Below are positions 1 to 64,000 of a DNA stretch of 64,000 nt, in pieces; position 1 is the first letter of the stretch, and the number at the start of each line of letters is the position of its first letter. Below the pieces are notes generated by a model. The model had not been told where the DNA came from. It saw only the letters and a list, made by a program, of their open reading frames with translations, and did not search any database. Position numbers and translations under genes: made by a program. Origin of the DNA: Hydractinia symbiolongicarpus (Eukaryota > Cnidaria > Hydrozoa > Anthoathecata > Hydractiniidae); NCBI RefSeq assembly GCF_029227915.1, contig NC_079884.1, positions 20,832,001 through 20,896,000 of the forward strand, read 5' to 3'.

Positions 1-635
1 GAATTATGGTAAAAGCCTTCTCTATTGCTAATAACGTTAATGTTTATTACTACAATTAATAATTTCAAAAGCTCTCTGTCTCACAAAACAAATTACTAAA
101 TTTCATCTCACAATTTATTGATTTTAAATAATCCATCACATAGTGTTATTGTTTATCAGTGAGGTAATTGTTTTTCCAAAAAAAGGTTATGACAATGTTT
201 CTGTTCCTTTCCATGAACTTAATTACTGTCTAATCATTCATGCAAGTTTCACATGGATTACATTCAGACTGTATCACACAAGCGAATCACAGTTAGCGTG
301 ATTTTAAATTTTACACAATACAAATGCAAAATCAAAATCAAATAAATGAAGTTGTATAGAGCTAGGATATTACTGTAAAACACAGTCATATTTGTAAGAA
401 GCTACATATCAACAAAAACACATGCAAGTCAAATAGTATATGCAATGAATTGCTCATTACAGCATGTCTACATTCATCTGCAAGTGCTAATGACAGGGCA
501 TGCACTAAAACATTTCAGACATACTTGATGAGAGATGGTGTATCTTTTATATTTGAAAAGCTTAGGAAAGTTGAAAAATAACTGTACTAAAAATAAAATC
601 TTTAACTAAACACATTAGAAGTGTTGTAACCTTAC

Positions 636-3600
636 CTATTAAGTGTATCTTTGTCCCAGACGTCAATGTAAATGTAATACAATAGCTCACATAATGGAAT
701 TTGTGAGAGCTGAAGAACACCACTGTTGTTAACAGTTGACAAAGGGAAAGAAAAGGCTGTCTGAGGAATGTTATCAACTTCAAAAATAAATGTTTGATTC
801 CAAACTGGCTCAACTGTTCTGTACTGAATTGATGTAAAGTGCTCCTCATCTCCAAATTTTACAATACAATAAGGATCTGCCTTACCAGTTGGATCCATGG
901 GAGGGAAATCTTTGCCTTGGAGTACTATAAACAAGAAGGAAAATGCTAGTTACGCTAAAATATCTAAACCCCAGCATACACACAAGGTGATATTTGATTT
1001 CATTATTTGCTGTTTGCAGCAGGTATAACAACTGAATGTTGTCACTTAACCGAAATCTTTCTTTTACTACAGTAACTTATCTCAGCCAAACGGTCTTTGC
1101 ATAAAGTAAAACAGTAAAATAAAAATAAATGTCATATATTTATGCTGTCCAAAGTTAACATGTATATACAGACACTTGTAAAATGCAATTCTTTAAGCTT
1201 ATTCAAAATGATTCAAACATATATAGCACTGTGCTTCTTAAAAATAAAATGCTTCCTGTTACATGCAAACCCCCATTTAGAAAGAACGTTGGATCAGGAC
1301 ATTCCTGAAATTCTTAGCTCAAGACTCCTATTAGATGCAAAGATATGTGACCTAATTACATATTTTTTAACACAGTATGACCACAGTTACTCTCCATAAG
1401 GTGGATTGAATGTGAGCTGATGTAATGTTATACATGTATTTTCAAAATAGTGAAAGTGTTTTTGGATTGAATTTTTGAAGCTCGTAATGACATTAAAAAC
1501 CAGATTCATGGTTTTTATAAGAAACAAAAAATATATTTTTATTAGAATATGAAGGTAGGTAAATAGATAGGTAGAATTTTTTATTTTATTTTATTTTATT
1601 TTCTTCAGCTTGGTGATGTCAACTTTTTTATCTTAAAACATTCTGTCGAAAAATTTTTTGTATTAATTTTTTAATAATAAATATAATTTATGAAGAATGC
1701 GAAGTAATATTGTAATAATGGTGGACACTACAATGATGATTTATGTTTTTAAGCATGTTGCTGGTTTGGCTGTCCTTAATTATTGTTGGCTTGCCGTTTT
1801 CCATTTAGACGTCTCACCAAAGAAGTCTGAGCCACTGATGACCAAAACAAGAAGTATCATTCTCGAAACTCAACACATGTATAATCATTCCTCAAATCAT
1901 CTGTTTTTACAACCCAAATGCTGAAACCAAACTTATCGTTGATGTAAGCCCAACCAGATAAGAAACAATACTTACGCAGAAACAATCAGATAGACTGCAC
2001 AGTTAAATCCAATCCCTTATGGATCAAGATCATTGACACTTGTGGAGACTCGATATAACAAAACAGAGCATGAAGCATTAGCGTGAACAATATCACTATA
2101 AGCATTAGCGTGAACAATATCACTATAACTCCCGGCAACATCCAACGGCCCACAGAGTGTGCCATCTCCCCAATTTCCCTCACATAGCTTGGGTTAACCC
2201 GGGGCTATGGTAACATTCACTTGCCTAGTAAAGCAGGGACTCTAATTGGGTCTACGTACCTCAAAATGAGAATTAAATACTCTAGGACTCCCCATCTAAG
2301 CCATGGCCCCTCCTGGAAAAAAATAAACAGGGTATATACCTCAATATTTGTGAGGCCAGCCATGTAATATATGCACATCTATCTATCTATCTATCTACAC
2401 ACGTGTTTGTAGACTAATTGTACTATCATTGCCTAATTCACGGTTATTCCCAAATGTAGTATCTGATTCAAAATATATATTCAAATTTTTAGCATAGCTA
2501 GCTGGAGCTATTTCTAGATGGCTAAGCCAGAACTAGCTAAATAAATGAAATGATATATCTTTTCTATCTCAAGTGATAAAATAAAGTAAAATACAAGTTG
2601 ATTTTATATCAACTTAGGAAAAGCTAGAGATAAGGACCGTCATATAGTACAACTAATCTGGCGATGACCGTCATATAGTACTAATAATCTGGCGATGGCC
2701 TTGAATGGAAGATTTATTATCAACAAAGAAAAATTGGCAATGTGTTAGAAGGTTCAATGAACTAAGCTACCACACTCTCCCAGAAATAAAATAAAACAAA
2801 AAAAAAATAGAAAAAAATAACATAAAAAAAAATAACAACAAAATAACAAAAGAAAAAAAAAGACAAAAACTATGTACATTGTCATAGTTTACAATAAAAA
2901 TATGATATATTTATCTAAATATGTAAATATCTCTATCTATATATATTTATAAATATATCTAAATCTAAAAGAATGTATTGAAAATATAACTATAAGAGTA
3001 GAACAAGATACTACATTTTATACGGACGAAACAGCATGTGTTGGGCAATTAGAGATTACTAAGGTGAAATTTAATAGCCTTGGATAGGCAGGATTTTTTT
3101 ATGGGCCAATTTAAATTAATTATGCCAGGGTTAACAAGATTGTTCCATACACTTATTCATTGATTTCTTATTGAACAAGTACCGTATTTAGTAGTCCTGA
3201 CATTCTTGCGAGTCAGACAAAGGATTTTTGGGTGGCATGACCATGAGCATCTCTTCTCAATGTAAAGAAACCAATCAGAGGTTGAGGTACAGTACCAGAC
3301 AAAACAGAGTTTACAAAAAGAGCATTTTGTAGTTAAATATGTGATCTGAATTTGGGATACTTAATTGACCGTAAAGGGGGTTACTTGGAGATCTGAATTT
3401 GAGAAGGTAAGTAAACGCATGGCCGAGTTTTGTAAGGAGATAATTTTATCAACAAGAGAGTTACCCTTCTGACCCCAGACACTGCAGCAGTATGTCAAGT
3501 GAGACTCAAATATGCTAAAATATACTGTGCGTAATATACTTAATGGCAAAAAGTGCCTAATTTTTGAGATCATGCTCTTCTGCGTTTTTTGATGAGTTGG

Positions 3601-5913
3601 ATAGTGTGGGGCTTGAAGGATAGAAATTCATCTAAAAATACTCCTATAGATACTTAACGCTTTGAGAAAGGTATAACTTTTTACCGTCAAGTTTAAGCTT
3701 CATAGTATGACATTGAGCTTTATTTGGATGTCTGAAATATAGGACTTCAGTTTTAGTAACATTTAGGATAATTTTATTAGCTTTTAGCCAGTTACATAGT
3801 GAACGAAGGTCTTGATTCAAGAGTATATTAAGATGTTTTATGGAGTGGTTAATGTGGAGAAGATTAGTGTCATCAGCGAAATGGTGCACAATAGAGTTTT
3901 TTATGGCAATGTGTAGGTCATTAATATAGATTAAAAAAAGCAAGGGACTGAACCGTGAGGGACACCTATGCTGATGTCTAAAACGTCTGAGTCATAACCA
4001 TTAATTGAAACAAACTGTTTTCTATCAGTCAGATAGGATCTGAACCAGTTATTTTTAACAGTTAACCAGTTATTTGATATACCTCTTATGCCATAATTTT
4101 CAAGTTTTTTAAGTAAGATGTTGTGGTCACCAGTGTCAAAGGCTCTTTTAAGATCAATAAAAACTCTACAGACATGTTTTTTGTTGTCAAGAGATTCTCG
4201 AATACGTTCAGTTATGCTGGTAAGAGCATGAAAAGTCGAGTGATTTTCTCTAAAGCCAAATTGCCTCTCAAATAAACTTCTTTGTTGAGATAAAAGTTGT
4301 ATATGCGTTTGTATATTAGTTGTTCAAAAATTTTATTAATGTTTGAAAGCAATGAAATTGGTCGATAATTATCTACATTAAGCCTGGAACCTTTTTTTAT
4401 GTACAGGTATAACTTTTGCTTTTTTCAGTAAAGGATAGGTTTATAACACTAGAAATAGGATAGGAGATTTCGTTAGAGACTAGGTAAATGATATTACTAG
4501 GGATACTATTAGGGCCAGTAGATTTATTTTTTTGGAAAGATGATATCAGATCTTCAACTTCTTAGGGGGTTGTCGGTTGTGCAAAAAAGCTATTGTTTGA
4601 GGGATTTTTTAATTAGCTGGAAAAGTCCACATTATTAGAATAGACACTGTTTTGAACTTCATTGCCTATTTTAGAGAAGAAATTATTAAAGCAGTTAGCT
4701 ATTCCATTTAGGTCAGAGAAGCTATCATTTCTTGACGCAATTAAATTAGAAACAAAGTGGGAGTTTTTATTGAGGTTTATTATTTCTCTAGTGCCTTGCC
4801 AGATCCTACGTGAGTTATTAATGTTGTTTTCAAAATAGTTTTTTAAATGTAATTTTTTGCTATATATACCTAGTTAGACAGACAATTTGGTTGTCCAAGG
4901 AAGGGTTGATATCTGACTGGTTATTATTCAGAGTTGTGTCCTAATTAATATTTTGGATATCAGCAAGGAAACTCTCTTTGTTAAATTTTCTCATATTGCG
5001 TATAAAGGTATTGTGATCTCAGGGGACAAAACACGATACCTTTGGAGCAATGAGGAATTGTGGAAGATGATCTGATATTCAGCATGTTAGATTTCCAGAG
5101 ACCATTGCAGTATCAGCGTGATTTGTGAAAATAGTGTCAATGATAGTTCTGGATCTGGATGTTATTCTGGTCGGAAGAAGTATTTTGGGCATAAGGTTAG
5201 CAGATTCAAGAAGATTAAGAAAGGTGGATGATTGGGGGTGGCTATCTAACTTGAGTAGGTCAACATTGAAGTCTTTAGAAAGATTTTTTATTGTGTTTGC
5301 AAAATAGTTTGTCAAGAAAATAGGTAAAAAATCCTCATTGAATTCTTCTAGGTCCATCAGGGATGCCTGTAAGTACAGGAAACTGAAACTATGATGTTAG
5401 GCACATTATTCTGACAATCTCCACTGTGGTTGACTCAAGAAGTCCAGGTTTGGAAATTTCCAAATCATTTCGGCGTTTATATGTCAGGTTAGTTGCGATA
5501 AAGAGAAGTATCTAAGAAGTATCTAAAGACTTTTAGTTTGTTTATGCATAGCTATAAAATAAAGTCCTGTCTCTTGTTTTGACATTTTAGAACATTGTAG
5601 ACTCACTTAATTAGGTAAATTAACATGATTAGGGTAGCTAGCTAGCTAGAGACAGCCCCCCTGGTTGGGGAAAGATCCCAACAAGTAGTGTACTACACCT
5701 CCTGATTGTCCCTTTTTACAAAAACCGTAGGTGTCATCCCTAAGAGAACAAAAGTACATTGAAAATAAAAATCAATTACGTCATTAGGAAATCAAAAAAA
5801 TTACCTGAAAGTTTAAGCCAAGCTTTTCTGGGTCCTTGCCAAAATAATTTTGCATCAACTGGTTCGTCATTTTTTACATTAAGTGGCACTGCAATTTCGT
5901 AATCCTCTATCAT
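636..5913 (-). CDS. C2-domain protein, 5' two exons (gene continues beyond left edge)
   Basis: Two exons join in phase. Exon 1 (5805-5913, ATG at 5913) encodes about 36 residues ending ..AWLKLS and closes with a CAG|gtaa donor after one base of a codon. Exon 2 (636-924) starts after ttgtttatag with the two bases that complete a Val codon, then LQGKDFPPMDPTGKADPYC, and ends at a gtaag donor. The joined reading gives a C2 beta-sandwich from about residue 32. The Asp residues usual for Ca2+ and phospholipid binding are visible in loop 1 (MDP, ADPY) and loop 3 (DVWDKD). C2 domains act in membrane trafficking, kinases and Ras-GAPs; with only 132 residues visible I cannot say which family this is. 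A stretch of about 25 residues between FEVDN and LYYIYIDVWD is longer than in a typical C2 domain. The 4.9-kb intron contains a LINE. Later exons lie outside the window. Confidence 0.72.
1560..1602. repeat. TTTTA-type microsatellite
   Basis: A short run of TTTTA/TTTAT units lies inside the large intron of the C2 gene. The rest of 925-2070 is AT-rich and shows nothing I can name. Confidence 0.6.
2073..2396. repeat. Rearranged SINE copy with inverted middle segment
   Basis: The segment 2225-2396 matches the 3' half of the SINE at 32,231-32,584 in direct orientation, including the block around CTAGGACTCCCCATCTAAGC and the terminal ATCT microsatellite. The segment 2131-2224 matches the middle of the same SINE (about 32,313-32,407) but in reverse complement. 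The tRNA-like head is missing. Just upstream, a 27-bp unit beginning AAGCATTAGCGTG is present twice in tandem (about 2073-2126). This copy could be an internal inversion or two nested truncated copies in opposite orientation. Confidence 0.75.
2637..2702. repeat. Tandem duplication of about 32 bp
   Basis: Two near-identical copies of a unit beginning GACCGTCATATAGTAC and ending TCTGGCGATG lie head to tail in the C2-gene intron. From about 2760 to 2970 the sequence is low-complexity A-rich and ATCT/ATAT-rich. Confidence 0.6.
3361..5480 (-). mobile_element. Decayed L2/CR1-like LINE, 5'-truncated
   Basis: Read on the minus strand, three fragments of one LINE polyprotein occur in order. At 5079-5357 is the end of the apurinic endonuclease domain, with MDLEEFN and further on DFNVDLLKLDSH, then LLPTRITSRSRTIIDTIFTN. 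At 3644-3943 is the reverse-transcriptase palm with the catalytic FADDTNLL (the YxDD equivalent). At 3361-3573 is the post-palm region with HLTYCCSVWG. The frame is interrupted by several stops and frameshifts, for example just before MDLEEF, so the copy is inactive. The start of the endonuclease is absent, as expected from 5' truncation during target-primed reverse transcription. It lies in the same orientation as the host C2 gene, inside its first intron. Limits are approximate. Confidence 0.82.
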
Positions 5914-7776
5914 GGCGTCTTTACTATTACAAGGTACGTACCACGAACTATTCATTTACGACCCTTTTGTTTAAAATATGCGAGGTAAAAAACATTTTAA
6001 AGACAGCAAACACGAAACAAATCTGCACCTTCCCACTTCCATACACTTTCGTTTTCTTGTTACATACACACGAAACCGTACGGGAAATCAGCTTTGTCCC
6101 CAGGTTTATTTCTCTTTTATCTCTTAGGTGAAGAATAAATTATGTTACAATTATATTATTTTTATTTTTATTCTTCTTTTTATATAATAATAAATTTTTA
6201 GGTAGCAGAAATGTCATTTTTAATTAAGTGCGTTATGTGAGGCCTGATCATCCTTGTCCCCAGGGTCTCTTAAAGCCAAGCAAAATGCCCTGCAAACAAG
6301 GTTGTTGGGCCCAATGAAAAAATACCTGGATTATATTAAACCTCCTCTCTCCATTTACTGCGTGAAAACCCTCTTTGCCTAACGGCCACTTCGTCACGAA
6401 CAGTTGAAACGACGGTCGAACTCTAATAACAAAACCTCTATATATGTAGCGCACACGTTATAACGGACCCCTCTCTTTAACGCAGACGCCAGTCCGAAGT
6501 CTCAATTTACATCTTCCTCTCTCGAACTAAAATCTTGACATTGGACTCTCCCATGGGGTTGGGCCGTATGAAACAATGTTTAACCCTTTTCTTGTAATAT
6601 GTTTTTTTATTTATTTTTTGGTCAGTTTATGGCCTTTTCATGGCCATAAGAATAGAAAAATCGAAGGGGTTTCTTAACTTTGTTTTACTCCTTTAAATAA
6701 AAGAAAGCAGCATATTGAGTTTAGGCTCTTTCTTCTCCCAGCAGCGCAGCTTCTTGACATACTTTGCGAGTAAGTAATTTACATATAACACAAACATCTA
6801 ATGGAACACAGAAAATTTTAGTTAAAAAATTTTGCACACACAGCTTTGGTTCAGTTTACGAGATTATTGCTTTGCTTTTTGTTTTACTTTATCTTTTGTG
6901 AATTTAAAAACAGAAGTTGCACGATGTTTTAAAATCATAAAGAGATAACATCACGACGACTTTGTTTCTGTTTGTCAGACCGTTTGTAAGCTAACAAAAA
7001 CTGGCATTGAAAAAGCATATGCATTACAAAGGCTTAGTCTAAGGTTCAAAAATCCTGACATTTTTCCCGACATCTCATAAAATATCAAGTTTTCCTGACA
7101 TTGTGGCTATATTTTTTAAATTCCTGACGGAGTGGACACAGAAAATATATTCTTAAATTTCAAAATCACAGCTTCTCCGTCATGTCATTTCCCCAAATTG
7201 ATTTCGCGCATGTGAATCAATAACAAAAACATATCGTTACGTGCTAACGATATAGAGGTGTTATCCCTCACAAAAAAACAGTATGCCTACGTGATTATGT
7301 TGTTTGGACAAGTTTAAGAAGTTCTGGCAAGCAATTAGACCCAGAGTGCAAAAAGGCTAAGTGCAGAGAAAGCCATAAAAAATTGCATGGTGGATGAGAT
7401 AAACCTTAACTTGTAAATGCTCAATTATGTTCTAGGTAATTCTTGACAGGATAGAAATTCCCTGTTGCTTTATAATGTACATTCTCTTATTCAACAATAT
7501 ATTCTAGGTCATACAGTTCCGACGAATAACATTTTTAAATGCAGAAAAAGTAGTGCTGTACAAGATAATGATGAACATTGGATGTCTTTTGTTGGCCCAA
7601 ACGTTTTGTTGTCCTAATGGCAAGTTGCCTTAATCAAGAGCGGTTTATAGAGAAAGTGACGAGAAAGAGACCCAAGTGACATGACATTTTACAGTGTCGT
7701 ATATTAGCAATAAAAATTTGAATGGCAGTAGAAGATGAGCAGTATCAAGTTCAGTTGAAAAACAGACAGGTGACGA

Positions 7777-7823
7777 GCAAAAAATTGTCCACAAAAATTT
7801 TTTTTTTGTGGACAATTTTTTGC
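7777..7823. repeat. Perfect 47-bp hairpin
   Basis: The arms begin GCAAAAAATTGTCCAC and end GTGGACAATTTTTTGC, pairing over about 21 bp with almost no loop (A run against T run at the tip). It may be a tiny foldback element; no target duplication is obvious. Confidence 0.7.
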
Positions 7824-8551
7824 AGTCCTGAAAATATTGCTTATTACAAAAAGAGAGTGGGGAAAATATAACAATGAATTTGGTTTATGGATTCACAAAC
7901 ATGTGGTACCGAAATGTTATCATCAAGCACAAACGGTAACAACCGTCTGAAAATAACTGTGAGATTTACGTTTCCGATTTAGCAGTATGCGTTTATTCTT
8001 AATCGTCACCTATGTGAGATATCATGGTCTGTCTTAACGATAAAATCTGGCTCCATTTGAGTTATTTCAATGTTTTATCTATATATTTGGACATAATATG
8101 AAAGTTACGTCATATCGTTACTCTTATTGTATTGACTCTCATAAGAGTACTCTTCTCACTAATTATATAGCAATAAGGCGCTGGGGTTAGCGAGATACTG
8201 TAAAGATGTAATGTCTTACGTGTAGTGGTATTCGTCTAACAGACCATAAATTGGCTTTATTTCAAACTCGGCTTTTTTAACCATATAATATAACCTCGAT
8301 CCCAGAGCCGTTGTCTCTGTATATAAGGCAGCTAGATAAGCGTAGCGCCTGTGAGAGACAAAAAGGTGAGGTTGATGGGAATAGGAACATTTCTAACAAA
8401 CGTAATGGATGTTGTGTGCAAATGAGCGACATCTAGACCGAAAAGTCACATTCATATAGGAGATAGAAAATCCACCATCAGTCGCGCAATTGGAACGGAA
8501 GAAAAAAAAGTAAATGACGCAATACAGGAAAAACAATTGTTGGGTTTGATG

Positions 8552-8598
8552 AACCTCGTCCACGGGGCTTTTTGCAAAAAAGCCCTGAAAACGAGGTT
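8552..8598. repeat. Small hairpin repeat with AACCTCGT termini
   Basis: Outer arms AACCTCGT / ACGAGGTT (8552-8559, 8591-8598) enclose an inner 9-bp stem GGGCTTTTT / AAAAAGCCC. The terminal motif resembles the start of the terminal inverted repeat of the 29-kb element (CAACCTCG). Confidence 0.55.
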
Positions 8599-8837
8599 GT
8601 GGTTTTATATATAGGACCAGTTAGGTTAAAAATAGTTTGTACGAGTGTATTTTGCAAAAAAAACTTTAAAAAAACAGTATTTATACAGCTTTCGTCAACT
8701 AAAAAAATAAACTGAATCCAAAACTTTCTTGATATCAAAGGAACCTAAAGAAAATAACATATTACATCAACTATATATAATTTCATAGGAAGTCTTTACC
8801 AAATTTTCATTTAACTCCCCCACAACCTTCTCTTAAC

Positions 8838-8962
8838 ACAGGTCAAGATACTGGCAAGATACAAGTGAAGACACGAGTGGGGACACAGATGAAGACACAG
8901 GTGAAGTTACATATAAAGACAGAGGTGAAGATACAGGTGAAGACATTGGTAAAGACACAAGG
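8838..8962. repeat. 12-bp minisatellite
   Basis: About ten degenerate copies of a 12-bp unit close to ACAGGTGAAGAC lie immediately downstream of the last identified POLRMT exon. Confidence 0.75.
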
Positions 8963-8983
8963 TTAAGTGAATTAGTAGCCCAC

Positions 8984-11900
8984 CTTGTTCGGGTAATGCG
9001 TTAAAGTTGGCTGCTTTCGTTCCGTCCTTCAGAGGTTTACGAAGTCTGAAATATCAAAAATAGTACAAGGTAAACCCGCGTATAACATATATATTTTAGA
9101 CTACTAAATAAAATTAATAATAAGGAGTTGCAATTATTAAATACGGAAGAAAAAAGTATGTGTATTTCAATAAGAAGCCTTTATGGTCGCTTTATTCAAA
9201 TTAATGTCATTGCATTGCAACGATTTTTTTCATCTCACATTTAGAATTGGATTGCAGGAAAAATTGAACAGGAAAATACTCTGCTCTCTCAATAAATTAA
9301 TTAATGAGAGGAGGCAGGGGTGATTATTTAGCACTCTATCATAACAGAAGTTTTAAAACACTTTAAAAACAAAACAAATACTGAGTATATTGAATACTGA
9401 GTATATTAAAACTCACGGCTTGCCAGCGAATTTTTTATCAAAATGTTGTTTCAAATCATCCAGAATAGGCAGCTGGTGTAAAGCTACGAATTCTTCTCGA
9501 CAGAACTAAAACAATAACAAAACCATACCCGTTAGATAGATTTCACAAGTATTCAGTCTACCTTGAAAAAAAAATTGCGGTAATTAATATTACGGAGCTT
9601 TTTTTTCGCAATTTTGAACCCTATCCGCAGAATTATGTGCTTCTTTTAAGTCAATTAAAAAGAAAATTAGTTCCGCAAAAATACGCATATGTCGAACAAT
9701 CGTAAAAAAAATTTGATACGTTTTTAAGAACAATTGATTCGCAAAAATGTTTAAAATTCTTACATATGATTTACATTACTTTACAGTAAACATCGATACG
9801 AAATTTTTGTGGTATAACTAACTATAATACTAACAATATTCAAAATGTAAATTTTTCATAAAAAAGAAGTCTGCATTCTCACGAGAACTTACACTTAATC
9901 TGCATTTTGTATAAAAAGTCTAATCACAAACAAATGTTTTGCAATAATTTCTTCCAGTTTAAAATATACTCCCCCCTTCTTTTAGAAACTATTAACTGCC
10001 AGCGTCATTTTCACTGGAATTGTGCACGAATTTCTCCTATTGGTTGTAACGTTTAAGCGGACACAAAACGCAGAAAAAAAATAAACTTCTTAAACTTTAG
10101 TTACGATTCCAAAAAGCCTTAGATGTTTTAGCACTTTTGTTGAACTTTTACTACACCTTTTCCAGTGACACATCGCAGAGACATAAAATTTTGCAAAAAC
10201 ATGCATCAGATAAATGTTGATGATAAAAAACTATTATTGGTCAAAGAACAATTTTCTTTGGACGAGGATAGCCCACTTACTTTATTCATGAGATCGACAT
10301 CACAAGCATGTGACCAAAAACTATCGTGTACAGAAGCAAACGTCATTTGGTGTTCCTGGCAACGAAGTGCTGTGAGCATCAAATGAGACGAATCCAGTGA
10401 ATGTATAAAGTTTGGAGGAAAACCTCCTTTCTGTTTTGTTAAGTTCGGTATTTGTGTATAGTCAAAATAATGCGAAGACGAGACAGTTTGCAGTGGAGTA
10501 GAAATACTCTCCGTGGTTTCCCTGTGGTAAGGTTGGATCACAGGGAGTCCAAGAGGTGTAACCCAATCGACGCAATTGCCAGTTAACGCGATTTGCGCAG
10601 CTGATATTGTCAACCAATCCTAAAAAAAGGGTAAAAATTTGTCACATCGAGTTGTACCTCTTTTATGCGCGATATTCTTAGGACTCTCATCTTTCGAACA
10701 ATTTCCCCCAAAAACCTATGCCTTTTCAGTCAAATTTTTTTGTTAGAAAAAATATTAGTCACTTAGAGAGAGAGAGAATTTCAGACTTCCGCTAATTTTT
10801 AAATTTTCTGTTTGCACTTTTTCAGACGCTATGCAAGACAGTTAAAAAACAATTAAAATAACTCTAGGCTCTAACCCAGTGAGTATTCTAAGACATAAAT
10901 CGTCAGAGAAAATATTTGTCCGTCAAAAAAAAATGTTGCTTGGCGATTGACTGGTCACATTGTCTGTTGCAACGAAGGAAGAGCTCTTACGAATTAGCAC
11001 CAGAGCCTAACAACGTACGTACCAAATACATCAAAAGGTTTTGGGTCTATAATCCTGCGTTATGATTACGTTAACTCTTTCACATCGGACAGGTCAGATA
11101 AAAGTCCTTCGAAAAAACACTTTTAAATCCACCCAAACTTGACTTATTTAAACCCTTCAGTCTCAGATCAAAGTTTCACAATTTTCTCTTTCGAAAGATC
11201 GAAAACAGGAAATTAATGAGACCTTAAGGATGTCATTGCTTTTATTTTATCTCGTAGATTGTTTTTATAACTTTGCGCAATACATAGATAAAACATAAGC
11301 CTTTATTATCAAATCAGCAAATTGTAGGTATTAAAAAAATAGTTTTAATTTATCTAGGATTAAAAAATAAAACTACCTGTATTAACCTTGCAGACGTAAA
11401 CATTTCTGTCAAACTTTTAAACACTTCTTGAACGACATAAACAGAAGCTTTAAAAATAATATCGCTGCCGACACCCAATTCTTTCAACTGTTTCTCGATT
11501 TGCAATCTACCCCCAACAAAGGTTACACCATAGACAACCGTCATTACAGTTTGCTTGACAACTTTACGTGTAACTTTACCTAAAAACGACAGTTACGATA
11601 ACGTTTCCCCGGAATTTTTATTCTCTTTTTTATTTTTAGGGGGCTATCTATTTAAAAGGGACGTGTAAGACAGGGGGCATAATAAACTTTTGTAAAATTT
11701 TCTCTCACTCGCCAGTCAAATGGGTTTTTTAACAAGATTCGTATTGAAAAGATTTAACAAGGGGGTATTTATCAGAAGGGGTATATTAGATGGACAAATA
11801 CCAGATGGGCCGATTATTAAAAAAAACATCGAAACAGAGAGGCGTTTAATAGAGATGAACGTTTAGTCGAGAGAGGTGTTTAACGAGAGGAGCGTCTAAT

Positions 11901-14900
11901 AGAAGGACGTGTTTAAACGAAGCTTGGCAGTAAAAAGTGATTAGACTATACTGGCAAATTAACAAAATAACTCAATAACTTCATACCTTCCAGTAGCTGT
12001 GCGATGGCCAACCCTTCTGCTGCATCTTCATTTCGAGTCTTTTCAACCAAGTTGGCAACTTCCATATATACATCTTGAGGTCTATCTGATGGCATTAAAT
12101 TCACCTGTCTGAAGAAGTTAAAAACTTTGCTTACTTTTTTCTTACAAGCTGAATTGCTCATCCTGTAAACATTCGTAAAATAATTAAAAAAAAATAAAGT
12201 AAAACTTTAACCTTCACCAAAGTTATATATTTGTAAGGAGGAATAGAATTAGAAGAACATAAACACAATCAAGAAAAACAAAAAAGACTAAAAAGTGAAA
12301 ATTCCGTATTTTCCCGCGAATGTTTTTCCGGCAATAGTTCACATTCCTTTTTACAGTAAAAAGTTATGCCCTATGTTTTCAAGTGTTAAAACGATCGTAT
12401 TTTGTTTGTGTAAACTATGAACTTTGCAAAATTTGTTAAAACTAACAAGGTGTCGTATCGTAGCATTGTATAATTGTTACACTATTTAAAAAACTTCTTT
12501 CCGCACATTGAACAGGGCTAGAGTAAAAAATCAGGAGAATTTAAGAAGCAAATTTTCAATATTTTTTAAGGATTTTAGGTGAGGTAACGAAACAAGAATG
12601 AGCATATTATACATAAACACACTCACTTAGCGCCATATTCGTCACGCCCAAGTCCAGCATAATGTTGCAATCCATTACATGAGCCGTCTTGGTGCACAGG
12701 TATATGCGAGACAAAATTCTCAGGGTCACCTGACCGTATTGCATCTGTTAATTCCATACAAGCAACTAACGTCTGCCATGGATCGCTACCATCCTGCCAC
12801 CATTTCCGACCCTGACAACCAAGGAGGAGAATAGTTAGTTGCGTTTTTCACACACCCTTCCCATTTTCTTTCTTTCTCTCTTTCTCTTCTCCCCACAGAA
12901 AACAACCACCATTTTAAATTTAAAAAAAAATAAGTAAAAACTTACGGTGAGCGGGTTATCAGCTGAGTCCATGACGTCATCGATATGTCTGTCAACAAAC
13001 TCGATTCGTTCTTGAAGTGACGATTTCTTCAGTTGACCATGCACATTAACAAGATGCACTTTCAACCAATTCAAGCCTTTCTTACCAAGAGGTTTCCCGT
13101 CAGCGAACAATAACAAACCACGTGATACATCACTACCTAAAATGTGTGAGTATTGACCACGTGACTTTTAATGATACTATCCCTAACGTTATGTTTAATT
13201 TAGGTGAACTGAAGCTTTTTGATTAAGTCACTGTTCATCACTGTTTCATCCCTAATTTTTAAAATGTCAAATGTTAACCCTATTTGGTCCGGGGGAGGGG
13301 GCTTCCGCCCCCCCTGACGGTTTTTTTTAATAACTCCTGATTGCTTTCCTATATAGCTATGATACTTACTGAGTTTCAACATTTATCTCATAGACACCTG
13401 CATGCTAAATTTTTAGGTCCTATACCTTTCAGAGGCTTTGATGTTGGCCATTACTCGAAACTACCCCTAAAATCTCTATGAAATCCTTATAATGGGAAAA
13501 ATCTAATAACTCCTGTTAGGATTATCCTAAGAACTTAAAACTTGCAACACAACTTTGTTTCATCAAGAAGAATCATTTTGAATAATTTTGACACGTGATT
13601 AATCCGATTTCCCGATTTTGTCGGATTTTACCCGAAAATCGGAAAAAACGGATTTTCGGGCAATTTTTGGCAATTTTTTATCCGATCCATGTAAAAACCG
13701 GAAGATATGTTAAAAAAATTTATTTAGCTTTCAAAAACTTCAAACAGAATGTACAAATTCACTGTAGAACAAAAGTAATTATATTTTAAGCAGATAGTGG
13801 CATTTTTAAGACTTTTCAAGCTTCTGATAACGTCACAGAAAATGTACTGACGCAAGCAAAAATTTATTGCCGCCATTTTGTTCCTTTTATGACGTACTAT
13901 AAGTGTGTCAAGTTTGATTCAATTTGAACAATCCTATGAAAAGTTATTGCGGAATCCGCCCCCCCCGTTATAGTATGTTCGAAAAACCCCGGACCGAATA
14001 GGGTTAAATCCTTTGCCACAACAACGATAATTTTACATAATTGTAGCACTTTAACGAAAAAACTAAAAATGAGACGCAAATTTTCAACTTTTTGTGATGA
14101 AAGGATGCAAATTTTAGCGACCTGTACTTAAAATCACTTTAAAAGTCAACGTGAATTAAAAAAAAATGAGATGTTTGTCTCGAACACTTGAAAATCAAAC
14201 ATTACCGATGTGAGAGCAGTGCGGAGCAATAGGATAGATCCGCCCTCTGAAATCCAAGTTGTTTGGTATCCAAAACACTGAGTGACGAAAATAATTGGAA
14301 ACAGATAACTTGTAGAGCTGATCCATCCGAAGTGCGAACAACTCGTGGTACAACTTCTTGCGGCGCTGGCGAGATTTTCTTTCTTCCAGAGTCATTGCTC
14401 TCCTGAAAAAAAAACGAATCATCGAAAAATTAGTCCGCTATAGATGTACGACCTTAAATTAAGATTCTCGAATTGAATGCAAAAATGTGTTAAGGATTTT
14501 GAATTAAAGGGTGCTTATATAAACAGACTAGCTAGGTCTAATAGTAATCTTTCGATGGTTTATCGAAAAATTTAAGCTTCTAATTATTTTATTTAAAATA
14601 TATAACATTTTCGTTTTGTATGGATACAAAACATTGTTGCCACCTATCTCACTTCTTATTAAAGTTATTAAAACATCGACCTTATCATTCTTTTAGAATA
14701 AAAATGTAATAGATTTCCACGAATTAGTTGGTCAGGTGTGATGTGTGTTGCTACAACACAAATGTTATACTACCAATACGATATGCCGCACTTACGAACT
14801 ATTTATTTTGTCTTACCTTTTAAACACGATATTATAAATCCACTCATCATAGCCTGTTCAGTTCCTATTGGTACTTTTATTAACAAGCGTTCTGCGAAGA

Positions 14901-17900
14901 AGGATCCGAATGCGTTCAAAGCTCACATTTTAGCCACAACAGCCGTATAAGACAGAAATAATTCAACTAAATAACCAACTAAGTTATAAATCCTATTCTG
15001 GCATCATTTGACCGTAGTGTTTTACCAAGGCTACTGTTGGTAATATAGTGCATACACAACCTTATTGACTAAGGAAAGAACCAGTTCACTCACTTTGACT
15101 TCCACTGCTCCACATACGGCAACTTTGGACCAATAATATCCAGCTTCATATCTCCATCACCATTAAATAGGTCGATCATAATATCAAGAATTCTCTCGTT
15201 AACCTTCCACGCACAGTTTCCAAGATAGTTTAAACAATCGAATATTCTGTCGATATCGCCATTTTTCGATGCTTTCGACAATTCGTTAAGTTTGTATTCG
15301 CCTGTTACCGTACGAACTAGATCACCTGGAAAAATAAAAACATGTTTAGACTATACAGCTCCTATTTCCACGTTTCTAGTCGTTTAGTATTGCTTTCAGG
15401 TAAGTTTCAACAATTAAGAGCATGCGTGCAAGCATTCACCTTCAACCCTGGACTTAATATCTGTGGAAATGGCTGTGATTTTTCTCGAAATGGCTACACA
15501 GTATCACTTCGTCATTACTCTGTAGCTAGTAGCCAGTAAATGTTTTACTTTGGCAGGAGTTTAGGCAAAGTAAGCAACGTCAACGCCCTAAAAACTGGGA
15601 AATTTAGGCGTGCTGGCGTCAGCTACAATCAGTACTGTTTAAGATTTTAAACTAACCAAATAACTTAAGATCCTAAGCTCGTTGTGAACATTAATATTTG
15701 AAGAGTGTGTTAGACAGTGTGACCAGATTAAGGACAAAGTAGGTTTTAAAATTCCGTCTTTCTTTTTTACCAATTATGTTCAAGGTTGTGGATTGAATTA
15801 GCTTAAACAATAAATGTAAATGGATCAAGTTGACTTAACTGTCTTGCTAGATTTTAGTGAAAACTCTTTGCTAATTATTTGCTTCCTCTTATAATAAGCT
15901 GTGTGTACATTTGTGTAACCTGTTTTCGTATTCTGTAATTCATTCATTTTAATTGATAAGGCATACACTCCCAGCATAAATTTTAAAGGTCAGAATGTTT
16001 TCCAAAACATGAACAAATGTTTACATAACAAAATGCACTTACTGCAAGGACCACAATTTTTAGCACTTAAATAACTTTCTGATTTACCTTGGGGTGGTTT
16101 AAAGGTATATACTTGTTGACTTGCAAAAGCAACTAATTTGAGCAAAAACAATATAACTACTTTGGACAAGAACAGTTCGACTATTTCGATCAAGATCATG
16201 GAACAGTCTTTTAAACAAGAAAATATATAGTACATTGATTTAAAAACACTGTGATAAAACTACTTTAAACATGTACTGTAAAACTATCTGAAATAAAAAC
16301 ACGTGGTATCGTGGCTATTTCAATCAAAAACACAAAACAGTGCGACCAAACTAAGAACAGCATGCTGGCTTTTTTAAACATGAAAATAATTCAACTACTT
16401 TTAGCAAGGCAATAATACAACTACTTCTAGCAACATAGAAAACTCTCCAAGAGTCTACTACAACTAGTTTGAGCAAGTCCTTGGTACTAATACTTACTAT
16501 GCAGCAGAAGGTAAGCTCCACTATTGGATGATGTCCAAGGTCGTGGCGGTATACAAATTGGTAATTTATTTACCTCAAAGGAAATGTTTCCTAATTGAGA
16601 CAAATAACTACTATAAAGACGTCCAACAGTAGGGTGAAATTTCAATATCCCAATTTGATGATGTCCAATAAATTCGTGGTGATGACTCAATGATGGTTCG
16701 ATTTTACCTCTCTTGGACTTCAAAAAAATACTTGTGTCAATAGTCGCTACTTTTTTTAATATGTCGAGTACAACACTTGATGCCTATCAAAAGAAAGTAA
16801 CTAAATGATACTCCTTCTGCACAAACAATCAGAATGTGTCTTATTAAAGCAAATAAAAACATGTTGCATGGTCACACAGCTTAGACATATGTCTACATTT
16901 TGGCTTTAACTAAGCCAAAAGGCGCATTAAGCATGCCTTCTCAATCATCTAGAAAAAATATCACTAAACTAAAAATTGAATTCATTGAACACAAAAAGGA
17001 TGAGTAAAACAAACATTTTAATGCGCAACTATCTGATGCAAACAGAGTTCACAAATAAATTCTGATGAACTATAAATTAAAAATATCATGATAGCATCAA
17101 TTATAAATCTTCCACATTTTTATTGCACGTTATTACAGTAAGTTGTGCTTATATGGTTTTTAATTTTTTGTAAATGCATTTATCTTACTTAGCAATAACC
17201 GTACGATTACAGTCACGTCCACAATATTTGTGTCATTATTGTGCTAAATTTTTAAAAAACTAACAGGTTTTTTTTTTTTTTTAAATCTTCAGGAATTTCA
17301 ATTATACCTTAAACGAAATTAAAATGCAACTGCTTAAGTAATTGAAATTGGTAATTTTACACAAAATTGGGTCTGCTAAAAGATAAAGTGTTTCGTGTTA
17401 CCAAAAATACAATCTGCAGTCACATGCTTTGCTCAGTATGACAATTAAATTAAAAAAATCAAAATTCTAAGAATTTGAGAACAAAATATTGTATTTCAAA
17501 ATTAAAGTTGACAAGCAGAGAAAAGAACGTTTTATACCATTGCCTTGATCTTTGTAGGCCATAAAGTTGGTGCAATATCCTCTGATGCCAAATAGGGTAG
17601 CATACTGTTAATTTCATTCCACTTTTTACGCGGTTCAAGAGATCCATCAATCCATTCAGTAGCTGATGTATATTCTTCACATATTCCCTGTACCTAATAA
17701 TAATTAGAGAAAACATCACATACACTCTCCCTTTAGAAATCTACTTTCTAAAATATCAACTGCTAACTGTTTGGGCACTGAAATATGTTTGGACAGGAGG
17801 CATATAAGCAAGTCAAGAGTATACTGCTACGCTAAGGGAGGGGTAAAAATAAAGTTTGGAATAAAAATAAATTGTACAAGTAATTTATATGCAAATATAA

Positions 17901-20900
17901 AGTTACCAAATTTAACATCCCCCCTCTCTCAATCTGGTATACTTCAAAAATAATTCAAAACAAAATTGAAGGGTGGATGGGGCTTTTTGAAGGCTGAGAT
18001 TTTAGTAAGGATTATAATATTCTCTGATGTTATCAGATAAGTCTAGCTAATAAATAAATGCATACCTTTTCAACAACACCATTGTCGTTTTTAAACTTTG
18101 CACAGAACCTTGAATACATCATTCGCCCAAGCCTTCTACAAATGAAATTAACTGGAATTCCCTGAGGCTGACTGCATATCAATGGAACAATATTATCAAA
18201 TAGAATATCTGCCAGTTCATCAGGTGTAAGAACGCTTGCAAAGGTAACACACCTGTTGTACATGAAAGCTACAAACATAAAAGATGTTACTTTCATACAA
18301 TATTGACACAATGACTTTTCTTCCAAATTTTTGTTTTATTAGAAATATGTAAGTATGCAAAACATATGTAAGTATGCAACAGTACCTCGGTTGTTCTTAA
18401 ACTTTCGGACTTGAACGAGTTCTGTAATGAAATCCTTTCTCCACTGATCAATTATCGTTTGATACAAACGAGAGCGTTTAACAGCCAAACTGCTATGAAC
18501 TTTAGTGACATCAATAGATGGAATTTCTAATGATCCTATGTGTAATAATAATAATACTATTTATAAAGAAGCTTTCGCCAAATTTTTCATCGTTACTACT
18601 GCAATATTTTTCTTCATGTAAAATGCTTACAAATTTTAAGCTATTATTTTGAAATCTTCATGTCATACTGCCACTCTTCAATTAGTATTGATTGATAATT
18701 AGTGAAAACTCTATGTGATTCAAATTTTATACATTATGGAAAAAAACAAATAAAATGAAGTTTTGCGTTGTGACTTCACCCACCACAAAACAACTTAATT
18801 TCAGAACACTTGTTTATGCCATTGGTATTACATTTGAATTATAAGAGAGTGCAAAGATTACATAAACAAGCTATTTGTGCAATTCTGATCGCCATTTTGA
18901 ATCCAAATGTTTTGATTTCATTACATGGCTTATCAGCAAAAGGAGCAAAATTGTAAGAATAGTCACATGGAAGTTTTTTGTACATATAACAATGTCAATA
19001 AAACTTGGATTTGTTACTCATTAGCTGTGGAACACACAGCTTCTAGTTTCGGCTGAAAGCTCGAACAAATCCTGATTTTGTGGGATTTAAGTTAACATAT
19101 GCACATCTCGGACGCAGTTAGTAAAATTGCAGCTTTTAAAACTAAAATTTTAAAAACTGCATAGCTCAGGTTTAAAAAAGATCTCTCTTTGTCTGGTAAA
19201 TCCTTCGTATGTTTTCTATACTATCACACCTATGTAAATCTTAGTAAAATGTTTTTTATTATTTTGGCTATCACAGACATATATAGCAGACCAGCTAACG
19301 TAGTCAGTGTCAGTTAGATGGCAATATATACATACAGACAGCTAGCTAGCTATTTTGTGCTTTTCTCTCAAGCTTCCATTTAGTTTGGTATGAGTCCATT
19401 CTGGGCTAGCAATTTTTACTTCTTGTGTTGTTTTTTACCAACCTGAAGCTAGCCACAAAGTAGTAGGGAGGCATATAGATTTTGTAATAATAATCCTGCA
19501 AATTTTAGCTATGATGCATCATAGCTAAAACATCATAGTTTATTGTGTTTGCTTCACAGCAACAAAATAAAATATTTTATCCTAGTGGTATAAACGAGCT
19601 TCGATGTTTACGTTTTGACGGAATTTCCACGTTTGTGCATAAAATCTGAAATATCGACAGATTATAAAATGGGCCAGACTATATAGAAGAAGAAAGTTAA
19701 CAGTCAGGGAGAACTGATAATTAGCATGTAACAGGATAGTTAGTCCACGCTTATATGACTATAATACGGTGGGGATCTTTTTTGCTTAAATTTCCATAAT
19801 ATGTCAATATTGTTTATAATGTATGACTTCTCCATGTTTTTTATGTCTGGCTACGTCTTTTCAATGTTTTTCTATAAAATCAGCATTGTCGTTTAAAGAG
19901 CATTTATAAATTGAATCCACAATATGGCTATTATACAGTAACAGCTGTCATATTTGTTGTGATGAAGTTAAGGCCAGTGCCAGTAAAGTCTGCATTTAGA
20001 CGGTTAATTAGCCAGTATGATTTTGAAGGAAACCCGAGGTATAAAACGATGTTGGGCTTATATTATAGAGCTTGAAAAGTTGGTTAACAAGTCTTTTTAA
20101 TTCTTAAAAATCTCTTTTCGTTCTCAAAATATTCACATTTAAAGAATTTCAGATTTAATTACATGTTGCGTAAATTATGATGTCATATTTCAGTAATAGC
20201 AAATTTTGACATTTTTATCATCATTAATTTTAGGCCTGTTAAGGCATATGCGTTCAAAGTTTATCAATGCATAGATATTATAAAAGTGAATTAATTAATT
20301 TTTTAGACAAAATGACACTTGTTTGCTCATTCCAGGCCTCTTAATTTTTTGCTGACGACTCCATAACTTGGGATCTGCATGTCGGTTTGCAATTAAATTT
20401 TGTGAGTAAACATATGGGGCCTATACAAGCTTACTCACAAAATTTAAAAATGAATATCTTTCACACGCAGTCATTTCTTGTTCTCTTTTTGCTTTTCATT
20501 GAAGCATAACATGGAACTAGGTAGATGACTATCGGAATATTGATATCCAATAAAAATACATAAATTTAAGCAAACATATCTCTACCGTATAATTAACCGC
20601 ACAAGCAGCTTATTTTACTGCATGTAAATTAATCTGCATGCAAAAACTAGATTTTAATTTCAAGATCAAAAGATGCCTTGACTGAAAATTAAATTTTATA
20701 ATAGGCTGGTTAGTCTACGGCTTATCCAATGATTATTTTGCCTGTCGATTTGCACAAAAGATCTTGGGAATATATACAACACCACATCACAATGAAACTA
20801 CTCTGAAGTTGCTCAGATTTGCAGACCAGGGTGTTCTATTGGACTAGCCTTCAACCCATACAACAATGGTTGACTATCGCAGATATTTTTAGATTTTCGC

Positions 20901-23900
20901 CCATGATATATATCTCCCTGTAATCCTTTTGCAGATGTAATTGGCACAAAATAACAATTTGGCTACCACTTTAAATAAAATAGGCATATTTTTATTGGGC
21001 TTGCTGCTCAGTAACTAAACAGGAGGGTTCTACAATTCTGCAACCCTGTTTAATCTTTTCTCCATTTAAAAGGACTTTAAAAGGATTTAGGTGCTACCTA
21101 AATTGCAAAGCTAAACTTTTGTTGCCTTAATGAATTTCTTATCTTCCATGCTTAAAAGTGTTTTCTTGATGCTGTATATATTTTATTGACATAAACTAGC
21201 TCTTATGCAGGGATTTTGTTTTATTAAAACATGCTTTTACTGGTACAACTTTTAATAGAAACCTTAATTATTTAAAAAATGTGTAACTTTTCTATTTCAT
21301 TAAATTTCAGTATTGTGTTTGTGAAAAGAAATAAAAACGATTTTTAGTAATTAGTCTAGCATCACGAGTTGCAAATGTTAGGCAAGCGAGGCTTGAGTTT
21401 TTATTAGCTTGCGATACATTGATGATTAGAAATAGGTTTGTGTATCCTCAGTAACAAAAAACCCAGCTCTGTTATAACATTGATTCCACAGCTTCATAGC
21501 TGTGGAGCTATCTTGCTTCAAAATAAAGTCACTGGAAGCATATAAGGTAGTGGCTGTAAAATCCCAATTTCTCAACCCTTTTATATAAACAGGTGACGTA
21601 ATGATAATAAATCAGATTAAATCCGAAAAAGTGTGAATGAATAACCTTGCCAATATAGTGGAGGGGAAGTGAGCGAAGTAGGGAAAATACAGCGTTTAAA
21701 GCTAAATTTCTAGTTTTTATAATTAGCATTTGCAAAAAAAAAAAAAATTTAGTTTAATACTAACGTGTTATAAAAGTTTTGAGATTAACTTATATTTGAA
21801 AATATGAGCTAAGCTTTAAACTTATTAACACCATAAAAAAACTACCTTTTAATTCCAAATCAATTTGTGACTTGATAATTTTAGCAGCATCGTTATTTCT
21901 CAAGTGATATATGGTTGATTTACAAACAGATGTGTGTGATGTTTTAGCTTGGTTTAAATAATTTGGATATATTTTACCCAATGCATAGACTATTGCCGAC
22001 ACTTGCTGTTTGGTCAGACTTGATTTAAGTAACACCTGACGCACATCAATCCCCTATAAAATAAGATTAATCTTTACTTAATTTTTATCCAAACAATCTA
22101 AAATAAAACATTCAGCAAACGTCCAATAAAATTGTGAAAAAATAAATAGAATTATTTCTGTCTACCCTAACTGGCAGCTACATCTTTGGTTTGCAGAAGG
22201 ACAGTTGGATATTATGATATAGAAACAGGTTTACCAGCACATTGATTTATAGATAAATCTATACGAAATCGATTAACTTCACATATTCAAATAGTTGAAA
22301 AATGTATTAGAAATAGTGCGATTTACGGCTTATAGTTGCAGTGATGCTTTTGCATAATTTCAATGAATATTATTATATGCACATGTCCATTATACTCTCC
22401 TTGATTTACAAAGTTTACAAAATATTCACTCACTTATTCGCAATTTTTGACATAGTCATACAGTTTACAATCATAATTACCTGATCTTCCATCTCACTTA
22501 TAACACTTTCTGTTCTCACAACATCGTCAAGATTGCCACAGGCTTCCAGCAAACCAGCATAAGTTTGATAATTTGGCTCCAGTTCCTCTCGCTTCATGTT
22601 ACGTAAGAGTAACTGAATATTTTTCCAACTTTTATGGCTGGCCCAAGCATGGATCATTTTATTGTAGCCTTCTATGTTAAATTTGTGACCATGTCTGCGA
22701 TGGTAATTAAATAAATTCACAGCGCTTTGTAGCTATATCGAAAATAAAAATAAAAAAATAATAAACATGGCCCTCAGGCTACCAGCAAACTTTTCCTTAA
22801 TCAGTAAATTAAAAAAAAAAACTTCCTTCATTTGTCTTTATTTTAACCACTTGTAAATGTAAAAAAACACATCATTCTCAGGACATTCACATAATTTTTT
22901 AAGCAACAAAATTTACTGATTGCCAGGCATCCAAGGCTTTATTGTAAGTAAATAGACAACTTTGAATCTCACGACAAAAGGTTTACACATGCTGTGAGTA
23001 CAACAATATATACTTTCTAGAAAATACTAATCTTAAAAACCTCCGTAGTACAATGAATTATTGTCAGCATAAAATAAGAAAAATAAGACGTTGCAGTATT
23101 TACCAGTTAAAAATTGAACAGAAAACAAAAATACATACATCACCCAAATACAAGTATATGTCAATTTCTGCCAAAACACTTTGTTCGCCTTTGTAGGTCA
23201 GTTGACTCCCTCGTACAAACTTTGATGTTGTAGGTTTTGTTTTATGGGCTTTTTTCTTAGCTTTACTTTTACTTGTAATTTTGTTTACTTCCTCTAATTT
23301 TTGGCTATTTATCTCTTGTATACGTTCATTATACCGTTCTTTGAGAAATTCAAAAGTCTCTGCATCAACTATATCATGTTGAATATTTGCCCACACATTT
23401 CCATCTTGAACGACAGAATCGTAAATCTCGCCACATTGTTTCTTGACAGCAACAGGTTTATTGAACACATCAGAGGATGAGGCAATGCATCGAAAATTGT
23501 ACACTTTATAATGTGAACGCCATCCTATTAAAACAGCAGGTTCATATAGCATTTAAGAGTTCAAAAAAGAGTAACTATTCCTATATGGCTGGTTCTCTTG
23601 AAAAGATCATTCTGCCAATGTTTACACGTTCTTTACAAATATCAGGTCCCTCAATAAGACCTGTATGCTGTCATGTAGGTAATTTTATCACAAATATAGA
23701 TAAAAAATGTGTAGATAAAAAAACATTGATATTTATATAAATTTTCTGATTTTTTTAATCCATCTATTTTATTATTAAAAATTTTTCCTGTGTAGATATT
23801 TTATTTTACAAACTTGCTCAAAACATGCCCCACAATGTCATTTAGAATGTCTTTTCTATCTTAAGTGTAAAAACTTATATTTTTAGATATTTATTTATTT

Positions 23901-24753
23901 ATTTTTTTTTTATCTAGCATTCGAAACTAATAAGAAATATAAAAATAATAATTATTACGAAATGTCTGAAACAGCGATGCATGAAAGATTCTTTTCTAAT
24001 GTTATCCATTTTATATCTCAGCAATCGCAGTGTAAATGATAATAGCGGTTGGAAGGCGAGAGTTACATGTATCTTATTAATTGTATTTTTAATTCATTTA
24101 TTTTTATTTAGAGTGGACACCTGTTGTTTAAATGTAGCTAAGATAAAAAAAATTATCATCTATACCATTAATTTTGACAGTTTTCAATATTTTCAACAGG
24201 AATTAATAATTAAGTCCTGGGCACTAGGTGGTGAAATACATGTCAATAACACCTAGATACCCACCATACTGCCCTATTAACATAAGCAAATCATTCTAAT
24301 GTACTAAATGTGATTGCAAAGATGTAAATAGATTAGTATAGCATAAGACAAAAGAAAAAATGTTCTCCTGGATTGTCTTATATAGAGAGCATAAAAATCC
24401 TAATAGGAACATTGCAAAGCAATAGACATATAAAGCAATTTCACTGTGTAAACTATGTAACTCTATACACGATCATGTACATATGTGATGGTATATGGAG
24501 TTATTTTAACATGTGCGTTTATCCCCCAGAAACATTTTTTTTAATTAAGAGGACGGAATATCGTGTTTTAAATCCACATTTTACATGCATAAAGAACGTA
24601 AATGTTTAGTGCTATCTGCAAAGCAGAATTATCCAGATGCTGCACCATAACAATAAATTAGAATTAGGAAGAAGTAAACTTACCTTTAATTGGAGTTGTT
24701 CTGGATTGCAGTGTCTGACATGACTTACAAGCTCCTCTCAATAAACTTAGCAT
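8984..24753 (-). CDS. POLRMT: Mitochondrial DNA-directed RNA polymerase
   Basis: Single-subunit T7-like polymerase that transcribes mitochondrial DNA and makes replication primers. Exons with matching phases: 24684-24753, 23139-23524, 22481-22732, 21846-22053, 18386-18535, 18066-18268, 17538-17693, 16498-16783, 15094-15325, 14206-14402, 12946-13136, 12627-12811, 11987-12108, 11377-11579, 10281-10619, 9417-9505 and 8984-9045; 3,331 nt, about 1,110 residues (human about 1,230). Residues 1-23 (MLSLLRGACKSCQT..) look like a mitochondrial presequence. Exon 3 carries the PPR region (NYHRRHGHKFNIEGYNKMIH). Catalytic motifs are intact: DFRGRIYP (exon 10), motif A HQDGSCNGLQHYA with its Asp (exon 12), motif B RKVVKQTVMTVVYGVT (exon 14), and motif C VHDSFW with the second Asp (exon 15). 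The last exon stops at NALPEQG before a GTGGGC donor, so the final coding exon (family consensus ending YFFS) was not found. An ATG 7 nt upstream of the chosen start opens a short out-of-frame ORF. Confidence 0.95.
13274..14007. mobile_element. piggyBac-like MITE flanked by TTAA
   Basis: The 726-bp core (13278-14003) sits between two TTAA tetranucleotides. Its ends are inverted repeats: left CCCTATTTGGTCCGGGG and the complement of the right CCCTATTCGGTCCGGGG, 16 of 17 matching, each followed by G/C-run-rich subterminal sequence. TTAA targets with CCCT-starting ends are typical of piggyBac elements; Kolobok also targets TTAA. No transposase ORF is present, so this is non-autonomous. It lies in the POLRMT intron between 14,205 and 13,137. 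Confidence 0.82.
18536..21845. other. Largest POLRMT intron, no recognisable content
   Basis: A 3.3-kb AT-rich intron between POLRMT exons 4 and 5. I see no protein-coding similarity, tRNA or clear terminal repeat inside it. Its length, much greater than that of neighbouring introns, may reflect old repeat insertions. Confidence 0.55.
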
Positions 24754-26375
24754 GTCTCATTTTTATATTTTTACACAATTGTCGTTTACTCTGAAAGACA
24801 ACGTTAAATATTTATGAATAAACATTTATTTACCTTAAAAATGAATTAAGAAACTGAATTTTCTGTTTTTTCCAGGATTTTTTATAACAGATTTTTAATC
24901 AATTGTTTATCATTACTAGAAAAAGCACAATGTTACCATTAATGCATGTTTTAGTGCCTTCTAAAACCACTAAGCCTTTCTGGAATATGTGGATTTCATG
25001 GGTACTGAAATAATTGATTAGATTTAGAATTGTTGGTATAGTGTAAAAAGAGAAGCATGGAATATAAAAACAAATGTTAAAAACACAACTCTTAATTTTT
25101 ATATTAAAATGATGCTAAGTTCCAGAGCACTTGGACATATACATATTATTGTCTAAATGTCAATATTTATTTTTTATTTTTTTCAAAGTACTGTAGATAC
25201 TGCTTATAGTCTCACCTTTCACATGTTCCGTGATTTGACAAAAAAAATAACTCTTAGTATGTTAATAATGCTATATATTTAAGTACCGTAATGACAATGT
25301 AAAAATTAAAGATTTTAAAAAGAAAGTGAATAGAAATTTTCTACAAAAACATAAAAAAACATACTGAGACTGAGAGAAAATAAGTCATTGATGATTATTC
25401 AATTATTCAACCCTGGCTGTTGCATACTTTTGGATTATATTTGAAAATTAGTATATACAAAGTACAAAAGAGGATAATATAGACCAGGCTTTACGGGAAG
25501 CTGCATAAAAAAAATCTGTGCTAGAGAAATTTAAGAACAAATCCAATGCAGTCCAAAACTTGATTCCGGTATTAACTCATGGAAGTAAAAAAGATAAAAA
25601 CTTTGCTGTGCTAATAAATAAACAAAATGATTTTAAAAACTGGTTGCAATATAGGGTAGCAATGTAATCTTTGCATAAAATTATAAATACTATTTGCCTA
25701 GTGAGGCGTATATTCACAGAGCTTAAAGTAACATCAATGCAAATAAACAATCTGTCAATGAACCACAATCTGCCAAATGAAAGGTAAATCTGAAATTCTT
25801 CACAAACAAGGATATTTGCAGATCTGCCGCCCTTGAAAGTAGCTATTTTTTATTATTTTTGCTATTTTATACTCAAATTTAATGCTATATTTACGCTTTA
25901 TCACTGATTAGAAAATAATGATTTCTAACACAAAATTAGAATTACCAAGAATAGGTGAATCTCTAAGGCGATAAGTAAACTTTTAATTAAACACAACAGT
26001 GAATAGAATAGGCTGGGTATAAAATCAAATGAGAGGAAGAAATCATGTCTTTATATCAAGAAATAAAAAATGAAAATAGCATAAATATCATAAAAAGCAT
26101 AAAATTTTTAACTGTTACAAATTTTACTCTATTTTATGATTTTGTACTAGTACCTAGAAATTTTGTCTTTTTTAAATTTTAAGCTGAGCTGCAGGTCTGC
26201 GTTTGAAATCATACTTTTGTTAAGTTAGATTGTATTTCCTTCCTTTCATCGTGACATTTGTACTTAAATTAAGATTTAGAATATTTTGAAGTTTCCATCA
26301 CTGTAGCAGAAACATTGAACACAGGGAAGTTTACATTGTGGTCAAAAAAATAGATAAAATTAAGTAAAATACATG
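24754..26375. other. Intergenic, POLRMT 5' side to MAEA 3' side
   Basis: AT-rich spacer between the POLRMT start and the MAEA stop, both genes being on the minus strand. It must contain the POLRMT promoter. No gene, RNA or repeat is recognised. Confidence 0.5.
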
Positions 26376-27536
26376 CTACATTACATATATTTTTTTGGCT
26401 TCATCAATTGAATATACTTGTTGAGATCTAGGACACTTTATAGAATAACCTTCATATGAGTCTGCCATTTTTAGCAAAGCTATCTCTCCATAAACATTAC
26501 CATTTGGCAACATCAAAGGATGATTGTGTTCGTTCATGCGATCACCACTTATGCTACATAAAAGCCTTGATTGACTTGAATGAGCAAATGGTAACGGCTT
26601 GGCTAATTCATTGAACAGACGACAACACACAGGACAGTCTTGACACTTTTCTTCCTCGTGGAAGCAGTGTGGTGTTTTCAATGAAGCTAACCCACACTGT
26701 AACACAATTTCAAGCATAGACTGTGAGTGAAGTTGGTGGAGGGCAAGATTCTCTTTCCGAAACTGCTCCACAAGGAAATTCCAACGATTATCATCAAACA
26801 GCTCTTTGTATCTTTTGATCTGAGTGTTTGGCTTGAATGCTAGTAGACCCATGACTGTTTTCTGTATATCAGGAACAGATCCACTGTCTGAAGAGAAATG
26901 TTTACGGGCATACTGAACAGCATCAAAACAACATCCATTTTTAATCAATGTGACAAATTCTTGAATTCTTACATTCAATTCCAGAGTGCTATGCATTTTT
27001 TTTAATTTAGATTTATTTGTGTGACACCATTGCAAGCAAAGAGAAGAATCTTTATGCTTTAAAGCTGTCTCAACATTTTTTGCAATCATAAATAAGTCCC
27101 GATCAACATATTCCCTTATTGAAGAGTTTTCTGCTAACTTAATAGCTGAATCATAGTATCCACAACGTAATAAATAATCAACAAGCATGCGATCTAATCG
27201 ATTTCTTTTCCAGACTATGTTTTTCTTCACAATGGCTTGCTCTTTTAGGTAAGATAATCGGGAAGTACACACTGACAACTTATTCTCCTCTTGTGTTAAT
27301 GTGTCAATAGCTTTCTGTTTTAACAGTATTAGTTTATTTAATACATCATCCAATTCTTTTTCAGTTTCTTTAACTTTTGCACTATTTTTTGATGAAATTT
27401 TCTTCAGTTTATCATTTGAAGAGCTCACATGTGAAACTTCTCGATCAATTATTTTCTGCGCGTTCCGGAAGGTACGATTTAAGCTTTCATATGGCACAAT
27501 CAAAGTTGAGTGTTCAAGAGCTTTTATTTCCGACAT
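26376..27536 (-). CDS. MAEA: MAEA, CTLH/GID complex E3 ubiquitin ligase subunit, intronless CDS
   Basis: One uninterrupted 386-codon frame (human protein about 396). An N-terminal coiled-coil-like region (about 50-100) is followed by LisH (about 113-145, RMLVDYLLRCGYYDSAIKLA), CTLH and CRA (about 150-282), and the degenerate C-terminal RING: CPVC at 301-304, then LPFAHSSQSRLLCSISG, NGNVYG and KCP at 367-369. In the CTLH (yeast GID) complex MAEA pairs with RMND5 to form the catalytic module that ubiquitinates metabolic and regulatory targets in cytosol and nucleus. Just before the start codon the minus strand reads tttttag|ATTATG, so a 5'UTR intron is likely. Other host genes here are split into many exons, so an intronless CDS is unusual and suggests a retrocopy or intron loss. 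No poly(A) tail trace is visible downstream. The frame is intact, arguing for function. Confidence 0.95.
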   Translation of the reverse strand: MSEIKALEHSTLIVPYESLNRTFRNAQKIIDREVSHVSSSNDKLKKISSKNSAKVKETEKELDDVLNKLILLKQKAIDTLTQEENKLSVCTSRLSYLKEQAIVKKNIVWKRNRLDRMLVDYLLRCGYYDSAIKLAENSSIREYVDRDLFMIAKNVETALKHKDSSLCLQWCHTNKSKLKKMHSTLELNVRIQEFVTLIKNGCCFDAVQYARKHFSSDSGSVPDIQKTVMGLLAFKPNTQIKRYKELFDDNRWNFLVEQFRKENLALHQLHSQSMLEIVLQCGLASLKTPHCFHEEEKCQDCPVCCRLFNELAKPLPFAHSSQSRLLCSISGDRMNEHNHPLMLPNGNVYGEIALLKMADSYEGYSIKCPRSQQVYSIDEAKKIYVM

Positions 27537-27639
27537 AATCTAAAAATGTCAAAAGGAAATTCAGTTTGTAAAGCATAGGAGACTGAAACAATTTAGTTGG
27601 TAGCTTCTACCCGGATAATGAACATTGGCAGCTTGCCCC

Positions 27640-27895
27640 AGTTAAGAACAGGGCAGAAAATACATAATCAGGGCAACATAATCAGGACAGGCCGGCTTAT
27701 TACTCCAAAAATATTATTTGGCAAATATAAAAGGAACATAATCAGGGCAGGCCAGTTTATATACGACAGTGTAATATTATTGCTCACTTATTATAGAACG
27801 AACATAATCAGGGCAGGCCGACTTACGTATGACAGTCAAATATTATTCAAGACTTATAGAACAAATATAATCAGGGCCCACCGCTTTTATATCAT
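27640..27895. repeat. Tandem subrepeat array around ACATAATCAGGGCAGGCC
   Basis: Four to five degenerate copies of a unit of roughly 55-65 bp, each containing ACATAATCAGGGCAGGCC followed by TTAT-type sequence and ACTTATAGAAC. The same unit appears inverted near 54.1-54.2 kb and directly near 54.66 kb, so it belongs to a dispersed repeat family. Confidence 0.75.
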
Positions 27896-27899
27896 TTGT

Positions 27900-28320
27900 C
27901 ATCACTTCTGACAAGCAAATAGCCCTGGTAGCAAAGTTGTTGTTGTTCTCAAATGAAACGAAATTTCATGGCAAATACTAAATTTTGGGATTCGCAAGTT
28001 TAATAACTTTTCACCAAACTTTCACCAAACCTGCAAAAAGAATAATTTAGGTTCCGTGAAATTTAGTTACTTCAAAGTATATTATGTTGAAATGTATTTA
28101 CTACAGGAGTAGTTTATACCAAGAATTACATCGATACTTTTTTCTTTCGCCATGCCTAGTTTTTAGGGGTGTATCTTCCAAAGAATGTTTAATTCATAAA
28201 AGTTTGAAGAAAATGACAATCACAGCCTGCCTGGCCCAGCCATTGTATCAGTGTTCATAATCCAGTCACCACAACATAACCAGTGCAAAAAAAGGCCGTT
28301 TTCGCAATCTGGGCAGAACA
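27900..28320 (+). repeat. Dispersed repeat copy (inverted partner at 52.8-53.3 kb)
   Basis: Sequence from AAATAGCCCTGGTAGCAAAG through GATTCGCAAG..TTAATAACTTTTCACCAAAC to ACAGCCTGCCTGGC is clearly similar to the reverse complement of 52,795-53,260. Together with the subrepeat array immediately left of it, this makes one composite repeat of at least 650 bp. No coding potential is seen. Confidence 0.75.
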
Positions 28321-28763
28321 ATATCAATTAGCCAGCTAGCTATATGAAGCACTTGACTTTTTGTTTAGGTTCTACGTAGCTAAGAAGAAATGTTAATTGA
28401 TTGGACACAATTTGTGGGTTTTTTTAGTCTAGAAAAAGTTAGATTTGCAGCTTTACTTTCCAGTTCAATTAGCTAAATAGTACAGGCACATGTAGTTAAA
28501 AAAATTAAAACTTACATTTAAAATTTACAAAACGACACTGATATGGTCGGCAATAAATAACACGGTTCAAATTAACACCTAGTCACTCCTCTATGTAATG
28601 TACATTAATATATGTAAATATTGCTTTTATATGCATATCTATATGCTTCTAAAAAATCAATGCCCGCGAAGTAATTTTTACACAGGTCAATGATGTCCCT
28701 GATTGACCTATAAATTGCGCCGTTTACGTACCTAGACTAAACAAAGGGTATAGATAATCTTCG

Positions 28764-28962
28764 AGTCGGTGAGTTAGTGACTTCGCGAGTCGTGAGTTGG
28801 TGAGAATATGATGTGATGATGATATAATTACCTCTTAAAAATTAAAGCTCTACTATGGAGAGCGACAAGAAGATCGTATGCATATTTTTCCGTTTGTCAA
28901 CATTCGGAAAGTTTTGCAACTCACTAACTCACCGACTCACGTCTCGCCAACTCACCAACTTA
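28764..28962. repeat. Imperfect inverted repeat of GTGAGT-type units
   Basis: GAGTCGGTGAGTTAGTGA with nearby GTGAGTTGGTGAG at 28764-28805 is mirrored by its reverse complement (TCACTAACTCACCGACTC and CTCACCAACT) at 28919-28960. The block lies just left of the 29-kb mobile element. Confidence 0.6.
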
Positions 28963-29037
28963 CGACCAGAACATTTACTAAACTCCTAAACAAGGACTGT
29001 TTAGCGTACTTTGAGTACTACGGTATATGGCTCTGTT

Positions 29038-29112
29038 CAACCTCGAACCCAGGGCCTGTAGCGTTTTTTGATATGAGGATGAAACGCGTACGAGGCCCTG
29101 GTACAACAGACT
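29038..29112 (+). repeat. Left terminal inverted repeat (75 bp)
   Basis: Starts CAACCTCGAACCCAGGGCCT and is identical to the complement of 32102-32176. Within it, CCAGGGCCT (29049-29057) pairs with AGGCCCTGG (29093-29101) and GCGTTT with AAACGC, so each terminus can itself fold into a hairpin. Confidence 0.95.
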
Positions 29113-29789
29113 TACTCAACCAATGAGAATGCGTATACGGCTTTTTTAAATTATGCTAAAAAGATAATAAATGCAGAAGTATTTTTTGCAAGCACAGCAT
29201 TTTATAGTAACAACAAATATGGCGATGAGCATTACGCAGATTTTTTGGTAACTTGTTTATGAAGAAAATATTTATTAATTCACGTTATTTTTGACTTTCC
29301 TTGCATCGTTACAAATTTATCGGTGCTGTTCAAAATTTTTAAACATTATTTTTGTTGTTTCACTGATGGGAAAAAGGCAGCTGACAAGTCAAATGGAATG
29401 GTGCGATGAACATCTGTCCTGCTAACGAAAGTAGCAGGTACTTCTCACCTTTTGTTGGGACACAATACTTATATTTTTAAAAAAACTGCAATTTAATTTT
29501 TGTTTTCACATGCTAAAAAGTAAACAGAAACTTGGTATAGATGCAACTTTTTTAGTATGTATGCTGGCTAACTAGCTAGATACTGTTAGCTAGCTTGAAG
29601 ATGCACAACAATGACAAGTAATCTTTTTTATGTCACAATTCAAGGGATATTATTTGACAATTTTTTGGGATAAGAATACTAGCTAGAGCATTAAAAAATA
29701 TTTTAGGAAATAAAGTATAGCTAGCTGTATAAATAAAAGGAAATATATATATACAAAAAATAACAACTAATATAAATCTTTGTTTTTAG

Positions 29790-30193
29790 GCAAAGGGAAA
29801 GAAAATATCACACCACATAAAGTTTATAGTGGATGTGATAAAGTGTGTAGACTGTGTGCTGAGACTGACTTAAAACGATTTAGTCAAATTTTTGGAAATA
29901 TTGGAACATCAAAACAACTTCAAGAGAAAATACAAGGCACTGTGGGTATCACAATTGTGCAAACTGATAACATAAATGATATAATCTGTCGTAAATGTGA
30001 AAGAAAAATCGAAAACTTTGTACAATTTAAGATTTTGTGTCGGAATGCACAGATAAGCTTTCGGAAAAATTGCAGTGTGAAAAGGGTAATATCGTCACCA
30101 GAACAAAAATGTACCACAAAGAAACTCAGAGGTAAAATATACATTCTTTCTTACCTATGTTTTAAAAATTACATATATCTTTTTTATATATAA
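29790..30193 (+). CDS. ZAD-type zinc-finger domain ORF (cargo of the 29-kb element)
   Basis: An exon beginning after tttgtttttag at 29789 reads through a zinc-associated (ZAD-like) domain: VCRLC, then LKRFSQIFGNIGT, GITIVQTDNINDI, and IICRKCERKIENFVQFKILC. The CxxC...CxxC pattern and spacing match the ZAD fold, which binds zinc and mediates dimerisation in DNA-associated proteins. No start codon lies in frame within the exon, so an upstream exon is needed; I did not find a convincing one. A possible donor AGAG|gtaaaa occurs at 30131/30132. If it is not used, the frame ends at TAA 30191-30193, overlapping the stop of the opposite helicase ORF. Function beyond zinc/DNA association is unknown. 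Confidence 0.65.
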
Positions 30194-31768
30194 TACTTTA
30201 ATACTTTACGAAGGCATTGTGTCGTAGTACAAAAATTCACCATATGTTCATCAACTTTATTTTGTTTTAAACGCCTACTGCTGATATCATGCCCGGTATA
30301 GTACAATCTTGCCAATGCTTTTTGCCCTCTTGGACCAGCCCTTCCAAATTGCTGCATATAGTCTTCGATGGTACTTGGTGGACTTATATGGAAAATTTGT
30401 TCGATATAGGGTGCATGAACACCCATACCAAGCGCAGAAGTTGCTATTATAACGCGAATGTTTGAAACTTCTTTTGCAACTTCAAGGAGAATTTCGTTTT
30501 TCATTGACTTTGTTTGTGGTGCGTGAAATTGCACAATTAAACAATTGCTAGGGTTTGTTATGTTTTCAACATACATGTGTTCCTTTAATACATTTTTTAT
30601 TAACTTGTATATATACCCACAAAACCTCAATCCACAATATATAATAGTTTGAGGAAAACTTTTCTTTAGTGATTTTAGCTCCTTTGCAAGTGGCAAGATG
30701 ATATTTTCAATACCTTCTTCACCAACTTTTCTCTTTTCTTTGCACATGTATACATTTTTTCTGTTTGGATTAACAGATATTATTGTTGGGGTTTTCATTC
30801 CAAGTATATGTTTTATTTTAGCCAGTGTTTTTTCTGTTGCGGTAGCTGTAAGTGCGATAAAAGGTACCTCTCTAAAAAAAGCTCGCATTGCTCCCAAGTT
30901 TTCAAATTCTTTGCGAAATTCTTTTCCCCTTAAAGATAAAGAAATATATATATATTTTAGGATTAACATTTTGTTAGTTATATATAATAATTTTGTTAGT
31001 TATATATAATTTTATATCTGTTTTATATTATATATATACATTTTTGTTATTCAGTTGTTGTACAGATATTCTTGTCTTTGTTATTTTATTAGCATTTTGC
31101 AATTAACATTACATTATTGCATATTTCCTTATTAGAGAAATTATTCTTGTATATATATATATATACATATATATATAATATTTAACTTTTTTAAAGTTGT
31201 AGCTATATATATACCTATATAAATAAAGTAGTACTTACCAGGTGTCCAAGCAGTGAGCCTCATCAATGACACAAGCTTTGACATTTTTTTGATAAATTTT
31301 CGTTTTCATCAAAGTTCTTCCTCTCTCACTCAATATAGCCTCTGGATGGCAAAATAGGAAGTCACAATGACCATCCAATACAAATGATGGTAAGACATCT
31401 TCTGTTTTATCACTCAGACAGATATCCTCAAATAACGTCTGTACAGCATTCTCCTCAAAATTTAAGTCACGTAGGATGTAGCAAGTCATTCCTACTTTTT
31501 TCAGAAAATTCACTTGATCTTCCATAATTGCGTTTAAACAAGTGATTACAATGACAATTGAAGATTTTTCGTCTTTGTTTCTCATGACATCTGGTAACAG
31601 TTGAAAAATTAAAGATTTCCCATATACTGTTGGAAACACCCCAATGACATCCTGTCCTCTTACTATGGACTCCAAGCACTTGACTTGTTTGGGTTTAAAG
31701 TTAAGGTCAGGAAAATTTCGACACTCCAGAGATCTTTGAATTTTCTCCAAAATTGCGAAGGGTTCCAT
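30184..31768 (-). CDS. RecQ-like superfamily 2 helicase, truncated (cargo of the 29-kb element)
   Basis: Exons 31239-31768 and 30184-30928 join in phase inside a Trp codon, giving 424 residues. Helicase motifs in order: motif 0-like LNFKPKQVKCLESI, motif I PTVYGKS (46-52), Ia IVITCLNAIMEDQV, DEAH in VIDEAHCLDTWG (170-173), III ALTATAT (202-208), V ATSALGMGV (339-347) and VI QQFGRAG (369-375). RecQ enzymes unwind DNA 3'->5' with ATP. Oddities: the Walker-A glycine of TGxGKS is Val (codon GTA, one base from GGA), which may impair ATPase activity; and the protein ends at ..CTTTQCLRKVLKYYI, just inside the zinc-binding subdomain, so the complete RQC and HRDC regions are absent. The whole gene lies inside a transposable element. 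It is either a degenerating captured host gene or element machinery. Confidence 0.82.
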
Positions 31769-32101
31769 CGCATCATCTGTTATTTTTGACGTAGATGTAA
31801 AATTTAGAAATTCTATTCTATAATATTTAAAATAAGAATAATAATAAACATTTAAAGTGGCTATCCCAGAAAATCACAAAAACCTATAGTTAGTGGATTG
31901 TTTCCACTATACAATACTATATGTATCATACACCACAAAATGACTAGAAAGCCATTAAGGGTTGTATTTACTCTGTAATTTTACAGTGTAGCTATAGGTA
32001 GCGCTGGCTAAAGTACCCTCCCGCCACTAGAACACCATCTTCGATCGAAAACGTCACGCATACATTACGTTTCTCTGCATGCTTAATTTTGGGCGAATTT
32101 C

Positions 32102-32176
32102 AGTCTGTTGTACCAGGGCCTCGTACGCGTTTCATCCTCATATCAAAAAACGCTACAGGCCCTGGGTTCGAGGTTG
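32102..32176 (-). repeat. Right terminal inverted repeat (75 bp)
   Basis: Exact complement of the left repeat; its outer end reads GGGTTCGAGGTTG and abuts the 9-bp duplication. Confidence 0.95.
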
Positions 32177-32230
32177 GGCTCTGTTAAATTCGATTTGAGG
32201 AAAGTTGTGTAAAGTACTCTGGCACTCTTG

Positions 32231-32584
32231 GCGCCGTAGATTAGTCGTTATAGCTCTCGTACTCTGTGTGCGGGAGACCGGGGTTCGATTCCTTTTGACG
32301 GCGATTCAACATGGGCGAGTGAATGTTACTATAGCCTTGGTTTAACCCAATCCATGTGAGGGAAATTGGGGAGATGGCTCCATGTGTGTGGCGTTGGATG
32401 TTGCCGGAGGTTGTCTAGTAGAACATGGGCCCTAATTGGGTCTGCGTAGCTCAAAATGAGCATTAAATACTCTAGGACTCCCCATCTAAGCCATGGCCCC
32501 TCCTGGAAATACTATATAGGGTATATCCCTCGATATTACTGAGTCTAGCCGTGTAAAATATGCACATCTATCTATCTATCTCTA
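32231..32584 (+). repeat. tRNA-derived SINE
   Basis: The first 72 nt (32232-32303) look like a tRNA. CGCCGT pairs with ACGGCG as an acceptor stem, an A-box-like TAGATTAGTCG lies at about 32237, and a perfect B box GGTTCGATTCC at 32282-32292, which together make an RNA polymerase III promoter. A unique body follows and the copy ends in an ATCT microsatellite. A second, rearranged copy is at 2.1-2.4 kb. It begins about 45 bp right of the 29-kb element. I do not call a functional tRNA: the anticodon arm is irregular. Confidence 0.85.
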
Positions 32585-33256
32585 GCGAGAGCTGTAGCTA
32601 TTTTCAAAGAGAATTGGAGACCCGGAGCTTTGATGGGTTGTACATGCTGCGACTAACTTGTTTGACGACGATAAAAGTCATGAGTTATTGCAAGTTGATG
32701 CCACGAATGCCTTCAATTCTATCAACTGGTCAGTGATGCTACATAACGTAAAAACTTTGTGTCCAGAATTTTCTATATGTTTATTTACTTATAATAATGT
32801 TTACAGGATGACCTAAATATATTCGTTACTGCTATCAATCAATCAGGGTCCTGTTTGAAAAAAATACAAAATAAAAATATATATGATTTTATATAAATAT
32901 CAACAATTTAAAACTGTCACGCCAAAAAACTAACTGAAAGTAAGGAACAGATAAAGTATGCACGCCATAGAAGTCATCGGTAGGTGAGAAAAACTAACTG
33001 TACAGCTATGTTAAGCTGTCGAAACTATTTATCACTGGCGGAAAGGAGTTACTGAGGAAGGAACAACGCAAGGACACACTATTGCTATAGGCATGTAGAC
33101 GGTAAGATTATGTTTTGGGTAGTTTTGTTTGACAGTTATTGATATATGCAAACATATATATACTGACATCGATGTAAATTAAATGAAGGAATAGGGAGCT
33201 TTGACTAACTCTTCGGCAGCCGAATAAAATCGACAACAATCTCACATGTTTTTAAA

Positions 33257-35464
33257 ATGGCGGATAACCACAGTGGAAAAAGATATAATAATAAACACTT
33301 TATCAAACTGACCTACGTAGATGCAAAAACGCTATCTTCTCATAAATATTCCTGTATTTCTGAAATACGCCATGAAATGAAAATTCCAATGTCTCCAAAA
33401 TATATTAACAATATACGGTTGGGATTGACAGAAAGTTTATGCAAGGAACTATTTGTTTATAACGAGAAAATGAAAGGGATTCCACTGGCATTTGATAACA
33501 TTAAAGTAATAAAATCCAATATTATCGATGACCAAGACTTTTTTATGTTAACCGTCAGTGTTATTTTTTTGGTATTTAATCCAGTAATTGGAAAAATATT
33601 GCATGGTACTGTGAACAAAATTAGTGAGTATAGCTACAAGTTAGATTAAAAGATTCTATATATTTCTTTTTAAAGTATAATAGTTTCTGCTACTTTACTA
33701 TTAAAAATAGATTGTCCAGATCATGCTTCTTCAGTTGTTCCTATTCTCTACATGTAATCTTTTTTACCTGGATTTTCTCCAAATTAACAGTTTCCCCCGT
33801 TCCACCATTCCATTATCACCCACCTTTGCTGAAAGTGCTACAGAACCTTTCAATGTTTGAATTAAACTAATATTAGCTACTTAGCTAGTTGTGAGGTAGC
33901 CAACCATTTGGAAAACATGAAAAACCTGAAAAAGTCAAGGAATTTAAAAACAATAGGGCAATAGTACAAAGAATATGGTTGTGTGAAACTCAATTATCTG
34001 AGTGTAATTAAGTGTGCTGTTTTTTGTGATAACAATTTAAATTTCTTTTAGTCATAAACAGCAGGGAAAATATAAAGACAATTGAATGCTAGCTACAACC
34101 CTCTAAGTTGTTGTTTAAGGATCATCCCGATTACAATTTTAAAAAAAATATTCTTGTGCTGAAGTACATGTTTTTTATAAGCATGACATTTATAAGCATC
34201 CATAAGCCTAAATATGGCCATTTTTTTAAGCATATGCTAAGCATTATGTGAACTGTCCATTTTTTATTTCTTTTTTTCTAGGTGATCATCATTTTGGTTG
34301 CCTTATCCATAACTGCATCAATGGCTCCATACGTCACCCAAGGGAAGACTATCTGACACAAGAACAAAAAGAAATAGTAAAAAATATAGCAGTTGGTGAT
34401 AAGGTCATTTTTAAAGTTCATAAATTAGACGTGCACCACGATATTCTTTTCATACTTGGCGACATTGCACAAGAGTTTTATCAAAAAGTCCAGTAAGGCT
34501 TCGTTTTCATTGTAACATTGTAGTTCCAGAGGTCATGTTAACTTAAATATGAGGAGTTGTGTAATGGACCATCTATAAGTTAAAAACGAACTGGAGCTTA
34601 TGAACATTTTTTAATGGGAAAAAGTGTTTGGGGAGGAATTTTTTGCATTTTGCAGGAAGGAACTTGACATTTTACAAAGTTGAATTTTTTGCAGGAAAAA
34701 GCTTGCAGTTCTACAAGTTCTAGAGAAATCGTCATCCCTGTCATCGAATTAGGGTCCTTGGGTAACAAATCAACGACTCTCCATGCTCGCAGAAGCGAAG
34801 GAAATCATTATTTTTGTTGTTCTTGTTCACATAAACAAAGTGTGTGCTGGATCAACAATTGGTGAATTAACATAGATATAATGACTTGTCCTTAAATGTT
34901 AATAAAAGAAAGGTTTTGGAAGAATTACATATCGTGAATATCGAAGCTGACAAAAATTACAGTGACAATTAAATTATTTTGCCGAAAATTTGTGAAATTG
35001 TGAAAAATTTGATCCATTAAGTATCTGTTTTGAAATGGTTAAATAAAAAACAACACGCGGCTACTGTTGTTTGGTTGATATTAGCTATGTAATTTCTTGA
35101 CATTTTTTCAAAATTCGATTTTTTCAGACTAGTCAAAGTAATTTACACACAATTTTTCTTTTTCAGCCATAATCTCAATTCAACTAAACCAAAAACAGAG
35201 GAAGATGTGAATAACAATGAAGGTAGTCTTTTTAAATCAAGCTGTGAAACGCCTAAGAAAAAGAAAAAACATGATGAAGAAGAAAGAAATATTCTCACTG
35301 AAGAAAGGGATATTGTTTATGAAGAAGAGAATATTGTAAACGGGCAAAACAAACAAAAATTAAAACGAAAGAGAACTGACTCTTCCTCACAATCTGAATC
35401 ACCATCCAAAAAGAAAAAAAAGAAAAGAAAGAAAAAGAAAAAGAGCGAAGAAGACACAGATTAA
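33257..35464 (+). CDS. POLR1F: RNA polymerase I subunit RPA43
   Basis: Three exons (33257-33623, 34282-34492, 35167-35464) join in phase to 291 residues. RPA43 forms the stalk of RNA polymerase I with RPA14 and recruits the initiation factor RRN3 in the nucleolus. Exon 1 holds the N-terminal domain with SPKYINNIRLGLTESLCKEL, then GIPLAFDNIKV and VFNPVIGKILHGTVNKI. Exon 2 is the OB-fold part with SDHHFGCLIHNCINGSI and VGDKVIFKVHKLD. Exon 3 is acidic and lysine-rich, ending in long K/R runs (residues about 260-291) as in animal homologues, a likely nucleolar localisation tail. Donors are A|gtgagt and CA|gtaagg; acceptors are tttctag and ttttcag. The start is the first ATG, MADNHSGKRYNN. It is tail-to-tail with the next minus-strand ORF, 45 bp away. 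Confidence 0.93.
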
Positions 35465-35509
35465 ATTTTGTATCGATAAATTCTTCCTTTTTAACTTTTT
35501 TAATACGGC

Positions 35510-35776
35510 TTACTCCGAATCAAACTCAAATAATCTTACCAGTCTCAGAGGTAGAAATTTTTGCTGGCACGGTTCTAAGCTACATTTAGCTGTAATATAA
35601 ACCTTAGGTCTAAATGTTATTCTGCGCCATTGCAGAGATGTCTGTTCGTCACTTTTATTTGTTGTGAAAATTACATTTTGAAACCACTGGGACTTTAAAT
35701 AAGCGTAGAATACAAAAAAACAGCTGTTACCAGGCTTACGGTTAAGGTGGGAAGATTGAGATTTAAAATTTTCCAA
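35510..35776 (-). CDS. Unassigned C-terminal exon
   Basis: An open frame preceded by a possible acceptor (aacctcag|TTGG) encodes about 88 residues including FYAYLKSQWFQNVIFTTN, WRRITFRPKVYITAKC and the C-terminus LVRLFEFDSE. An alternative model joins 35741-35811 and 35510-35692 across a 47-bp intron. I do not recognise the family and found no upstream exons. It may be the last exon of a minus-strand gene ending tail-to-tail with POLR1F, or a chance ORF. Confidence 0.35.
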   Translation of the reverse strand: MENFKSQSSHLNRKPGNSCFFVFYAYLKSQWFQNVIFTTNKSDEQTSLQWRRITFRPKVYITAKCSLEPCQQKFLPLRLVRLFEFDSE

Positions 35777-36081
35777 CTGAGGTTACTAAAGCGAGCAGAC
35801 ACTTTCGCTACCTGCAAAGCAAACACACATTTAAAAGCTAACAGCATGCCGCCTTTGTGTTCTAAACTGCCGAAATGATGACGTGGTAATTTAACAGTGG
35901 AAACGGTCAGTTGATTTCTTCAGCCGTTAGGACATTATATTGAATACCATGTGAATTTAAAACATTGCAGCATTTCTCTTTTTTCTCTGCCATGACTGAA
36001 TACTTCTAACATGTCATTTAACCTAAAAAAAAAAAAATAAACACCAAATAATTCTGGCGGTTACGCTACATTGCCCTTTCT

Positions 36082-36580
36082 CTATGCATTTAATTTTTCG
36101 TTGAGTTCTTTTTCTAACTGCTTCCACAAGGAAAAATAGTGGCGTGATGTTTTCGCGTAATACTCGCACGGATACACTCGCACGGATACAAACACCTGAT
36201 GTTTGACTTTGTCCGCATGAACTTCTTCTGCTTTGAGGGATTGGAAACTAAGAGCATAAAACAACATTCTAACAAGAAAATTTTTGTTGTAACGACTTGT
36301 TATTTACACTCTGTGACTGTTGGGAAGGGATGCTCACTATACACTGTTATCACAGCACTCATCTGCTTTTTTGTCAAGGTAGTAGCCACCATTAAACCTC
36401 GACGAGGTTTGAGCCACAATTTCATCCAAGGACACGAAATTATTTTAAAGAAAATCAGTTAAAAAAAGGAAACGCACCTGTTCTAACAATATAAAACTTT
36501 CTTCTTATGCTTCGAAGTGAATTAGCCGATCCACTTCCATTCACACCAGTACCAATAACACACACATCATACGTGGTCAT
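36082..36580 (-). pseudogene. FAD-dependent sarcosine/amino-acid oxidase-like pseudogene, 5' two exons
   Basis: Exon 1 (36478-36580) encodes MTTYDVCVIGTGVNGSGSAN.., a Rossmann FAD-binding start with GxGxxGS, closest by eye to peroxisomal sarcosine oxidase (PIPOX). Exon 2 (from 36247, acceptor ctcttag) continues in phase to ..RCLYPCE, where a 14-bp unit, ACTCGCACGGATAC on the plus strand, is duplicated exactly in tandem (36162-36175 and 36176-36189). After the duplication the family-like sequence resumes in another frame (YYAKTSRHYFSLWKQLEKEL) and then meets TAG at 36082-36084. The remaining some 300 residues of the enzyme are not seen downstream. A frameshift, a stop and the missing 3' part indicate a dead fragment. 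Confidence 0.7.
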
Positions 36581-37399
36581 GTTTACCCTAAATTTATATA
36601 ATGATATGAACGGTACGTCGATAAAATTTAAGTGCATAACGTATGCATTTGATCGTCACTATGTAATCATTCTCATACCCAGGCGTTTCGATCTGGGTTG
36701 TGAAAAAAGAATAACCAATGTAAATAATTAATATATAATGATATACATTATATAATTTATTAAATAATATGTAACATTTATAGTGGTGGAGCCGTGATGG
36801 AATTTTTTCATGCGTATGCATTGCGATTTTGTTGCATTGCACGCGCAAAAATTTTTGTAACGTGGCACCGGGCATACTTTCTCCCTTTTTTTTCATTCAA
36901 TATAGCAAAATCTAACGTGCAGAATTTTATACAGAATTAAAGAAACAGGCAATTTTCGTCAAAGTAATTTGTTTAAAATTGCAGAAATTATTACACACTA
37001 GGCTATGTTCTGTAAAATATACATCCAGACATCTGTTCTAACAGGCATATAAAAATTCATATAATTTTCTCTCTCTTTCCACAGATTTTATATCGGTGTA
37101 TGCATTTCGCTGCACAGGCTGCGTGACGACAATCTGTTTGATGCAACAAAATTGAATTGTATGCGCATGAAAAAATCGCACCGTGACTCAAGCGCTATAG
37201 TCACCAGCGTTTTACTCAAAATGCAACATGAGGATAAGCTTATTTAGATGTGGCATTTAATTTTATAAATCCCCTTCGCTTACTTATATGTGGTACTTAA
37301 TTTTATAAATCCCCTTCTACCACTAAGATAACAAAAAAGTCGTGTCGTTAATATCAAATCGTTAATTTCCACAAATCTTCTATCCTGGCTAATTACGTG

Positions 37400-37645
37400 C
37401 ACTGGTAACAAAGTTGTTTACATTAACTGTAAGCAAGTTGCTTACATACACTGACAAAGTTCTTCGTATACATTGGTAACAAAGCTGCTTATATATATTG
37501 TGAACGGAGATACTTACACTGGTAACAAAGTTGCTTACCTATACTGTGAACAAAGGTGCTCATATACACTGGTAACGAAGTTGTTTATACACACTGTGAA
37601 TAAAATTATTTATATACACTTGTAACGAAGTTGCTTACGTGAACA
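37400..37645. repeat. Minisatellite of about 28 bp units
   Basis: About nine degenerate units alternate between ACTGGTAACAAAGTTGCTTA-like and ACTGTGAACAAAGGTGCTCA-like versions, giving a higher-order period near 56 bp. It lies 230 bp beyond the BAG6 stop codon. Just left, at about 37,250-37,320, a unit of roughly 37 bp is duplicated. Confidence 0.78.
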
Positions 37646-37859
37646 CACTTGATAATACGCAAAAATTAACAATATTTAACAGTTTGCGAAGTAATTTAAA
37701 GATAACAGTACAACATAACTTCAAATTTGGTTCCGACCATTTTATTTTATTGACCGAGTAAATACCGGGCAAGTTTTAATGGGTGTTCGTGAAGCTTCAA
37801 TAACTAATAAATATACAAAAAGATTATATTTAGTGAAGCCCAAGCCTGTACATGCATTT

Positions 37860-37865
37860 TTTATT
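37860..37865 (-). terminator. BAG6 polyadenylation signal AATAAA
   Basis: AATAAA on the minus strand, 13 nt after the BAG6 stop codon (TAA 37878-37880). Confidence 0.5.
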
Positions 37866-37877
37866 GTTACAACATTT

Positions 37878-40800
37878 TTATTTCTTCTCCTTCATAAAAT
37901 ATTTCTCAGTATTCGGATGTTGTTTTGGTCTATAGTCGTCATCTTCTTGTAACCGACGCCGGACGTCATGACGAAATGTTGTGTCGAACATCGCTTGTAG
38001 GTTGGTATCTTCAATCTCCTTTTTAAGTTCTAGAGAAAAATTTTATTAGGAATATTGATTACTAGGACCAGTTGTTAGATAAAGACAATTTAAAACGCGG
38101 AAACCTTTTTAGTAATTTAATGATTTTTAAGTTTAATTAAACGTCTCGACTATAATGGAACACACAAGGACATAGTGCCATGGAAAACATGAGGACATCG
38201 AGACATAAACGAAAGAGTCAAATGTTTTAATAAACGTCTATGTAGATATTTACACTTTAAAGCAGACTAGATAAAAATAGATACTGAAGGAAGCAATACT
38301 ACTGCTGCAATTTGATTGGTTGTTTCGCTTAATTATATTATTATAATTATATGCGACGCATTAATATAATTATATGCGACGCAATGTTTTGATTGTACAT
38401 TGAGAACAGTAGACGGCTGCATTTCAGTAGGTAGAAAGTAACCATATTCAAAGATTCAAAGAAATTCAATCAAAAAAAAATTTTTGTGTAAAAGTTGTGC
38501 TTTTAACAAAGCGTTTTTGCACCTTTTGGATTTTTTGTTTAAAAGTCTGTGAATTTCATTAATAGCAATTTTACCATATATTGTTCTTTTTTTTACCTAC
38601 CAGAATGCGTGCGCATGCACAAAAATCCGCAAACTTTTGTAAACATACTTTCTGCCTGCAGAAGTGTTTTTATTTTTAGGTCACCTTTGTTCACATTTCT
38701 TTGAAGCTCGCCAGTTTTTTTTTTTACTTACCGTCAACATCGTGCTTTCGTTCCACGTCAGTACGTTCGACGGCCGTTTTTACGCATTCATTAACATCTA
38801 TTCTATCGGCTTCAGCGGAGTGTCGTGTCATCATCTACAATAAATATAATAAAATAATGTAAAACATTTTCCGCAACATTATTTCTGATTTTTGTCTTGA
38901 CCTCTTAAATTCAGTAGGTCTTGTTCTTACAGCTGTGACTTACAAGCAGGCCAGATAGAGGCAGCTCTTTCAGATAAAAATGATTAGTCTTGTGGTATAA
39001 AGGTTTAAGAAGACGTTATAAAATAATTCAATCCATTAGCACGCAACATGACACAAAATTACTTCACTTACCTTTCTTCGCTTGGGTGGGAGGCCGCTCA
39101 AATACGCATCACTGTAGGGTCGTTGTGGAGGCATTGATCGTTGACGTTCACCATCACGATTAATGATCACAACCCAATCCTATCGAAAAAGGATTGGTAC
39201 GATACACTCAGAGTGTTTAGTGTGATGTTCTGTTGTCAAAAAAGTAAATTTTAGCCAACTAGATTTTAATTCCATTATGCGTATTCTTTGTAAAGGTACT
39301 TCAACTTTAAATACAATGAAATCATTTAAAAGGTTTGAGATGCCTGTTTAATAGAGTGAAAAGTAAACGAGAAGAATATTTCACGTAACATTTTTGTAAG
39401 GAGTTGAATTGTGAGAATATAAGAATATAATATTGCGTTTAATACGATGCTTCGAAAATTGTACCAAGGTCTTTTAAGCTTTAGTAACTTATTACGCTCT
39501 AATAAAACAAGGCCTCCAAAGAGTAACAAACTGTTGCCTCCCTCAAGAGACACTTGACGGGCTTATAATAAAGAGAACAGAAAGAATAACAGAGATCTTG
39601 TTTATCATTAAAAGTCGCGTTGTCATCGAAACAAAACTAAAAAACTTACACTAGGTACACGTGAATGCCAGTCTTCAGGGGATGATGGACTACCCGGTTC
39701 ACTTTCTGCAGTCAGCTCAAAACCTGGGTTGTTTTCTTCCCATTTTTCATTCACATCAACCTTGTCGTCGTTTTTCTTCGTTCGTTTGGCGGCTCTGTCG
39801 TCACCAGTACCTTTGCAGGGGTTCTAAAAAGAAAAATCACAGTACACATAAGCGCAAGTATTATCAATCATATTTTCAATTTGCTCAGACATATTTGTAC
39901 TCCTAATGTTTTTAAGTAAAATTTTTGTTTGATTGACAAATATGTTTAGAAAAAAACAAAAAACCCAATCAAAGCGTATTCTGGTGTTAGAGACTAGCCT
40001 GGACGTATACTTTACTTTACAAACAATTAAACATGTTTGAGAATAATTTTCAATTTTTCATAATTTTCAATTCAATTCAACAGATTTTAGTAGACAATTA
40101 TATAATAATTGTAACAACTTCAGAAGGAACAGTCTGATTGACATAATTAAGTGTCTGTGGCTTAATTTGGAATTTTGATGAACTCTCCTTTGCAGTGTCC
40201 CTTTTAACAGCAATGCCATCAGAAATTGAAAAATACTTAAAAATCATACCTTCCTTACCGTTGCTTTAGCCCCTGGTTTTATAAGAACAGAGTTCAACTC
40301 CGAAGATGTGATATGTCGTCCAGCAGACGCCGAACGGATCCGACTAACCAACGTTTGCAAAGCCAAGTGTCGTACTGACGACGACATGTCGTCAAACATG
40401 CTTCGAACCTACATAAAATAGACACACCAGTCACTTTCTAAATGTTATTACAAAATTAAACTTAGTGTAAATTCTGAAGTCAAATCTACGAAAAATTGCA
40501 GTGTTGGTTGAACTCTATGTTACTGGTGTGATTAAAGTCACCGCTTTAGTGTTATAAAATGAAACAAGTCTCAAATTATCTTGTTGTTGTAAATTTTAGA
40601 TTTATTATGGATTTTGCTTCCTCTTGTTTTAGCACTTTAAATCCAGACACGATCCGAACTCTACATAGCTTGCTTATCTTCCTCTAACTTCAACATTGTT
40701 CATGTATATTTTATTTTAACCAAAAGGGAACGAAAAATCAATTACGAAAGCAACATCACTTCAGGCAGGCGTCAAAAACGATTTTTATAAAATTATTAAA

Positions 40801-43800
40801 GGGACGACTTCACAATCACAGAGAAAAACACCACTGGAAAAATTAAAAATAAAATTTATCACAATTAGCAAATAAATAAGACGCTTTACTGGAAATTGCA
40901 ATCTGAATTGAAATCGAAGTTAACTAACTTATTCTTTCTTTTTCCCCTCCTTCTCCTCCTCCTCCTCCTCCTCGTGTGATCTGAAGAGTAACAAAACTTA
41001 AAACATACCGAAGGTGAGTCTACAAGCGCCATCATAAATCTGTCAGCACCACCAGTGACTGAATAATCGAGAACAGCAAAACTCCACGTGGTGTAATCGA
41101 CGTACCATTCCCGTATATTTCTTGAAAAGTCTGGAGCTTAAAGAAGAAAATATGTACATCCTTGGATAGAAATTAACATTCATATAATTCAAGAACTTTT
41201 TTTCATAAATCCATTTTTCAAAAAACTAATAGACCAATAAAAGTGTTTAATTAACAGTGCGCGGATATCTTAATGCAATGTAACATAGTTACAGTCGGAG
41301 GGAAGGAAGAGCCGGCCGTTAGGATGGAATTCCCAAGGACGGTTGAAACTTCCCGTTATTTACTTACTCACTGCAAATAAAAATTACTTACTATCATTTA
41401 AAAGAAGCTGCAGCAACTTTTTAAAAAATTGAACATCGAGCGATCTTAATGTTGCTTCAAGGTCTACCTCAGCATGTACTGTTACTTGTCCCTAAATAGA
41501 CCAAATTATACAAATAGTATATTTGGAAATGAATGAATGAATGAATAAATAAATGGATGAATGAAAGAATGGATAAATGAATGAACAAATAAATGAATGA
41601 ATGAATGAATGAATAAATAAATGGATGAATGAAAGAATGGATAAATGAATGAATGAATGAATGAATGAATGAATAAATGAATGAATGAATGAATGAATGA
41701 ATGAATGAATGAATGAATGAATGAATGAATGGATGAATAAATGAATGAACGAATAAATGAATGAACGAATAAATGAATGAACACATGAAAAAATATGCAG
41801 CTAACCTCCACTTCAGTGTAAGTCTCACCCATGCTATCTGCAATTTTTTGAGCTATTTCCTAAAAATTAAATGTAAAAATTTCAGATTAATTGAAGTTTT
41901 TGATTCCCTATCGTTTTTCATGCTCTAGACAAGCAAGTATAAGCAACCAAACACTATTAGTGTTTAATGATTATATTCAAGCATTTTACAAATGACCATA
42001 GCTTTGCTAACTGCTTACAATATTTTAGACTAATTTCTTAAAGCAGGATGTCTGCTGTTCTAACAATTTCAGTTTTCAAGGTTTTTTGCTATTATTGTTG
42101 TGTTGTCTTACTACAATTTTTGCGGTTCCTCCTTTTAGGGAAAGGTATGAAAGAAAGTATACTGAATTTTTAAATCCATGGAAAAGTAAATTATTTACAG
42201 TACAAACACAACACCTCGTATCAAGAGACGATACAAAGATGTTTTCAAAACTATTTATATCTTAAGATCTAAAAATTATTTAGATCTTATTATTTCTCTA
42301 AAAATTATTAATTTCGTTTTTTTTTAGGTCCAGCATATACGATGTAACCCATGTATGCTTCATATACCACAACACAAAGACTTGTATTTGTTATTGTTTA
42401 CAATTATTTATCAGTATGATATAAATGTTGCAGACATCTAAACAGTCAATACACAGCTTTGAAAAATTGTATTGGTAAATTGCAATGGTAACGACAAAAA
42501 GATACTAACCGGTATGTTGCTTTCGTTCAACCGAGCATTGTCATTAAAATGTTTTTCAATCAGTTGACGAAAAGGTGCATGTAGACGAGCCCAGGCCTCC
42601 GTTGAAGTACCTAAACATTTTTTTAAACTGACATGATGTGTCTATTAACTTATAAAATGCTTCAGACAGTTCGAGACACATTTCGGGTCCTTGAAAATAT
42701 TAAAAATTATTAATTCGTTTTTTACAACCTCGATAAGACCTTATTTATTATAGCAATTTTTTAAACTCGCAAAGAGCAGAAGAAAAATTGTTATTTTGCT
42801 GGCTGGACAATTCATCCTGTCAACAATATGCAACAGTCCTTCCACATGACTAAATGGTTTTGGTTACACAACAAACAAGTGGATAACAAGTACAAATAAA
42901 TTGTAGTCTAGTCTTCTTATCGAATGACTATTACCAATTTCACTAAAATAGTCCACAATATCTATTTTCTACAAAAATCTCCTTCTTTAAGGAACATTTG
43001 AAAGCTAGTGCTAACAGATGCGATGTTATGCATTAAACATTTATCATTTGCAGCAGCTTCTCAATCCCTGGTTACACTTACCCATAAATAATCCAATCAA
43101 ATCATGCATTGTTAAGTTATCGGCAAGCATGTCAATGAAATCAGTCAAAAGGTCTTCTAAAAAAAAGGATAATAGGTTATAAAATACAAAGTGCTGCTTC
43201 ACTTGATTTTCATTGGTCAATACTAAATTTTTAAAATATCAAATTTAGGTGTGGTTATTACATCAGCAGATCATTAAGTGTGTGTTACCTTGTCTTGACT
43301 CAAGTATACCAAAGTTCTGACGTACAAAGTCACGTAAAGTTTCTCGTTCATTGGCTGTAAGAAAAACAACACAAATAATATTTATATAATGAAAAAAAAA
43401 ATTAAGTTCAGGGTGGTAAAATATCATTTCTTTTACATATGCATATTGTATCAGGAGATCTATTGATAATAAAAACTCTACTTAACTTTTTCCTCGTGTC
43501 AACTTGTTATTACATTTTTAGTGTAAAACAGGCCTTACAAAATTAACTTAGCTATTACGCTGTTACATAATTTTTAAGAGAAGTGAAGGGATTTTTTAAA
43601 AGATCAGAAGCAATTCCACAGCATTAAGACAACTCGTTTTCCTAAAACAACTTCATTTTTAATTCTGTCGGGACTGTCTGTAGGGGAAATAAATAAGGTT
43701 TACTTTGTTTAAGTGAAGTAAATAAGAAACTAAAGAAAAAAAGCAACTAATTCTAGTTGAATGTAACCAAAATTATTGAGTAAGTTTTTGTTGCTAAACA

Positions 43801-46800
43801 AGTAAAATAAAATTATTAAAAAAAGAACCGATGCATAAAACAACCCAAAGTATATATGGTATGGCACTTACGGAAACTTATACCACTTGCATGACCACCC
43901 ATAAAGGCTTGAAACATTTGGTGGACATCGCGGAGAATCTCTTGTGAATCTACACCATCTACATCCATGGTGTTATTGCCATTAGAAACAGGCTAAACAT
44001 AAAATAACAAATAATTAATAGGATTTGATAGCCAAGGCAATTTTTTTTTGTTATATCATAACCACATTTAATTCCATAATTTTATGAAATATATTGTATA
44101 CATACAATTCTAGGCTCTGTTTGAGCAGCCACGTTATTACTTGCACCAAAAACACCACTTAGCATATCAGATATTGTTCTCATATTGGGAACACCAGCAG
44201 TATCTAAAGTTATTGACAGAAAATGATAAAGAGAATTACATGAGATTTAAGAAACATCTACTTCAATGAATTATAAAAGAAAGATTACTTGATAGATTAG
44301 CAGTGGAAGTTTCAGTTGTACTGTTAGAAGTTGTGGTCCCATTTGACGTTGTAACTGGTCTTCCATTACCATCAATAACAATGCTACTCACTTCAGCAAC
44401 AACATGAGGTTCTCCTGGCATGTTATTACCATGAAAAAATGTTGGACCAAAGTGAAATGAATGACATGGTAACAGCATGTCTGGGTGCATGACAGATCCA
44501 TCTTGATTGTGGTGGTGGTGGTGTGGGTGTGGGCGATGGTTGTGGGTGTTATGGCGAGCACTACCTTGGGTGGCTTGATTGGCAGCTTGGTGAGCCCTCT
44601 GGTGAGCAGCTTGGTGCATACTTTGGTGGAAAGAATTATGCGTGCTCTGATGTTGACTTTGAGGCTGTTGGGGCTGACTATTCATAGTTGTTTCTGTGCT
44701 TGATGTAACAGAAGAAGTCATTGTTGGATTTGTTGGTTGGGCAGTGCTTCCTCCTGCCATGTTTTGCATGATATTTTGCATGATGTTTTGCAAACCAAAT
44801 GGCAACTGACCTCCAGGAGGTCCCTGGCCCTGATTTAGACCATCTTGTCCAATGTTAAACGTTTGTGTTGCACCATTGTTACCCGATATAACACCAACTT
44901 GGATAGAAGAATTACCACCATGCGGGGGTGGAAAAGGACTATTGCTGAAAATTGGTCCAAACATACCTTGCATGGGATGAGGACTAACTGATGTTGTTGG
45001 ATTGCTACTTACAGTTGGGGTTGTTGATTGGGTGTGAGACGAGGAAGCATATTGCATAACTGGAACTTGCACAACAGTTGAAATAGCAGCAACAGCCACT
45101 GGTGTTCTTTGCCTCACCTATTAAAAGAAATAAGATCCAATTAAAATTAGTCAACTGTAATACGACTAACATTCTTCAATTTTTTTCTAAATATAAATAA
45201 ATTTTCCTGACCCCAAAGACTCTTTCTTCCTCTAACACCCTTGAAACTTTACAAAAAAGGTACTTTATTGCAGCACCCTATTAAACTATAGAATTTGCTT
45301 TATAAAGCATGCAAATATCTCCAAGAAACTTACTGGCTGTCTTCCTGATATATTTCCTGGTTGACCAGTAGGCACCCCAGCATTGGAAGTAGCTGGGCTC
45401 TGCGCCCTTTGATTACTAGTCGTTGATGTAGACATATGAACATGAGGCATAGGTGGTGGGAACCGAACTGGAGACATTTGTGGATAGCACATGAGGGATT
45501 GCGGCGAAGGTGAATTAAAATTGAATGACAAATCTGACAGTGCATGAAACATGTGACTAAAATCATGAAAGATTTCAGCCATCTGGTCTGAAAGAAGATC
45601 ATCGCTAGGTGATCGATCCTAAAATGACAAAAAAATATGGTTATAAAGCAAAATCGTTAAACCCCACTATTTTATATCATGTTTTGTGATTCAGTGTACA
45701 CCTTTTGTTTGTAAATAATACTGTAAGTGCACTGATGAGTATTTTACTACAAAACATGTATATTGTTCCAACAGCGTAGTGATTGTTTTAAATGGTTTCT
45801 TAACAAAATAGGGCAATGTAAAAATGTTGTAAAAGTATTTTAGGTTTTACAGCAAAATACCAGAATGTAGTTTTTTATAAGCTTTAAGAAGCTTTTTTTG
45901 TTTCACAGTATGCTTTATAAAAGAAAAAAATGGCACATTCAGGAGTATTTAATTACAGTATAGCACTACAATATACCATAACATGTAACAAAATTACATT
46001 GTATTATTAGTGTATTGTATTATTAGTGATTTTACTGAGTATTTGAAATTGCAAACATGGAACAATTGTTCTCCATTATAAACATTCTAAAAAAAGAAAC
46101 TCACTGCAGCCTGGGGGTTATTAAGCAAATATGTGTATCTTTGTAAATGTGGCTGAAGATGCTGGTAGAAATGTTGAAACCTATCAAATTCGTGACCAAG
46201 TGCTTGAGGGCTCGTTCTAAAAAACAATGTATTGAGCATTTACACATTTTTAAAAACAAACTACATAGCACATATTACTAGAAATGGGTATTGCAACTAA
46301 CCATTATTTCAAGCTAAGCATTGTTCTCTGTGTCTCACCAAGGCAAGTAAAGAAAAGGGTCATTACAAAACGGTATGTCAAAACATAAAAATGACCACAC
46401 AAAACATTAAAAGCAATGACAGGCAATGAAGATTTGTAAGAATTACCTAGTGTAAAATATTGAAAAATCAACTCACTCATTAATTTCTGAAGAACTTTCT
46501 TGCTGTGTATTTTGATCGTTTTCACTTCCATCAGTTGTTGAAGTAGTGTCCATTCGTTGGGTATCTTCACTTGTCTGTTGTTCATCATTACATGTACACT
46601 GGGATGGTGACTGGTGTGTGGGCTAGAAATATTACTAGTATAGTTACTAATAGTTCCTTGTTTAAGTTATCAAGTATGAAAATAGAAGCTCTACGTTTTA
46701 TATTTTCTGGCAGCCAAAATACTGTAGTGCAATAATAATCATCTCAAGCAGAGTCATAGGGTACTATGAATGTTGAAAGGGGTGAAGACAACAGAGTTTG

Positions 46801-49800
46801 ATGTTTTTAAGAAATCCTAAATTAAACATAAAAAATAAATAGGAAAAGAGTAAAAATATGAACACAAAAAAAGATAAGATTAAAAGTTTTTTTTAATTAA
46901 TTCATTTTTAAGGAATGTAAATTAAATTCTAAAAATTGAGAGGAACAAGAAGAAAACTGAATAGAAGGTCTAAACAAGAAAGTAACATTTTTTATGCAGG
47001 AAAGTAAAAAACACACAGTCTGAAGGGACCTGATTCGTGGAAAAGTTTACATCTCAATTTTCAAACCCAACGCACCTGACTCACATGTCGTAGCAAGTGT
47101 TCAGCATGCGATAAGAAACGTCTGGCTGTTCCTATTCGGTTCTGAACGTCAGATCTTTCCTAGAAAGAATATATTATAACAAAAAATAAGTGAAACAGGA
47201 CTAAGAGTGTCATTGAAATCTTATTCTGCGTCATCAAACAAACAAAAATATTTACAGAATTCTGTGTGTGAACATTGATGTTAACATTCAGACTGTTGCC
47301 CTAAATAATAGTGAAAATAAGATAAGTAAATTTAAAAAAAAATTATCTCTGTGGTTATTTATTGTGAATAACATACCCTTTGGCTAGCAGATACATTTCC
47401 AGCACCAAATTGTGATACCAAACTATCTACTAAATGCTAAAATTAAAATAAAAGTGGGAATGAGAATCAGATTGCATGGTAGTGTATACTGGAGTAAAAC
47501 ATTGGATAAAAGCATATAATTTTTTTGTTATTTTAAAAAGCTAATAAAATAGCACTGTGTCAATCTTTTTGTGGTGTTTAAATGTATTTTAGGTTATAGG
47601 TAATCTTTCTTTCTCTGCTTTTAGTGTGTTGGTATAGGTTTAATTTAGGCTTACATTATGCTTAAGATGTGCACTCACTAACTTTCCTAATGACTAGTGA
47701 TTTTTCACTACTTTTTTACTAGATGATATGGTAATGATACTAACAAAACTATTGAACAGAAAGATAATTGTCCACAGAGTCACATTTACCTGAGCAACCC
47801 CATTAAGATTGTCTGCAGATGTGTTTAATGCTCCAATGTATACTGGCACTCCTCCATTACCAACATTTTGATTAGATGATTGTTGAGACGAGACTAGATG
47901 GGCAAAAAATAATGCAATTCAAAGAGTTAGTAAAAAAAGATGATTTTAAACAATCACAAAACCACAAAAAGGATTTTTAAAAAGTTACTGAATTTATATT
48001 TTCATATTTTTTAAAGCAGGTTTATATTATTTTGAAATAGCTGTGATACTAAAGTGAAAAGGCAATGATAAAACCCTGGAGGATCAACAGTGTATACAGT
48101 ATGGTAAGATCTCATACAGAATTTTTAGCCCTTCCACAGTTGACATTCATCCATTGTCAATGAAAATGCTGATGGGGTTCTTATAATTACCAGGTACCAT
48201 AAAAGCTGATACACTCTGAAAGATTTTTTTTAACAGCTGTTGATTAGAGGCTGAATTTTCTTGTGACATAGGGAGATAGATGATTAAAATTTACGATTAT
48301 TGATTTTAATGTTTACCGTTCGGTTGACTTCTCTCACGATTAGCTGGAGGAGGTGGGGCTCTTTCTACTAGATGAATAACGCAACCATCCACACCTAAAA
48401 TTTGTTTTGAAAATGTTAGGATAATAAAATGATATTAGCAGGTTATAAGAGAAGCAAAAAACATTAATAAATTTAAGCTAAGGATCTTTTTTTTAACTTA
48501 GGTCTATCATACTGATGGCCTTGTGGTAAAGCGTTTGCCTCCAGTGTGGAATTTCTTGGGTTAAAACTCTGGTCGAGTCATGCCAGACACTATAAAAGTG
48601 TGAATCGATCCTTTCCGTCTAAGGAGATTAGGATTGATATTTTAGAATGTTGCGTCTGCATGGCTTTTGCAGCTCAAACGGGAGCTTTAAATGCAATGTG
48701 ACCCCTTGGCAGGACCCTCATTGATAACAGTTCTATTAGAAACTGAAAAGGCTATTCTGGGTAAAAAATAAGAATAATAATGATCTGCCCACACATTGCA
48801 AATAATTTTACGCTTAATACTGCTCGCATAAAATTAGATTATTAAGCAAAATGTTTCGCAGAATATGCAATGCCTTCAACACAAAGCAGTTTGTAAAATA
48901 TTTTCATAGGAAACACAGCACATTCAGAACAATGGTAGTTTGTACAAATGTGTGGTTCTGAAATATCAAAGCAACAAAAGTAAGTCCTAAATATTGGAGG
49001 CTTTGTACACCTTATCCATAGAAGGTGTTAAATTAAATCCGCATTTTTTCAAACTTATAGGTTTGTTTTCACTTGTAGCTGCACTCCTGAATATGACAAA
49101 ATTTAAGTATTTTACGTTTGTGCTTTTTGTGGTACTATAAAAAAGTGCAGAGATGATAAAGCTTTTTGTGTTTATTAAAAGTTGGTAGTGCACTTTCTAT
49201 TGTGTTTGGAATTCACAAGATGAAACATCCCTCACAAGTTCCTGATGATAATAGCTCTGTAACAGTTTCCAAATAGTTTTAGTTGCAGTGTCTACTTTTC
49301 ATGAAACATGCATACTTTTAGCATCTATTTTTGCTAAACATATAAACAAGTTTGCTATTATGTTATTCAGCTTTGCTGTTGTGAAAGTGAATTAATTTTA
49401 TTAACTTACCAAAGATTTTTGGTTTTTTGTAATTTAATTTAAGATTTAAATGGTATAGCAGCTGCAAATTAAAACACCAAATGCACAGTTCTAACTTTTT
49501 CCTGCCAAATTTATAAAAAAATTTAAGCTATTGTTAAATGGCAGAAAAAAGATGACTTGTGACCACTCATGCAAACTAAATGCATGAGTCTTTTAAATCA
49601 CACATGAATTGCTCATCATAAAGATAAATTTACATGTAATTGAGCTCTTGTAAGGGTAAATATGTAAGGGGAAATGACTGGATCTCAACAGAAAGAAGAC
49701 TTAAATTGACTCCTTATTATATGAACCACTACTGTTTTGCTCTCATTTTTTTATCATGAAGCAATCATTAGTAATACCCTGTATTGACAAAACAAGTGAT

Positions 49801-50479
49801 ACAAAAATACTTATAACATTTTATAACAAACTCCTTACCATATTCCTTTATTTTTTTATCATCATGAAGAACCTTTCCACGGAAAATAAGTCTTTGTTTG
49901 TCCACTGCAACATTCTAAGAAAAAGTACTCACTTTACATTGGTCAATGGTCTACCAGTGTATAAAATAAATATTTTATTCCAAACGTTCAAGAAATTTAA
50001 TTCAATTTAAAAAGAAAATATTTTTCTTTATTGACCACTAAAATGCTATTGACAGGGACCAGTGATTGTTGTTCCAAGATCGCGCACACATACACAAAAA
50101 AATATAATATATAGTCAAAAACTTACAACTTTTGGTAAGATCAACTCTTTAAATTCTTTGACTGTAATCTAAAGTACAAGAAAGGAAAGAACTAAGTTAA
50201 ACTTGCAAATTAAAAAATCGACAATAAATCGCAAAACAATGAATTGATGATGTCAAACATTTTGATGACGTCAGCTATGATCCATCCATGTAAGTATACA
50301 AATAAAAATCTGTAACATTTTCCATAGTGTTCAAAAGTTGAAACATGAACAAATAATATATAGGATCAATTTTATCTCGACACGGTGTCTCTTATTATTA
50401 TATTGGATAGGCTTACCTCTTCATTTTCTGAATCAAATTCATAACTTTGAGAATCGAGAGTCCGAACAGTAACTTTCAT
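37878..50479 (-). CDS. BAG6: Large proline-rich protein BAG6 (BAT3/Scythe)
   Basis: Chaperone-complex subunit that holds hydrophobic tail-anchored and mislocalised proteins for insertion or degradation. 25 exons join without a phase error (3,354 nt, 1,117 residues; human about 1,132): 50417-50479, 50127-50168, 49839-49914, 48317-48394, 47790-47893, 47377-47436, 47256-47300, 47076-47159, 46477-46622, 46105-46216, 45334-45618, 44289-45117, 44106-44203, 43872-43992, 43289-43354, 43082-43156, 42510-42610, 41806-41859, 41392-41491, 41009-41136, 40259-40408, 39650-39823, 39072-39179, 38732-38834 and 37878-38029. An N-terminal ubiquitin-like domain (1-77) has TVKEFKELILPKV and DKQRLIF and closes with VIHLVERAPPPP. 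The middle is Pro/Ser/Thr/Gln-rich with a His-rich patch (about 530-575). The C-terminus has YSDAYLSGLPPKRRK (likely nuclear signal) and the BAG-like end RRRLQEDDDYRPKQHPN. Confidence 0.95.
41529..41788. repeat. ATGA microsatellite filling a BAG6 intron
   Basis: About 65 ATGA-type tetranucleotides with interspersed ATAA and AAGA variants. A 68-bp segment starting GAATAAATAAATGG at 41543 recurs at 41611. It occupies most of the 314-bp intron 41492-41805 and begins within about 20 bp of the donor site. Confidence 0.95.
48512..48783 (+). repeat. Second tRNA-like SINE family with AAT tail
   Basis: Begins CTGATGGCCTTGTGGTAAAG, resembling a tRNA A-box region, with a B-box-like GGTCGAGTCATGCC about 60 nt on and a tail of AATAAGAATAATAATGA. 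It differs from the 32.2-kb SINE. It sits in BAG6 intron 3, antisense to the gene. Confidence 0.6.
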
Positions 50480-51220
50480 AATATTTTTTGAATTCTAAAA
50501 GAAAAAACATAACTGCAAGTCTGTATGTAAATTACAAGAACATTTATTGTGTATTTAGAAGACACTTTTTTATCCTTGCAACTTGAACAAGTTGCAAGGA
50601 TAATACAATAATGCAGCAATATGAATTTGCATGCAGCACTTATAATCATCAAGACAACAGCACCTTTCTTATTTTCAGGAATTAACACCCAACATAAACT
50701 GGCTAATACTCCCCAGCTGCTAGCTTGCAAAGGCTCTATTCTTGCAGTCAACGTGATCACATAAATGTAATGTAACACTGACTTTACGTGCCCAAATTAC
50801 ATAACGTCCAAATCAGCACCTGTGAAGGTCTTTACCTTGTTGATGGTAAAGAGTTTGAATTAAGGGATTGTCTCAAAATGTTCATACGTAGTTTGTAAAA
50901 TTCATATCAAAAACTTCGTATCGATTTATTAAATCTTTCGTATCATTTAATTTTTAATACAAACTTTTTCATATCATCAAAGTTACAAGTTGGTATAAAG
51001 TTTGTATCATTTAAAATAAGTTTGTATGTAGTTCGTATCATTTCAAAAAACTTTGTATAAAAATTTGCTTATACAAAGTTCATTTATTAGCTATAATTGG
51101 ACTATTATCTAATAGTCTTTATATTGAAATTTTTACAACAATTATATAGTTTGTTTCGTCATACGAACTTTGTTTATTTTAATTAGATTTATTATCTAAG
51201 GTCTTTAGGGATCTTCTCCA
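50480..51220. other. Upstream of BAG6, AT-rich with CGTATCATTT-type motifs
   Basis: Presumed BAG6 promoter side. From 50,880 to 51,170 many loose copies of TTCGTATCATTT / AAGTTTGTATCATTT occur in both orientations, with no clear period. No gene is seen. Confidence 0.45.
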
Positions 51221-51222
51221 CG

Positions 51223-51570
51223 ACATCGTAGAAAGCAAAAATATCACTGTGGAACGTTTAAAATTTATGAAAATAGGATCGTAGAAAACCAAAAGATAAT
51301 CGTATAAGATCATTTAAAAATCATGAAAACGGGATCGTAGAAAATGAAAGGATCACTGTAGATTGTTTAAAAATCATGAAAACAGGATTGTAGAAAGAGA
51401 AAAGATCGCCGTAGATCGTTTAAAAATCATGAAAACGGGACCGTAGAAAGCGAAAAGATCGCTGTAGATTGTTTTAAATTCCTGAAAACAGCATTGTAGA
51501 AGTTAAGAGATCACTGTTAATCGTTTAAAAATCTTGAAAAGAGGATCGTAGAAAACGAAAAGATTGCCAT
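51223..51570. repeat. 53-bp minisatellite
   Basis: Six to seven units of about 53 bp. Each starts near GATCGTAGAAA, then GAAAAGATCGC, GTAGATCGTTTAAAAATCATG and AAAAC. Three central units are exactly 53 bp; the outer ones drift by a base or more. Confidence 0.88.
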
Positions 51571-52794
51571 AAACAATGTCTATTAACATAAATGTTTTTA
51601 AAAAAATGATGTTGAGCTTGGGTTGAGAAAATTGTTTTCTTGAGAATATGTCAAGCAAGGAAGGAGACACAAAATTCAGCAGTGAAAATTAATTTCAGGT
51701 CTTAGATTTTTTTGTAATTGAAAATTTATCATTGATTAACGTTATCCTATATTTTACCCAAAAAAAACATTGGTCTTGTAAAGTTTGCTGGAGAAGGGTT
51801 AGTAGTAACATAATTATTTGTCAGACATTGAATGCAATTTTAGAACTTTAAAACCTTCTATGTAAGTGTTAAAAAGGTCAGTTTATAGACAATGATGTAC
51901 AACAAAACACTGTATAAATCAAAATTGGAAAGCCATTGATATACTCTGTCCAACCATGCTAACATGAAAAATAGACATTAAGTTGTGAATGATGATTTTG
52001 CAAGGAAATGTAGAAAACCAAATGTAGAAAACCAAACTTTTAAAAATAAATTATATTTCCTTTCCGAAAAGAAATATGACCATCTGAAAAAAAAACACTT
52101 GTAAAAAATGTATATGCCATCCTGTTCTGTTTCTGAAAGTCACAGAAAAATGTTAAACGACTTAGAAAGTTCTATTTTATAGTATTCTCAGTCGCGTCTT
52201 TGCGAATAATAAAATTTAAAAGGACAACTTTCTGAATATCCATCGCCTCGGAAGTGTAAAAGTATCACCATCATTGAGTATGCTTGAAAGGTGTGATATT
52301 TTAAAAAATCCTTAAAACACTTTTTCGTAGTGTTTTTTTCCCATATACCATCTATTACATTTCAAATCTCTTTTACAAAACTACAGAAGATCTACAAGGG
52401 AGAGTGCTACTGTGCTGAGGCCAACATGTTTATCTAAAAGCGATTTTTTTTTATTTTCAAAAAATCGACGATTCTCTGGATATTACATCTTAAAGACGAC
52501 AGTTTAAGTTAAAAAATGGCTTTTTTAGAAAAAGTAAAATAAATCAAAAACAGGGACTTTGTAAAAAATGATTAAAACATCGGTTTTACATACATCTATC
52601 ACGATTCTGAAGAGCATCGAATGAGATTTGGAATCAAAGTAGTTTTGTAAATGAAGTCACTTTTTTGAAGTGTTTCAAAAATGTCTCTGTACTTTTCACG
52701 AGTTAAAAAGTTACAAATTAATTTTATACCATTTGATAGGTGTTTAAAAATGCTTTTTGGTGATGTATGAATGAAAAAACTTTGATTAACTATG

Positions 52795-53260
52795 GTTTTT
52801 TGCTCTGATTACAGTGACCAGATTATGAACCTTAATAAAATGGCTGGCCAGGCAGGCTGTGTATAACATTTTCCTCAAACTTTTGTGAATGAAACATTGA
52901 CTAGGCTTGGTAAAAAAAAAGTCTTAACACAAATTTTCTTTGCACGATAAAACACCAAACTAAGCAGAGCGAAAAAAGTCTTCCTCTTGTAATACATTTC
53001 AACATAAGATACTTTGAAGTATATAACTAAATTTCACTAAACTAGATTTTACGGATGAGTTGACTCACATTTATTTTTTGCAGGAATTTAATTCTGGGGA
53101 TGACCTAAATTATTATTTTCTTGCAGGAATTCAGTTTGGTGAAAAGTTATTAAAGTTGCGAATCACAAAATTGAGTTTCCACAAAATTTTGTTTTACTTG
53201 AGAACAATAAAAACTTTGCAACCAGGGCTATTTTCTTGTCAGATGTTATGAAAAATGATT
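52795..53260 (-). repeat. Dispersed repeat copy, inverted relative to 27.9-28.3 kb
   Basis: Reverse complement of this block aligns with 27,900-28,320, sharing ACAGCCTGCCTGGC, GATTCGCAA, TTTAATAACTTTTCACCAAA and AATAGCCCTGG. From 51,571 to 52,794 I see only AT-rich sequence with a few CTGAAAA-type echoes. Confidence 0.75.
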
Positions 53261-53308
53261 TGAAAGCTGGTTGTCCCCGATTATGTACATTCTATAAGTA
53301 AGGGATAA

Positions 53309-54127
53309 CCAGGGAATTCCACGAAGAAAACAACATCGCACGCGTAAATCTATTTGAGAAAATTTGCACGTGCGTTTTTTCGATTTTTTTCCTGGTTAAT
53401 TTCACTCTTATCAGTCCCGTGAGTGTTCTTTAAGTAGTGTAAAAGTGCTAAATATATTAACAAAACACCTTGGTTCGTTGTAGGAAGTAATTTATAATAG
53501 GTAAATAACATAATAATTAAATTTAAACAGTGGACGAAGAGACGCTGCTGACACGTGCCACACGTTGCACTTACTCCAATGGTCTGCCATTTTGTTTATA
53601 GTGCTATTTATCCCCAACCTTGTTCCCAGGGTTATATTTTCTCCGTAGGTTATCTATTATCTATAAAAATGGTAAAAATGGGAGTCATTTTTTATTTATT
53701 GAGGTTTCAAGTTTTGTTTGTTAGCTTTTGGGAGACGGCTTGTTTGGAATAGTTTAAAGTTGTTTTTAGATTTAAAGTTGTTCTTTAGATTTTTTAAAAT
53801 AAAGCGTTTAATTAACATTTTTAAAAAAATTTAATTTAACCACAAGTGGTTATAAACTGTTTTTAATGATACAGTTGAAGCTGTCAATGTAAAACGATTG
53901 ATTTTTGGAATACAGTTTTAATAGTTAAATGCTTAAAGCATAGCCTTAAGCGGCGACATTAACTACACTGTAGAAAATCAACTTTTATAATTCCTTCGTT
54001 AATTTTTTTAATTTTACGCGAGTAAAGAGCGTAATTAGCGCGTGCGATGAATCGCACGCCTGAATGGCTGTTGCACGTGTGTGGGCGCGTGCGCGTGCCA
54101 TCGCACGCGTCTCATGGAATTCCCTGG
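53309..54127. mobile_element. 819-bp MITE with CCAGGGAATTCCA ends
   Basis: CCAGGGAATTCCAcG at the left end is mirrored by the complement of the right end, CCAGGGAATTCCAtG, and both flanks carry ATAA (53305-53308 and 54128-54131). Subterminal GC-rich blocks contain GCACGCG and a palindrome GCGTGCGATGAATCGCACGC. It interrupts the AATCAGGGC subrepeat family. No ORF resembles a transposase. Confidence 0.7.
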
Positions 54128-54159
54128 ATAACGTAAAAGTGTTGCACATAAACTGGCCT

Positions 54160-54689
54160 GCTCTGATTATTTTCGTTCTATAAGTGAGAGATAATATAAA
54201 AGTGCTGCACATATAAGGGGCCATCGACAAACAGTTTTTGTCTCTGTAACGGCAAATTGGCTGTTAGGGATGGAGGGGGTAATGCATAATTCGTTAAAAA
54301 TATAAGAGGAATTTCACATTCTTACCTTTTTTATTTCTTTTAGAGAAAATGAAAAAAATTCAAGAAATTAGAAAATGTTTCCACAGTAAAAATTTGCCAT
54401 AATCTAAAATTGGTTATTAAAAAAATGTATCTTGTGTTCGTATAAGTCTCCACAAAGATTGTTCTGTAAGGTACGGAGTGGGGGACAACATTCTATTTAA
54501 AGGCAAATTTGCCGTTAACAGAGACGAAAACTTACGTAGGGGAAATAGGCTTGCCTTAAGGGGCAAGGGGGGGGGGACCGAGTCGCGGCCAATTTGCCGT
54601 TACAGAGACAAAACTGTTTGTCGATGGCCCCTTATATGTGCAACATGTCTATATTATTTCTCACTTATAGAACGAACATAATCGGAGCA
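54160..54689. repeat. Large inverted repeat with arms of about 102 bp
   Basis: Left arm 54160-54261 and right arm 54588-54689 pair almost completely. The inner parts share GGGGCCATCGACAAACAG and CTCTGTAACGGCAAATTGGC; the outer parts are AATCAGAGCA-type subrepeats facing opposite ways. The spacer of about 326 bp includes a 13-G run near 54,570. A nested MITE or a foldback structure would both fit. Confidence 0.8.
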
Positions 54690-54699
54690 AAGTATATTT

Positions 54700-56760
54700 A
54701 AACAGGGTAAGCTGTTATACATAATCCGAGCAGCATTCATAATCTGTGCAGAACACAGCATTACATTAACCCACAATTATGTATATACTTTGCTCTAAAA
54801 TTTTAGCCGTGCATGCCAAGAGCCCTGAGAAATAGTTTAAAAGCTTTCATTAAACAAGGCGCGCCAGTTATCATTAAATATTGTTATTTTAACGGCACAC
54901 ATATTATGGCTGGATATTTGGATACATTTTTTTTCTTATTTTCTATTGGTCTATCAACATGACGTGGGCCAAACATCATCCCTGCCTTAACATCAGTTTT
55001 ACTGTACTGTCTACCAAACCAACCAAAAGTCTATAAAAGTAAAAAAAAGTTTCTTCCGACTTCTTTAACACTAAAACAAACATGAAACGAGCAAAAACAA
55101 GAAACGAAGGACAAAATTTTCTCGACTTCTTTGGTGCATCGAGACTTGTCTCGACTTCCCAGCAAATTAAGAATTTTGACAGCTGACTTGCAACCCCCCG
55201 ACCCCCTTCCTAGGGCTTCTTAAATTTTTATATTGGCAAAGCTGTGTGGAGACAGGAGAACCCTCCAAAAACCTAAGAAACCCTGAGGTTGACAACTCTA
55301 TTTCCCAGTGCTCCTCTAACTTTCGAAATATCTAGTTGTGGTAGCTCTTGGCATCTGTTATGCCTTTGTTATCAGTCTTACATGACAAAACCTTCCCTAC
55401 CTCATCCCCAGGGTTTCTTAGGCAATGAGGCCTTATTACACGAAGCGACCAACTTTTGCATGAGAAAAAGGTAGTAAAGGGTAGTTTCCACCACTACAAT
55501 ATATTTTACACATTATTGTACAATTTATTGTAATAACTAATAATGTACAATTCTGTAAAATTGTGTACAAAAAGAAGGATATAAAAAGTCCACGCAATAG
55601 TTTCCTTATTGCTTAAATGTGCAAAATAAAAAGACATATTTATTTTTTCCCCTTGTCCCCAGGGATTTTTGCCGCTTTGACACGAGTTCGTCTTCTCTCA
55701 TATCGAAAAGACAAGTAATAATTTTTCATTTTCTGCCAATAAACAAAGCTTTTCTGAATTCCATGGTATAGCTGTTTTACGTTCGCTTCCTGGACCCCAG
55801 CTGTTTCAGGAACTCACTTCGCTCGTTGATTGTCATTAAAATCTCAAAATATCCCACTATGCCTAAGCCCCCCACTTTGGAAATTGTGGCACCGCCCCAG
55901 AAGGATTCTGGGTATTGAATGTACCGCAAAGGCATATCTGTGCTTCTGGTCAAAATGTACATTTTCGAACTCGCCCATTATGATAGAGGGTCCGATCGAG
56001 GTATTCAGGTCTTTGTGAAGAATAGAAACACGAACGTGCTGTCATGAACCTTCATCCAGATGGTGTTTTCTGTGGAATGTTTAATGTCTACAGTGTTATT
56101 TGTCGTTTTGGGGTTCGCAAACCCTCGTTGGGGGTTAATGTAGCAGATTGTAGCAGGATGTTTAAGAGCGTTTTTTTGTTATTATATAGTGTTCCTTTAT
56201 TGATTTTCGTCAATCGAGACAGAATCCTTAAAAGAGGTAAAGAGATAGGGTGCGTCAGTGCAACGCCTGAAGGCCACAAGATCGATGATATCCAGATCAA
56301 AAAAAATTCAACCTCAGTAATTATGTTAATAAGAACCTCCTTTCTCATTCTCAATCTGTCAGTTAAGCAATCTGAATACAGATAAACGATCTTACAGCTT
56401 ACGAATAGATTTTATTCTTCATGTGGGCCAAGTTCCATAGCAAAATCACAGCCCTCATTATATGCCATGTTTTTGACCACCAGCGCGTAATCTAATGAAG
56501 ACTTACCAGACGGCGACACAAATATGCAATGTTAGAATCGTGAGTCTTGAAAATGGGATCGTCGGTCGGTGTCAAATTATCCAACCATGAATCGCACCAT
56601 TACACCGATATTTAATGATAACTTGTATGCCTTTTGGCTATGGCATAAACCGGCCAGTAAAAACTTTTACAATGAAACATTTAATTTAACTGGAGACGTT
56701 ATGCGTGGAAAAGTAACAATACATCATAAGGGTTTACGTAACAATAAAATAAAAAAATAA
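54700..56760. other. Repeat-rich intergenic region without recognised gene
   Basis: CCTTGTCCCCAGGG-type motifs occur at about 55,400 and 55,650, as at 6.2 and 53.6 kb. Open frames of 60-110 codons here (for example 56,044-56,385 plus) show no family motif. A 63-codon frame at 56,569-56,757 is unassigned and unsupported. Confidence 0.45.
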
Positions 56761-56768
56761 AAAATAAA

Positions 56769-56810
56769 CTGTGATGTTGGACATCGATTCGGTGATGTCC
56801 AACATCACAG
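56769..56810. repeat. 17-bp perfect hairpin at the retroelement stop codon
   Basis: CTGTGATGTTGGACATC (56769-56785) and its exact complement (56794-56810) are separated by 8 bp. The right arm contains the TGA that ends the retroelement ORF (56805-56807). Confidence 0.85.
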
Positions 56811-58690
56811 CATTCCAACATTCGGTTCATCAGCACTGTTTCCTATCGATCTCGACAAACTTTCATTACAATGGTATATTGACCGACTGCCACTTATACA
56901 AAGTTTAATGGAATTAATTAAGGAAACGCAGACCTTTCTTTTTACCCAGCAGGCTTTCAAGTCATATCTCTGTTTCCATTTCTCAACAATCAATTTAATT
57001 AGTCGTTTAAATAAGTGCTTGCATTCAAGACTCATACCACCAGTTGCAGCGAAAACAACCGAAGTGAAGCTACCATGCTCAACTGAAAGCACACGCTCAT
57101 TGTACATTCTTTTTTTTCCTTCTCATTCATCTCATAACATTTCGGAATTTCCTGATGTACATATCTGTTGGCGTTTGGGTTTAACACCTTTATATCAAAA
57201 AATGTCATTTGACTTGTACACCAAAAACCACGAGCACTCACATCGCACCTTCCTCATCATTACAATTTGCTGTTTCTTGATCGAAAGTTTCGCCTGTTAA
57301 CGGTTGCAACTTGGGTTTAACTCAAACATCTTTACATACTTCATTCAAAAGCGCAGCAGTAATATTTCTTATGTAGTTGTGCCGAAGGCTAACAAACCCC
57401 CCCTTTTTACAGGAAAGAGCATGCTGAATATTAAATTTCGACCCACATTCACACAATTCAGGGAGCCTTGAAAGCTCCCAACCATATCTGATACAAACGA
57501 GATCCCAAAACTGTTGCTTAGTTAACACATATCCTTCATCTTTTAATGGCAACGTTGTCAATCAGATTGATGCCCCGCTTTCACAATTCAAGTCATTTAA
57601 ACGTTTCTTTTCTACATTCAAACTTTCTCTAATCTGTGATAACTTCTCTTTATTTCTTCCTTCTTTTTCTGACCTGATCTTTGCTTTCTTAGCAGCAGCA
57701 TTTGCAGGTGATAATTTACGAATATGCTTTACAATATCGAATCTTAAAACTTCCGTCATCATAATAGAGTTGGAGTATTTAATTTCACAAATCTCTGAAA
57801 ACATTGGGATATCTAAACCACCCAATTTCGGAGGCAAGGACAGCAGTCGTCTTTCCGAACATTTAATACCTTTAGTCAACGGAGGAATAAATTCTAACAA
57901 AATGATATTATCCACCTGTTGCAAATAACTGCCAATGTTTGGAATCGTACGCATACAGTAAGAAGTTTATTTTTATATCCACTTACAAAGCAGCTGTAGG
58001 CTGCATGCGGTTGTATCTTTGCAATTTCAGATAACATGGAAATTTCTTCGCACCAATTTTTGACCTTATGAGCCATGTATTCATCTTTAAACTCGCACGA
58101 TCCAAGAACAGCACCAAGATGTCTTTTACATGTTAGTGTGATGTTCACACTGCTATTACTGAAAACCATTTTTGCTTTTTTAAATACGTCAATTCTTACT
58201 ATTAACCAAGATTTTGTTGCCTCTTGAAATTATCCAAACTTTGGCCCCAGTAAGCAGAATTTATTCCACCAACGTCTTAGACAGCTTTTGCTCTCCAGCA
58301 GCAGTAACATCGTCAGGATAAGCTACTGTCTTTTTTTCGTTGGTGATCTCATCTATATATCGTTTACCAGCGGTACCAGCAGGTAACAAGAACAAGGTCT
58401 TTCTCCAATACACAGTCTTTTCATAGACATCCGATAATGTCTTTTCAAAGATACTGTCATCAAATGATCCCCATTTGTATTTTATATCTTCTGCATAACG
58501 GAATGCCTCAATGCACTGAGGTTCAGGTTCTATTAGTGAATGTTTTTTTATAAGATTTTCCATGTTGTTTCAAACCTTTTTCTGTTCGAAAGGTCCTCTT
58601 ACAATCTTCACAGCTGAATTTGTAAATAACATCTGAAGTAACGGCTTTTTTCTCTTGCAACATCTTTCACAACAAACAGTTTACGAACAA
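56805..58690 (-). mobile_element. Decayed zinc-finger/reverse-transcriptase retroelement, RT core deleted
   Basis: Fragments in order on the minus strand: a C2H2-like finger FSCEDCKRTFRTEKGLKQH (about 58,570-58,625); YWRKTLFLLPAGTAGKRYID (58,261-58,563); the post-palm region KRHLGAVLGSCEF and HAAYSCF (57,894-58,169); LLSLPPKLGGLDIPMFSE (57,562-57,954); a Cys/His block CECGSKFNIQHALSCKKGGF (57,322-57,561); and a C-terminal domain with ARGFWCTSQMTFFDIKVLNP, NERVLSVEHGSFTSVVFAAT and stop (56,805-57,241). I recall this architecture from cnidarian retroelement proteins; the exact clade (DIRS-like or non-LTR) I cannot fix. The fingers/palm with catalytic Asp residues are missing between 58,261 and 58,169, and frame changes separate the fragments, so it is dead. 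Confidence 0.75.
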
Positions 58691-58699
58691 AGTTAACGT

Positions 58700-61600
58700 T
58701 GAGTATCAACAAATATCAAGTTTAATCTTCTCTTTTTCGTATTTGTACAGAGTTTAAATTTCGATATTGATTGAAACAGTTTTGCATAGTTTTGATAAAA
58801 CTGCGTCATTAAAATTTCCGTTAAATTTCCGTTAAAGAAAAGCGTCCGCCATTTTCGGAAGACACTACACTTCTTTAACTTGTATGCCTGTGTGTAATTG
58901 GAACTCTTGTATGTCATTTTAAACTAGTTCTTAGGACCCTTGATACTCACTGCCAAAATGTTAGAGTGAAGCACACTTATAATAGTGGGTACTGGGTGTG
59001 AAGAGACAACAAGCGTAGAATATTGTAGCTCTACAATACTATTCATAATTTATTTATTTTTGCCATGACAAAACAGAATCTTTTAAATGATCTGTAACGG
59101 AAAGGAGAATTCTGCTTCGGCAGATATGTGGGGTTAGTAAGGACGTTAAAAACATGCTAGTCGCAGTTTCTGTGATGTCAACATTATGGAACCATTATTG
59201 TGTTGGTCCATAAAAGTTCAAAAAACGGAGAAAATAAGCCATGAGGACGACAGGAAGAATTATCACAGTCAGAGATGTAACATCTTACGAAATAACCTAA
59301 GATACTAAGGCCTAAGTCCGTTGTGAACTTTGACAAGGTTTAAAGTATGTGGGTATAACATGGAAACATGATCTTTGAAATTAAGTATTTATTCCAATAA
59401 TGTTTTGAACATGATTGCCGTTCTTCCGAATCGTGACCGGGTAACGTGGCCACCGGGTAACGTGACACTAACACCAAATATTATTGACACCCACCCAAGT
59501 CCATAAAAAAAGTGAAAAATTACTTTGTCTAAATCTTTCAATTTGGAAATGCATATAAAATTCTTCTGAGAATGCCCAGCGTCATCATGTCTACAGTTTA
59601 GTTATCAACAGAACTTTCTTGCTTTATTTATTTTTTCCACAAAGGCACCTGCATGGCTAATTGTTGGAGTTAGAGTACAGAAGAGGGAGCCCTTCCCTCC
59701 TCTGTCATCAGCATAGAAATGGAATGAATATCTATCTAATGGAATCTCATATTAGTCTAAGAGCACCTTATCAAGTTTTAGTTCTTTTACAGTAGCTTTT
59801 TAACTTTTGATGTTTACAAAATGAGCTTGAGATAAGGCAACCATGACAAAATGTCTACTATGGTTTAGTCAATTATAGAATTGTCTCAACATTTATAGCA
59901 GACGCTGCATCATCCATTTTGTCGGTCTCAACTTATCAATGTTATATGCGTTTGTTTGTTTTAACTTTTTGGATTTGTTGATGAAATAAATGTCAACCAA
60001 TCAGTGTCTCAAATCAAAGGACTTAATAAAGAAAAAGCAATTTGCAATCAATTTTTTTAAAAAATTCAAGAAATTGAATTAAAAAAAAACAAATTATATT
60101 AAAAAAATCACCTATAAAAAAAATGTATTGTAAGCAATTTCATGACATTGTTTTTTCTCTTTTTATATATACTATAGTTAAATAACCTGATTCACTTGAT
60201 TAGGCAAGTAAAAGTTGTGATGTCACGTCAAAAATTTAATAAAACTGTTCCCACTGTTGAGAAGAGCCTATAATGCTGATTATATGATCATATGCTTTTG
60301 AAAAATTGTTTCAGAAATATTCTGGTACAAAAGTTTTTGATGATGTAATTAACTTATCGGTCCTAACTAAGGGAATTGTTCCAACTTTGGAGAATTTCAG
60401 CCCCTACAAACCGGGTAAGGGGATACTGGCTTCATCATACCGTTTGTTATAAAATTACGTTCTTGTTCCTCATGTTACAAATGTTCTCTTTTTCAGTTTG
60501 AAGCATCCACCGCCAGCAATTTCAAAAATCTTGCAGGATAGATTTTAAGTATCCGATGCCCAAATACAGAAACATTCAAATGCTTATATATTTATTGCTG
60601 AACTAATTAAAATACTTAGTTTATTGAACTTGCTTAAAGCTCACGAACTCGAGTCTTCAATTTTACATTAATGTTTTTGCATCATAAAATTTCCAGGATA
60701 TTTAAGATAACATTTAAAGATACTAGTTAAAGTTGTTATTGTAAATTAATGTGAATCTGTGATTTTATATGTTATGTATGTTATATGATATGTAATTTAT
60801 TCAAGTTAGCTATGATTTAAAAATACTGGTTAGTTGCCATAATAATCAATATTTAAATTTTGTGATTTCAGAATATTCAATGATCTTCCCCGTTGTTGCT
60901 CGGTTTTTAAGATACACTTGTGATTTCCTGACTCTCTGGAAGCGTTGGGTTGCTAAGCGCGAAGATGCTCTAGCCACATGACATCTTGTTAGGCTTTTAT
61001 TATATACTTGGTTTATGTGGGTTCATTCCACATTTTTAAATGAAAGTTCGTATTCTGTGTCTAAGGAGGTGTAAAGAAAGGATTTTGTAAATGTTGGATA
61101 GAAGAAGTCGCAGTGGACGCTGCACAAAACGATCTGCAGGTTTGATGTATAAACTAGAGGAAAGTTTTCGATCCTTTCTTATTGGCGAATGAGAATTTGA
61201 TGTGTCCGATTTAAATATACAATACCCCGAATTCTTTAGAGAAGATTAGGGACAGCCAATCCCTAAACAACGCTACGTCAGCACATTCTCATTCCCATCC
61301 TTCCTCTACGAAACAACCGTTATAATGAGCGTCAAGTGCATCATATTACTTATCGAACTAGGTTGTGTGTAGCATGCATGGCATGTATTGATCCCACCCT
61401 ATCAGAGAATTCACTATACGTCACCTATGCAGACAATTCATCTGTCTATAACCACAAAAGTTGTCACGGGAGCTTATACATCGCGTGTTGAATAAATGAC
61501 TAAAGTTTCATTGATATATCGTACTGGAGGAGTTAGTAACAAAATTAATTACTGGTACCACGTTGATGACACTGTTCACGCCATTCTGCTTTGACATTCG

Positions 61601-62250
61601 GAATCATTTTTACTTTATATATCTTTGTAACTATTTCTTATCTTTCTTTGAACAATATTTTGCCATGTCTATGCTTTATATGCTTCACTTGGCATGAAAC
61701 ATTGTCTTACAAAAATTATATTCAAATTTCATAATCTTATGTTGATATACAATATTAAATGTTCTTACTCTTCTAAAATAACTAAAATGACTCTTATGAT
61801 GTCTCAATAGTTCTCAATGACAAGACTAAATTTTGTCTTTCATGGGTTTAATGGTTCGCAAAGGTTTTTAGTTATATATATAGTGTTTCTACATATTTTA
61901 ATTTTGTAAAATTATTTTTAAAACTATTTTAAATTGATACTGTAACATTTTGGGTATCTATTTTTGTCAGAAAAAAATTTTTATTAATCTGTCTATTGAT
62001 GTGTGCTTATAAATATACCTGCACCTTTTGACAAAACACAACGCCGCAAGGGTAATTACCCTGGCACCGATGCATTGGCACTAAACATGTTATTTGCACG
62101 ATACTAGAAAAGTACAAAGAAACACTAACAGATGTAATTAGCTATGGCAACCCATTACGAATATTTGTCATAGCAAATTTAGCTCATTGACGTCATCAGC
62201 TTTCGTTTGGCGGGTGTTAATGAAAAAGAAAGATTAGGGTTAATTAGCCG
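58700..62250. other. Intergenic, no recognised gene
   Basis: AT-rich sequence without frames of interest on either strand beyond short chance ORFs. No tRNA, terminal repeat or family motif was recognised. Confidence 0.45.
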
Positions 62251-62255
62251 CCCAC

Positions 62256-62309
62256 AAACCGCTAATTAATGGTGACACGAGGACACCATTGTCGGTTGGT
62301 TAGCGGTTT
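62256..62309. repeat. Two-tier stem-loop
   Basis: AAACCGCTAA / TTAGCGGTTT (outer, 10 bp) encloses AATGGTG / CACCATT (inner, 7 bp) around a 9-nt loop. The pairing is perfect in both stems. It could be a degenerate MITE core or an RNA structure. Confidence 0.6.
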
Positions 62310-63300
62310 CTAACAACGGTTTCTAAAGCGATTATGAGGTTCAAATGTCAAGCTGCACTATAATATCACAATATCGACTGTTTTTTTTTTTTTTTGTACA
62401 ACGTTGCGACAATATCTTGCCAAGTTCTCACTGAAAAAAATATAAGTAAACACTCTTAAAAATATCGAGTTATTTTAAACATTGTTTACATCTCAGCCCT
62501 TGCCAGCGGTGGATTTATACACAGTGCAGATTAATTAATTTTTTCGTTAATCCGGTAGGGAAGATAGGAATTATGACAGACGTTTCAGTAAGATCGTCTG
62601 CGATTTTGAGGGAAATGATTTTTTTTTCTACATCAACACACCACGCAACTTGGTGGTAAGAAGTTTGAACAAATGCGCGTGCGTAAAACTTATTACGGCA
62701 AAAGTGTACACGAATGTTAGTCACGTGATGTAAACAAAATTATTTTTTTGGAATCTTTGTAATGGATTAAATTAGATACTATTTAAATAAGCTTGCCTTA
62801 TTTTTTTTTGAACACTTTAAATAAAAAAATTACTCAATATTTGAGCACACTGCCAGAACGATCTATGTGTGTTAGGTTACAATTTTAAAACTAATATTCG
62901 CGTGAATTGATTATCAAGGATCAATATCACAGCCTCACAGAAAGCAAAATCTTTTTTAAGGGGAGGAGGGGGGCGGGTAAGTCTACCATAGGCTACCGTG
63001 TGCTACCATTGTAATAAAGTGTGAAAAGGGACTGTGTTTTTCATCTTCAAGGCAACCTTTTTTCTAAAATACACGCTATTTGAATCTATTAAAGATGTGA
63101 CATGTGCACACGATGTTGAACTAACACCATAAATTTATGGGGAATAAAATGCACAAGTGTTACAAAATAGACACCTGAAATTCACCTCAGCGAAACAAAC
63201 CTATCAGTAATTATTCTCCTCCAATAGGAAGATTAAGATCGTACGGAGGGAGACAATGACTGCCCGGAAATTGACTAAGAATAAAGCGATTTAATTTCCT

Positions 63301-63392
63301 GTTGGTTTTGTTATTTTTGTTGTGGTTATTGTTGTTCTTTTCGTTGTTGTTGTTGTTGGTGTTGGTGTTTTTGTTAGTGTTGTTGTTTTTAC
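63301..63392. repeat. TTG-rich microsatellite
   Basis: Imperfect GTT/TTG repeats with GGTGTT variants. The Asn/Thr-rich frames read from the opposite strand are artefacts of it. The remainder to 64,000 shows no gene. Confidence 0.8.
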
Positions 63393-64000
63393 TACATGAC
63401 AGCAAGCTAAACGGTTTGCAAAACCTCCACCAGCAATTAAATGAGTTTTTATCGACCTTGTGGTTATTTTAAAATTTCCATTCATTATATAAATGACAAA
63501 TTGTACTTTGATGCCAAACAGACAAACATGTCAATTTAGGTAGACGATTTATATGTACATTAGAGTGTGATTTGTTAATTGTTGTCAAGACGAAATGTAA
63601 TCGTTGGAATCTTAAAATGTAACTCGATTGCTCCATTTTAATTAAAAATTGTAATCGATTTAATGTCAGTTTTAATCCACTGAATAGTAAACGGCAAGGT
63701 ATCTTAGCTAAAAATGATCAAAATATGCTGCGTGTGTTTAGATATGTTCAAAAATTTGTTATTGGAGATATCAAGTCAAAAATTATGGCTCTTCTTAGAC
63801 ACAGCGCTAGACAAGGGGTGGGAGTTTTGAGATTGTTATTTCTTAGATTAGCCAAAACGTACACTCTGCCCTGTATAAATCTCTTCCATATCAACCATAG
63901 TTGACATTTTCCAGGGAGGTTCCCCCTCTACCCGCTTCCTCTCCTCAGACGGCTACGCCCTGAAGTGCATAAAAACTTTTCTTTTATAAACACAGCTGGT

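Follow-up and report, generated by a model that had tools for sequence, protein, structure and literature searches.

The window, a stretch of 64,000 nucleotides (C10:20832001-20896000 of the 480.9-Mb Hydractinia symbiolongicarpus genome), contains a DNA transposon at positions 29038-32176. Between its terminal inverted repeats (TIRs), a ZAD-type zinc-finger exon and a RecQ-like helicase gene are encoded on opposite strands, and a short filler marks the junction of an internal deletion. The features are as follows.

29029-29037: left target-site duplication, 9 bp, GGCTCTGTT
29038-29112, plus strand: left TIR, 75 bp, first bases CAACCTCGAACCCAGGGCC
29790-30131, plus strand: ZAD (zf-AD) exon, PF07776, E 6e-10, bounded in the sequence by splice-like AG and GT
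30193-30199: deletion junction with the 7-bp filler ATACTTT; about 3.1 kb of parental sequence (1152 to 4255 of 6231) missing
30200-30928, minus strand: helicase exon 2 with Helicase_C, cut short by the deletion, which took away the C-terminus and zinc-binding end
30929-31238, minus strand: helicase intron, 310 bp, GT-AG
31239-31768, minus strand: helicase exon 1, from the ATG, with DEAD domain and DEAH motif
32102-32176, minus strand: right TIR, 75 bp, identical to the left TIR
32177-32185: right target-site duplication, 9 bp, GGCTCTGTT

The TIRs are 100% complementary over 75 bp, with the first mismatch at base 76, and the left one harbors an imperfect palindrome (DNA fold -16.5 kcal/mol, z -5.4). 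Chance identity between 9-mers was observed in 56 of 2,000,000 pairs drawn from the fetched DNA, about 3 per 100,000. The first-pass annotation described identical 75-bp TIRs flanked by a 9-bp duplication, and the coordinates above bear this out. Its length of 3,139 bp, given for the interior, holds for the whole element including the TIRs, whereas the space between them measures 2,989 bp. It also saw a ZAD domain and a RecQ-like helicase (PF00270, E 5.6e-13; PF00271, E 2.5e-9) with no visible transposase, and a Pfam scan of the element's three ORFs likewise yielded no transposase family.

A longer copy with the same TIRs, L010 (C2:14844171-14850501), provides the parent structure. It measures 6,231 bp between TIR ends and carries a ZAD exon upstream of, and on the same strand as, a DUF6589 transposase exon, both converging on a full-length RecQ-type helicase gene that includes the zinc-binding part. 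The window copy is 99.1% identical to L010 over its first 1,155 bp and 99.5% over its last 1,977 bp. The approximately 3.1 kb absent from it contain a 608-aa ORF with DUF6589 (PF20231, E 3e-40), and the deletion, whose filler repeats adjoining sequence, removed the transposase core together with the helicase C-terminus and left the ZAD exon orphaned. ZAD and helicase, the element's own genes in one of the two first-pass readings, are both present in the parent. A longer relative adding a MULE transposase had been proposed as something to look for: a longer relative exists, but its transposase is DUF6589, and no MULE Pfam family appears up to E 1 in the five L010 ORFs scanned.

The fuller copies are themselves damaged. 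L010 has a frame break in its middle transposase exon; L011/12 retains open transposase exons and a broken helicase, with nested DNA and a duplication; in L013/14 insertions are joined by a frame break in the transposase gene, and in L009 by a small deletion within that gene. None of the four looks whole in both genes. L009, L011/12, and L013/14 were considered as longer parents and rejected, being near-full copies with nested insertions. A 1-kb transposase piece matches four loci at about 100% (L010, L011, L013, and L009), after which identity falls to 78% (40 scored of 64 candidates). Two of the nested insertions are recognizable. An 841-aa reverse-transcriptase ORF (PF00078) occupies L009:5904-8429, and its end looks GIY-YIG-like, so that the insertion is perhaps Penelope-like. 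A 424-aa DDE_Tnp_4 transposase, Harbinger-like, lies at L013:5168-6442 within the transposase gene of that family copy.

Structural comparison supports, without proving, the identification of the DUF6589 protein as a DDE transposase. Its structure model is confident (pLDDT 84.7, pTM 0.88), and the first 14 rows of a second-look structure alignment are DDE enzymes throughout, built on an RNase H-like core (Hermes, Transib, ISCth4, RAG1). This amounts to support and not proof because plain Foldseek with the same model gave no match at E <= 0.001; a PDB profile search with DUF6589 gave none up to E 1. PF20231 has 101 matches in the H. symbiolongicarpus genome, against none in the 14 control genomes. 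A transposase protein search, with scoring confined to the 7,997 candidates that had the most words in common, revealed proteins that combine ZAD with DUF6589, namely P0122 (922 aa), P0168, and P0205 of H. symbiolongicarpus and P0197 of Clytia. The corresponding search with the ZAD exon returned no match at E <= 0.001 within the length range allowed.

The window helicase is very likely dead, judging from its sequence, because it combines a lost C-terminus with changes in two motifs. The Walker A glycine, replaced by valine, is kept in all 13 other fetched copies with that stretch, and the motif VI arginine, replaced by proline, in all 10 others. The best protein match to this helicase is an H. 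symbiolongicarpus NCBI protein (99%). An origin of the NCBI protein P0001 from a full-length copy was rejected; P0001 fits the deletion type of L018 and L023.

Genome matches to the left end are 96-100% identical (40 scored of 434 first-look candidates), and at least 14 copies with both ends, window included, were recovered from those scored. Perfect duplications flank 13 of the 14 paired copies, 12 of them at 9 bp and one (L019) at 10 bp; the duplication of L009 differs at two of nine positions. Further copies bounded by the repeat, on which the first-pass reading of a complete and recent DNA transposon had been made to depend, are thus present with the same TIRs and duplications. Averaged over 11 and 13 copies, their end regions diverge by about 0.5%, a degree of similarity at which the family is regarded as young. 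L024, L029, L030, and L032, with one full-length end in the stretch, were left outside the 14, as were L028, with a partial second end and flanks that do not match, and L025/L026, which have two outward-facing ends and each look like the reverse of the other. A sister subfamily, also outside the 14, has a perfect 9-bp duplication in L031 and eight of nine bases in L027.

Two arrangements among these loci are recorded separately. In L025 and L026 (C6:32831181 and C6:16650298), the outward-facing ends belong to the sister subfamily and surround about 3.3 kb, and their flanks suggest reverse copies of each other at distant places on one contig. At L017:51-4876, one copy's left end and the same left flank occur twice, 4.75 kb apart, which may reflect a tandem duplication or an assembly artefact.

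Ten deleted members of the window family were found, the window copy among them, and their breakpoints form eight different pairs. The window pair, 1152/4255, occurs in no other of the ten, L015 and L019 share 1595/4122, L018 and L023 share 958/4036, and L016, L017, L020, L021, and L022 have one pair each. Junctions display 1-2 bp of microhomology or 1-10 bp of filler. Because the junctions shared by L015 and L019, and by L018 and L023, sit at sites with different target duplications, these copies moved after deletion. The whole transposase core is kept in none of the ten, so that movement presumably took place in trans; the ZAD exon is kept, at least largely, in nine (all except L022). Ds, dSpm, and KP are internally deleted derivatives of the same kind, with intact ends, a missing interior, different breakpoints, and continued mobility. 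The window family resembles them in its intact ends, varied breakpoints, and mobility, but belongs to a different transposase superfamily.

Eight further DUF6589 loci, picked among matches to the 1-kb transposase piece, were fetched from the same genome. A helicase relative adjoins the transposase in five (L034, L035, L037, L038, and L039), and none was found beside it in L036, L040, and L041. L034 and L035 constitute one family. Both ends lie within the stretch in L034, L037, and L038, with inverted-repeat arms of 79-85 bp starting with CAACCTCG, CAAACTCG or CAATCTCG and 9-bp duplications reading GTAAATCCC, GATGTTGAA, and AGAAGCCCT. Three other families therefore combine the ZAD-DUF6589 and helicase pair with ends similar to those of the window family. 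Among their helicases, that of L037 is 48-54% identical to P0001, that of L034 matches P0005 (43% identical to the window helicase), and that of L038 is 50-53% identical to P0005.

A divergent DUF6589 family shows another arrangement. L042 (C2:27293500-27301400) has 366-bp inverted-repeat arms and two ORFs of 514 and 1,063 aa, the latter containing the DUF6589 match (E 4.5e-10). All four copies with both ends carry 3-bp duplications (ATA, CTA, TAA, and TAT, the last also fitting 5 bp); the right end is absent from a fifth copy, L050. No helicase relative was found in L042 (best E 0.077). From its motifs, the C-terminal part may resemble an XPG-type nuclease. Pfam lists no XPG family in the protein, a PDB sequence search gave one unrelated match (E 0.64), and the four genomic sites hit by the XPG_I profile all lie away from the DUF6589 matches; a single-sequence model of this part was useless (pLDDT 35).

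The helicase tree (36 rows) places the 14 closest sequences, which include cnidarians and a mollusc, in one group (100/99) that excludes the RecQ rows from bacteria and plants. The next to join are five further rows, two of them coral proteins. Branches are long, and the root was placed for drawing only. In one eukaryote, the close gene numbers 16282 and 16284 correspond to a DUF6589 protein (P0192) and a helicase of the same group (P0019). The recurrence of the transposase-helicase pair in several families, together with this grouping, shows the helicase to be a long-standing part of this transposon type and not a recently caught fragment. A scan of viral contigs with P0001, the helicase alignment, and an 18-base TIR piece revealed no relative, in a set from which H. 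symbiolongicarpus records were perhaps excluded.

These features correspond to a transposon type already described in animals and fungi, the AcademH lineage of the Academ superfamily, whose original description is reportedly that of Kojima (2020, Mob DNA 11:15). Duplications of 9 and 10 bp, TIRs, and an element-encoded full-length RecQ-type helicase (L010) are all present in the window family; the DUF6589 protein of the parent, whose core is absent from the window copy, is RNase H-like by model comparison and a candidate Academ-type DDE transposase. In the portion of PMC10045372 available, AcademH duplications are 9 or 10 bp and AcademX duplications 3 or 4 bp, a difference tied to the presence of a helicase or a nuclease. 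The first-pass annotation had set the helicase-bearing Academ lineage aside for its different ends or target duplications, an objection that, as to the duplications, falls away on this account. The 9-and-10-bp pattern and the helicase fit AcademH, which likewise joins a transposase to a helicase in animal hosts; unlike it, the window copy has no transposase core, and the ZAD domain that goes with the parent transposase may be a further difference. AcademX, with its nuclease instead of a helicase, is excluded for the window family by duplication length and fits L042, where DUF6589 accompanies 3-bp duplications. The L042 family is hence a candidate AcademX, and the contrast between helicase families with 9 bp and this family with 3 bp fits the published split.

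Helitrons, in turn, have no TIRs and no target-site duplication and encode Rep with a Pif1-type helicase, whereas the window element has both TIRs and a duplication and its helicase is RecQ-type. The literature search, covering best-ranked matches and not the original AcademH description, found no report of RecQ transposons in Hydractinia and none of ZAD in Academ transposases; the ZAD-transposase fusion is the one detail that we could not trace to print. The Hydractinia genome paper leaves about 60% of repeats unclassified, and a mention of Academ was not found in its available portion.

The window element is thus very probably non-autonomous, an internal-deletion derivative of a young cut-and-paste transposon of the AcademH type in H. 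symbiolongicarpus, with a 6.2-kb parent comprising two converging genes. The first-pass annotation suggested a Mutator-like mobiliser, possibly with an animal Pack-MULE; in that case, a Mutator-type transposase encoded elsewhere would move TIRs that have picked up parts of two host genes. Both the long TIRs and the 9-bp duplication do fit Mutator-like elements in the group table of PMC6446971, although the word "helicase" is absent from the main text of that survey as available. Yet these TIRs also enclose a copy that encodes a DUF6589 transposase of its own, three other families with both ends found contain the ZAD-DUF6589 and helicase pair as well, and the closest helicases form a single group, which makes gene capture very improbable. 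The other proposal, a two-gene transposon moving by helicase and ZAD protein alone, without a DDE enzyme, describes what the window copy shows by itself. L010 and the remaining fuller copies leave it next to no likelihood: there, as in the ZAD-DUF6589 proteins, the ZAD exon accompanies the transposase, and the window helicase is truncated and altered in both motifs.

A Kolobok-type origin would also account for a RecQ helicase beside a DDE transposase, the arrangement seen in KolobokH. However, that transposase belongs to a different superfamily, and Kolobok duplications are TTAA, not the 9-10 bp of the window family. In the part of PMC9587614 available, moreover, KolobokH is known only from fungi, and RecQ is also present in one Kolobok family from a rhodophyte; a relationship with KolobokH is highly unlikely. 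A further idea concerns function: the lone ZAD exon might yield a DNA-binding protein that competes for the element ends, making truncated copies repressors. KP acts in this manner on the P element, and the retention of the ZAD exon but never of the whole transposase core among the deleted copies is in line with it. This retention follows simply from where the deletions fall, however, and neither a start codon upstream of the ZAD exon nor a transcript for a short ZAD protein was found; repression is therefore improbable, if less so than the preceding readings.

Other repeats occur elsewhere in the window. Inverted repeats of about 100 bp at 54159-54689, as two adjoining pairs 326-371 bp apart, are likely a MITE of another family; no flanking duplication is evident at their edges. 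A TIR-like end, TAACCTCGATCCCAGAGCC, lies at 8291-8309 with 3 mismatches and related short motifs at 8552 and 8592; a full partner for it was not found. Inverted matches of 36-92 bp (73-93%) between 27711-28236 and 52846-54238 indicate a dispersed repeat in opposite orientation.

In the AcademH-type parent, the gene for the ZAD-DUF6589 transposase runs inward from the left end and that for the RecQ-type helicase from the right end. In a plausible working scheme, the ZAD part would bind DNA at the element ends, and the DUF6589 core would act as the DDE enzyme that cuts and joins them. The helicase may open DNA during strand transfer or repair and could be linked to the 9-bp stagger. Deletions would arise from interrupted gap repair after excision, for which junction microhomology and filler are expected, and the deleted copies would move with protein from fuller copies.

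A broader proposal is put forward tentatively, at somewhat less than even confidence. Within one cnidarian genome, DUF6589 (Academ) families that are young, encode a helicase, and make 9-bp duplications may coexist with a sister family with 3-bp duplications and no detected helicase; the helicase type would possess an N-terminal ZAD and keep yielding deletion derivatives that move in trans, and the accessory enzyme may set the integration stagger.

The element belongs to a known lineage, of which it is a mobile member with an internal deletion, and its analysis corrects a classification trap, as the window copy read alone suggests a Pack-MULE or a transposase-less system. It also links the ZAD domain to a transposase of an animal. 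For a model cnidarian it documents a young family whose fetched copies include fuller ones and eight deletion types, which is useful for asking what role the helicase has in transposition and why it accompanies 9-bp and not 3-bp duplications.
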